From Moorena bouillonii PNG (lineage in GTDB: Bacteria; Cyanobacteriota; Cyanobacteriia; Cyanobacteriales; Coleofasciculaceae), in the NCBI RefSeq assembly GCF_001942495.1, contig NZ_MKZS01000001.1:4344359-4383014 (forward strand): a stretch of 38,656 bases of DNA. The letters are read 5' to 3'. The notes under the pieces were generated by a model that was not told the origin of the DNA, ran no database searches, and worked only from the letters and a program-made list of their open reading frames with translations. Below are positions 1 to 38,656 of this stretch, in pieces (position 1 is the first letter of the stretch; each line of letters opens with the position of its first letter). Both the position numbers and the translations under genes were made by a program.

Positions 1-30
1 TGGGGGAAACCACGCCAGTTGCTCATGGTT

Positions 31-82
31 TGTTCGCGTTCGCCTTTGGCGTGGCCTACGGCCAAGCGTCGCCAAAGGCGAT
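31..82. repeat. Palindromic GC-rich dispersed repeat
   Basis: A stretch rich in inverted repeats: the words CGCCTTTGGCG and CGCCAAAGGCG face each other around GTGGCCTACGGCCAAGC. The same vocabulary (GGCC, CGCGAAC, CTTTGGC, CCACGC) recurs at 7055-7084, 15583-15605, 24012-24042 and 38298-38323, so this is a member of a dispersed palindromic family. No coding potential is evident. Confidence 0.7.
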
Positions 83-234
83 AGTTACCGTAAGATAGTG
101 GAGCCTTGTCTTGATGCAGTCGCTCATGGGGGAAACCCCCAAGACCGCGCTGCATCGCTATTAACAAATATTTAACCCTTTTCTGCATAACCTGCTAACT
201 ATAAAGGCGACCCTATCTAAGGTTTCGTCTCCGG
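82..234 (-). mobile_element. MITE-like element, copy 1 (with nested repeat)
   Basis: Bounded by GTTACCGTAAGATAG on the left and CTATCTAAGGTTTCGTCTCCGG on the right, the same imperfect ends as the copies at 7169-7276 and 7502-7605. The core (AACCCTTTTCTGCATAACC, then CTAACTATAAAGG) is the reverse complement of the core of the 7169 copy. No transposase is encoded, so it would be non-autonomous. It is enlarged by a second repeat at 106-159. Confidence 0.7.
106..159. repeat. Repeat nested in MITE copy 1
   Basis: The segment begins GTCTTGATGCAGTCGC, contains a GGGGG-AAA-CCCCC hairpin and ends AAGACCGCGCTGCATCGCT. The last 20 bases recur at 264-283, and GTCTTGATGCGTCGCT is found near 12478-12493. 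It interrupts the left arm of the MITE, so it probably inserted later. Confidence 0.6.
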
Positions 235-263
235 GGGAGACCCCCTTTGGCGGCACTGGCTCC

Positions 264-316
264 CCAAGACCGCGCTGCATCGCTCTTCTAAGGTTTCGTC
301 TCCGGGATGCCCCGAC
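264..316. repeat. Partial second copy: repeat plus MITE right end
   Basis: CCAAGACCGCGCTGCATCGCT is followed directly by TCTAAGGTTTCGTCTCCGG, repeating the order of the nested repeat and the right MITE terminus seen just before it. The left half of the MITE is missing, suggesting a truncated copy or a local duplication. Confidence 0.5.
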
Positions 317-644
317 CCACCGGAACAATATAATGAGTTCTATTTTAAGCACTTAGGTGGCGGTTAGCTCTTAATTTGATTTACCCTACTACTTTCATTA
401 TAGACGATATAGGCGATATAAACGATTTTGAGTTCCCTGCTTGGTAAAAAAACTCTGTCCGCGATTCATCCCATGTTCGTTGTGAGGCTTCTCGCGGTTG
501 AAGCTAAGGACTAATAGAACTCTGCTGAAAATCATGGCTCTACTGTTGGTCAGGTCTGAGCTAAACGTTAATTTTCCCAGAGTTCTAATTACTAATGACT
601 AATGACTTTTTGAGTAGGATTAGTTAACCGTTTAAGTCAAACCC
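317..644. other. Intergenic, no gene seen
   Basis: AT-rich DNA with short direct repeats (CGATATAGGCGATATAAACGAT near 404-425; ACTAATGACTAATGACTTTTT near 592-611). No ORF with recognisable protein content, tRNA or strong terminator was found. Confidence 0.5.
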
Positions 645-1367
645 CTAAAAGAAATTCGGCTGATGGCGAATTAGGTTGAGGAATTCCTCACGAGTTTTTT
701 GATCCTCTTGAAAAATCCCGACCATCGCACTGGTAGCGGTCCAAGACCCTGGTTTTTGCACACCGCGCATCACCATGCACATATGGGTAGCTTCCATCAC
801 CACAGCCACACCCTTTGGATCCAAGACAGCTTGAATGGCTTCGGCAATCTGGCGAGTCAGCCGTTCCTGAACTTGCAGTCGCCGTGCATACATCTCGACC
901 ACACGGGCTATTTTACTGAGTCCTACCACTTTTTGGTTAGGGATATAGGCGACGTGAGCCTTACCCATAAATGGCAACATGTGGTGTTCACAGAGGCTAA
1001 AGAAATTGATATCCCGCACGAGTACCATTTCATTATGACCTTCGTCAAAAATTGCCCCGTTGACTATTGCCTCTAAAGACTGATTGTAACCACTAGTCAA
1101 GAATCGCATTGCCTCGGCTACCCGCTTAGGGGTTTTGAGCAGTCCCTCTCGTTGCGGGTCTTCACCAACACCCAATAGGATAGTGGTGACAGCGTTGATC
1201 ATCTCCTGGTTCAGTTCTTCCAAAGGAGCTTGTAAATTGGGCTGGTGACCATTCTGGGTATTGCGCTCAGGACGGGTCTCTAGCTGATGTTTCTCATTAC
1301 CATTGATACTTTTAGCAGTTGAAACAGATTCAACACGGTTGAAACCATTGGAAGAAGCAATAGTCAT
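645..1367 (-). CDS. folE: GTP cyclohydrolase I (FolE)
   Basis: Catalyses GTP to 7,8-dihydroneopterin triphosphate plus formate, the first step of tetrahydrofolate and pterin synthesis, in the cytoplasm. The family signature is clear: CEHHMLPF (Zn ligand Cys and catalytic His), [20 protein letters not shown], and HMCMVMRGV with the second Zn-binding Cys. From the ATG at 1367 the product is 240 aa: about 50 polar N-terminal residues, then the T-fold domain, the usual size for cyanobacterial FolE. The frame stays open upstream to 1445, but that extension (LIRLIM...) is unlike the family. No clear Shine-Dalgarno is present. A short-chain dehydrogenase lies upstream on the same strand, about 120 bp away. 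No sign of damage. Confidence 0.96.
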
Positions 1368-1491
1368 GATTAATCTGATTAGATTGTAAACAAAAATGAA
1401 CTTGATATTGCCAGACCATAGGGACAGGTTAAATTGACACAGCAATAACCTTTCAGTGAACCAAAAGTGTGCTATTATTTGTACCTATACC

Positions 1492-2217
1492 CTAAAGAAT
1501 CCCGGCACTGGGCATCAGAGTCAAGGACTCGATGACAGCCTGTTGTGGTAGCTCGACGGTGTGCAAAATTGACTGGGCAACAATTTCTGGGGTCAACATC
1601 CCTGACCGATTTAATTGCACCTGAACTGTATCTGTATCCCATAAAGGGGTATTGACTGCACCTGGACAAATGCTTACTACCCGGATACCATGGCGGCTTT
1701 CCTCCGCTGCTAGAGTCTTGGAGAGGGCAATCATACCTGCCTTACTAACGCTGTAAGCCCCCCATTTAGGCAAGGCTTGCTTAGCAGCAATTGATGCCAC
1801 GTTAACGATCGTGCCTCGGTGTTGGGCACGCATAGCAGGCAGAACCCCCTGGATGCACTGAAACACACTGGTCAGATTCAGGTCAATTAAGCGCTGCCAA
1901 TCTGATAGCGGTGTCTCACTGAGATATCTAGCGTAAGCCATTCCCGCATTATTGACGAGAATAGTGATAGGAGCAAAATCTGCTGTGATTTTTTCTATCC
2001 AAGATCTAACCTGCTCCAGATCAGCTAAATCATATGGATAAGCCTTAGCTTGCACCCCAGCTGCCCTAGCAGCAGCAGCAACCATCTCTAAGTTGTTCCG
2101 GGAACGGCTGACTAAGGCTACACTGATTCCTGCCTTAGCAAAGGCTAAAGCTGTTTCCTTGCCAATACCACTGCTCGCTCCAGTAATTATGGCGCGTCGC
2201 TCAACAGTCGATATCAT
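1492..2217 (-). CDS. Short-chain dehydrogenase/reductase (SDR)
   Basis: Classical SDR, an NAD(P)-dependent oxidoreductase with a Rossmann fold of about 240 residues. Visible motifs (numbered from a TTG at 2220): cofactor loop TGASSGIG (residues 13-20), NNAG (90-93), catalytic Ser143, Tyr156 and Lys160 in YSVSK, and CPGAVNTP after it. An Arg-rich SRSR segment after the second strand favours NADP(H). The ATG at 2217 is the likelier start. Its TGATG overlap with the stop of the short upstream frame could allow translational coupling. The substrate cannot be told from sequence; lying next to folE hints at pterin or folate metabolism, but that is only context. Confidence 0.9.
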   Translation of the reverse strand: MISTVERRAIITGASSGIGKETALAFAKAGISVALVSRSRNNLEMVAAAARAAGVQAKAYPYDLADLEQVRSWIEKITADFAPITILVNNAGMAYARYLSETPLSDWQRLIDLNLTSVFQCIQGVLPAMRAQHRGTIVNVASIAAKQALPKWGAYSVSKAGMIALSKTLAAEESRHGIRVVSICPGAVNTPLWDTDTVQVQLNRSGMLTPEIVAQSILHTVELPQQAVIESLTLMPSAGIL

Positions 2218-2492
2218 CAAATTTTACAAGATTTTGTTACAAATGCTTGTCTACCGTCTCGATAAAACTCAGGATTGATCCGAAGCAAATGCCCACATAA
2301 CGCAGGTATTTGGTTTAAATCTGCTAGCTTTAAATCTGCTAGGTCAGCTACCAGGTCACCAGAGGTGGACGCCGTTGAATTAAGCTTAGGTTTAGTGAGT
2401 TGGTTAGGCACCGAGATTATAGACACTCCCTTAGGGCAGTTAATCTCCAAAGGCACAGCTAGGTTTTCGGTGTATCCGAAATTGTTTAGCAA
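2217..2492 (-). CDS. Small hypothetical ORF overlapping the SDR start
   Basis: An open frame of 91 codons whose TGA overlaps the SDR start as TGATG. It begins with TTG, has no convincing ribosome site, shows a short internal repeat (DLADLKLADLN) and no domain I recognise. It may be a small leader-like gene coupled to the SDR or just a chance frame in its 5' region. Weakly supported. Confidence 0.3.
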   Translation of the reverse strand: MLNNFGYTENLAVPLEINCPKGVSIISVPNQLTKPKLNSTASTSGDLVADLADLKLADLNQIPALCGHLLRINPEFYRDGRQAFVTKSCKI

Positions 2493-2520
2493 ACTGACTA
2501 ACTACCTTAGACTATTGTGA

Positions 2521-2857
2521 ACAATTGTTAATTGTATCATCATCCGCAGACTATTCAGCTACCATTCGGCTGTCAATAATAAACTTTGAGGATAGAAAAA
2601 TCGGGATACGGTAATTCGTAATTGGGCTACCAACCTAAACATCAGACAAAATGCGGAGCATGATTAGCTCAATACCCCAGAGGATGAACCCCTTGCTATA
2701 TATAGCAATATCATCTGTCACGCCTTAAGTTAGTAGCCGTAGCCGTAATTGGCAGGCGAACCTAACTATACTTGAGATTAGTCCTTAGTTCAGCAGCAAC
2801 GCCTTGGCGACTTGACAGATAGACCTCTGACCCATTTACCTGTTAACTCCTTCAAGA
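2521..2857. other. Intergenic between accA and the folE/SDR group
   Basis: About 340 bp without a credible gene. It holds short runs such as TATATATAGCAATATCA near 2697 and TAGTAGCCGTAGCCGTAATTGG near 2730. Promoters of the minus-strand genes probably lie here, but none could be assigned. Confidence 0.45.
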
Positions 2858-3832
2858 CTAACTTTCTAGAAAAATCCCCATATTTCGGAACTTCTGATAG
2901 CGCAAATCCCGGCGCTGTTGAGGGGTTAATTGAGTTAGTTCTGCCAGGTTTTCCAATAGAGCCTCTTTGAGGATAGAGGCGGTTGCCAAGGGATCCCCAT
3001 GAGCTCCTCCTATGGGTTCCGATAAAACTTTGTCAATAATCCCTAATTCTTTGAGGTCCCAAGCGGTAATCTTTAACGCTGCTGCTGCCTGCTGTCCTTG
3101 GCTAGCATCTTTCCAAAGGATGGCGGCACAAGCTTCTGGGCTAGCTACGGTGTAGACAGCGTTTTCAAACATCAAAACCCGATCACCAACACCAATTCCC
3201 AAAGCACCGCCGGAACCTCCTTCACCAATGACTGTACACATAATGGGGACATCCAGACGAAACATTTCTCGGAGGTTATAAGCGATCGCTTCTCCTTGTC
3301 CGAGTTCTTCCGCCTTTACACCAGCCCAAGCACCAGGGGTATCAATAAAGGTCAAAATTGGCATATCAAAGCGATTAGCGTGTTCCATCAGCCGCATCGC
3401 TTTACGGTAGCCCCCAGGGGAAGCCATCCCGAAGTTGCGAGCTACATTATCTTTAGTATCACGACCTTTTTGATGTCCTAATATTACCACAGCACGACCC
3501 GCCAAAGAGCCAATCCCCCCTACTAGGGCTGGGTCATCATAACCACCGCGATCGCCATGCAACTCAAACCACTCATCAGTGATTGCCTGAATATAATCGA
3601 GGGTACTTGGACGCCTAGGGTGACGGGCTAGCTGTAGCCGTTGCCCTGGTGATAAACTATTGAAAATTTCCTGACGCAGTTGGATTGCTCTTGTCTCCAG
3701 TTGGCGGATTTGGTCAGAAACATCGACATTGTTTTCCTCTGCGAGTTCCCGAATTTGCTTAATTCGTTTTTCCAGTTCAACCAGTGGCTTTTCAAAGTCG
3801 AGACTAAAGGTTCTGTTTTTTGCTGGTGACAT
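2858..3832 (-). CDS. accA: Acetyl-CoA carboxylase carboxyltransferase subunit alpha (AccA)
   Basis: One half of the carboxyltransferase that moves CO2 from biotin-BCCP to acetyl-CoA, giving malonyl-CoA for fatty acid synthesis; it works with AccD. The 324-aa length is normal. The N-terminal helical region ([19 protein letters not shown]) is followed by [64 protein letters not shown] and [19 protein letters not shown], all hallmarks of AccA. The start is an ATG (MSPAKNRTF). Malonyl-CoA is also the extender for the olefin PKS in this window, although the genes are not clustered. Intact. Confidence 0.97.
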
Positions 3833-4737
3833 AGTTACTGGTCATTCGTCAATGGTCAGTGGGTTTCTGTGTAAGATTACAGGCCATAACTCCAGAGTAG
3901 CAAACCCATCTAAAGAGATGGGAATCCCACGCTTCTGTTATATCATCTGGTAGGATGAAAATTTTTGACAACTTAATATTTGCCTCAATCATTTGCTTCA
4001 ATTGACCCTCTGCCCATCTGTCCATCTAGGGATCAGTGTTTAAGAGACCGTTTATAAAGTGATTATTAAGAAGCAAGGCGACGTACCATGAGTCGAATCA
4101 TTGCGATGTAAATAAGAGCCTCGCTCACAACTGGAACGTGTTTCATAGTCCACCACTAAACGTCGACAACCCATAAACCAAGAAAAGGTACGTTCCACAA
4201 CCGATGCGTCGAGGTAAAATTTGAAATCCTGATTCTGTTTTTTGAATGACTTCTACAAGAGCCGTACATAGTTGATCCACCACACGAGAAAAATTAGGAC
4301 CACTATATCCACCATCAACCCAAAGAACGTTTCAAGTCGGATAGTTCTTCAATAGCTTCTAGCATGCAAGCTATACCTCCTAATCTTTCTGGAGTATACG
4401 CTTGCTGTAACTACTACTGCCAGTAATAACCCAAGGCTCATCTACCAGAATATGGCGCTTTCTTCCTTTGACTCTTTTCCCACAATCATTGCCATATACT
4501 TCCCCCTTTTTCCAGTGGTTTTCACTGATTGAGAATCGGTTGCTACCGGCAGATGGTTTTTCTTGTCGCTCTACACTTGTTCTCAACTGACGCCTGAGTT
4601 CTTGATTAATTTTTTTCCACACTCCCTTACGCTCAAAAACTCGAAAATAACTGTATACAGTTGAAGACGGTGGCAAATCCTTGGGCATCATTTCCCACGA
4701 ACATCCTGTCAATAGAACGTAGAATATACCGTTAACT

Positions 4738-5887
4738 CTCAGTACAGGACAAAAGGCTTGAAAATTTGACCAGGGTGGGGTTTCATCAGAATTACCACAG
4801 TCATCAGAAACCCCATGAATCAATAAGCGCGAACTTAAGAAAGCTCTCCAACCCCATCTTGACTGGCATGGAGCCAGACTCTCGTTTAAGCGCCATGTTC
4901 TTGCTAGCGCTGATCAAAGTAAAAACTGTCAACCTCAGTGAGCTGGCATTAGGTATGGGATGATTAGCGTTACCAGAGTCGAACTACAAACGCATGCAAC
5001 GGTTTTTCCGAAAATTTGACATCGATTACACCGTGATCGCGCTTACTAGTGGTAAGTTGGATGCAAATTCCGTGTGGAGTGGGTATTGAGTCTAGATCGT
5101 ACTACCTGGGAGTTTGGCTCTCGGTGCTACAACATCCTAACCTTAGGCATTGTCCATGAAGGGGTGGCCTTTCCTGTACTGTGGTGGATACTCAACAAAA
5201 AAGGAAACTCCAACAGCGATGAGCGGATGCGATTTATCGAGCAGTTGTACAAAATTTTTCCGGATGCTCAGGTCTCCTGCTTGTGCGCCGACCGAGAGTT
5301 CATTGGGTTTTGCCTGGGTACGCTATCTACGGCTCGTGCCATCAATGCCATTTCGATTGAGGATTCGAGCCACAGACAAGATTGAGCACAATGGCCGTTC
5401 TCTGGCAGCCCAAGTAGTCTTTGCCCACTTGAAGGTGGGTCAATCCCAAACCCTCAAGGGAACTAGTCGCGTTTGGGGTCAATGTGATTGCCGTTGAGGG
5501 ATTGCGCCTTGATAATGGCAAGCTTTTGGTGGTCATTGCTCCTGCCAACAGCGAGGGGCTGGTGGCCGATTACGCTTTGCGCTGGGGTATTGAAACCCTA
5601 TGCAGGCATTTTCAAGACTCGGGGCTAATGCCCTTGAATCGACTCACTTCACCGAGGCAGAGCGCTTGGGAAAGCTCTTTGCGCTTTTGACTTTGGCATT
5701 ATGCTGGTCGATGCGAACAGGGTTATTCCTTCATCAGCTCCAGCCCATTTCGATTAAAAAACATGGTCGCCGAGCCAAGAGTATTTTCCGATATGGTCTT
5801 GACCATCTTCGTCATATTGTACTTAATCCTTCTTTCCTCAATCAAAGAGATTTTCTTCAATCTCTGCAGTTTTTGTCCTGTACTTAG
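4738..5887 (+). mobile_element. IS4-family insertion sequence with 10-bp target duplication
   Basis: The left end CTCAGTACAGGACAAAA at 4738 mirrors the right end, whose complement reads CTAAGTACAGGACAAAAA, closing at 5887. It is flanked on both sides by the identical 10-mer ACCGTTAACT (4728-4737 and 5888-5897). The length is 1,150 bp. The perfect duplication means this element jumped into the IS5 transposase gene and both junctions are preserved. Confidence 0.93.
4766..5887 (+). pseudogene. IS4-family DDE transposase, multiply frameshifted
   Basis: Pieces in successive frames rebuild an IS4-type transposase: LLALIKVKTVNLSELALGMG followed by an in-frame TGA at 4961-4963, then ESNYKRMQRFFRKFDIDYTV, SLDRTTWEFGSRCYNILTLG (first catalytic Asp), CLCADREFIG (second Asp), KIEHNGRSLAAQVVFAHLKV, YALRWGIETL (the Y-R-E signature) and ESTHFTEAERLGKLFALLTL. 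The last frame ends HSLQFLSCT-like at 5887, at the right inverted repeat. At least four frame changes (near 5050, 5310, 5480 and 5610) mean it cannot make an active enzyme. Confidence 0.88.
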
Positions 5888-6113
5888 ACCGTTAACTACT
5901 TCCCGCATATTTACTGTACGTGGACGACCTCCGGTTTTGGCTGCTGGAATCAGAGGCTCGATTATTTTCCACTGTGCATCTGAAATGGTCGCTCTTATAG
6001 GCTTTTCTTGAATTTGAACACACTTGGCTGGCTGGCTTGTTTTCTTCCCATAAACCTTAAGTCTATATTTGGCGTACGCTCACCTTCTTTATTTTTACTT
6101 TATAAATGGTCTC

Positions 6114-6242
6114 TAAGTAGGTGGGCTTAATTATCCGTAAAATAGCGCTTGAAATTTAAAATAATGAAACCCCTGTGAATAGAGGCTTCCAGCTTGATTT
6201 TCGTCTTTTAAGTTTTAACGTTTATTTATGCCCACCTACTTA
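6114..6242. mobile_element. 129-bp MITE with TAAGTAGGTGGGC ends
   Basis: Perfect 13-bp terminal inverted repeats, TAAGTAGGTGGGC at 6114-6126 and GCCCACCTACTTA at 6230-6242, enclose AT-rich DNA with no coding potential. The similarity of the ends extends imperfectly further in (TTAATTAT versus ATAAATAA). Its left TAA is also the right target duplication of the IS5 element, so the IS5 copy probably landed at the tip of this MITE. No second copy was found here. Confidence 0.75.
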
Positions 6243-6288
6243 CAGTTGACCATGTAAACTGCAACGATATGATTACAAAAATCCCCCA

Positions 6289-6327
6289 AGCCTTCATCCC
6301 CGCTCTTTAGAGACGGGGATGAAGGCT
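6289..6327 (+). other. Left-end hairpin of the tnpB element
   Basis: AGCCTTCATCCCCG pairs with CGGGGATGAAGGCT around the loop CTCTTTAGAGA, a 14-bp perfect stem. Its CCCCG...CGGGG tip resembles the hairpin at the other end (10183-10205), as expected for the subterminal structures recognised by TnpA in IS200/IS605 elements. Confidence 0.65.
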
Positions 6328-7054
6328 CGCAGCGGCTTTAGCCGCCGTGAGAAAAATATTCTGGGAATCTCCAAAATTTGTCGCTGAATAGTATAGACTA
6401 AAATAGTAACAGTTGAGGTCGAAGCTGGTGATAATAATTGAGTTCAAAGCATACGGTAAAAAGCACCAATACCAAGCCATTGATGAGGCTATTCGGACGG
6501 TAAGATTTATCCGCAATAGCTGCATCAGGCTCTGGATGGACAATAAAGGAACTGGAAAATATGACTTAAGCAAATACTGCAAGGTCTTAGCCAAACAATT
6601 CCCATTTGCCGATGAATTGAACTCTACCGCTCGTCAAGCTGCTGCTGAAAGGGCATGGTCATCAATTGCCCGCTTCTACGACAACTGCAAGAAAAAAGTC
6701 CCTGGCAAAAAAGGTTTCCCTCGGTTCCAAAAGCACTGCCGAATCACGTTCAGTGACAAAAAGGGTATTGGGAAACTCAAACTCAAAGGTACATGGGATT
6801 TGTGGCGTTTCGAAAAAAAGCAAATCAAGAGGGTTAGGATAGTCCGACGAGCTGACGGGTACTATGTTCAGTTTTGTGTTTCAGTTGATGTCAACGAAGA
6901 GGTGAAACCAACTGGAAGCACTGTCGGACTAGATGTAGGGCTTAAGGATTTCTATACGGATTCCCAAGGTAATACTGAACCAAACCCTCGGTTTTATAGA
7001 ACAGGAGAAAAACGTCTAAAGTTTTATCAACGTCGAGTTTCCCGAAAAAATAAA

Positions 7055-7084
7055 GGCAAGGCCGTAGGCCACGCTTCGCGAACA
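7055..7084. repeat. Palindromic repeat fixed in frame inside tnpB
   Basis: GGCCGTAGGCCACGCTTCGCGAAC belongs to the same GC-rich family as the repeats at 31-82 and 38298-38323. It encodes the odd GKAVGHASRT stretch between the usual SRKNKG and ANRKKAINKLGR segments and keeps the frame open. Confidence 0.65.
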
Positions 7085-7168
7085 GCCAACCGCAAGAAAG
7101 CAATTAATAAACTAGGCAGAACGCACCTTAGAATAAGTAGGCAGCGTGAGGAGCATGCCAAGAGACTG

Positions 7169-7276
7169 GGAACGAAGTTACCGTAAGAATAAAGAAGCCT
7201 TTATGGTTAGTCGGCTATGCAGAAAAGGGTTAAATCTTTGTTATTAAGGCTTCTTTATTCTAAGGTTTCGTCTCCG
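7169..7276 (+). mobile_element. MITE-like element, copy 2 (in tnpB)
   Basis: 108 bp between codons CTG and GCA of tnpB; removing it restores KRL-ARCVIRSNDLVAYEDL. Its arms AATAAAGAAGCCT and AGGCTTCTTTATT form an inner inverted repeat. The outer ends are GAACGAAGTTACCGTAAG and CTAAGGTTTCGTCTCCG, imperfect inverses. It introduces in-frame stops (CCG TAA). The target duplication is at most GG. Confidence 0.8.
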
Positions 7277-7501
7277 GCACGCTGCGTAATCCGGTCTAAC
7301 GACCTGGTCGCCTATGAAGATCTAAGGGGAAAAAATCTGGTTAAAAACCACTGTCTCGCTAAGTCTATTAATGATGCAGGTTGGTATCAGTTCAGGAGTG
7401 CGATTCGTTAGCTATAAACCTTATCAGATAAGGATTTGGAGGATTAGCTGCTTGGTCTAAGAACCATGACAACTTGATAACCATGGTGGTGAAAATCCAC
7501 C

Positions 7502-7605
7502 CCGGAGACAAAACCTTAGAATAGTGCAGCCTTAGTACAAAACCTTACTCCTATGATGCCTAACCTGCTGACCATAAAGGCTGCACTATTCTTTCGGTAA
7601 TTTCT
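7502..7605 (-). mobile_element. MITE-like element, copy 3 (in intron domain I)
   Basis: Ends CCGGAGACAAAACCTTAGAA and the complement of AGAAATTACCGAAAGAATAG match the copy at 7169-7276 in reverse orientation, and ATAGTGCAGCC/GGCTGCACTAT forms the arm. It separates GAAAATCCACC from CCCTCGCGAAATCCGAG in the intron. The right border is uncertain by a few bases. Confidence 0.75.
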
Positions 7606-8080
7606 GACCCTCGCGAAATCCGAGTGACAGCCCTACCCTGATTCATGAACCTAACAAACTCATGGATTGATGCAAGGGTCGAATAGTGAAGCACCCTTAA
7701 CCTGACCGGTGTTAGTAACAGGCAAAGAACCCATGGGTACGAGAGAAAGATACATCTGAATCATCGTCATGGTAACGTAGCGAAATAAGGCTTGAAACGC
7801 TACAGACAAACAGTCAATGGAATAGAGGCTTAAATGGTTTCCTGACCATTTAAGGATTTCCCAAATTATTCCCGGTGAATAGTATCACCCTAAAGGTTCA
7901 CAGAATGGTTATCAGGAACGAATTAAACCCCATATGTACTCTCAGTAAGGTCGATTACTGAGTAGGTAGTTAGCCGGATGTCACATGGGGGAGAGATTGA
8001 GTCAGAAGCCAAAGCCTGGATTAATACCCAGGATATGCTGACGGACTCACGTTATAGGAAAGGTATGGTTGTAAGTAGTA

Positions 8081-9767
8081 ATGAAAATGTCTAAAACTCG
8101 GGGGTTCGCCCCACGGTCGGAATGGAATAAGGTCAATTGGCGGAAGCTAGAAATGACCCTATTTAAGTTACAAAAACGAATATACCGAGCCTCCCAACGT
8201 GGTGATGTCCGCGTGGTAAGAAAGCTGCAAAAGACTCTAATGAAGTCCTGGACTGCCAGAATGATTGCGGTCAGACGGGTCACTCAAGAGAACAAAGGTA
8301 AAAAGACTGCCGGAATAGACGGGGTTAAAGCTTTAACCAATAAGCAGCGCCTCGCCTTAGTAGCCAACCTAAAAGTCGCTAAAAAGGCGCAACCTACCAG
8401 AAGGGTCTGGATTCCCAAACCTGGACGGACGGAAAAACGCCCCTTGGGTATCCCAACCATGTACGACCGTGCTCTACAGGCACTTGCCAAACAGGCACGC
8501 TTAACCTGAATGGGAAGCTAAATTTGAATCTAACTCATACGGGTTCAGACCAGGACGCTCATGTCATGATGCAATCGAAGCAATATTTAAAGGTATCAAT
8601 AAAAAACCCAAATGGGTACTTGATGCTGATATAGCCAAATGCTTCGACAAAATCAACCATAATGCACTTCTAACTAAATTAAATACGTATCCATCCTTAA
8701 GACGTCTAATAAAGTCCTGGCTAAAAGCCGGAGTGATGGATAATGGAACATTCTCACCTACAGAAGAGGGTACTCCCCAGGGAGGGGTAATATCCCCACT
8801 CTTGGCAAATATAGCCCTCCACGGAATGGAAAAGGTTATATGGGATTATGCAAACTCTGTTAAAAAGAAAAAGACCTATTATAAAAGGGGTTTAGTTATA
8901 ATCCGATATGCTGACGATTTCGTCATCCTACACCCCGACCATAAAGTGGTAGAAGAATGTCTTGAAGTCATAGATGAATGGTTAACAGGCATGGGTTTGG
9001 AATTAAAGCCAAGCAAAACAAAAATTGTCCATACGTTTGACGGATTTGATTTCCTCGGATTCAATATTCGCCAGTATAAAGTAGGAAAAAATCACTCAAG
9101 ACAAGGCTTTAAAACCATCATCAAACCATCTAAGGAAGCAATTTTAGAGCATTATGGACAGCTCTCAGAAGCCATAAACAAGCACAGAGCTGCCCCTCAG
9201 GAAGCTTTAATTAGCCACCTAAAACCCATTATAAAAGGATGGTGTAACTACTACAGGTCAGTCTGTAGTCAAGAAACCTTCGATGACTTGGGAAACATGC
9301 TCTGGAACAAACTCCAAAGATGGGGATATAGGAGACATCCCAACAAATCAAAATCCTGGGTAGTCAAAAAATACTGGGGAACCATTGGAGAGGATAAATG
9401 GACGTTTATGACTGGGAAAGACAACTACCTCCCTAAGCACGCCAAAACCGAAATAATACGGCATGTAAAAGTCAAAGAATCCAGAAGTCCTTATGATGGT
9501 GACCTGATTTACTGGGGTACCAGAATGAGAAAGCATCCTGAGATGACCACTCGGAAGGGAAGACTTTTAGAACGCCAATAAGGGAAATGCACTTATTGTG
9601 GCCTTACCTTTAAGGATGGTGATTTATTGGAAACGCATCATAGAAAACCACGCTCCCTAGGTGGAAGTGATAAAGATGAAAATCTGGAACTACTACACCT
9701 ACACTGTCACGACACTAAACATGGAACTAAAACTAACCTTAATGATTTAGATGAAAATCCATTCTAG
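8081..9767 (+). pseudogene. Group II intron 1 reverse transcriptase/maturase, frameshift plus nonsense
   Basis: Reverse transcriptase, maturase and HNH-endonuclease protein of a cyanobacterial group II intron. The N-terminal part (8081-8509) reads WRKLEMTLFKLQKRIYRASQ, GKKTAGIDGVKAL and RPLGIPTMYDRALQALAKQA. A net +1 shift near 8500 then moves the frame to EWEAKFESNSYGFRPGRS, DADIAKCFDKI, EEGTPQGGVISPLLANIALH, catalytic YADD (8907) and the maturase segment GWCNYYRSV. A TAA at 9579-9581 sits where RQKGKC is expected (AAA to TAA), cutting off the HNH domain, which continues open to a TAG at 9765: CTYCGLTF, THHRKPRSLGGS, LLHLHCHDTKH. Two independent lesions point to a dead gene. Confidence 0.9.
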
Positions 9768-9798
9768 AGGTACCAATGTCAAGGGTTCCTATAATGAG

Positions 9799-9874
9799 GA
9801 GCCGTATGATGCGTGCATTGTCACGTACGGTTCTGAAGACGAGTCAGTGGGGTGACTCACTGGCTTAGTTTAAT
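9799..9874 (+). other. Group II intron 1 domains V and VI
   Basis: Domain V: GAGCCGTA pairs with TACGGTTC at 9799-9833, carrying the conserved AGC triad. Domain VI: GAGTCAGTG pairs with CACTGGCTT, ending TTTAAT at the 3' splice site. Structure looks intact by eye. Confidence 0.8.
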
Positions 9875-10182
9875 AATGGTTAGAGCATTTTGGTACTAAG
9901 TTTGGTAGAGTCACTGTCGCAGTGAATCCTGCCTACACTAGCCAAAACTGCTCTGAGTGTGGTGAGGTCGTAAAAAAGTCTCTATCAACTAGGACTCACA
10001 CCTGCAAATGTGGCTGTCAGTTAGATCGCGACCATAATGCCGCTATAAACATCCTCCAAAGAGCCTTGAGTACTGTGGGGCACACAGGAACTTGGGTCAT
10101 AGACCCGAACGCTTTGGGAGAATCGGCCTCTACTCTTCTTGGCTCCGGCCTGGATGAGCAAGCTGACTCTGTGAACAAAGAA

Positions 10183-10205
10183 TCCCCGCGTCTAATGACC
10201 GGGGA
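10183..10205 (+). other. Right-end hairpin of the tnpB element (possible reRNA region)
   Basis: TCCCCG and CGGGGA pair around a short loop, inside the last codons of tnpB. In this family the 3' end of tnpB and adjacent DNA encode the guide (omega/right-end) RNA, so this hairpin is a candidate part of it; that role is inferred from the family. Confidence 0.55.
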
Positions 10206-10215
10206 GTGTCAATAG

Positions 10216-10503
10216 GCGTAGGGCTAATCTAGCGCGGACTTGGCTTAATCCCCAAATCTAGACATAGTGTCATTGCTATTGACCTGAAACTTTGCCAGAT
10301 TGGTGAATTACTGGGGAAAATAGAGATCTCAACAAAAGGATGGGGAAGATTGGGAAGTAATACCATTGAAGATCCACATCATAAGTAGCTTCAGGGGAAT
10401 AAATACCCCAGCTGGTTTTTCTTCCCCGGTCGCCCATAGGCGGGATTCGCACACTACCTGGGATTTTTGATGAGTAAAATTCGTTACACAGCTATCTATC
10501 TCA
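10216..10503. other. Intergenic between tnpB and a signalling-gene remnant
   Basis: No gene seen. GGGG-AATAAATA-CCCC followed by a T-rich run (about 10394-10425) could be a weak hairpin terminator. The right border of the IS200/IS605 element should lie in the first tens of bases. Confidence 0.4.
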
Positions 10504-10623
10504 ATGAATTGGATGACTATATTCCTTATTACCAATCAACTTAAAAATTTAGCGCGAGGGTTTCAGGAAGATGAGATTGTGGCTTTAGTGGAAAACTATC
10601 TGCACTGGGAACAAGAGCAATGA
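10504..10623 (+). pseudogene. 3' remnant of a gene upstream of the two-component gene
   Basis: A 39-codon frame ending ...[25 protein letters not shown], with its TGA overlapping the next ATG (ATGAGTG). The tight overlap suggests it is the 3' end of a former operon partner, probably a signalling protein, whose 5' part is gone. A short ORF in another frame (MSKIRYTAIYLNELDDYIPY, from about 10471) may be another scrap. I cannot name the family. Confidence 0.45.
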
Positions 10624-12133
10624 GTGTCAGCACGACGAATATCCCTGATCTTGACTTAACCAACTTCACTATTTTGGTGATTGATGATAATCCTACCAAT
10701 TTAGGAGTAGCTGTTGATTATTTGGAAGATGCTGGTTTGACGATTTTGGTAGCCCGCAATGGTGAGAGTGGCTTGAAGCGAGCTAAATACGCCCATCCAG
10801 ATATTATTTTGCTGGATGTGTTGATGCCAGGGATGGATGGCTTTGAAACCTGCCGCCGTTTGAAAGGGGATGACGAAACCAAAGATATTCCTGTAATTTT
10901 TATGACGGCTTTATCCGGTATAGAGGATAAGGTGAAAGGATTTGAGCTTGGGGGAGTCGATTATCTTACTAAACCGATTCAGTCACAGGAAGTGTTAGCA
11001 AGAGTCAAGGTACATTTACAACTGCGTTCCTTGACCAAAACCCTTGAAGACCAAACCAAGACCTTGGAGCAGCAGAATCGACGTCTGAAAACAGAAATCA
11101 AACAGCGCATGGAAGTGGAAGCAGAACTCAACGAAACCCTGCAACAGCTGCAAGCTACTCAAGACGAGTTGATCCAATCTGAAAAAATGGCTGCTCTCGG
11201 ACAATTAGTGGCTGGAGTTGCTCATGAAATTAACACTCCCTTAGGTGCTATTAACTCCTCAGTTAGGAATCTTGCCAACTTTTTAGCTCACCACCTCAAG
11301 CAGTTACCTTCCTTTTTTCAAAAACTTTCAAAGGAACGCCAGTCGGATTTCTTTACCTTACTAGAACGCTCCAGCCAACAAACGACTCCTTTATCTACTC
11401 GGAACGTCAAATCAGAAAAGCCTTGACCGGCCAGATGACATCCCACTCGATTCAAAAAGCAGCAAAACTCGCCAATATTTTAGTGGGAATTGGGGTTTGG
11501 GACGACCTAGACACCTTGTTGCCTCTACTGAAAGACCCAGAGGGAGAAAAAATTTTACAAACTGCCTATCAATTTGCTAATCTCCAAACCAGTACCCGTA
11601 ACATTGTTACCGCTGCTGAACGAGCTGCTAAAGTGGTGTTTGCCCTGAAAACTTATGCCCATGATGATTCTAGTGGTAACAAGATAGAGGCAAATATTAT
11701 TGAAGGGATTTATACTATTTTAACTCTCTATTATAACCAACTCAAATACGGTGTAGAAGTAATCATAAATTATGAGGATTCCTTGCCTGCTATTCTTTGC
11801 TATCCCGACCAACTTAATCAAGTTTGGACGAACTTGATTCACAATAGCATTCAAGCTATGGATAGTAAGGGAACCTTAACCATTGATGTCAGACAGCAGG
11901 ATGATCAGATAAAAGTCAGTTTCACTGATAGTGCTAAAGGAATTCCCCCGGAAATTATACCAAAAATATTTAAGCCTTTTTTTACGACTAAACCCCCTGG
12001 AGAAGGGAGTGGTTTGGGGCTAGATATTGTCAAAAAGATTGTGGATAAACATCAGGGTCAGATTGAGGTGGAGTCGGTGCCTGGAAAGACGACATTTACA
12101 GTAGTGTTACCAATCGAGATAGTTTCAGAGTAA
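10620..12133 (+). pseudogene. Response regulator-histidine kinase hybrid, split by a 1-base frameshift
   Basis: Reads as one 504-aa hybrid kinase. The receiver domain has DDNPTNL near residue 23, phospho-acceptor Asp in [14 protein letters not shown] (about 66), and LTKPI. A coiled coil follows (about 140-195), then the H-box [18 protein letters not shown]. The frame breaks near 11400: ...[11 protein letters not shown] stops, but the next frame continues [16 protein letters not shown], so one G seems lost from a GGG run. The second part (11423-12133) holds the N-box QVWTNLIHNSIQAM, a G1 box with Ala replacing the usual first Gly (DSAKGI), and FKPFFTTKPPGEGSGLGL. A TTGA overlap at 11423 could permit low-level reinitiation, and a sequencing error is possible. 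The input signal and target are unknown. Confidence 0.85.
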
Positions 12134-12804
12134 TATCCTAAATCCTATAGCCCTGCGCTTTATAGCAAGGGAAGTATAGTTTATGACATAGTATTTTCGT
12201 TTAAAGGGAACAGCGGATCTGGGAACAGCGGATCTGGGAACAGAAATATGTCTTAACCTTTACTTCGACTGCTATAACTATTAAACAACTGCTGCTCAAA
12301 TAACATATCCTCCTGATTTGTCAAGTATTTTAACGAACATTACTGAATCTTTTAATTCCTAGAGAGACTAATTGGTTGGAGCCCAAGATAGTAACTGGAA
12401 GTTTAACTAAAACTTAAATAATTATTAATGTAAAGTACCCTTTGTTTACTAAGTTTCGCAAAAATTGTCAAGTCCTTGTCTTGATGCGTCGCTTATTTAA
12501 AAATACTGAATCCTTTACTCCGTCTAGGATTTAGAACTATGACCATAAAAAATAGTGAAGATTTGTCACTTATTTGGTTAAGGTTATGTCTTCTTTCTAT
12601 AAGTCTGTGTATACTAATAATTGTTGGTTGGCTGAAGTTAACAAACCTGAAGCTAACGGACATTTAAATTTACTGCTTTTTAGATGAGCTTTAGAGGTCT
12701 AGTGATAACAAGGCTTAGCCTCTGAATATTTCTCTATGAAATCTAAATTTAAATGTCCTAGGAGTAGACCACACCAAAAAAGGTTAGATAAGGATAACCT
12801 AAAA
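12134..12804. other. Intergenic, with a 15-bp tandem repeat
   Basis: AT-rich and non-coding. At 12206-12243 the 15-mer GGGAACAGCGGATCT occurs twice plus a partial third copy. GTCTTGATGCGTCGCT near 12478-12493 is a piece of the dispersed repeat seen at 106-159. No promoter assigned. Confidence 0.55.
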
Positions 12805-13287
12805 ATGAAGATGATGCAAAAATTATTGCAAAAGCTAAAAACAGCAACAGTCATAGTACTGATCAGTGTTTTTGTTCTGTTAAGTTCTGGATGGACTAGC
12901 ACCGCAGTTGCTCAAAACCCTATGGATGAGCTCGTAACGGGCTATGTATCTAAAGTAAATGTCGTCGATCTCAAGCGAGCCATCTTCTTTTACGAGGAGC
13001 TTTTGGGCATGGAACGGGATACTTCCCGCGATACACCCAGTTGGACGCAGTTCTTTTACCCCAACGTGCCTGGCACCCTAATTGGCCTCTACGAAGACCA
13101 ACCTACAGGAACGGGAGAAGCCGTACTAACACTAGTTGTGAAAGATATATTTTTGGCTAGGGATTTCCTCATCTCTGAAGGGATTGATGTGTCACCGATT
13201 AAAGATGTTGGTGCAGGAGTTATATTAGCATTCTTTAAGGATTTTGATGGCAACACGTTAAGCCTTCGCGAGAACTTGTTGTTCTAG
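12805..13287 (+). CDS. Exported VOC (glyoxalase/bleomycin-resistance fold) protein
   Basis: 160 aa from ATG 12805, which has AAGGA about 10 bases upstream; the frame is open from 12736, but that start is less likely. Residues 1-37 form a signal peptide: MKMMQKLLQKLKTATVIVL, then a hydrophobic run ending STAVAQNP, compatible with signal peptidase cleavage after AVA. The rest is one VOC domain of about 120 aa (VNVVDLKRAIFFYEELLGM, LTLVVKDIFLARDFLISEG, AFFKDFDGNTLSLREN). VOC proteins are metal-dependent enzymes or binding proteins, usually dimers or two-domain; an exported single domain is less common. Substrate unknown. No operon partner nearby. Confidence 0.8.
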   Translation: MKMMQKLLQKLKTATVIVLISVFVLLSSGWTSTAVAQNPMDELVTGYVSKVNVVDLKRAIFFYEELLGMERDTSRDTPSWTQFFYPNVPGTLIGLYEDQPTGTGEAVLTLVVKDIFLARDFLISEGIDVSPIKDVGAGVILAFFKDFDGNTLSLRENLLF

Positions 13288-13353
13288 TTGGTATTGACTT
13301 TTCAGTGACTGTTTATAAGGTAAATCTAATCACCGCTTAAGTCACAGAATATT

Positions 13354-13418
13354 GGTGGGTTACGGCAGATAGCTCTGTTCAAAGGTGAGCTTTTACAGAT
13401 CTTGCAGCCTAACCCACC
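13354..13418. repeat. Inverted repeat (GGTGGGTTACGGC / GCCTAACCCACC)
   Basis: GGTGGGTTACGGC at 13354-13366 is mirrored by GCCTAACCCACC at 13407-13418 around about 40 bp. A related half (GCACTGCCCACCCTACG) occurs near 34519-34535. Likely a dispersed cyanobacterial repeat that can also act as a hairpin downstream of the VOC gene. Confidence 0.6.
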
Positions 13419-13541
13419 CTACGCAAGGATTGAAGCAAAGTTTAACAAACATAAACAGTCTTTAAAGGGGGTTTTTAACCAGCATTTGGAATTATTGGAA
13501 TTATTGGGATTACAAGACTAGGACTACTTCAAGCGATTACT

Positions 13542-14465
13542 TCAAACAACGGCTATCTTAACCCAACTATTTTCAAATAAAGCGTTTCGCTCAAATTTCG
13601 GATGAATCCGAACAATATAAATAGACTTCTGATCACTAACAGATGTTCTATGTTCCGCTTCGGTAATTTTGTACCAATCTAGAGCAAAGCATTCACGGCT
13701 GTACAAGCTGTAGTAAATATCATGGGTTGTTAACAGGGATGGTGCTAGTTTAAATTGAATAGATTCTCCTTTTTTCAAGGCACCATAGTAAAACTTGGTT
13801 TCTGGATTCGGTACAGGTAAGAATACTTTTTTAACAAATGCCTGGGGTAACCATTGCTTAAAGCGCAACAGGTTGAAAACATAATAATTTAACCAGACAT
13901 GAAGCCAATTTTTTCGTTTAATCAGGTCACGGTAAAAGCTGTTGATATCAGTAGGGGCGTTAATTTGCTTGGCATCTACGACTTTAACGCCATCTGCTTT
14001 AACAGTAGGTTGCTCTACTGTGTCTGACCAGTGATAATACCGCAAACCTAATAAGTATTTACCTGGTTTCAAGCTCACGGATTCCCATTGGTTTTTTCCG
14101 GATACGGTGAGGGAGCTGATATTAGTGATAGTTTCAAAATCTGGTAGACTGTAAACTACTAATGTCCAAGATTGGGCTGATTGTTTAGCTGCACTGGCAT
14201 CAAAGCTAATTACTTCTTTGACTTCAATCGGTCCAACTAGAGAAATAATAGCGTGAAGATTCCAACGAGCTCGACTCATTGCCCAAATTAATTTGATGGG
14301 CTTTTTTAAAAACTCGGCTGATACGAGTTGCCACTGGAGATTTTTAGTGTTTTTTTTGGAGGTAAAGTATCCCCCTATGGTTTGCATCACAAATCTTAGG
14401 ATGCGGGAAAAGATGAAAGAGAGTATGGATAAGGGGATTTCCCAGAAAAGCTCTAAATTAGTCAT
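13542..14465 (-). CDS. DUF6208-like protein downstream of the olefin PKS
   Basis: 307 aa, ATG start (MTNLELFWEIP). The N-terminal 30 residues are hydrophobic (IPLSILSFIFSRILRFVM), suggesting a membrane anchor or re-entrant helix. The body is a beta-rich domain (VISFDASAAKQSAQSWTLVV, LKPGKYLLGLRYYHW) and a C-terminal part rich in Tyr/Trp (FYYGALKKGESIQFKL, HDIYYSLYSRECFALDWYK). It resembles a cyanobacterial family I know as DUF6208; the name is from memory and tentative. It is on the same strand 193 bp after the PKS stop, so it may be co-transcribed. A role in handling the hydrophobic olefin is only a guess from position. Confidence 0.7.
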   Translation of the reverse strand: MTNLELFWEIPLSILSFIFSRILRFVMQTIGGYFTSKKNTKNLQWQLVSAEFLKKPIKLIWAMSRARWNLHAIISLVGPIEVKEVISFDASAAKQSAQSWTLVVYSLPDFETITNISSLTVSGKNQWESVSLKPGKYLLGLRYYHWSDTVEQPTVKADGVKVVDAKQINAPTDINSFYRDLIKRKNWLHVWLNYYVFNLLRFKQWLPQAFVKKVFLPVPNPETKFYYGALKKGESIQFKLAPSLLTTHDIYYSLYSRECFALDWYKITEAEHRTSVSDQKSIYIVRIHPKFERNALFENSWVKIAVV

Positions 14466-14481
14466 TTGTTTGTATAGGGGA

Positions 14482-14515
14482 GGGAACAGGGAACAGGGAA
14501 CAGGGAACAGGGAAC
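14482..14515. repeat. Heptameric tandem repeat (GGGAACA)n
   Basis: Nearly five perfect units of GGGAACA between the DUF6208-like gene and the PKS. The complementary word CCCTGTTACC recurs at 14634-14663, so the spacer can form hairpins. It is a short tandemly repeated repetitive sequence typical of filamentous cyanobacteria. Confidence 0.85.
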
Positions 14516-14658
14516 ATTGGGAAAGAGCTCAGAAGATTTTTTGGTGTTATTATGAATCAGTATTTGGTTTCATGAACTAGTTGGTTTGGCTAGTTGGTTT
14601 GGCTATATTTGGTAATTGGTATTGTTAATTTTCCCTGTTACCTTTTCCCTGTTACTTG

Positions 14659-17600
14659 TTACCTTGTCACTTTTGAATTTTTCAGATTTAATTTTTGGTT
14701 GGCGATAATTGCAACTATAGCATCTGGTGCATCGACATGGAGGTTATGTCCTCCTGATAGTGTTACTGTTTTAGCATGAGGTATGGCAGCTTGTTGTAAG
14801 GCTAGGTCTTCGGCTCGGTTAAAGTTACTATTATTGCCATAAACTAAAGTAGTAGGAGCTTTAATTTGATTCAGTAACTGTGTGTATTTATCCCGATTAA
14901 AAGCTGTTCCACTTAAACCAATTCCCGTACGAATTTGCAGTCTTGGATCCCAGCGCCAACGTACACCACCCTCACCAGGTTCCGTAAGTCGCTCAGCATG
15001 TTTTAAAGCTAATTCTTCAGAGAGGTTGGGGGTTAAGCGGCGCAGACGATTAGCAGCAGCTTGGATATCCTCAAAGACTTGGTGTTGGGGTGGGGATGCT
15101 AGATAATCTAAATGAGTTGCTAACTGTTGAGCCGTTTCATCCTCCTTCCCTTCCCCTGGTAGCACTGGCTCCAGCAATACTAAAGACTTGACCTTTTCGG
15201 GTCTAACACTGGCAAAGGTGGCAGCAACTACAGCCCCCATGGAATGACCGACTAGAATAAATGGCTGGTCTGTCAGTGGATTTGGGTTAGGCTCTGCCGC
15301 GCCAAACGCGATCGCATCTAAATCCCCTAAGTAGTCAATTAATTGATAAGACCCTCCCATACCTACATGCTGGGAAAGTCCATGGCCTCGCTGGTCAGGT
15401 GCAACGACTCGATATCCCATACTTGCTAAGGGACGGGCAATTTCTTCCCAAGCCGCTCCATGTTCTAAAACACCATGGATACATAGGATTAAATCTCCAT
15501 CGACTGGACCCCAACTACACAGACACAGCTGTAAACCCCGCACGTCTAGATAAGACTCCTGCATCGGTTCAAGTTGTTCGGGTAGCGTGGCCTTTTGGCC
15601 AAGGTTAGCTGGTTGGGCTGAAGGTTCAAGCAGTAACGGCAATTGATAATCCAACCGTGTCGCTACCTCTTCCGCAAAATTCCCCAAAGGCCGGGGCAAC
15701 TGGATTTGCCGCCAAACCTCTCCCAAAGCCGAATCAATTTGGTTATGGTTGCGGAAATTGGGGTCATCTACCGGTAGGGATTGGGGATGAACTCCATCCG
15801 TCATCCGCTGGCCTTGATAGGGTTCTAAAACCGCCTCATCAAAAGGAATATCCAGAAACTCACACAACCTTGCCATGACCAAAGCAGGTTGCTTTACTAG
15901 TTCCTCGTAATACACTAAATGATGATTAGATGGTGCAATTTCCTCGCAGAAGTCTAGGATATTACGGTTACAGGTTGTCCAAACTTCCTCTGCTAGCCAA
16001 TAAGGGTTCACCTCATCAATACCAAAGATTTTATCCATCCGATTTTTCACGAAGGAATCAATTACGGCATAGGGATGACGTACTAGATGAATATACTTGG
16101 CTTCTTCAAATAAATCTTCCGCGTGCCTTAGGGTTTCCAGACTGCCAGCATAGGTAGGAGACTTATCCACAAGAGTACGTTTACCCGTTAGTTCCTGTAA
16201 CCTGCCATAAACCTTCTGAATTGACCAGTCTTGCTGGGTTATCTCCTCCACCAGTGTTGTACTTGCTTCGGCATCTAGGTTCATGATTTCCATGAAAGCT
16301 CGCGCTAACCCTTCTCCTAAGTGAGTTGAACCCAAGGATTGATTGCGCTCAGCCATGCTTTCAAAGGGCAATAGGTGTAATTCTGGTGGACAGAATAAAT
16401 CCCGATGACCAGCTAGCATCACCCGCAGTAAGGTGGAGCCTGACCGAGGGCTACACAGCAAAAACACCATGCTCCGATTGCGCTGGGTGGGTTTGGTAAA
16501 ATTTCGTTCGCTATTGTTCCATGCCCAAGGATTAGCCCAATTCTTAATATCTGAGAGACTAGTAGTGGTCAATGAGGTTTGGGTTGGCTGGGGCTGATGA
16601 AGCCGTTCCATCTCCAAAGCCAAGTACTCAGCTAGAGCTGTAATCGTTGGTCGCTCATAAAACTCCCTAGGATAAAGCGTTATCTTCAGGTCTTTCTTAC
16701 AGGCATTGAGTACTTCTACAATCATCAAGGAATCAGCACCCAAATCCATCAGGTTGCTCGACCCTGAGATTTCGCGACTTATCCCTAAAGCCTTAGCAAT
16801 CTGTTGCTTAAGGTAATCGTTTAATAACTCTTCCCGTTGGGTTGTTGTACTACCGAGCAGTTGATCAAAAATCCCAGAATTGTCGTTTTCCCGATCCCCC
16901 TGAGGCGGTAGTGTTTCTGTTGTGATTACCTCTGATAGGAATAACGGTAACTCTACCGGTAGTCGTTCTTTTAACTTTGACCACTCCACCGGTAATACCC
17001 CCACCTGAGCCCCATCTTGTGCCAGAAGTTGTTCGAGTATCTGTAATCCCTGTGGTGCTTGAATCGGCTCTATTCCCAGCATTGCCATCCGTTTACCGAC
17101 GCCAGCGGCTAAACCCATCTCAGCCCAAGGCCCCCAATTAATACTTAAAGCGCTCGCACCTTGCCCTTGTCGATAATGGCTGAGGCTATCTAAAAATCCG
17201 TTAGCTGCGGAATAGTTTCCTTGACCAGGGGTACCTAGGATAGAGGTGGCGGAAGAAAATAGTACAAATAACTCTAGGGCTATATCCTGAGTCAACCTGT
17301 GTAAATTCCAGGCTCCCTCAACTTTCGGTTTCATCACCCTGGCAAATTTTGCCCAATCTTGGTGCAGCAGCACCCCATCCTCCAGCACCCCTGCACCATG
17401 GATAATTCCTTTGAGGGGGGGTAGGGAAACCTGAATTCTGTTGAGACAGTCTCTAACTTGTGCTTCCTGGGATACATCCACCTGCTCCAGGACTACCATC
17501 ACACCTTGTTCTTCTAATTTCCCAATTATTTCTGACGCCCTAGGATTTGGTTGGCTTCGTCCTACTAATACTAAATACCTTGCCCCCTTATCGACCATCC

Positions 17601-20600
17601 ATTCAGCTACCTTTAACCCCAGTGACCCCAAACCACCGGTAATTAAGTAGGTGCTATCTGGTTTTAGCTGTAATGGTAAAGCGGGGGGTTGAGACTGTTG
17701 CTGTTGATGAATCAGGCGAGGCACATAGGCTTGTCCATCCCTCAAAGCAATTTGGTTTTCTCCCTGTGGCTGTAATATCTGGTTGAGCAGCATTAATGAT
17801 TGCTCTTGGTAGTGCTGCTCATTGTTCAGTGCTGAGTCTTGACTTGGTTCTAGGTCTATTATCCCTCCCCAGATTTCTGGATGTTCTTGGGCAATAACTG
17901 CACCTAAACCCCATAGGGGAGACTGGGCAATCTGTAGGGATTTTTTCGTCTTACCTTTTTTCTCTAATGCTACGGGTTGTGTGCCCTCGGTAACTAACCA
18001 CAGACGAGGGGGTTGAGCTAATTCTGCTTTGACTAACCCTTGCAGCAGATGCAAGACACTACCACAACCGTTTTCTAAGGTGGCGTCTAGGGGAAATGTT
18101 TGCAATCGGTCCAGTGCGGGAGTATCTAAACTCCACATATGAACCACAATCACAGATGTTGCGTTTAGGGATTCGACTTCTTGAGCTAACAGACGCTGAA
18201 AGTGTTGCGGTTGCGCTGGGTTAATTTGATAATGGTTTGGTTGTAATTGTTCATAACTTGAGCCAGGGGAAATTAGCAAAACCTTTTGGCATTTTTCTGC
18301 CAGCTGTTGAATTAATGTTTCTCCAAATCTTTCTCCAAAGCCCTCTTTATCAGCAAAAATCAACCAAGTTGTACTAGATTTAGATATATCAGTAGATATA
18401 TCAGATGAATCTACATCCTTAGGTCGCCATGCTATTTGATACAACCAATCCCCATAGGAGGGAGTCGATAGTTGGCCATAGGAAATCGGGGATAATGGTT
18501 TTACTGAAGTGGTATCTAGCCAATACCGTTGCCGTTCAAACGGATAAGTGGGTAGGGAAACTAGGCGACGGGGGTTATGCTGATGGAATCTTCCCCAGTC
18601 TACTGATGCGCCATGTTTATATAGGCTTGCCAAACTTTCCAGCATTTGCCGACTATCTGGTTTTCCTGGGCGCAAACTTGGTATAGCTGTGAGCTTTCCT
18701 TTCGGTAAGCACGCTTTGCCCATTCCCAATAGGCTAGGCTTCGGTCCTACTTCCACACACAGTTGATAACCCTCTTGATAAAGGGTTTCCATGCTCTGGT
18801 AGAATTTCACGGACCCACGCACATGGTCACACCAATACTCGGTCGTAGCTATCTCAGCAGTGGCTAATTTTCCAGTTAAATTCGAAATTATCTCTATTTG
18901 TGGGGGATGTAAGGATATTTCCGATAATACCTGAGCAAAATCTCCCACCATTGGTTGCATTAGGTGAGAATGGAAGGCATGGGAGACTGGCAACTTTAGT
19001 GATTTGACCTTTTGAGAGCGTAGTCGGGCTATCACGGTTTGAACCGCCTGACTTTCCCCAGAAATCACAATATTTTCCGGACCGTTAATGGCAGCGATTG
19101 AGACTTTGTCGGATAGGGATTGAATTGCCTCAGTGACCTGCTGCTCATTGGTCAAAATGACTGCCATTTCACCCCCTGCTGGCAACTGTTGCATCAAACG
19201 CGCTCTTTCGGCAATCAGCTTGAGCCCATCTTCTAAGCTAAAGACTCCTGCTACAGTTGCTGCCACATATTCCCCAACACTATGACCCATAACCACGGTT
19301 GGTTCGATTCCCCAAGACCGCCATAACTGAGCCAGGGAGTATTCTAGAGCAAATAATGCTGGTTGGGTGTAGGCCGTTTGATTTAATGTGGAGTTGTCAC
19401 TGTTGTCGCTCAAGATTTCTGGATACAGGACATCCAGTAACGGCTGTTCTAAATAGGATTGCAGAATTTCGGCGCATTGGTCGAGAGTAGCCCGAAAGAT
19501 TGGTTGGGTTTCGTAAAGTTGCCTTCCCATACCACTATACTGAGAGCCTTGACCGGTGAAAAGGAAAACGATTTCGGGGGGAGTAGGGCTATTTTGTGCT
19601 ATTTTTTCCGAAATGGTTTCGCTTTCTGTCAACTTGGTCAGTTGTTGCTGCAACTGGTCAGTGGATTTAACTAGGAGGGCTAGACGATAGTTAAAATGCG
19701 ATCGCCCTTTATTGCTGGTCAAACAAATATCTGCTAGTGTGCTTGATGGCTCAGATCCTATGAAGTCTATGTATCGCTTTCCTAGGGTTTGCAGGGCGGT
19801 TGCTGTTTTGGCAGACAAGGTAAATAGATGATAGTTTTGGTCTTGATCGTTTTCGTCTCTATCATTACTTGTCGCTTTTGTCAACTCTGGCGCTCCTTGT
19901 AGCACCACATGAGCATTGGTTCCTCCAAAACCGAAAGAACTTACACCAGCAAATGGGGGAATAACATCCCATGGCCAAGGCTCCCGTTGCTGCTGTACTC
20001 GCAGGGGCAGTTCATCAAAGGGAATGTGGGGATTTGGCTCCTGGAAATGGAGGCTGGGTAAACGTTCTTGGTGCTTGAGGGATAGGGCAACTTTGATTAA
20101 ACTAGCAATACCAGCAGCTGCTTCTAGATGACCAATATTAGATTTGACCGAGCCAATCGCAACAGGCTTGTTGGTAGGATGGGTTGATAACGCACCGTAG
20201 TTATCAGAGTTATTATCAGAGTTATTGTCAGAGCGATGTTCCTTTGGAACCGCTTTGCGATCGCGTTTTAGGACATTTCCCAAGGCCATCGCTTCAATCG
20301 GGTCTCCCAGTAGGGTTCCGGTGCCATGGGTTTCTACATACTGCACATCTGAAGGTGAAATGCCCGCGTGCTGGTAGGCCGAGACTAGAACAGCTTCCTG
20401 AGCGTCTCGATTGGGAGCAGTTAGCCCATTAGTGCGCCCATCTTGGTTCACCGCACTGCCTCGAATCACAGCATAAATTGGATCTTTATCGATCAGGGCT
20501 TTGGATAGGGGCTTTACTACTATCACCCCAGCGCCCTCGCCCCTGACAAAGCCATTGGCACGGGAATCAAATGCTTTACAGCGACCATCGGGAGATAAAG

Positions 20601-21354
20601 CCGTTAACTTACTCAACCCAACCGTCACCACTGGGGTTAGCATCAAATTCACTCCCCCTGCTATGGCTACGGTTGACTCACCATTCCAGATACTCTGACA
20701 AGCCAAATGAACAGCGACTAGGGATGAGGAGCAAGCCGTATCAACCGTTAGACTTGGCCCTTTGAAATTCAGTAGGTAGGAAATGCGATTAGCTGCCATA
20801 GTGGAAGCTACACCAGTATTGGTATAGGTATCCACCACCTCTGGACTTTGGAGAAGCAGCTGACCATAATCATGAGTAGAAATGCCAACAAAGACCCCCG
20901 TTTGGCTACCACTGAGTTTACTAGGCACTTGGCCTGCATCCTCTAGTGCTTCCCAAATTACTTCCAACAGTAGTCGCTGCTGGGGGTCGATATAGGTAGC
21001 TTCCCGAGGAGCAATGCCAAAGAATTCTGGATCGAATTTATCAACATGCGCCAGGAAACCACCATAACGACAATACATTTTGCCTGGTGCTGTGGGGTCC
21101 TTGTCGTAAAATCTCTCGATATCCCAACGCTCTGGTGGCACTTCAGTAATAGCATCGACACCATTTTTGAGCAGTTGCCAGAATGATTTTGGGGAAGAGG
21201 CACCTGGAAAGCGGCAGCCAATCCCGATAATAGCAATAGGTTCTTTTAAGCCTTTCCTCTTTTGCAGCTGCAATTCAAGAAGGGCGCGTTTTTCGGGGGA
21301 GAGATTGGCAATCCGCTTAGCAATATCATCCACTGGCAACATAGATCGAAACAT
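14659..21354 (-). CDS. ols: Terminal-olefin PKS module: KS-AT-KR-ACP-ST-TE
   Basis: 2,231 aa. KS (about 37-485): Cys208 in DTACSSS, His343 in ETHGTGT, His409 in NIGHLEAAAG. AT (about 595-890): Ser692 in GHSVGEY, and HAFH 792-795, the malonyl-type motif. KR (about 1230-1410): GGLGSLG, LED (B-type-like), Tyr1381. ACP: Ser1542 in GADSLM. Sulfotransferase (about 1625-1900): PAPS loop CSPRSGSTLLR, HLVRHPYAVIDS. Thioesterase (about 1935-2215): Ser2038 in GHSMG, Glu2062 in LLEPVL, His2203 in GGHNLH; a Glu acid is the CurM/Ols-type triad. By analogy with Ols of Synechococcus PCC 7002 and CurM, it extends a fatty acyl chain by two carbons, reduces and sulfates the beta-hydroxyl, and releases a 1-alkene by decarboxylation. 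In PCC 7002 FAAL is fused; here it is separate, 11 bp upstream. Odd in-frame low-complexity inserts lie at 375-386, 648-654, 980-993 and 1915-1925. Confidence 0.95.
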   Translation of the reverse strand: MFRSMLPVDDIAKRIANLSPEKRALLELQLQKRKGLKEPIAIIGIGCRFPGASSPKSFWQLLKNGVDAITEVPPERWDIERFYDKDPTAPGKMYCRYGGFLAHVDKFDPEFFGIAPREATYIDPQQRLLLEVIWEALEDAGQVPSKLSGSQTGVFVGISTHDYGQLLLQSPEVVDTYTNTGVASTMAANRISYLLNFKGPSLTVDTACSSSLVAVHLACQSIWNGESTVAIAGGVNLMLTPVVTVGLSKLTALSPDGRCKAFDSRANGFVRGEGAGVIVVKPLSKALIDKDPIYAVIRGSAVNQDGRTNGLTAPNRDAQEAVLVSAYQHAGISPSDVQYVETHGTGTLLGDPIEAMALGNVLKRDRKAVPKEHRSDNNSDNNSDNYGALSTHPTNKPVAIGSVKSNIGHLEAAAGIASLIKVALSLKHQERLPSLHFQEPNPHIPFDELPLRVQQQREPWPWDVIPPFAGVSSFGFGGTNAHVVLQGAPELTKATSNDRDENDQDQNYHLFTLSAKTATALQTLGKRYIDFIGSEPSSTLADICLTSNKGRSHFNYRLALLVKSTDQLQQQLTKLTESETISEKIAQNSPTPPEIVFLFTGQGSQYSGMGRQLYETQPIFRATLDQCAEILQSYLEQPLLDVLYPEILSDNSDNSTLNQTAYTQPALFALEYSLAQLWRSWGIEPTVVMGHSVGEYVAATVAGVFSLEDGLKLIAERARLMQQLPAGGEMAVILTNEQQVTEAIQSLSDKVSIAAINGPENIVISGESQAVQTVIARLRSQKVKSLKLPVSHAFHSHLMQPMVGDFAQVLSEISLHPPQIEIISNLTGKLATAEIATTEYWCDHVRGSVKFYQSMETLYQEGYQLCVEVGPKPSLLGMGKACLPKGKLTAIPSLRPGKPDSRQMLESLASLYKHGASVDWGRFHQHNPRRLVSLPTYPFERQRYWLDTTSVKPLSPISYGQLSTPSYGDWLYQIAWRPKDVDSSDISTDISKSSTTWLIFADKEGFGERFGETLIQQLAEKCQKVLLISPGSSYEQLQPNHYQINPAQPQHFQRLLAQEVESLNATSVIVVHMWSLDTPALDRLQTFPLDATLENGCGSVLHLLQGLVKAELAQPPRLWLVTEGTQPVALEKKGKTKKSLQIAQSPLWGLGAVIAQEHPEIWGGIIDLEPSQDSALNNEQHYQEQSLMLLNQILQPQGENQIALRDGQAYVPRLIHQQQQSQPPALPLQLKPDSTYLITGGLGSLGLKVAEWMVDKGARYLVLVGRSQPNPRASEIIGKLEEQGVMVVLEQVDVSQEAQVRDCLNRIQVSLPPLKGIIHGAGVLEDGVLLHQDWAKFARVMKPKVEGAWNLHRLTQDIALELFVLFSSATSILGTPGQGNYSAANGFLDSLSHYRQGQGASALSINWGPWAEMGLAAGVGKRMAMLGIEPIQAPQGLQILEQLLAQDGAQVGVLPVEWSKLKERLPVELPLFLSEVITTETLPPQGDRENDNSGIFDQLLGSTTTQREELLNDYLKQQIAKALGISREISGSSNLMDLGADSLMIVEVLNACKKDLKITLYPREFYERPTITALAEYLALEMERLHQPQPTQTSLTTTSLSDIKNWANPWAWNNSERNFTKPTQRNRSMVFLLCSPRSGSTLLRVMLAGHRDLFCPPELHLLPFESMAERNQSLGSTHLGEGLARAFMEIMNLDAEASTTLVEEITQQDWSIQKVYGRLQELTGKRTLVDKSPTYAGSLETLRHAEDLFEEAKYIHLVRHPYAVIDSFVKNRMDKIFGIDEVNPYWLAEEVWTTCNRNILDFCEEIAPSNHHLVYYEELVKQPALVMARLCEFLDIPFDEAVLEPYQGQRMTDGVHPQSLPVDDPNFRNHNQIDSALGEVWRQIQLPRPLGNFAEEVATRLDYQLPLLLEPSAQPANLGQKATLPEQLEPMQESYLDVRGLQLCLCSWGPVDGDLILCIHGVLEHGAAWEEIARPLASMGYRVVAPDQRGHGLSQHVGMGGSYQLIDYLGDLDAIAFGAAEPNPNPLTDQPFILVGHSMGAVVAATFASVRPEKVKSLVLLEPVLPGEGKEDETAQQLATHLDYLASPPQHQVFEDIQAAANRLRRLTPNLSEELALKHAERLTEPGEGGVRWRWDPRLQIRTGIGLSGTAFNRDKYTQLLNQIKAPTTLVYGNNSNFNRAEDLALQQAAIPHAKTVTLSGGHNLHVDAPDAIVAIIANQKLNLKNSKVTR
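15583..15605. repeat. Palindromic repeat in frame in the ST-TE linker
   Basis: TAGCGTGGCCTTTTGGCCAAGG has the core GGCCTTTTGGCC palindrome of the dispersed repeat family. It encodes the LGQKAT residues of the linker (about residue 1918) between sulfotransferase and thioesterase without breaking the frame. Confidence 0.6.
20201..20233. repeat. In-frame microsatellite in the KS domain
   Basis: Units of TTATCAGAG/TTATTATCAGAG on the plus strand encode SDNNSDNNSDNYG on the minus strand (residues 375-387), in a surface-loop position between HGTGT and NIGHLEAAAG. Related KS domains, as I recall them, are about 20-25 residues shorter here. Confidence 0.7.
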
Positions 21355-21365
21355 AGATCTAGGAA

Positions 21366-23819
21366 TTATTTGATGGGTTTTCCCAGAATTTCTTGGATTT
21401 GTGCTTCTGAAAGCATTTCCAACTCAGCTAAGAGTTGGTCTACCTCTTGATCACCACTGGAGGCAATCGATTTAACCGTTACGGGTGAACGATAAAAGGG
21501 AATCGAGGTGAACCGATCCAGATTCTGGAACTGTGCCTCCCATAATTGTTGCATCTCACTACCTGCACTCGAAACTCTCGGTTCGATTTTTCTTGGGCTG
21601 TCCCCCTGGTTTGAGTTGCTTTGTTGACTTACTTTCGCCAGATATTGGGCAAGGGACTCGATATTGGGATAATCATAAGCCAGTGTAGGAGACAGAGGCA
21701 CCCCTAACCATTCTTCGAGATCATCAGCTAGTTCAACTGCTGTTACTGAATCTAGACCATAATCAGCAAAAGACTTGCTGATGTTAATAGACTGGGGAGG
21801 AAGTTTTGTTTCTCGCGCTAGCCAATCTATTATCCACTTTTGAATTGATTTGGAGCTTTGCTGAAGGCCGATAGTATTAGTGGTGAGTTCTTTTTCTGGT
21901 TTAGTTGGGGCAATGGTTGGCTGTTGTGCCAAACTCCATTGCCCTACAACTGTCAAGCTATTGTTTAGAAATCCAGCTCGACAAGCATGGCGCTGTACTT
22001 TGCCACTGGATGTCTTGGGAATACTATTGGTCTTGAGCAATAACACAGCATAGACTTGAAGCTGGTATTCTTGGGAGATGGCACTCCGGATTGCTTCAAC
22101 CACTTGATCGACATCTAGTTTCCGCAGGTAATTCCTGGAAACTTCTTGGACAATCACCAATTGCTCAGCCTCTTCCACTTCCACAGAAAAAGCTGCGCCA
22201 TAGGCAGGGCGAAGAGCTGGATGACTCTTTTCCGCCGTCAATTCTATATCTTGGGGATAATGGTTGCGACCCCGGATAATAATTAAATCCTTCAGACGAC
22301 CTGTTACAAACAACTCGCCATCCTGGATAAATCCTAAATCACCAGTACGCAGCCATGGTCCTAAACCAGTATCAGCTAGATAGGCATTAAAGGTTTTTTC
22401 CGTCACCTCTGGTTGATTCCAATAGCCTTGAGCAACACTTGGACCTTTTACCCAAATCTCTCCGACGGCACCGGCTTCAACTTGGGTTAGGGATTGGGGG
22501 TGTGCGATCGCAATTTTTTCATTTAACCAAGTCCGGCCACACCCAACCAGGATTCGAGTCGGCACATTACCATTAGACTGACCATTAGACTGACCATTAG
22601 ACTGACCATTAGACTGACCATTAGACTGATTGAGACGATTTTCTGGCAGGGGAACCACTCGATTTTGTTCAAGAGCTTCCCCTTCAAATTCCCTTACCAC
22701 TGGAGGTTGGTCTTTCAAGCCTCCAGTGACTAATAATGTGGTTTCTGCCATGCCATAACAGGGGTAAAATGCTTCCCGATGGAAACCACAAGGGGCAAAT
22801 TTTTGAGCAAATCGCTCTAATGTTGAGGCTCGAACCGGCTCAGCACCGGTAAAGGCCATTTGCCAGCTGCTCAGGTCAAGGGTTTCTAATTGCTTAGGGG
22901 TAATTTTATGTACACACAGCTCATAGGCAAAATTCGGAGCACCACTGGTAGTCACCTGGTATTTGGAAATTGCTTTTAGCCAGCGGTAAGGCTTGCGGAG
23001 GAAATCTACTGGAGCCATCAGGATGATGGGAAGACCAACATAAAGGGGTTGTAGGATGCCGCCAATCAGTCCCATATCATGGTAAGCAGGTAACCAAGAC
23101 AATCCTCTGCTTTGGGGTGTATCTTGGAAACACTGATTAATCAAAGCTGAGTTATATAACAAATTCCCGTGGCTAACCATTACTCCTTTGGGTTTACCCG
23201 TTGAGCCAGAGGTGTACTGTAGAAAAGCCAGGGTCTTTTCGTTACAGTCCGGGTGCTGCCAATCCGATTCATGGTTCGTAGGTTGCTTGTGGGGAGGTAT
23301 CCCCACACCCCTCGTCTTGTCAGTAGCCAGCCACTTTAAGCTAGCACTGGCGGGATTTTCAGCTAGCTGAGTCTCTATTTTCTCTAATAGAGGGGTAGTA
23401 GTCAGGGCAAATTTGGCCTGAGCATCTGCCACAATTGCCTCTAGCCTGGACAAATTTTGATTGGAGCGGGGGGGATAAGCGGGAACGGCTAACACTCCTG
23501 CATACAAACAGCCGAAGAAAGCTGTGATAAACTCTAAACCGGGTGGATAGAGTAGCAAAGCTCGCTCCCCTTTTGCGTTTTGGTGTAGAAGCTCGGATGC
23601 GATCGCTTGGGCGTGGTTGTCTAACTGTTGATGGGTTAGGTAGCGGTCTGGGGTTTCCCCGTTCAGTAAAAATGTATAGATAATCTGATCCGGCTGGTGT
23701 ATTGCTCGGTAACGTAGCAGGTCTACTAAGGTAGAAAATTTTGGTATATTCTCGCTCATCTGATCTAAACTGTCTTTCATACCTGCATGCCTTATTTTCA
23801 CAGCCAAATCGTCGTCCAT
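21366..23819 (-). CDS. ols: Fatty acyl-AMP ligase with ACP (olefin pathway loading protein)
   Basis: 817 aa. Adenylates a free fatty acid with ATP and passes it to its own ACP, priming the PKS next door. FAAL domain (about 25-620): YTSGSTGKPKGV (202-213), SWLPAYHDMGLIGG, FTGAEPVR, YPCYGMAETT, RTGDLGF (491-497), SGKVQR near the C-terminal lysine. ACP (about 655-730): Ser691 in DYGLDSVTAVEL. The last 30 residues (DQEVDQLLAELEMLSEAQIQ) look like a helical docking tail, expected because the PKS is a separate chain. The start is uncertain: the frame opens at 23819, but the ATG at 23780 (MKDSLDQ) has AAGG at a better spacing, and MSENIPKFSTLVDLL is where relatives usually begin. Stop 21366 lies 11 bp before the PKS start: one transcription unit. 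Confidence 0.95.
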   Translation of the reverse strand: MDDDLAVKIRHAGMKDSLDQMSENIPKFSTLVDLLRYRAIHQPDQIIYTFLLNGETPDRYLTHQQLDNHAQAIASELLHQNAKGERALLLYPPGLEFITAFFGCLYAGVLAVPAYPPRSNQNLSRLEAIVADAQAKFALTTTPLLEKIETQLAENPASASLKWLATDKTRGVGIPPHKQPTNHESDWQHPDCNEKTLAFLQYTSGSTGKPKGVMVSHGNLLYNSALINQCFQDTPQSRGLSWLPAYHDMGLIGGILQPLYVGLPIILMAPVDFLRKPYRWLKAISKYQVTTSGAPNFAYELCVHKITPKQLETLDLSSWQMAFTGAEPVRASTLERFAQKFAPCGFHREAFYPCYGMAETTLLVTGGLKDQPPVVREFEGEALEQNRVVPLPENRLNQSNGQSNGQSNGQSNGQSNGNVPTRILVGCGRTWLNEKIAIAHPQSLTQVEAGAVGEIWVKGPSVAQGYWNQPEVTEKTFNAYLADTGLGPWLRTGDLGFIQDGELFVTGRLKDLIIIRGRNHYPQDIELTAEKSHPALRPAYGAAFSVEVEEAEQLVIVQEVSRNYLRKLDVDQVVEAIRSAISQEYQLQVYAVLLLKTNSIPKTSSGKVQRHACRAGFLNNSLTVVGQWSLAQQPTIAPTKPEKELTTNTIGLQQSSKSIQKWIIDWLARETKLPPQSINISKSFADYGLDSVTAVELADDLEEWLGVPLSPTLAYDYPNIESLAQYLAKVSQQSNSNQGDSPRKIEPRVSSAGSEMQQLWEAQFQNLDRFTSIPFYRSPVTVKSIASSGDQEVDQLLAELEMLSEAQIQEILGKPIK
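22571..22630. repeat. 12-bp in-frame tandem repeat in FAAL
   Basis: Five units of CATTAGACTGAC (the last ends GAT) encode repeated S-N-G-Q on the minus strand (residues about 399-418). The site is a solvent-exposed loop between PLPENRLNQ and the RILVGCGRTW strand. The unit length is a multiple of three, so copy-number change keeps the frame. Confidence 0.9.
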
Positions 23820-24085
23820 CCCCTGATCGATAGATTTATTAGCCTTTTTCTAGGCTACAACAATCGTTTATTATCTATTAAGATGGGCATTATTGGCCAA
23901 TAGCTTAATGAACTACCAATTCCCCTTAGTAAGGTAAGCATTCAGCTATCAGATTCAGCCAAGGACTTGTGTCCACGCTACTTGATGTGATTTTGAATAA
24001 AAGAGGTAAGCTAAGGCCAAAGGCAGCACTACGCGAACGTAAGGTCTGAGTTACGGCTGACGGCTGACAGCTGATTGCTGATACC
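23820..24085. other. Intergenic upstream of FAAL with repeats
   Basis: About 265 bp between two minus-strand genes. Contains a palindromic-family piece (AAGGCCAAAGGCAGCACTACGCGAACG, 24014-24040) and a stutter of CTGACGGCTGACAGCTGATTGCTGA at 24057-24081. It should contain the olefin operon promoter, which I could not locate. Confidence 0.45.
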
Positions 24086-25120
24086 TTAGGTTTCGCTCAT
24101 AACTTTCAGCCGAATCAGCTGCTCTCCACTCTCGTCCAAAGGAACTTCAATCACGTCACCGGCTAGACGATCCATACAGGTCAGCAGCAATCGCAAGTGG
24201 GGAGTACTTGCCCCGGTATCTACATACAATCGGTCTGACAGGCTACCTAAACGCTTCCAGGTAGTATAGAGTTTGCCAACAGTCTTTTCTAGTGCCAAGG
24301 CTTGTTTCACTAAATCAGCAGCAGTGTTTAAACACTCAAGCCGTAGCGCTTCATCTAAAGCTAGTTCCATATCCAAGGATGTGTGATTAATAGCTTGGAC
24401 TTGGGCAGATGCATCTAAATACTTGGCTAAGCAACGGGCATCTGAGGTCACGTGTTTAACGGTGTCCACATCTGGGTTTGTAGCAATTGCTTCTTGTAAT
24501 GGAATCAGGTGGCTTTCTGGCAGCTTTTCCATCTCTTTGACCAATGGAGCCAGGTAACTGGATGGGAGACCCCCTTCAGCAGATTTTTCTTTAACTTCCT
24601 CTGGTAGTAATTCTGAGGACATGGCAGTCCATTGATCAGACGCCTGTTTGACCTCCCGGCGGGTAATGCGATCGCCTTTTTGAGCTCGTTCTGTCACCAT
24701 CTGCTGGACTTCGGGAGCAGACTTAGCTGTTTCCACAAATGCCCGTTTACTGAAGTTATTAATGGCATCATGACTAAGCTGACCCTCGGTTAACAGAGTA
24801 TCGGCACTGTTAGCCAGTTCAATTAGGGAGTAAGCCTGACTTTTGCCGATTTCCCGACTTTTGAGCCAATTTAAAAATCCAGCTCCCCGTCCTTCACCGC
24901 CTTTTTTCTCCCGGTCTCTTACTACTCGTAAAATCCGTCCCCGCCAGATATCGGTCTGTAGGTCAAAGCGATCGCATACTCGCCAAGCGTGATCCACTAG
25001 CTGTTCAAAGTCGGTTTCCTGAATTTCTTCATCCTCTGGGTCCGGGAGTTGGAAATCCAGATCCATGGGTTCGTTGAGCAGGGCAGCGAGTTCGGCGGTA
25101 GAGTCAGGCACTTGCACCAT
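24086..25120 (-). CDS. Conserved cyanobacterial hypothetical protein, possibly DNA-binding
   Basis: 344 aa, ATG start (MVQVPDSTAELAALLNEP). Acidic N-terminus (about 18-40), then a helical region: FLNWLKSREIGKSQAYSLIE (residues about 82-101) looks like a helix-turn-helix of the kind in DUF3102/ParB-like proteins, followed by ITRREVKQASDQW. The C-terminal half is helical with a Leu-rich segment (ALRLECLNTAADLVKQALAL) and ends in a beta-like stretch. I recall similar proteins as unnamed cyanobacterial conserved proteins. No membrane segment or signal peptide. It stands alone: upstream is repeat-rich DNA, downstream the FAAL gene after 266 bp. Function unknown. Confidence 0.75.
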   Translation of the reverse strand: MVQVPDSTAELAALLNEPMDLDFQLPDPEDEEIQETDFEQLVDHAWRVCDRFDLQTDIWRGRILRVVRDREKKGGEGRGAGFLNWLKSREIGKSQAYSLIELANSADTLLTEGQLSHDAINNFSKRAFVETAKSAPEVQQMVTERAQKGDRITRREVKQASDQWTAMSSELLPEEVKEKSAEGGLPSSYLAPLVKEMEKLPESHLIPLQEAIATNPDVDTVKHVTSDARCLAKYLDASAQVQAINHTSLDMELALDEALRLECLNTAADLVKQALALEKTVGKLYTTWKRLGSLSDRLYVDTGASTPHLRLLLTCMDRLAGDVIEVPLDESGEQLIRLKVMSET

Positions 25121-25588
25121 AGGGAAAGATTATCCAGTCACGGTAAACACGATTATTGCACGGTTTCCAAATTATAAAACTGCACGCTACCCCTAGATGA
25201 GTCTGACTTGATTATCTGGCATAATGCACCAGATGTATAGGTTATTAGTGGTTAGTCATTCTTCTGTCAGTCGAGACGACGGTATTTAGGAACTTGTACA
25301 AACTACATACAATAAGGTATTCTTGTAGAAATAAACCTTCACCCCACCTAGTTGTGATCCCTTTAAAGTAAGACAGGCATTGCTGAATCTTCGAATGAAT
25401 AGGAGTAGAGTCGGCATCCTGCCCGCCCGAAAATTTAAGGAACGGGCAAGATACCCATTCCACCAGAATGCCCATTCTACAGGTGCGACCCAAGGGCGAT
25501 TTACTCGCCCATTGGAAAGCGCACCTACTCTTAAAATCATTCCATTATTAAGGAACGCCGTAAGACAAGTTAAGGCAAGTTAAGGAGG
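25121..25588. other. Intergenic with a dispersed-repeat block
   Basis: No credible gene. At about 25408-25510 lies a block of short inverted words (GCCCGCCCGAAAATTTAAGG, AACGGGCAAGATACCCATTC, CACCAGAATGCCCATTCTAC, GGGCGATTTACTCGCCC) that yields spurious ORFs on the minus strand. It resembles an intergenic repeat I associate with Moorena-type genomes. A HIP1 site GCGATCGC is at 25591. Confidence 0.5.
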
Positions 25589-25873
25589 TTGCGATCGCTT
25601 GAGAGCAGTTGGGTATTTAAAGATTTGATGAACCCCTTGACATGCTTTGACATGCTGTGGTTAGTATGTAGTTGTTTTGTAGGCATTGTCATCAGTAGGT
25701 CTCAAATTGCCGTCATAATTGCCCTGTACCTTCTCAAAGAGCTTAACAGTTACGTTAAGCGAATTGGTATTTCTAAGACTGAGGTGGTGGTCGGTGCTTT
25801 GGCACTGTATTTAGGGTGCGAGTCGGATGTGCCATTGAATCAGAGGCTGGCATTGCTGAAAGCCAAAGTATAA
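25589..25873 (+). CDS. Ribbon-helix-helix-like small protein (possibly a remnant)
   Basis: The C-terminal half of the frame, from SQIAVIIALYLLKELNSYVK to ISKTEVVVGALALYLGCESD and VPLNQRLALLKAKV, has the beta-helix-helix layout of CopG/Arc-type DNA-binding proteins; ISKTEVVV marks the second helix. The first 30-odd codons (MRSLESSWVFKDLMNP...) are unlike the family and there is no ATG just before SQIAV, so the true start is unclear or the gene is decaying. RHH proteins usually act as dimeric repressors or antitoxins. The next gene starts 56 bp later on the same strand; a regulatory role for the following pair is possible but unproven. Confidence 0.5.
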   Translation: MRSLESSWVFKDLMNPLTCFDMLWLVCSCFVGIVISRSQIAVIIALYLLKELNSYVKRIGISKTEVVVGALALYLGCESDVPLNQRLALLKAKV

Positions 25874-25929
25874 CCACTACAGGCTTTGGTGTAAAAATAG
25901 TTCAGCAGGTGAGAGAGTCAGGAAGAACG

Positions 25930-26409
25930 ATGAGCGATCACCAACGATTAGTAGACTTAAAGAATAACCTAGAGCTGCTATATGAAAAACTTGGCTCCTT
26001 TGAACAGGAGTTGATTATCTCCCCAAGTGCCTCTGCCAAGTTTGAACTCAAACAGCGGATTAAGCGAGAAATTTTCCCCAGTATCCGTAAGTATGAAGCC
26101 GAGTATTGGGAGTTGTACCCACAAGAGGCTATTCTAATTTCTGATGAAGAAGCTCAAATTCAACTAGCTCAAGTAAAACAGGCTGTTGAATCCCTTGAGC
26201 GCATTACACCTGTTGAGTACCCCCCAGAACTAGTGCAGTTGCTGCAAGATATCCGAACCAAATTGGAAGAAGGGGAAAAGGCAGCCTCAGCTAAGTTGAA
26301 GGTAATGCTGCCGTTAATTCCTGCGATCGCATCTTATGAGCTGGAAATCGATACAGAAGGGTTTATGTACAAATCCTGGAAGGCAATTAAGAAGCTGGTG
26401 AGGAGATAG
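25930..26409 (+). CDS. Helical adaptor-like protein with the module shared by the next gene
   Basis: 159 aa from ATG 25930, preceded by AGGAA (25920-25924); the frame is open further upstream, but that part matches nothing. Wholly helical and charged: QRLVDLKNNLELLYEKLGSF, SASAKFELKQRIKREIF, YPPELVQLLQDIRTKLEEGE and the C-terminal LPLIPAIASYELEIDTEGF, ending KAIKKLVRR. No signal peptide or membrane helix. Residues about 10-55 align with the start of the next protein (EKL...E.EL...AS..KFEL...I). I remember this module from cyanobacterial effector-associated proteins attached to proteases, NTPases or other effectors, which suggests an adaptor. Three bases separate its stop from the next ATG: co-translated. 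Confidence 0.7.
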   Translation: MSDHQRLVDLKNNLELLYEKLGSFEQELIISPSASAKFELKQRIKREIFPSIRKYEAEYWELYPQEAILISDEEAQIQLAQVKQAVESLERITPVEYPPELVQLLQDIRTKLEEGEKAASAKLKVMLPLIPAIASYELEIDTEGFMYKSWKAIKKLVRR

Positions 26410-26412
26410 GGG

Positions 26413-27477
26413 ATGTTAAGGGAAAAGCACGAACAAGCACTATTAAATTGGAAAGAAAAGCTTTATAATTATGAGATTGAACTATCAATAACTGCTAGTA
26501 CGGAACAAAAGTTTGAACTACGAAAGAAGATTGAAGAATGTGAAAACGAAATTGAACGAATACAAAAAGAGCTAAATATTGCTCAAGAAGATATAAATCA
26601 ATCTCCAAAGTATCCTAATCATACTTCAATAAACCAACCTCCTATAGATAAGGATAATTCAAAAAATTCTAATAATCCAACAAGATTACTATATTGGAAA
26701 GTTATTGGATTGCTTAGTATACCTGTTATTTCTATAGTATCTGTATTAAGCGTTTACAACAACAATTGGAAATCATATCAACCATCACCAATAGAAGAAA
26801 AAGACTTTTCATCTTTGACTGAGGGTAATGCCAGGAATAAAAATGATGAGTTAAATAAAAAATCTTCTTCTTTACTTTCTAATAAAAAATCTTCTTCTTT
26901 GCTTTCTAATAAAAAATCTCCTTTGATTGCACCAGATGTTGGTGAGGGGAATTCTAGGAATGAAAATTATTTACATACACCATCTACTTTGATTTCATCA
27001 GTGACGGGAGTTGATTATAGCCATCTAGATTATCTGTTAGCCAATGGTAAGTGGAAAGAAGCTGATCTCCTTGTTGTTCCTGAATTAGAAGAAGTATCAA
27101 AACTTGAAAATTTTGAAAATTTTCCCTGTGTTGATCTTAAAATTATTGACAAACTTTGGGTAAATTATAGCCGGGGAAAGTTTGGTTATAGCGTACAACA
27201 TGAAATATACAAAAGTATTGATAGAAATATAGCTGGATCCAGAATCAAAGATGAACAAATTATACGTTCGATCCTTATCAATTTTCTAGATAGGATTGGA
27301 TGGTTAACCTATGGTGAAATTAAGGATTACAACAATATGATATTTGACCCTGTTAAGGCTCCGAAAGGTCATTTACCACGTGGTCGATCTGATTCATCCT
27401 CAACGAATAAAGATAGATCCGAGTCTATTTCTCTTTTTTTAAAATATTTCAGTTACTTAGATTCATGTGGTTTGTAA
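26413..27477 (+). CDS. Helical module + transmembrane + GUN4-domain protein
   Basis: 354 aa, ATG, with AGGAG overlapping the end of the previous gene. Residues 1-60: charged helices (KEKLYNYEIELSITASTEQK, FELRKKIEECENEIERIQKE) related to the previous protein. About 98-115: membrane helix (VIGLLSIPVISIVSVLSV). About 150-170: repeated SSSLLSNKK. C-terminal GUN4 domain from about 200: GVDYSHLDYLLANGKWKEAD, FPCVDLKIIDKLWVNYSRGK, FGYSVQHEIYKSI, IGWLTYGEIKDYNNMIFD, KAPKGHLP. GUN4 binds porphyrins and stimulates Mg-chelatase; in multidomain cyanobacterial proteins it is thought to be a tetrapyrrole sensor. Signals from the membrane side through the helical module to the neighbour are plausible, but inference only. 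AT-richer than its neighbours. Confidence 0.85.
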   Translation: MLREKHEQALLNWKEKLYNYEIELSITASTEQKFELRKKIEECENEIERIQKELNIAQEDINQSPKYPNHTSINQPPIDKDNSKNSNNPTRLLYWKVIGLLSIPVISIVSVLSVYNNNWKSYQPSPIEEKDFSSLTEGNARNKNDELNKKSSSLLSNKKSSSLLSNKKSPLIAPDVGEGNSRNENYLHTPSTLISSVTGVDYSHLDYLLANGKWKEADLLVVPELEEVSKLENFENFPCVDLKIIDKLWVNYSRGKFGYSVQHEIYKSIDRNIAGSRIKDEQIIRSILINFLDRIGWLTYGEIKDYNNMIFDPVKAPKGHLPRGRSDSSSTNKDRSESISLFLKYFSYLDSCGL

Positions 27478-28010
27478 TGTTACATTAACTAATTCTTTCT
27501 CCAAAACTAAAAACAATAATATTTATGGCTGTTAATTCTTAGATTTAGTTTTTAAATTTCCTAGCGGGGCTACATTGTTGCCTGTAGAGTAGCTGGGAAT
27601 ACGGATTGAGACAAGTAACAAAATTAGAGCTAATTTTATTTATTTTTTATATTTTTAATATTGATAAAATATTAAATTATAATCACCTAAATCAATTATA
27701 ATTTAATATTTTCAATGGCATACAGTATTCACCGTTAATCGTATAATCATAACCAACTTATCCCCTCTCTAGCAACATAGATAAAATAAAAAAAGGGCTA
27801 GTATAGCATTCCATAGTAAGCCTGACCTATATCTAAATTCAATTATTATTACCTATTACCTATTACCTATTACCTATTACCTACTCCCTACTCCCTAAAA
27901 ACCAGTACAAAATTACATCACCTACATGTAGTTTTATTAAGCCTGAGATCATCGGGAAAAAAAGTGGTAAATTATAGCCAACATAGCAAAATAATCACAG
28001 GTGCATCAAG
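27478..28010. other. AT-rich intergenic with heptameric arrays
   Basis: Non-coding. Long A/T runs at 27630-27720 include TTTAATATT/AATATTAAA inverted words. At 27845-27896 about five units of TTACCTA are followed by CTCCCTA units. ATCACAGGTGCATCAAG precedes the next ATG; no strong ribosome site is visible. Confidence 0.6.
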
Positions 28011-29405
28011 ATGACTCAAAAGAAAACTACCGACAATAAAATAATCCCAGGGAGCTTGGCATTAGGATTTGCTTTACTCATCGGTGCTGCCTGGTGGGTA
28101 ACTAGCTCTAACTCTCGCTCCTTGCAATTGAACCGTATTAGTAATCCACCTATAGAAGATGTCAACTCTTCTACTACATCTTCTACTACAACAGAGAATG
28201 CAAGCCAGAATGCTGATGCTCAAACAAACCTTAACCTTGAGGGATTAGGGGATACCGACCGTGGTTATTCAATCCTCAGTAGTGCTAACTTCCGAGACGC
28301 TCTGGTTAAGCGGGGGATTGGTTTCAATTATGCTCAAGAGTCAGACCAGGAAGCTCGTGCAGCAGCTCTCGGTCAGGAACAAGCTGATCTAATTGGCACT
28401 AGCTTAGAGCAATTCCTGACTCACAAGCCTAACGGCAAAATCGTTGCTCTGTTGAACCGAACAGATAAAACAGATGGTACTCAACCCAACTTAGATGTAG
28501 TAGTGGCCTCTGAGCGTATCCTGAAATCCAATCCCAAAGAGATACAAGATTTTGTAGAAACATACTACGACCAGGTAGAGAAAGGTAATCTCAGGGATGG
28601 GGAAACTGCCGGTAAGGGGATGCAGTTTTTTACAGCAACTGAGGCGAAAGATTGGATGAAATCAGGAACTTTGGCAACAAGAATAGGGGAAACTGCGGGA
28701 GTGTTGGCAGCTTCCGGTAAGGCAAAAGATGTTCCTGTTAATACCACAGAACTGTTTACCGCTAACTATCTGCCCCCAACAGCTGAGCAAAGTATAGCTA
28801 CAACCCCTCCCACTGATCAGAATCCGCCGGAAGTTGGGGCTCAACCTCAGGTAGCTGATTCTACTGAAGCCGATCAAGCTCAGGGATCACAACCGGAAAA
28901 AACCGTTGCTGAACCAGAACAAAAACCTGACTCTACCGCCACTCAAGTGGCTGAGGCAGATGATAAAGCCAAGGAATCCCAACCAGAACAAAAATCTGAA
29001 CCTAATGGCACTCAAGTGGCAGAGGCTGAGGGACAAAACCCCCAGCCGCTAACTAACTTAGAAGTTTTAGGTGAAGTCAAGTTTGCCAGGGCTTCGTTTC
29101 AATTAAGTCCCCAGCAGCAGCAAAAGCTCAATGATTTGGCAGAGGCAATTCATAATTTTAACCCTAGTAGTGTAGTTGTCAAGGTGCAAGGTCATACCTC
29201 CCGTACTGGCAATCCTGAATCTAACCAGGAACTATCTAAAGCCAGGGCTCAAGAGGTAGTAAACTATCTCAAAAGCAAGTATCCCTCCCATCAATTTGTT
29301 GTGGAAGGATTAGGTTTCTCTGAACCCCAACCTGGTACTGACCCGACTTCTCCGGTTAACCAACGTACTGTGATTAGTTTGGCACCGATTCAATCTGGAA
29401 ATTAG
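28011..29405 (+). CDS. Membrane-anchored periplasmic-binding-like / OmpA fusion protein
   Basis: 464 aa. A short polar N-terminus then a membrane helix (about 14-32, SLALGFALLIGAAWWVTSS) with no cleavage site, so probably anchored in the inner membrane. Residues about 78-255 look like part of a type-2 substrate-binding fold (GYSILSSANFRDALVKRGI, ALGQEQADLIGTSLEQFL, VVASERILKSNPKEIQDFVE). Residues about 260-345 are a Pro/Glu/Gln-rich linker with two similar repeats (KTVAEPEQKPDSTATQVAEA and ESQPEQKSEPNGTQVAEA). The last 115 residues are an OmpA-type peptidoglycan-binding domain (VKVQGHTSRTGNPESNQELS, KARAQEV). The binding domain plus wall anchor suggests an envelope sensor or scaffold. Ligand unknown; stands alone. 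Confidence 0.8.
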   Translation: MTQKKTTDNKIIPGSLALGFALLIGAAWWVTSSNSRSLQLNRISNPPIEDVNSSTTSSTTTENASQNADAQTNLNLEGLGDTDRGYSILSSANFRDALVKRGIGFNYAQESDQEARAAALGQEQADLIGTSLEQFLTHKPNGKIVALLNRTDKTDGTQPNLDVVVASERILKSNPKEIQDFVETYYDQVEKGNLRDGETAGKGMQFFTATEAKDWMKSGTLATRIGETAGVLAASGKAKDVPVNTTELFTANYLPPTAEQSIATTPPTDQNPPEVGAQPQVADSTEADQAQGSQPEKTVAEPEQKPDSTATQVAEADDKAKESQPEQKSEPNGTQVAEAEGQNPQPLTNLEVLGEVKFARASFQLSPQQQQKLNDLAEAIHNFNPSSVVVKVQGHTSRTGNPESNQELSKARAQEVVNYLKSKYPSHQFVVEGLGFSEPQPGTDPTSPVNQRTVISLAPIQSGN

Positions 29406-29749
29406 GGACAGATCAAGGCGTTGCCCAATTCTGGAATAGCCAAGGGTAATTGGTATAGAAAAGGGAACAGGGAACAGGGAGTAGGGAGTAGGGAACGATG
29501 AACAAAAATTATCACAATTAATTTAGGTACCCTATAACTGGCTCAAGTATAAGCTGTTGTGCATTTAAACTTTATATTAGTCAAATCACATCAAAAAGAT
29601 AGATCCCAGTCCCCTTTTGCCAATAGCCATGCATGCTTTTTGCCTTCCTAAAAAGCATTTTAACCGTTTAGCTTACTTGAATATGATTCCAATATTCAGC
29701 AACGGCGAAGCGACCCGGTCAATAACCTTACATTGCCCTTTAATTATTC
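29406..29749. other. Intergenic upstream of ureD
   Basis: Contains a GGGAACA/GGGAGTA tandem array at 29463-29494. No gene seen. I looked for an NtcA palindrome (GTA-N8-TAC) that would tie urease to nitrogen control and found no convincing match. Confidence 0.5.
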
Positions 29750-30742
29750 GTGAATCGACTTTCTCAACCACAACCGACAGATAGTGATCAATCTCGATGG
29801 CATGGCAGCCTTGAATTACGCTTTGCCTTAGCCCATGGAAAAACTCAACCTATTCACACCTACGCCAAAGCTCCCTTGAAGGTACAGCGACCGTTTTATC
29901 CAGAAGGGCTAGGGGTTTGTCACACTGTGGTACTTCATACCGCTGGAGGAATGGTAGCAGGGGACAAGCTATCTCAAGATATCCACCTTGAATCGGGGAC
30001 TCATGCTTTAATCACCACTGCTGCTGCTAGTAAAGCTTATGGTAGGGGCAGTGCTAGCGCTAGTCTAAGAAACTATAGCACTAATAATCAAAAGCTTAGC
30101 GCTACTCTAAACCAAACAGAAGCTAGAAATATTTTTTCTAGCGCTAATCCAGAAAACAATAGCGCTAGTTTAAAGCAGCCAGAAACTAGACAAATCATCC
30201 GGCTCCAAGTAGATACTGGTGCTTGTTTAGAATGGTTTCCCCAAGAAACGATTGTATTCAATGGTGCAGTTTACCGGCAGGATTTGCGGGTAGAATTAGC
30301 GCCGGAAGCCAGTTGGTTAGGCTGGGAAATTACTCGATTTGGACGCAGTGCAAGAGGAGAAAGGTTTGTGGAGGGAAATTGGCGATCGCATACGGAAGTT
30401 TGGCAGCAAGGACATCCACAGTGGATTGACCGACAATGGTTACCAGCTAGCGAAGCCACCTTCTCTAGTCCTTATGGTTTAGCAGGACAACCAGTGGTAG
30501 GAACATTAGCTTTGGTAGGGCAACCGGTATCATCAGAGATTCTCGAACAAGCCAGAGGACTGTGGAGTGCTAGGGAGTATGTGGGGGAAGCTGGGGTAAC
30601 TCAGCTGATGTCAGGATTATTATGCCGCTATCGTGGTGCTTCGACTGAGGAGGTGAGACACTGGTTTACAGAGGTTTGGCAACTGTTGCGTGTTAATCTA
30701 TTCGGGCGTCCTATTATTAAGCCACGAGTTTGGCCGTTGTAA
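29750..30742 (+). CDS. ureD: Urease accessory protein UreD
   Basis: Nickel-insertion chaperone that works with UreF and UreG to load urease. Family marks: LRFALAHGKTQPIHTYAKAP, LKVQRPFYPEG, VVLHTAGGMVAGDKLSQDIH, HALITTAAASKAYGR, LEWFPQETIVFNGAVYRQ, then LGWEITRFGRSARGE and a C-terminal GRPIIKPRVWPL. The start is GTG 29750 (MNRLSQPQ). 330 aa is about 50 longer than usual: an extra Ser/Asn-rich block (about residues 100-147) sits between KAYGRG and RQIIRLQVDTG. The reading frame is intact, and the block lies at a loop between strands. ureA starts 33 bp after the stop, so they are one operon. Confidence 0.93.
   Translation: MNRLSQPQPTDSDQSRWHGSLELRFALAHGKTQPIHTYAKAPLKVQRPFYPEGLGVCHTVVLHTAGGMVAGDKLSQDIHLESGTHALITTAAASKAYGRGSASASLRNYSTNNQKLSATLNQTEARNIFSSANPENNSASLKQPETRQIIRLQVDTGACLEWFPQETIVFNGAVYRQDLRVELAPEASWLGWEITRFGRSARGERFVEGNWRSHTEVWQQGHPQWIDRQWLPASEATFSSPYGLAGQPVVGTLALVGQPVSSEILEQARGLWSAREYVGEAGVTQLMSGLLCRYRGASTEEVRHWFTEVWQLLRVNLFGRPIIKPRVWPL
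30046..30190. repeat. In-frame repetitive insertion in ureD
   Basis: Four copies of the palindrome AGCGCT (30056, 30098, 30140, 30161) in TAGCGCTA-like contexts at 42-, 42- and 21-bp spacing, plus a perfect hairpin GCTAGAAA/TTTCTAGC at 30122-30142. All intervals are multiples of three, so the reading frame survives. It encodes SASASLRNYS...NNSASLKQPE, a low-complexity block not expected in UreD. Confidence 0.75.
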
Positions 30743-30775
30743 TATCAAAATTGCTACTAACCAAAGGATCAAACA

Positions 30776-31078
30776 ATGCAACTGACACCCCAAGAAAAGG
30801 ATAAATTACTAATTTTTACTGCCGCCTTATTGGCAGAACGGCGCAAGGAAAAGGGGTTGAAGCTAAATTACCCAGAAGCCGTTGCCTACATTTCTGCGGA
30901 AATTTTGGAAGGTGCAAGGGAAGGACGTCCAGTAGCTGATTTAATGAGTTACGGCACTACCCTGCTGACCCGGGATGATGTGATGGAAGGAGTACCCGAA
31001 ATGGTGAATGAAGTCCAGGTAGAAGCAACCTTTCCCGATGGGACTAAACTGGTTACTGTACATGACCCAATTCGTTAG
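30776..31078 (+). CDS. ureA: Urease subunit gamma (UreA)
   Basis: 100 aa, the standard length. [39 protein letters not shown] and [20 protein letters not shown] are family signatures. ATG with AAAGGA upstream at suitable spacing. The smallest structural subunit of urease, it packs against the alpha and beta chains in the (UreABC)3 complex. The next urease gene, ureB, begins only after an unusual 1,055-bp spacer. Confidence 0.95.
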
Positions 31079-32133
31079 TCTCACAAAACGCTTGATCAAT
31101 AACTCTTTAACTGATCTTAAATCATCAGAGGATTCAAAGAAGTTGACAGAGTTCTTCTCTGAGATTGATAAGTTGGTTTCTCAGGTCATTGATTTGCTCA
31201 TTGCTCAGTTGTGCAGTTGTTTGATGAGCTACTATGTTATTCAGGCTATTGATACAGTCATCAGTCGTATTACGACAGTTCTGAACAACCTGGATTCGTT
31301 CATTAAAGATTTCTTGGAAGTGAGGCTCAACTGATTGAATAATAGTTGTGTTGTTGGGTTGAGATTCATTCAGTTGGAACTTGAAAATATTCCATAACTT
31401 AACTAGTGAAGGGAGTCCCATAAGCACCAAAAAATGGTAAAAAAACTTTAAAAAAATAAAACACCAGACAGGAAAACTAAAAAAGTAGAGAGAGGAGTAA
31501 TGACTATAGTCATTACTAATTTAATATTAATAGAATTAATGGCGAAAATAGTTTCCAAAATAAATTTATGAATAACCTGCAGCTGCTCAAGCAAAAGTTT
31601 TCCATAATTAGGATAAACTTCCTGGCGATTAGTATAGCTTTAAAAGCCATATAAGATGTCAGCGTTGACCAAAAAGGAATCATTAACTGTAGAAATAGAA
31701 CCATCAACGAGTTAATAAGTAAGAATTAAATAACACCTATATCGATTATTCAGAACAGACTAGAGAAGTCAGGATTAATTGATTAAAGAGTGTGTGAAGA
31801 GAAGATAAGCTAGAAAAAAAACTATGGTAATAGTCATAGGTAATAGGTAGTAAGTAATAAGTAATAAGTAATAGCTAATAAGTAATAGGTACAAAAAAAA
31901 GCAGTTGACACCTTCTGTGCTAAGATCGCGCAGCTTCATACCCTGGTCAGAATCCTAGAGCCATTAAATCTAGACCCTTGATGCCTAGAGCCAATAACAT
32001 AAAAAAAAACTAAACTCTACTCCCCATCTACTTCAGTGTGTCAATTAAGGCTACCAACAAAAATCGAATGTACGAGATAATCAACTAATTCACGAGATAA
32101 TAAAAAGCTAGTCAGGGTTTAAGGAGTTAGTTA
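31079..32133. other. 1.05-kb spacer between ureA and ureB
   Basis: Urease genes are normally almost contiguous, so this is an insertion. It is AT-rich, carries two short minus-strand frames (31134-31421 and 31516-31707), a TAATAGGTA/TAATAAGTA tandem array at 31826-31890, and direct repeats CCTAGAGCCA (31958, 31983) and CGAGATAAT (32074, 32093). No transposase or terminal inverted repeats were recognised. A promoter for ureB and ureC may lie here, as transcription from ureA would have to cross it. Confidence 0.55.
31134..31421 (-). CDS. Small hypothetical ORF in the urease spacer
   Basis: 95 aa from the ATG at 31421. The central part is protein-like and mostly helical and polar (FQLNESQPNNTTIIQSVEPH, IVAHQTTAQLSNEQINDLRN, QLINLREELCQLL) with no family I recognise. 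No clear ribosome site. It is antisense to the ureA-ureB spacer. A plus-strand frame over the same bases is less convincing. Could be the tail of a lost gene; weakly supported. Confidence 0.3.
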   Translation of the reverse strand: MGLPSLVKLWNIFKFQLNESQPNNTTIIQSVEPHFQEIFNERIQVVQNCRNTTDDCINSLNNIVAHQTTAQLSNEQINDLRNQLINLREELCQLL

Positions 32134-32451
32134 GTGATTCCAGGCGAAATCATTCCCCAAACAGGGGAAATAGAACTCAATGCTGGTCGTGCCACCATCA
32201 GAGTACGGGTAGCGAATACAGGCGATCGCCCTATTCAAGTAGGGTCTCATTTTCACTTCTTTGAAGTCAACGAAGCTCTCCAATTTGACCGGGAAGCTAC
32301 TACAGGCATGCGCTTAAATATTCCAGCTGGCACCGCTATCCGCTTTGAACCGGGAGACGAACGAGAGGTGGAATTAGTCACTCTTGTCGGTAGCCGTCAG
32401 GTGTACGGCTTCAATGGCAAAATTAATGGTCAACTTGATAGCTCAAGTTGA
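32134..32451 (+). CDS. ureB: Urease subunit beta (UreB)
   Basis: 105 aa with a GTG start; AAGGAG lies 9 bases upstream and fixes it. [55 protein letters not shown] and [12 protein letters not shown] are the family landmarks, and the length is normal. It is a structural urease chain. It is separated from ureC by 158 bp containing a heptamer array, instead of the usual tight junction. Confidence 0.95.
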
Positions 32452-32522
32452 TATATAGTTACTATTTTTTTTAAGCAAGCGCTACCGAGAGGTAATCCCA
32501 GAGTTTTGCCAAGGGGATAAAA

Positions 32523-32591
32523 TTACCCATTACCCATTACCTATTACCCATTACCCATTACCCATTACCCATTACCCATTACCCATTACCC
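32523..32591. repeat. Heptameric tandem array (TTACCCA)n before ureC
   Basis: About ten units of TTACCCA (one variant TTACCTA) end nine bases upstream of AAGGAG, the ureC ribosome site at 32598-32603. Because units are 7 bp and outside the coding region, changes in copy number would alter only the ureB-ureC distance and leader length. Confidence 0.9.
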
Positions 32592-32609
32592 TCAATCAAG
32601 GAGTTATTG

Positions 32610-34328
32610 ATGAGTTATCGTATGGATCGTCGTGCCTACGCCGAAACTTATGGTCCTACTGTAGGCGATCGCATCCGCTTGGCTGATACAGAACTAGTGA
32701 TCGAAGTGGAACAGGACTACACCACCTATGGTGATGAAGTTAAATTCGGTGGTGGCAAAGTGATTAGAGATGGGATGGGACAATCCCCCATCTCCCGCGC
32801 CGAGGGTGCTGTGGATTTGGTGATCACTAATGCCCTGATCCTGGATTGGTGGGGTATTGTTAAAGCCGATATTGGTATTAAAGACGGGAAAATAGTCAAC
32901 ATTGGCAAAGCCGGAAATCCCTACATCCAGGACAATGTCACTATTATTATTGGTCCTAGCACCGAAGCAGTTGCTGGGGAAGGAATGATTCTCACCGCAG
33001 GGGGGATTGATGCTCACATTCACTTTATTTGTCCCCAACAGATTGAAACTGCGATCGCATCTGGTATCACTACTATGATCGGCGGTGGTACAGGTCCAGC
33101 CACTGGCACTAACGCCACTACCTGTACTCCTGGTGCTTGGAATATTCACCGGATGCTGCAAGCTGCGGATGCATTTCCTGTGAATCTAGGGTTTTTAGGG
33201 AAAGGCAATAGTGCCAAACCCGAGGGATTACAGGAACAAGTGATAGCGGGTGCCATGGGATTGAAGCTGCACGAAGACTGGGGCACTACTCCAGCCACTA
33301 TTGATACCTGTTTAAGTGTAGCGGATCAGTTTGATGTCCAGGTGGCAATTCATACCGATACCCTTAATGAAGCCGGGTTTGTGGAAAATACCATTGCTGC
33401 CTTCAAAAACCGAGTCATTCATACCTACCACACCGAAGGAGCAGGGGGAGGTCATGCTCCAGATATTATTAAAGTGTGTAGTGAAGCTAATGTATTGCCC
33501 TCTTCTACCAATCCTACCCGTCCCTATACCCTTAATACCCTAGAAGAACATCTCGATATGCTCATGGTGTGCCATCACCTAGACCGGGGCATTCCTGAAG
33601 ATGTGGCCTTCGCTGAGTCCCGGATTCGTCGGGAAACTATTGCTGCTGAGGATATCCTTCATGATTTAGGGGCATTCAGTATGATTGCCTCTGATTCTCA
33701 AGCCATGGGACGGGTGGGTGAAGTGATTATCCGTACCTGGCAGACAGCCCACAAAATGAAAGTGCAACGGGGAGTGTTATCCACTACTCCTGGGGAAACT
33801 GGGGAAAATGACAATTTCCGAGCCAAGCGTTACGTTGCCAAGTATACGATTAACCCTGCGATCGCTCACGGAATTGCTAATTATGTTGGTTCCATCGCAG
33901 AAGGGAAGCTAGCCGATTTGTGTCTGTGGCGTCCAGCCATGTTTGGAGTCAAGCCAGAGATAGTGATTAAAGGTGGTGCGATCGCATGGTCCCAAATGGG
34001 TGATGCCAATGCTAGTATTCCCACACCCCAGCCGATTCATATGCGTCCGATGTTTGGTAGTTTTGGTGGTGCGATCGCAGCCACATCCGTTACCTTTGTC
34101 TCCCAAGCTGCCTTAGACCAAGACATCCCAGCTCAAATTGGCTTACAAAAATCCGCTGTTGCCGTTTCCAACACCCGCAACTTGAGTAAGACCGACATGA
34201 AACTCAACGACGCCTTGCCACAGATTGAGGTCAATCCAGAAACCTATGAAGTCAGAGCTGATGGGGAATTATTAACATGCGAGCCCGCAACAGTTTTACC
34301 TATGGCACAGCGTTACTTCTTATTTTGA
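32610..34328 (+). CDS. ureC: Urease subunit alpha (UreC), catalytic
   Basis: Hydrolyses urea to ammonia and carbamate with a dinuclear nickel centre. 572 aa from the ATG at 32610 (AAGGAG 7 bases upstream); a TTG just before it is less likely. Metal and active-site regions are intact: [11 protein letters not shown] (Ni-binding His pair), GLKLHEDWG with the carbamylated Lys, [25 protein letters not shown] (His ligands), the mobile flap VCHHLD with catalytic Cys and His, and [11 protein letters not shown] with the Asp ligand. Full length, ending PMAQRYFLF. Activity would need UreE/F/G encoded elsewhere. No sign of damage. Confidence 0.97.
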
Positions 34329-34665
34329 TGAGTTGCTAGTCAATCACTAGAGCATTTTTTATATTAATGAGGTACACAAGATTTTTTTATGTTGCCTGTT
34401 GCCTTTTGCCTGTTTATTTTTGCCTGTTGCCTAAAATTAAAAATGTACCTCACCAATTTAATGTCAGTTGGGCAGTGGATCAGACCGATTGACCAACCTT
34501 GCCAATCCCGTTGCTAGGCACTGCCCACCCTACGATTAATGACTAGATCCAATCTCCCTACTCCCTACTCCCTACTCCCTACTCCCTACTCCCTACTCCC
34601 TAATGTTAAGTTTTCTGCTGAACTGACCATAGAGGTATCGAGCTAGAGGTATAACTTAGTTCAGT
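34329..34665. other. Intergenic with three repeat arrays
   Basis: TTGCCTG-type repeats at 34391-34432, the half-palindrome GCACTGCCCACCCTACG near 34519-34535, and seven units of CTCCCTA at 34554-34602. TTAGTTCAGTTTGACAAAAA precedes the next gene. No coding sequence seen. Confidence 0.65.
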
Positions 34666-34680
34666 TTGACAAAAAATTTA

Positions 34681-34998
34681 ATGATGAATCTAAGTATTGC
34701 AGCAGTACTCTTATACGGCATCTTAGCCCTGATTGGGGGAATCATGGGCTATGCTAAAGCCAAAAGCAAAATATCTCTGATTTCTGGTGTAATTAGCGGT
34801 TTATTGCTAATATTTGCTGGAATAATGCAGCTTCAAGGACAACCCTGGGCACAAACCTTAGGGATAGCCGTAGCAGCTGCACTGGTGATTGTGTTTGCCA
34901 TCCGGCTCGCTAAAACTCGCAAGTTTATGCCAGCTGGACTCATGATCATTGCTGGTGTGGTGTCTCTAGGGGTGATGCTTTATCCAGCTATGGCTTAA
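34681..34998 (+). CDS. TMEM14-family small membrane protein
   Basis: 105 aa from the ATG at 34681; a TTG at 34666 and an ATG at 34684 are alternatives. Three or four hydrophobic helices with the family pattern LLYGILALIGGIMGYAKAKS, KISLISGVISGLLLIFAGI, and the C-terminal MPAGLMIIAGVVSLGVMLYP. TMEM14 proteins are small integral membrane proteins; plant plastid members (FAX) export fatty acids, so a lipid-transport role is conceivable but unproven for the bacterial ones. A group II intron begins about 8 bp after the stop codon, so the coding sequence is untouched. Confidence 0.85.
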   Translation: MMNLSIAAVLLYGILALIGGIMGYAKAKSKISLISGVISGLLLIFAGIMQLQGQPWAQTLGIAVAAALVIVFAIRLAKTRKFMPAGLMIIAGVVSLGVMLYPAMA

Positions 34999-35640
34999 AA
35001 CCAGGGGGCGACCGATGAAGGCGCTCATAGAAGCGAAAGGGGTAAGAGCCTTTCCACGGTCAGGATTCAGGCCAAGTTCCCACCCAAAGGAGCGTATTGA
35101 GATGGATAACTCGGTGAAAACTAGGTTACTCCCGAATCAATGGGTTTCACAGCTAGAGGGTAAAGCCAAAGGAAACCAGAATGTCGAGAAGGTGAACAGA
35201 GGCAGGGAAAGAATCAAAAGGTTGACGAGTAGGAACCGTTGATATAAGGCACCGTAATAAGCAATACCTCTGCCAAAACGACAATGGAGGTAATAGCTCC
35301 AGGATTAGCCTCGCCTTGATGGGGCAATCAGAATCACAAACGGACTCGGTGTAGAGACGGCAACCTGAGATTCGTATCTTCTATGTGTGTAACCGGGTAA
35401 GCCGAGGTTGAGTCCAATATCTAGGTCGATTGATATTGGTAGCCAAATCGTAAGAGGAGGTCTAACTCTGGGCCCGGTAAAAGACTGAACCAAGCGAAAG
35501 CCAACAACCGAAAGGAAACAGGAAAGCCGGAAGGTCATAACTGGTTGGATAGAGGGAAATCCCTCAACTCGTGCAGAGTGCTGAATTTCAGAACTAATTC
35601 CGAGCCAAGGAAAAAATACGTTTTGATTCCCTAATTGTAT

Positions 35641-37536
35641 ATGGAAAAGATAGAATCGAAACCTTCGGGGGACGGTATCGTAACTGAGCAAACCACCAAT
35701 TGGCACTCCATAGACTGGAAAAATGCCTACCGGATGGTTAGGAAACTTAGACGTAGAATTTTCAAAGCGACACGTGAAGGCAACTGGAAAAAGGTAAACA
35801 AGTTGCAGAGGTTAATGCTCCGCAGCTACTCCAATATCCTTACTTCCGTCAGACAGGCTACCCAGATAAATGGTGGAAAAAAAACCCCAGGGATAGATGG
35901 ACAGGCAAAACTTAATCCCAAGGAAAGAGGCGAAATGGTCGATGCCCTCACCACTTACAAAGCATGGAAGCCAATCCCAACAAAACGCATCTACATACCC
36001 AAATCCAACGGAAAACAAAGGCCATTAGGAATCCCTAGCATGACGGATAGATGCCTACAGGCAATCGTCAAGAATGCATTAGAGCCTACATGGGAAGCCA
36101 GATTTGAACCCGTATCATACGGTTTCAGGCCAGGAAGAAGTGCCCATGATGCTAGACAAAGGATATTCCAAAACATATGTGGTGAAAAGAACAGGAAATG
36201 GTGGGTCTTAGACGCAGACATCTCAGGATGTTTTGATAATATCGCCCACGAACCACTCCTAGAAACCATTGGAAGCTTCCCAGCAACACATCTTATTAAA
36301 GAGTGGCTTAAAGCAGGATATGTCTACAAAGACGTATTCTACAATACAGAGGAAGGAACCCCCCAAGGTGGAATAATTAGCCCATTATTGGCCAATATAG
36401 CCCTCCACGGATTAGAAAAAGAATTGGGAATCAAATACAGATGGAGTAGAGACAAAAGGAAGAAAGATGGTGGAGGATGGTACAACGTGACACCTAGGAC
36501 TTACGTCCGCTTTGCTGATGACTTCGTAATCCTAACAGAAAGCGAGGAAGATGCGGCGAACGCTAAGGAAATCACAGAAAAGTGGTTATCTGAAAGAGGA
36601 CTAAAACTATCCAAGGAAAAAACCAAAATAAGCCATGTATCCACAGGATTCGACTTCCTAGGATGGACTTTCCGAAAGTATAAGACCACCAGTAGAAAAA
36701 CGGGATTAATAACCCTCATCAAACCCTCCCAGAAAAGCGTAAAGAAAGTCAAGAATAAACTGAAAGAAGAATTCAAAAAACTCAAAGGGGTATCCCAGAG
36801 AGAAGTGATACATAAACTCAATCCAATAATAAGAGGATGGAGCAACTATCACAGCGGAGCAGTCTCCAAGGAAATCTTCTCACAGCTTGATAACTACGTA
36901 TACTGGAAACTCCAACGGTGGGGTAGACGAAAGCACTCAAAGAAATCTCATGAATGGGTTAATAAAAAATACTTCGGTAAATTATGTCCCGGCAGAGATG
37001 ACAATTGGGTATTTGGAGAAGAAGGATATCACATAAACAAATTCGCTTGGACAAGAATTGAAAGACACACTTTAGTGACTTTCGATAAATCCCCAGACGA
37101 CCCAGGACTAATAGAATACTGGAAGGAAAGGGAAGTCAAGCAGAAAGAAAAAACGGCGAGGAGTAAACTTTCTAGCGGACGAGACAAAATAGCCAACAGA
37201 CAGGGATATAAATGTCCCTTCTGTCAGCAAAATCTAGGTAATTACGATAAAGTGCATCTACATCATATTATGCCAAAAAGCCTAGGGGGTCTCGACAAAT
37301 ACGATCACCTCATCTACCTGCATAACGATTGCCATCACTCCATCCATGCCTTGGGTGCGACTAATCCCGACATACAACAAATGTTAAGAAGCGGGATGGA
37401 AAAACCCTCTAAGACCCGGAACAAAAGCCAAAAGGTACAAAACCGGAAATCGAAGAAAAGCAAGTCGCAAAAAATAACGTGTTCAAAAGGAATTAGGTGC
37501 GCCGTGTACTTGGAGACTTGTTCGCACGGTGCTTAG
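35641..37536 (+). CDS. ltrA: Group II intron 2 reverse transcriptase/maturase with HNH domain
   Basis: 631 aa from ATG 35641. N-terminal region WKNAYRMVRKLRRRIFKATR; RT motifs GKKTPGIDGQAKL, RIYIPKSNGKQRPLGIPSMT, YGFRPGRSAHDA, DADISGCFDNI, EEGTPQGGIISPLLANIALH, then catalytic FADD at about residue 293 in place of the common YADD, and FDFLGWTFRKYKT. Maturase domain X around GWSNYHSGAVSKEIFSQLDN. C-terminal HNH endonuclease from about 525: CPFCQQN, HLHHIMPKSLGGLDKYDHL, YLHNDCHHSIHA. No frameshift. It promotes splicing and retrohoming of its host intron. Oddly, the frame runs to a TAG at 37534 so its last residues (CAVYLETCSHGA) are read from domain V. It could also help the dead intron in tnpB, though specificity makes that doubtful. 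Confidence 0.93.
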   Translation: MEKIESKPSGDGIVTEQTTNWHSIDWKNAYRMVRKLRRRIFKATREGNWKKVNKLQRLMLRSYSNILTSVRQATQINGGKKTPGIDGQAKLNPKERGEMVDALTTYKAWKPIPTKRIYIPKSNGKQRPLGIPSMTDRCLQAIVKNALEPTWEARFEPVSYGFRPGRSAHDARQRIFQNICGEKNRKWWVLDADISGCFDNIAHEPLLETIGSFPATHLIKEWLKAGYVYKDVFYNTEEGTPQGGIISPLLANIALHGLEKELGIKYRWSRDKRKKDGGGWYNVTPRTYVRFADDFVILTESEEDAANAKEITEKWLSERGLKLSKEKTKISHVSTGFDFLGWTFRKYKTTSRKTGLITLIKPSQKSVKKVKNKLKEEFKKLKGVSQREVIHKLNPIIRGWSNYHSGAVSKEIFSQLDNYVYWKLQRWGRRKHSKKSHEWVNKKYFGKLCPGRDDNWVFGEEGYHINKFAWTRIERHTLVTFDKSPDDPGLIEYWKEREVKQKEKTARSKLSSGRDKIANRQGYKCPFCQQNLGNYDKVHLHHIMPKSLGGLDKYDHLIYLHNDCHHSIHALGATNPDIQQMLRSGMEKPSKTRNKSQKVQNRKSKKSKSQKITCSKGIRCAVYLETCSHGA

Positions 37537-37560
37537 GGGGCGAAGCGGGGGCAACCCCGC
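37496..37560 (+). other. Group II intron 2 domains V and VI
   Basis: GCGCCGTG pairs with CACGGTGC as the lower stem of domain V (8 bp), with a GAGA apical loop. Domain VI follows: TAGG...CCTA closing, inner GCGGGG-GCAA-CCCCGC hairpin, and an A in CCGACC near the 3' end as possible branch point. The last codons of the maturase overlap domain V. Confidence 0.7.
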
Positions 37561-37572
37561 CGACCTACCCAA

Positions 37573-37894
37573 TCTTTTATATAGTCCCCCCTGAATGCAT
37601 TTGATCAACCAGAAAAGCACACCATGGATTTTTACACACAGATACCGGATAGGCTAACCGATCGACTAATCTGAGTCTATTTGGTATCTGTGTACATCGG
37701 TCTCGTGCTGAGAAGAGCAAAATGCCAACAGTATTAGCCCCTAAACTTCCTTTGAGCTTATTTTTCTTCCTGTCTTCGCAGTTGACTTATGTATAAATCC
37801 TATCTATAAATCCTGGGGGGGCGACGAAATAAGCTAAAACCCAGACTCTATAAGCGACCTAGCCCTTATACCTCGTTGATAATACTTTCGTTTA
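37573..37894. other. Intergenic after intron 2
   Basis: No gene found. One clear inverted repeat: ACACAGATACC (37636-37646) with GGTATCTGTGT (37683-37693), an 11-bp stem over a 36-base loop, which could be a hairpin terminator or an element end. Repeated ATAAATCCT(G/A) words near 37793-37814. Confidence 0.5.
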
Positions 37895-38190
37895 TTAGGA
37901 CCCACGTCTCATTAATTCGGTTACTAACTCTATACAAAAATCTTTAAAATTAACCCAGGTGTGACCGTATAAACCAATGTAAAAACTGCTATGCCTCCGC
38001 TCTATTCGACCAGATTCTTTCACACGACCAACATATTTTTGTATTCCTTGACGTTTAATATGCTGACCTTGAAATGTTGCGGAAGTGTAAGCTATTGCTA
38101 TCAATAAAACTAGAGAAATAAAGCGTTCACCCTGAAGCTTAGTGTCCTCTAAATTATAACCACCTGTTTTAAAATCTCTAAACATCTCCA

Positions 38191-38223
38191 TGCCTCGCTT
38201 CGCTCGCCAGGCTTCGCCAACGA
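38191..38223. repeat. Palindromic repeat inside the transposase remnant
   Basis: GCCTCGCTTCGCTCGCCAGGCTTCGCCAACG falls exactly between the AYKKRFD and EMFRDFKTGG segments, which are adjacent in related transposases. It contains repeated GCTTCGC words and TCGCTTCGCTCGC, typical of the dispersed family. Confidence 0.65.
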
Positions 38224-38297
38224 ATCAAATCTTTTTTTATAAGCTGAAACTGCCGACTCTAAGTTAGAAAAGTTTGTCAGTAAAAACCATGGTTCTT

Positions 38298-38323
38298 TGG
38301 CCTTTGGCCACGCTACGCGAACG
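38298..38323. repeat. Second palindromic repeat inside the transposase remnant
   Basis: GGCCTTTGGCCACGCTACGCGAAC lies between KGTSP and the WFLLTNFSN segment. GGCCTTTGGCC is palindromic, and CGCTACGCGAAC matches the repeat at 24028-24039. It brings a stop codon into the minus-strand frame. Confidence 0.65.
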
Positions 38324-38656
38324 GAGATGTACCTTTGAGTTTACGTTGCCATTTACAAGCTACATTGAAATTAAAGAATCCCCTGGTCTTGGTCACTTTA
38401 ACTCCTTGGATAAATAAAGATACTCCAGGGACTAAACCTAAATCATTGAGTTCAACCCAATTCTATTTTTTATATTCAACAAATTCATTCTTTTTTAATC
38501 GCAAACAAAAAGATACACCTAAGTCCTGTAAATACTTTGCTAATTTCACTGAGCAAAATTCTCTATCTCCTAACAGGCAGGTTTTATAGTTTTTAAAAAT
38601 TGGAATAACCTTGGACAAGACACTTTTTTGTTCTGTTAAATTACTACTCCCTAACT

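Follow-up and report, generated by a model that had tools for sequence, protein, structure and literature searches.

A decayed tnpB gene in Moorena bouillonii carrying a MITE, a palindromic repeat and a group II intron whose family has probably acquired tnpB targets repeatedly

Group II introns inserted into other group II introns (twintrons) reportedly occur in Trichodesmium. Twintrons are also described in Thermosynechococcus elongatus (PMC2882425), where three F4 introns occupy a conserved site of the IS200-family element ISEL1 (Mohr et al. 2010, PMC2882425), and where preferential insertion into insertion elements or other introns was proposed as a route of proliferation (PMC2882425). A different association, the IStron, joins a group I intron to an IS605-type element (Tourasse et al. 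2014, PMC4227781). More generally, CL-type group II introns are abundant in cyanobacteria, at positions unrelated to terminators, and a 2022 survey asked the reason for their increase (PMC8919778). Among the titles and abstract openings retrieved from an open-access library, no report of group II introns recurrent in tnpB was found.

In this study, we analyzed a stretch of 38,656 nucleotides from Moorena bouillonii PNG, hereafter the window, in which an earlier note had read four layers of mobile DNA in one tnpB gene. All layers were confirmed (Table 1). The description falls short in treating them as the property of one gene, as members of the intron family recur in tnpB genes, and so do the MITE and the palindrome.

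Table 1. Features of the interrupted tnpB gene (positions in the window).
Feature	Position	Strand	Remarks
Left end of tnpB element and leader	6283..6412	+	hairpin near 6288-6327; 72-86% similar upstream of seven other tnpB copies
tnpB exon 1, first part	6413..7168	+	OrfB_IS605, 1.1e-14
Palindromic repeat, in frame in tnpB	7060..7083	.	one of 69 exact genome copies of GGCCGTAGGCCACGCTNCGCGAAC
MITE breaking tnpB, 108 nt	7169..7276	+	in-frame stops
tnpB exon 1, last part	7277..7397	+	74-91% identity to other tnpB copies
IBS1 TCAGGA, 5'-exon target	7392..7397	+	six base pairs with EBS1
Group II intron, GTGCG...TTTAAT	7398..9874	+	same ends in homologues at many places
Second MITE copy, inside intron	7503..7604	-	77% identical; 5' ribozyme part, putative domain I region
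EBS1 TCCTGA, hairpin loop	7840..7845	+	pairs with IBS1, 6/6
Intron-encoded protein, N-terminal part	8081..8509	+	RVT_N, 3.8e-33
Intron-encoded protein, RT and maturase part, different frame	8505..9578	+	RVT_1, 8.2e-22; GIIM, 1.7e-21, on 8733-9581
HNH endonuclease remnant behind stop	9582..9765	+	translation read; Pfam HNH in homologue L243
Intron domains V and VI	9797..9874	+	Rfam RF00029, 40.1 bits
tnpB exon 2, zinc finger and DRDHNAA motif	9875..10215	+	Cas12f1-like_TNB, 9.4e-15
Right end of tnpB element	10130..10218	+	hairpin GAATCCCC..GGGGAGTGTCAA

A profile search with both exons recognized the two ends of TnpB, OrfB_IS605 in the first and Cas12f1-like_TNB in the second, and the intron splits the gene ahead of its zinc-finger half, as the note had proposed. 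All 10 related first exons submitted to the NCBIfam model guided_TnpB matched it, five of them above its cut-off of 100 bits. An intron-free copy from the same genome, L063, reached 294 bits and is continuous across the intron insertion point. Nineteen other tnpB copies share the right end of the element at 75-89% similarity, in matches of 83-89 nt that end at 10212-10218. No Y1 transposase (TnpA) was detected by Pfam scan in the five neighbouring ORFs; one of those on the left (4383-4823) is a fragment of IS4/5 type. The element may depend on mobilisation in trans, or be dead. The tnpB copy itself is dead: stops inside the MITE now prevent its function, as previously stated, and the intron protein gene is interrupted by a frame change near 8509 and a further stop at 9579-9581.

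The MITE had been placed between two tnpB codons, and MITE-free tnpB copies are indeed continuous through that place. At least 43 copies are present in the window's genome, many with GG on both sides. IS607-type MITEs have GG at both junctions and share their ends with an IS607 element. Six further tnpB copies carry the MITE at the same codon. A single ancestral insertion is not supported, as the MITE-bearing genes included in the tnpB tree, six in number, are scattered on it (5 changes, 4 forced), and recombination between tnpB genes may be an alternative source of the shared position. The second copy announced within the intron was found as well, in inverse orientation; it sits at the same intron place in L061 and L071, and is absent there from the other copies compared. 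As for the in-frame palindrome, its exact genomic copies compare with none for a control pattern, and it occupies the same tnpB place in L072 and L100. Rickettsia-type palindromic elements are short palindromes found within reading frames and free of stops. The window palindrome resembles them in being short, in frame and without stops, and differs in sequence and host.

The intron ends fit the group II rule 5' GUGYG / 3' AY (GTGCG at 7398, AT at 9873-9874), and joining 7397 to 9875 gives back ...GWYQFR-K-WLEHFG, as read earlier. The RF00029 score in the window is barely above the gathering score of 40; it is 55-58 bits in L072, L243, L062, L257 and L261. In L243, L257 and L261, the RT-maturase ORF is unbroken and includes HNH (Pfam). 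The EBS1 of intron copies mostly fits their own target: over 30 of 50 insertions, a set that includes some copies of one another, EBS1-IBS1 pairing averaged 5.42 out of 6, versus 3.12 for shuffled targets (maximum 3.77 in 2000 shuffles). Fits are poorer for L061, L062 and L244 (4.5/6) and for L263 (4/6, and only off position). A single clade of TnpB-specialist introns was not supported: in a tree of domain I, where 8 rows bear the tnpB label, this label required 6 changes, at least 3 of them forced, and was no more clustered than in shuffles, 120 of 500 being as low. This tree omits L075, L076, L261, L262 and L077 (match too short), copies without readable interior and three exact duplicates.

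We then quantified how often the family is found in tnpB. In the window's genome, 10 of the 21 intron insertions with a readable 5' border lie in tnpB-type genes, at six sites (tblastn on the 5' flank; 11 insertions if a remnant is counted). The expected share is around 2%, from 127 TnpB profile matches that, if each had the full length of the profile, would cover at most ~1.8% of the 8.3 Mb (binomial p ~3e-12; by distinct site 6/15, p ~3e-7). The TnpB query set was partly drawn from the tested loci; nine of the ten also match the TnpB profile, and L061 is recognized by tblastn alone (2e-10). Ten of the 21 copies are outside tnpB, and other intron copies are located in repeats, in genes, and in or beside other introns; members of the family inside other group II introns include G001 and L238-L241. 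All upstream tnpB matches are in sense orientation. This does not discriminate in favour of a single-stranded transposition substrate, because the other genes hit, namely pentapeptide, Fic and thymidylate synthase genes (Pfam) and one that we take to be purM-like, were also struck in sense. Overall, counting by subfamily and codon, at least nine intron sites in TnpB genes were found, involving more than one EBS1 lineage, and the position of the intron varies between tnpB subfamilies.

The earlier note also called for a search for related tnpB genes interrupted at this codon. Three such genes are present in Moorena sp. SIO3I8, and a fourth in a genome from a different family. Among these four, the first exon of L140 is open throughout (314 aa), that of L138 is MITE-broken, that of L139 has a stop within a different repeat, and that of L141 is open over 271 aa, a stretch that begins elsewhere than at the usual start. 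Intron-tnpB pairs of the kind that had been anticipated are found at other codons, where L261, L257 and L243 combine a whole intron ORF with a TnpB frame that would be open after splicing. L261 is the cleanest; L257 has no ATG near the TnpB start, TTG codons only; L243 is not fully undamaged, as a MITE at ~4843-4947 cuts its C-terminal TnpB tail behind NAAINIRNRAAG, the remaining tail lying beyond the MITE. Two further matches of a 388-genome pattern scan, G020 and G253, were not counted, as the extended sequence of the intron start did not appear at these loci; the genome-contig scan, in which SIO3I8 was the only genome found, may omit the window's own genome, and did not return G039.

At three tnpB sites, the readable parts of the introns are identical or almost identical, and the exons only 71-84% alike. 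Between L243 and L062, the clearest pair, the intron is 99.8% identical, versus 73% and 82% for the exons; among L064, L075 and L076, introns are 99.7% identical over 325 nt, with exons at 83% (L075/L076); in the three SIO3I8 genes, intron ends are identical (127 and 126 nt), with exons at 71-84%. The SIO3I8 contigs C445 and C57 enter unrelated sequence at the same intron place, 127 and ~126-133 nt from the intron ends, and other contigs stop there, which we provisionally take as assembly at a repeat; the interior of this intron (site A) was searched for in SIO3I8 and not found. Introns this similar, lying in tnpB genes that have diverged widely and belong here to two species, point to recent retrohoming into tnpB.

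We consider it very likely that the window shows a dead tnpB gene struck by a MITE, a palindromic repeat and a mobile group II intron, the latter a member of a cyanobacterial family which spreads by retrohoming and has repeatedly acquired tnpB targets. The excised intron RNA would recognize its target by EBS1-IBS1 pairing and enter it by reverse splicing, the reverse transcriptase of the intron would copy it into the target, and EBS1 variants would have acquired tnpB targets more than once. As tnpB genes are numerous, alike and probably dispensable, one EBS1 would offer many landing sites at little harm to the host, because the insertions respect the reading frame exactly and the nuclease would be restored by splicing in the cell.

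The same distribution might arise if intron-holding tnpB elements were copied whole by transposition. The tnpB genes are many and diverse, and some MITE-bearing copies, such as L094 and L096, are near relatives. Such copying is nevertheless rejected at the three sites above, because the introns there hardly differ in their readable parts, unlike the exons. The intron-bearing tnpB genes of site A also lie far apart in the tnpB tree; as a general explanation we hold whole-element copying to be very improbable. Somewhat less improbable, though still unlikely, is the accumulation of mobile DNA wherever a sequence is neutral, these introns having no particular connection with tnpB. Many bacterial group II introns do lie among other mobile DNA (PMC4424553), and this family is also found in repeats, introns and other genes. 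Against it stand the excess of tnpB insertions over the ~2% expected, the repeated same-codon insertions with an EBS1 match, and DDE transposases: of the 109 matches to two families (82 and 27), none was within 500 nt upstream of the 21 borders, as compared by eye. The preference itself may be no more than what any homing intron gets from numerous neutral targets.

TnpB could also be made only after intron splicing and be kept under selection as a controlled pair. Insertions are frame-exact, with an open spliced TnpB frame, in L261, L257, L243 and L062, spliced L261 scores 249 bits with guided_TnpB, and dN/dS is 0.043 for the L243 and L062 exons, indicating purifying selection. This selection cannot be credited to the spliced genes, because their intron is almost identical and their exons widely different, which makes the intron a newcomer, too young relative to the exon split for dN/dS to be informative. 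Moreover, intron positions are unlike between subfamilies, the copies of the window, L072, L138 and L139 are broken, and the tail of L243 is lost. We regard this possibility as quite unlikely. A bolder version of the retrohoming scenario, to which we grant a small chance, slightly above that of the alternatives, is that tnpB is a preferred home of group II introns, their lineages re-targeting to it repeatedly because the single-stranded DNA or breaks arising in IS200/IS605-type transposition would readily serve for reverse splicing, and splice-dependent TnpB genes forming a lasting intron-nuclease partnership.

Under the retrohoming scenario that we favour, acquiring targets in abundant tnpB genes would be one concrete answer to the increase of CL-type introns, if the family is of this type. 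The open pairs found here also provide a natural system in which a single gene combines a retroelement of self-splicing type with an RNA-guided nuclease; whether TnpB depends on splicing, and how TnpB activity affects the spread of the intron, are directly testable in it. The target preference could aid the discovery of further mobile introns and of new EBS specificities.

Compared to the T. elongatus introns, this family is likewise cyanobacterial, with diverged EBS families and repeated insertion at a conserved position of an insertion element. It differs from F4 by its nine or more TnpB-gene sites, by more than one EBS1 lineage and by its presence in two species (the sections of PMC2882425 used here do not state a tnpB location for the ISEL1 site), as well as by whole intron ORFs with predicted open spliced TnpB, and by introns that hardly differ although their tnpB genes have diverged widely. 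The IStron resembles the tnpB-intron pair in uniting an intron of a self-splicing class with an element of IS605 type (PMC4227781). The window intron is not an IStron, being a group II intron inside the tnpB reading frame, at codons that vary between genes; the tnpB gene is here the target and, unlike in the IStron, the intron appears to move by itself. As in twintrons, members of the family also reside within group II introns, yet tnpB is the most frequent target found here.

The earlier note had described the window tnpB as a gene carrying a MITE, a palindrome and a group II intron with a second MITE inside, and Pfam and Rfam matches together with an empty site bear this description out. The exons match OrfB_IS605 and Cas12f1-like_TNB and the intron matches RVT_N, RVT_1 and GIIM (Pfam, window), while L063, a tnpB copy of the same 8.3 Mb genome with neither MITE nor intron, is continuous across both joins. 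The right end of the element is common to 19 other tnpB copies compared, and its left end to seven. Another copy, L072, has the MITE at the window's codon and no intron at the position matching 7397; a different intron of the same family ends eight bases ahead of its MITE. As the note also stated, the window copy is non-functional. It is dead at two levels: the MITE brings stops into tnpB, and the gene for the intron protein shifts frame near 8509 and has a stop at 9579-9581. The window also contains another group II intron, distinct from this one, at 35635-37573, with an unbroken RT-type ORF of 633 aa and a domain V at 37497-37573.

Features of the window (C1:4344359-4383014) and loci sharing them
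Feature	Position or loci	Remark
Window tnpB	start near 6413; exon 1 ends 7397	
Palindrome, tnpB exon 1	7060-7083	in frame
MITE, tnpB exon 1	7169-7276	introduces stops
Group II intron	7398-9874	
MITE copy 2, inside intron	7503-7604	opposite strand
Intron domain V/VI	9797-9874	Rfam, barely above cut-off
Zinc-finger exon of tnpB	9875-10215	
MITE-bearing tnpB copies	window 7169-7276, L072, L094, L096, L098, L138, L144	
TnpB-flanked insertions, own genome	window, L061, L062, L072, L075, L076, L264-L267	

Insertion of this intron family into tnpB is recurrent. With eight TnpB proteins as tblastn query, some drawn from these same loci, TnpB was found in the 500 nt upstream of 10 of the 21 own-genome insertions with a readable 5' border, two repeated hits beside assembly gaps being left out. 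The guided_TnpB profile also matches nine of these ten genes, several under its cut-off; the L061 assignment is supported by tblastn alone. An eleventh case, L064, was recognized from 40 nt of its exon, which share 87.5% identity with L075. Genome-wide, the guided_TnpB profile gives 127 matches, about 1.8% of the sequence at full profile length, and at a 2% expectation the chance of 10/21 is ~3e-12, or ~3e-7 when counted by distinct site (6/15). By comparison, two DDE transposase families with 82 and 27 genomic matches gave none in the 500 nt upstream of the 21 borders (positions compared by eye); the matches closest to a border are on its downstream side, at L071 and L061, whose introns seem to have been interrupted by insertion elements. 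Over all genomes examined, TnpB was upstream of 18 of 50 insertions (three repeated hits left out), a proportion biased because one genome, G039, was found using a query containing tnpB sequence.

Own-genome sites outside tnpB comprise repeats and other introns, as well as one Fic and one pentapeptide gene. At loci L238-L241 and L268 of genome G001, four identical 2374-nt family introns seem to be seated in the domain V/VI region of another group II intron, as twintrons; one of these outer introns in turn interrupts a tnpB near codon 221. L065 of the own genome shares its site with L250 and L251 of Moorena sp. SIO3I8; it is upstream of another RT ORF, probably inside another group II intron. 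In genome G004, a family intron (L262, 1578-3458) splits in frame a gene that resembles purM, the short first exon having no Pfam match; if single-copy and essential, this gene would require splicing. In genome G002, the 5' flank of L255 is a 201-aa open frame matching thymidylate synthase (8.1e-08), another housekeeping-type gene with an intron of this family.

Most targets are matched by the introns' own EBS1. In the 30 of 50 insertions with readable domain I (L261 left out), the EBS1 loop was scored against the hexamer immediately 5' of the intron, G-U counting half and the best of three registers being kept. The mean was 5.42 of 6 pairs over rows that are not independent, since some copy others; when targets were dealt out anew 2000 times, it was 3.12, with a maximum of 3.77. 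The window intron pairs 6/6 (EBS1 TCCTGA, target TCAGGA); L061, L062 and L244 score 4.5, and L263 fits only off position. On the domain I tree, tnpB targeting takes several changes, at least three of them forced, so that nothing points to one tnpB-specialist clade.

At three fixed tnpB sites, introns proved younger than the exons around them. At codon HPWYKDI^H (site C), the introns of L243 (SIO3I8) and L062 (own genome) are 99.8% identical, and exon identity is 73% over 295 nt and 82% over 866 nt; L266 and L267 of the own genome share this site, their first 54 and 51 nt being exact up to an assembly gap. At the tnpB C-terminus (site D), the introns of L064, L075 and L076 reach 99.7% identity across the 325 nt that can be read in all three, and the exons of L075 and L076 83%. 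At the window's codon (site A), the intron ends (127 and 126 nt) do not differ among three tnpB genes of SIO3I8, whose exons are 71-84% identical; to these ends the window intron shows 94% and 87% identity. Scanning 388 genomes of the order by pattern gave seven matches in five genomes; five of these matches, spread over three genomes, are at site A. In G039, from another taxonomic family, an intron start at this codon shares 80% identity with that of the window over 50 nt. Near-identical introns in diverged exons are the pattern left by retrohoming, and not by duplication of entire elements. Most likely, the intron RNA and its protein would reverse-splice into a tnpB target picked by EBS1, and the intron would then be copied into it.

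After insertion, splicing would restore TnpB, because the junctions are frame-exact. The earlier note had suggested that an undamaged relative might show a working intron-tnpB pair. Relatives with a pair intact in sequence exist, cleanly at other codons and at the window's codon only in part: L140 of SIO3I8 has an open first exon (314 aa), the three second exons of that genome, any of which may be its partner, are all open, and the two remaining first exons are disrupted. Judged from sequence, the cleanest open pair is L261 (G004, another genus of the same taxonomic family), with a GTG start, a spliced frame of 430 aa scoring 249 bits against guided_TnpB (cut-off 100), and an intron with domain V/VI and a 604-aa ORF carrying RVT_N, RVT_1, GIIM and HNH. 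L257 of the same genome has a spliced frame of 441 aa, a first exon at 134 bits and an intron ORF of 576 aa, with no ATG near the TnpB start. L243 combines a 565-aa intron ORF, an EBS1 pairing 6/6 and a spliced frame in which HTH, OrfB_IS605 and TNB domains are recognized, its TnpB tail being cut by a MITE behind the NAAIN motif. Its near-twin in the own genome, L062, has a full TnpB frame around a misassembled intron, in which there are a gap and duplicated parts of the ORF. The spliced frames of L243 and L062 give a dN/dS of 0.043 at a dS of ~1.9, near saturation, a value that reflects selection predating intron arrival.

Small mobile DNA also recurs in tnpB. The MITE occupies the same codon in seven diverged copies from three genomes (own, G002 and SIO3I8), the six in the tnpB tree forming no clade. 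Its stem is variable and mostly self-paired (989 of 1123 cells in 60 distinct sequences; shuffles, mean 871, maximum 889). The palindrome GGCCGTAGGCCACGCTNCGCGAAC has 69 exact copies in the own genome, 15 of them inside tnpB matches (positions compared by eye; p ~7e-12 at 2%), 14 of these in matches without stops. A similar insert, VRVAWPTA, is found in the zinc finger of L062, with none at that place in L243. In this genome, tnpB genes appear to act as a general sink for small mobile elements. Being numerous, alike and probably dispensable, they would suit the intron as targets, and its insertions may be neutral; control of TnpB by the intron is a possible, putative role.

According to Mohr et al. 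2010 (PMC2882425), T. elongatus introns have diverged EBS families, three F4 introns occupy a conserved site of ISEL1, an IS200-family element, and preferential insertion into insertion elements and other introns is proposed, the same principle as in the present intron family. IStrons, described in PMC4227781 as group I introns joined to IS605-type elements, differ in build from these group II intron-tnpB loci. As far as open-access searches show, two features are new: the large number of sites, spread over several subfamilies of TnpB, and the intron-TnpB pairs with open frames.
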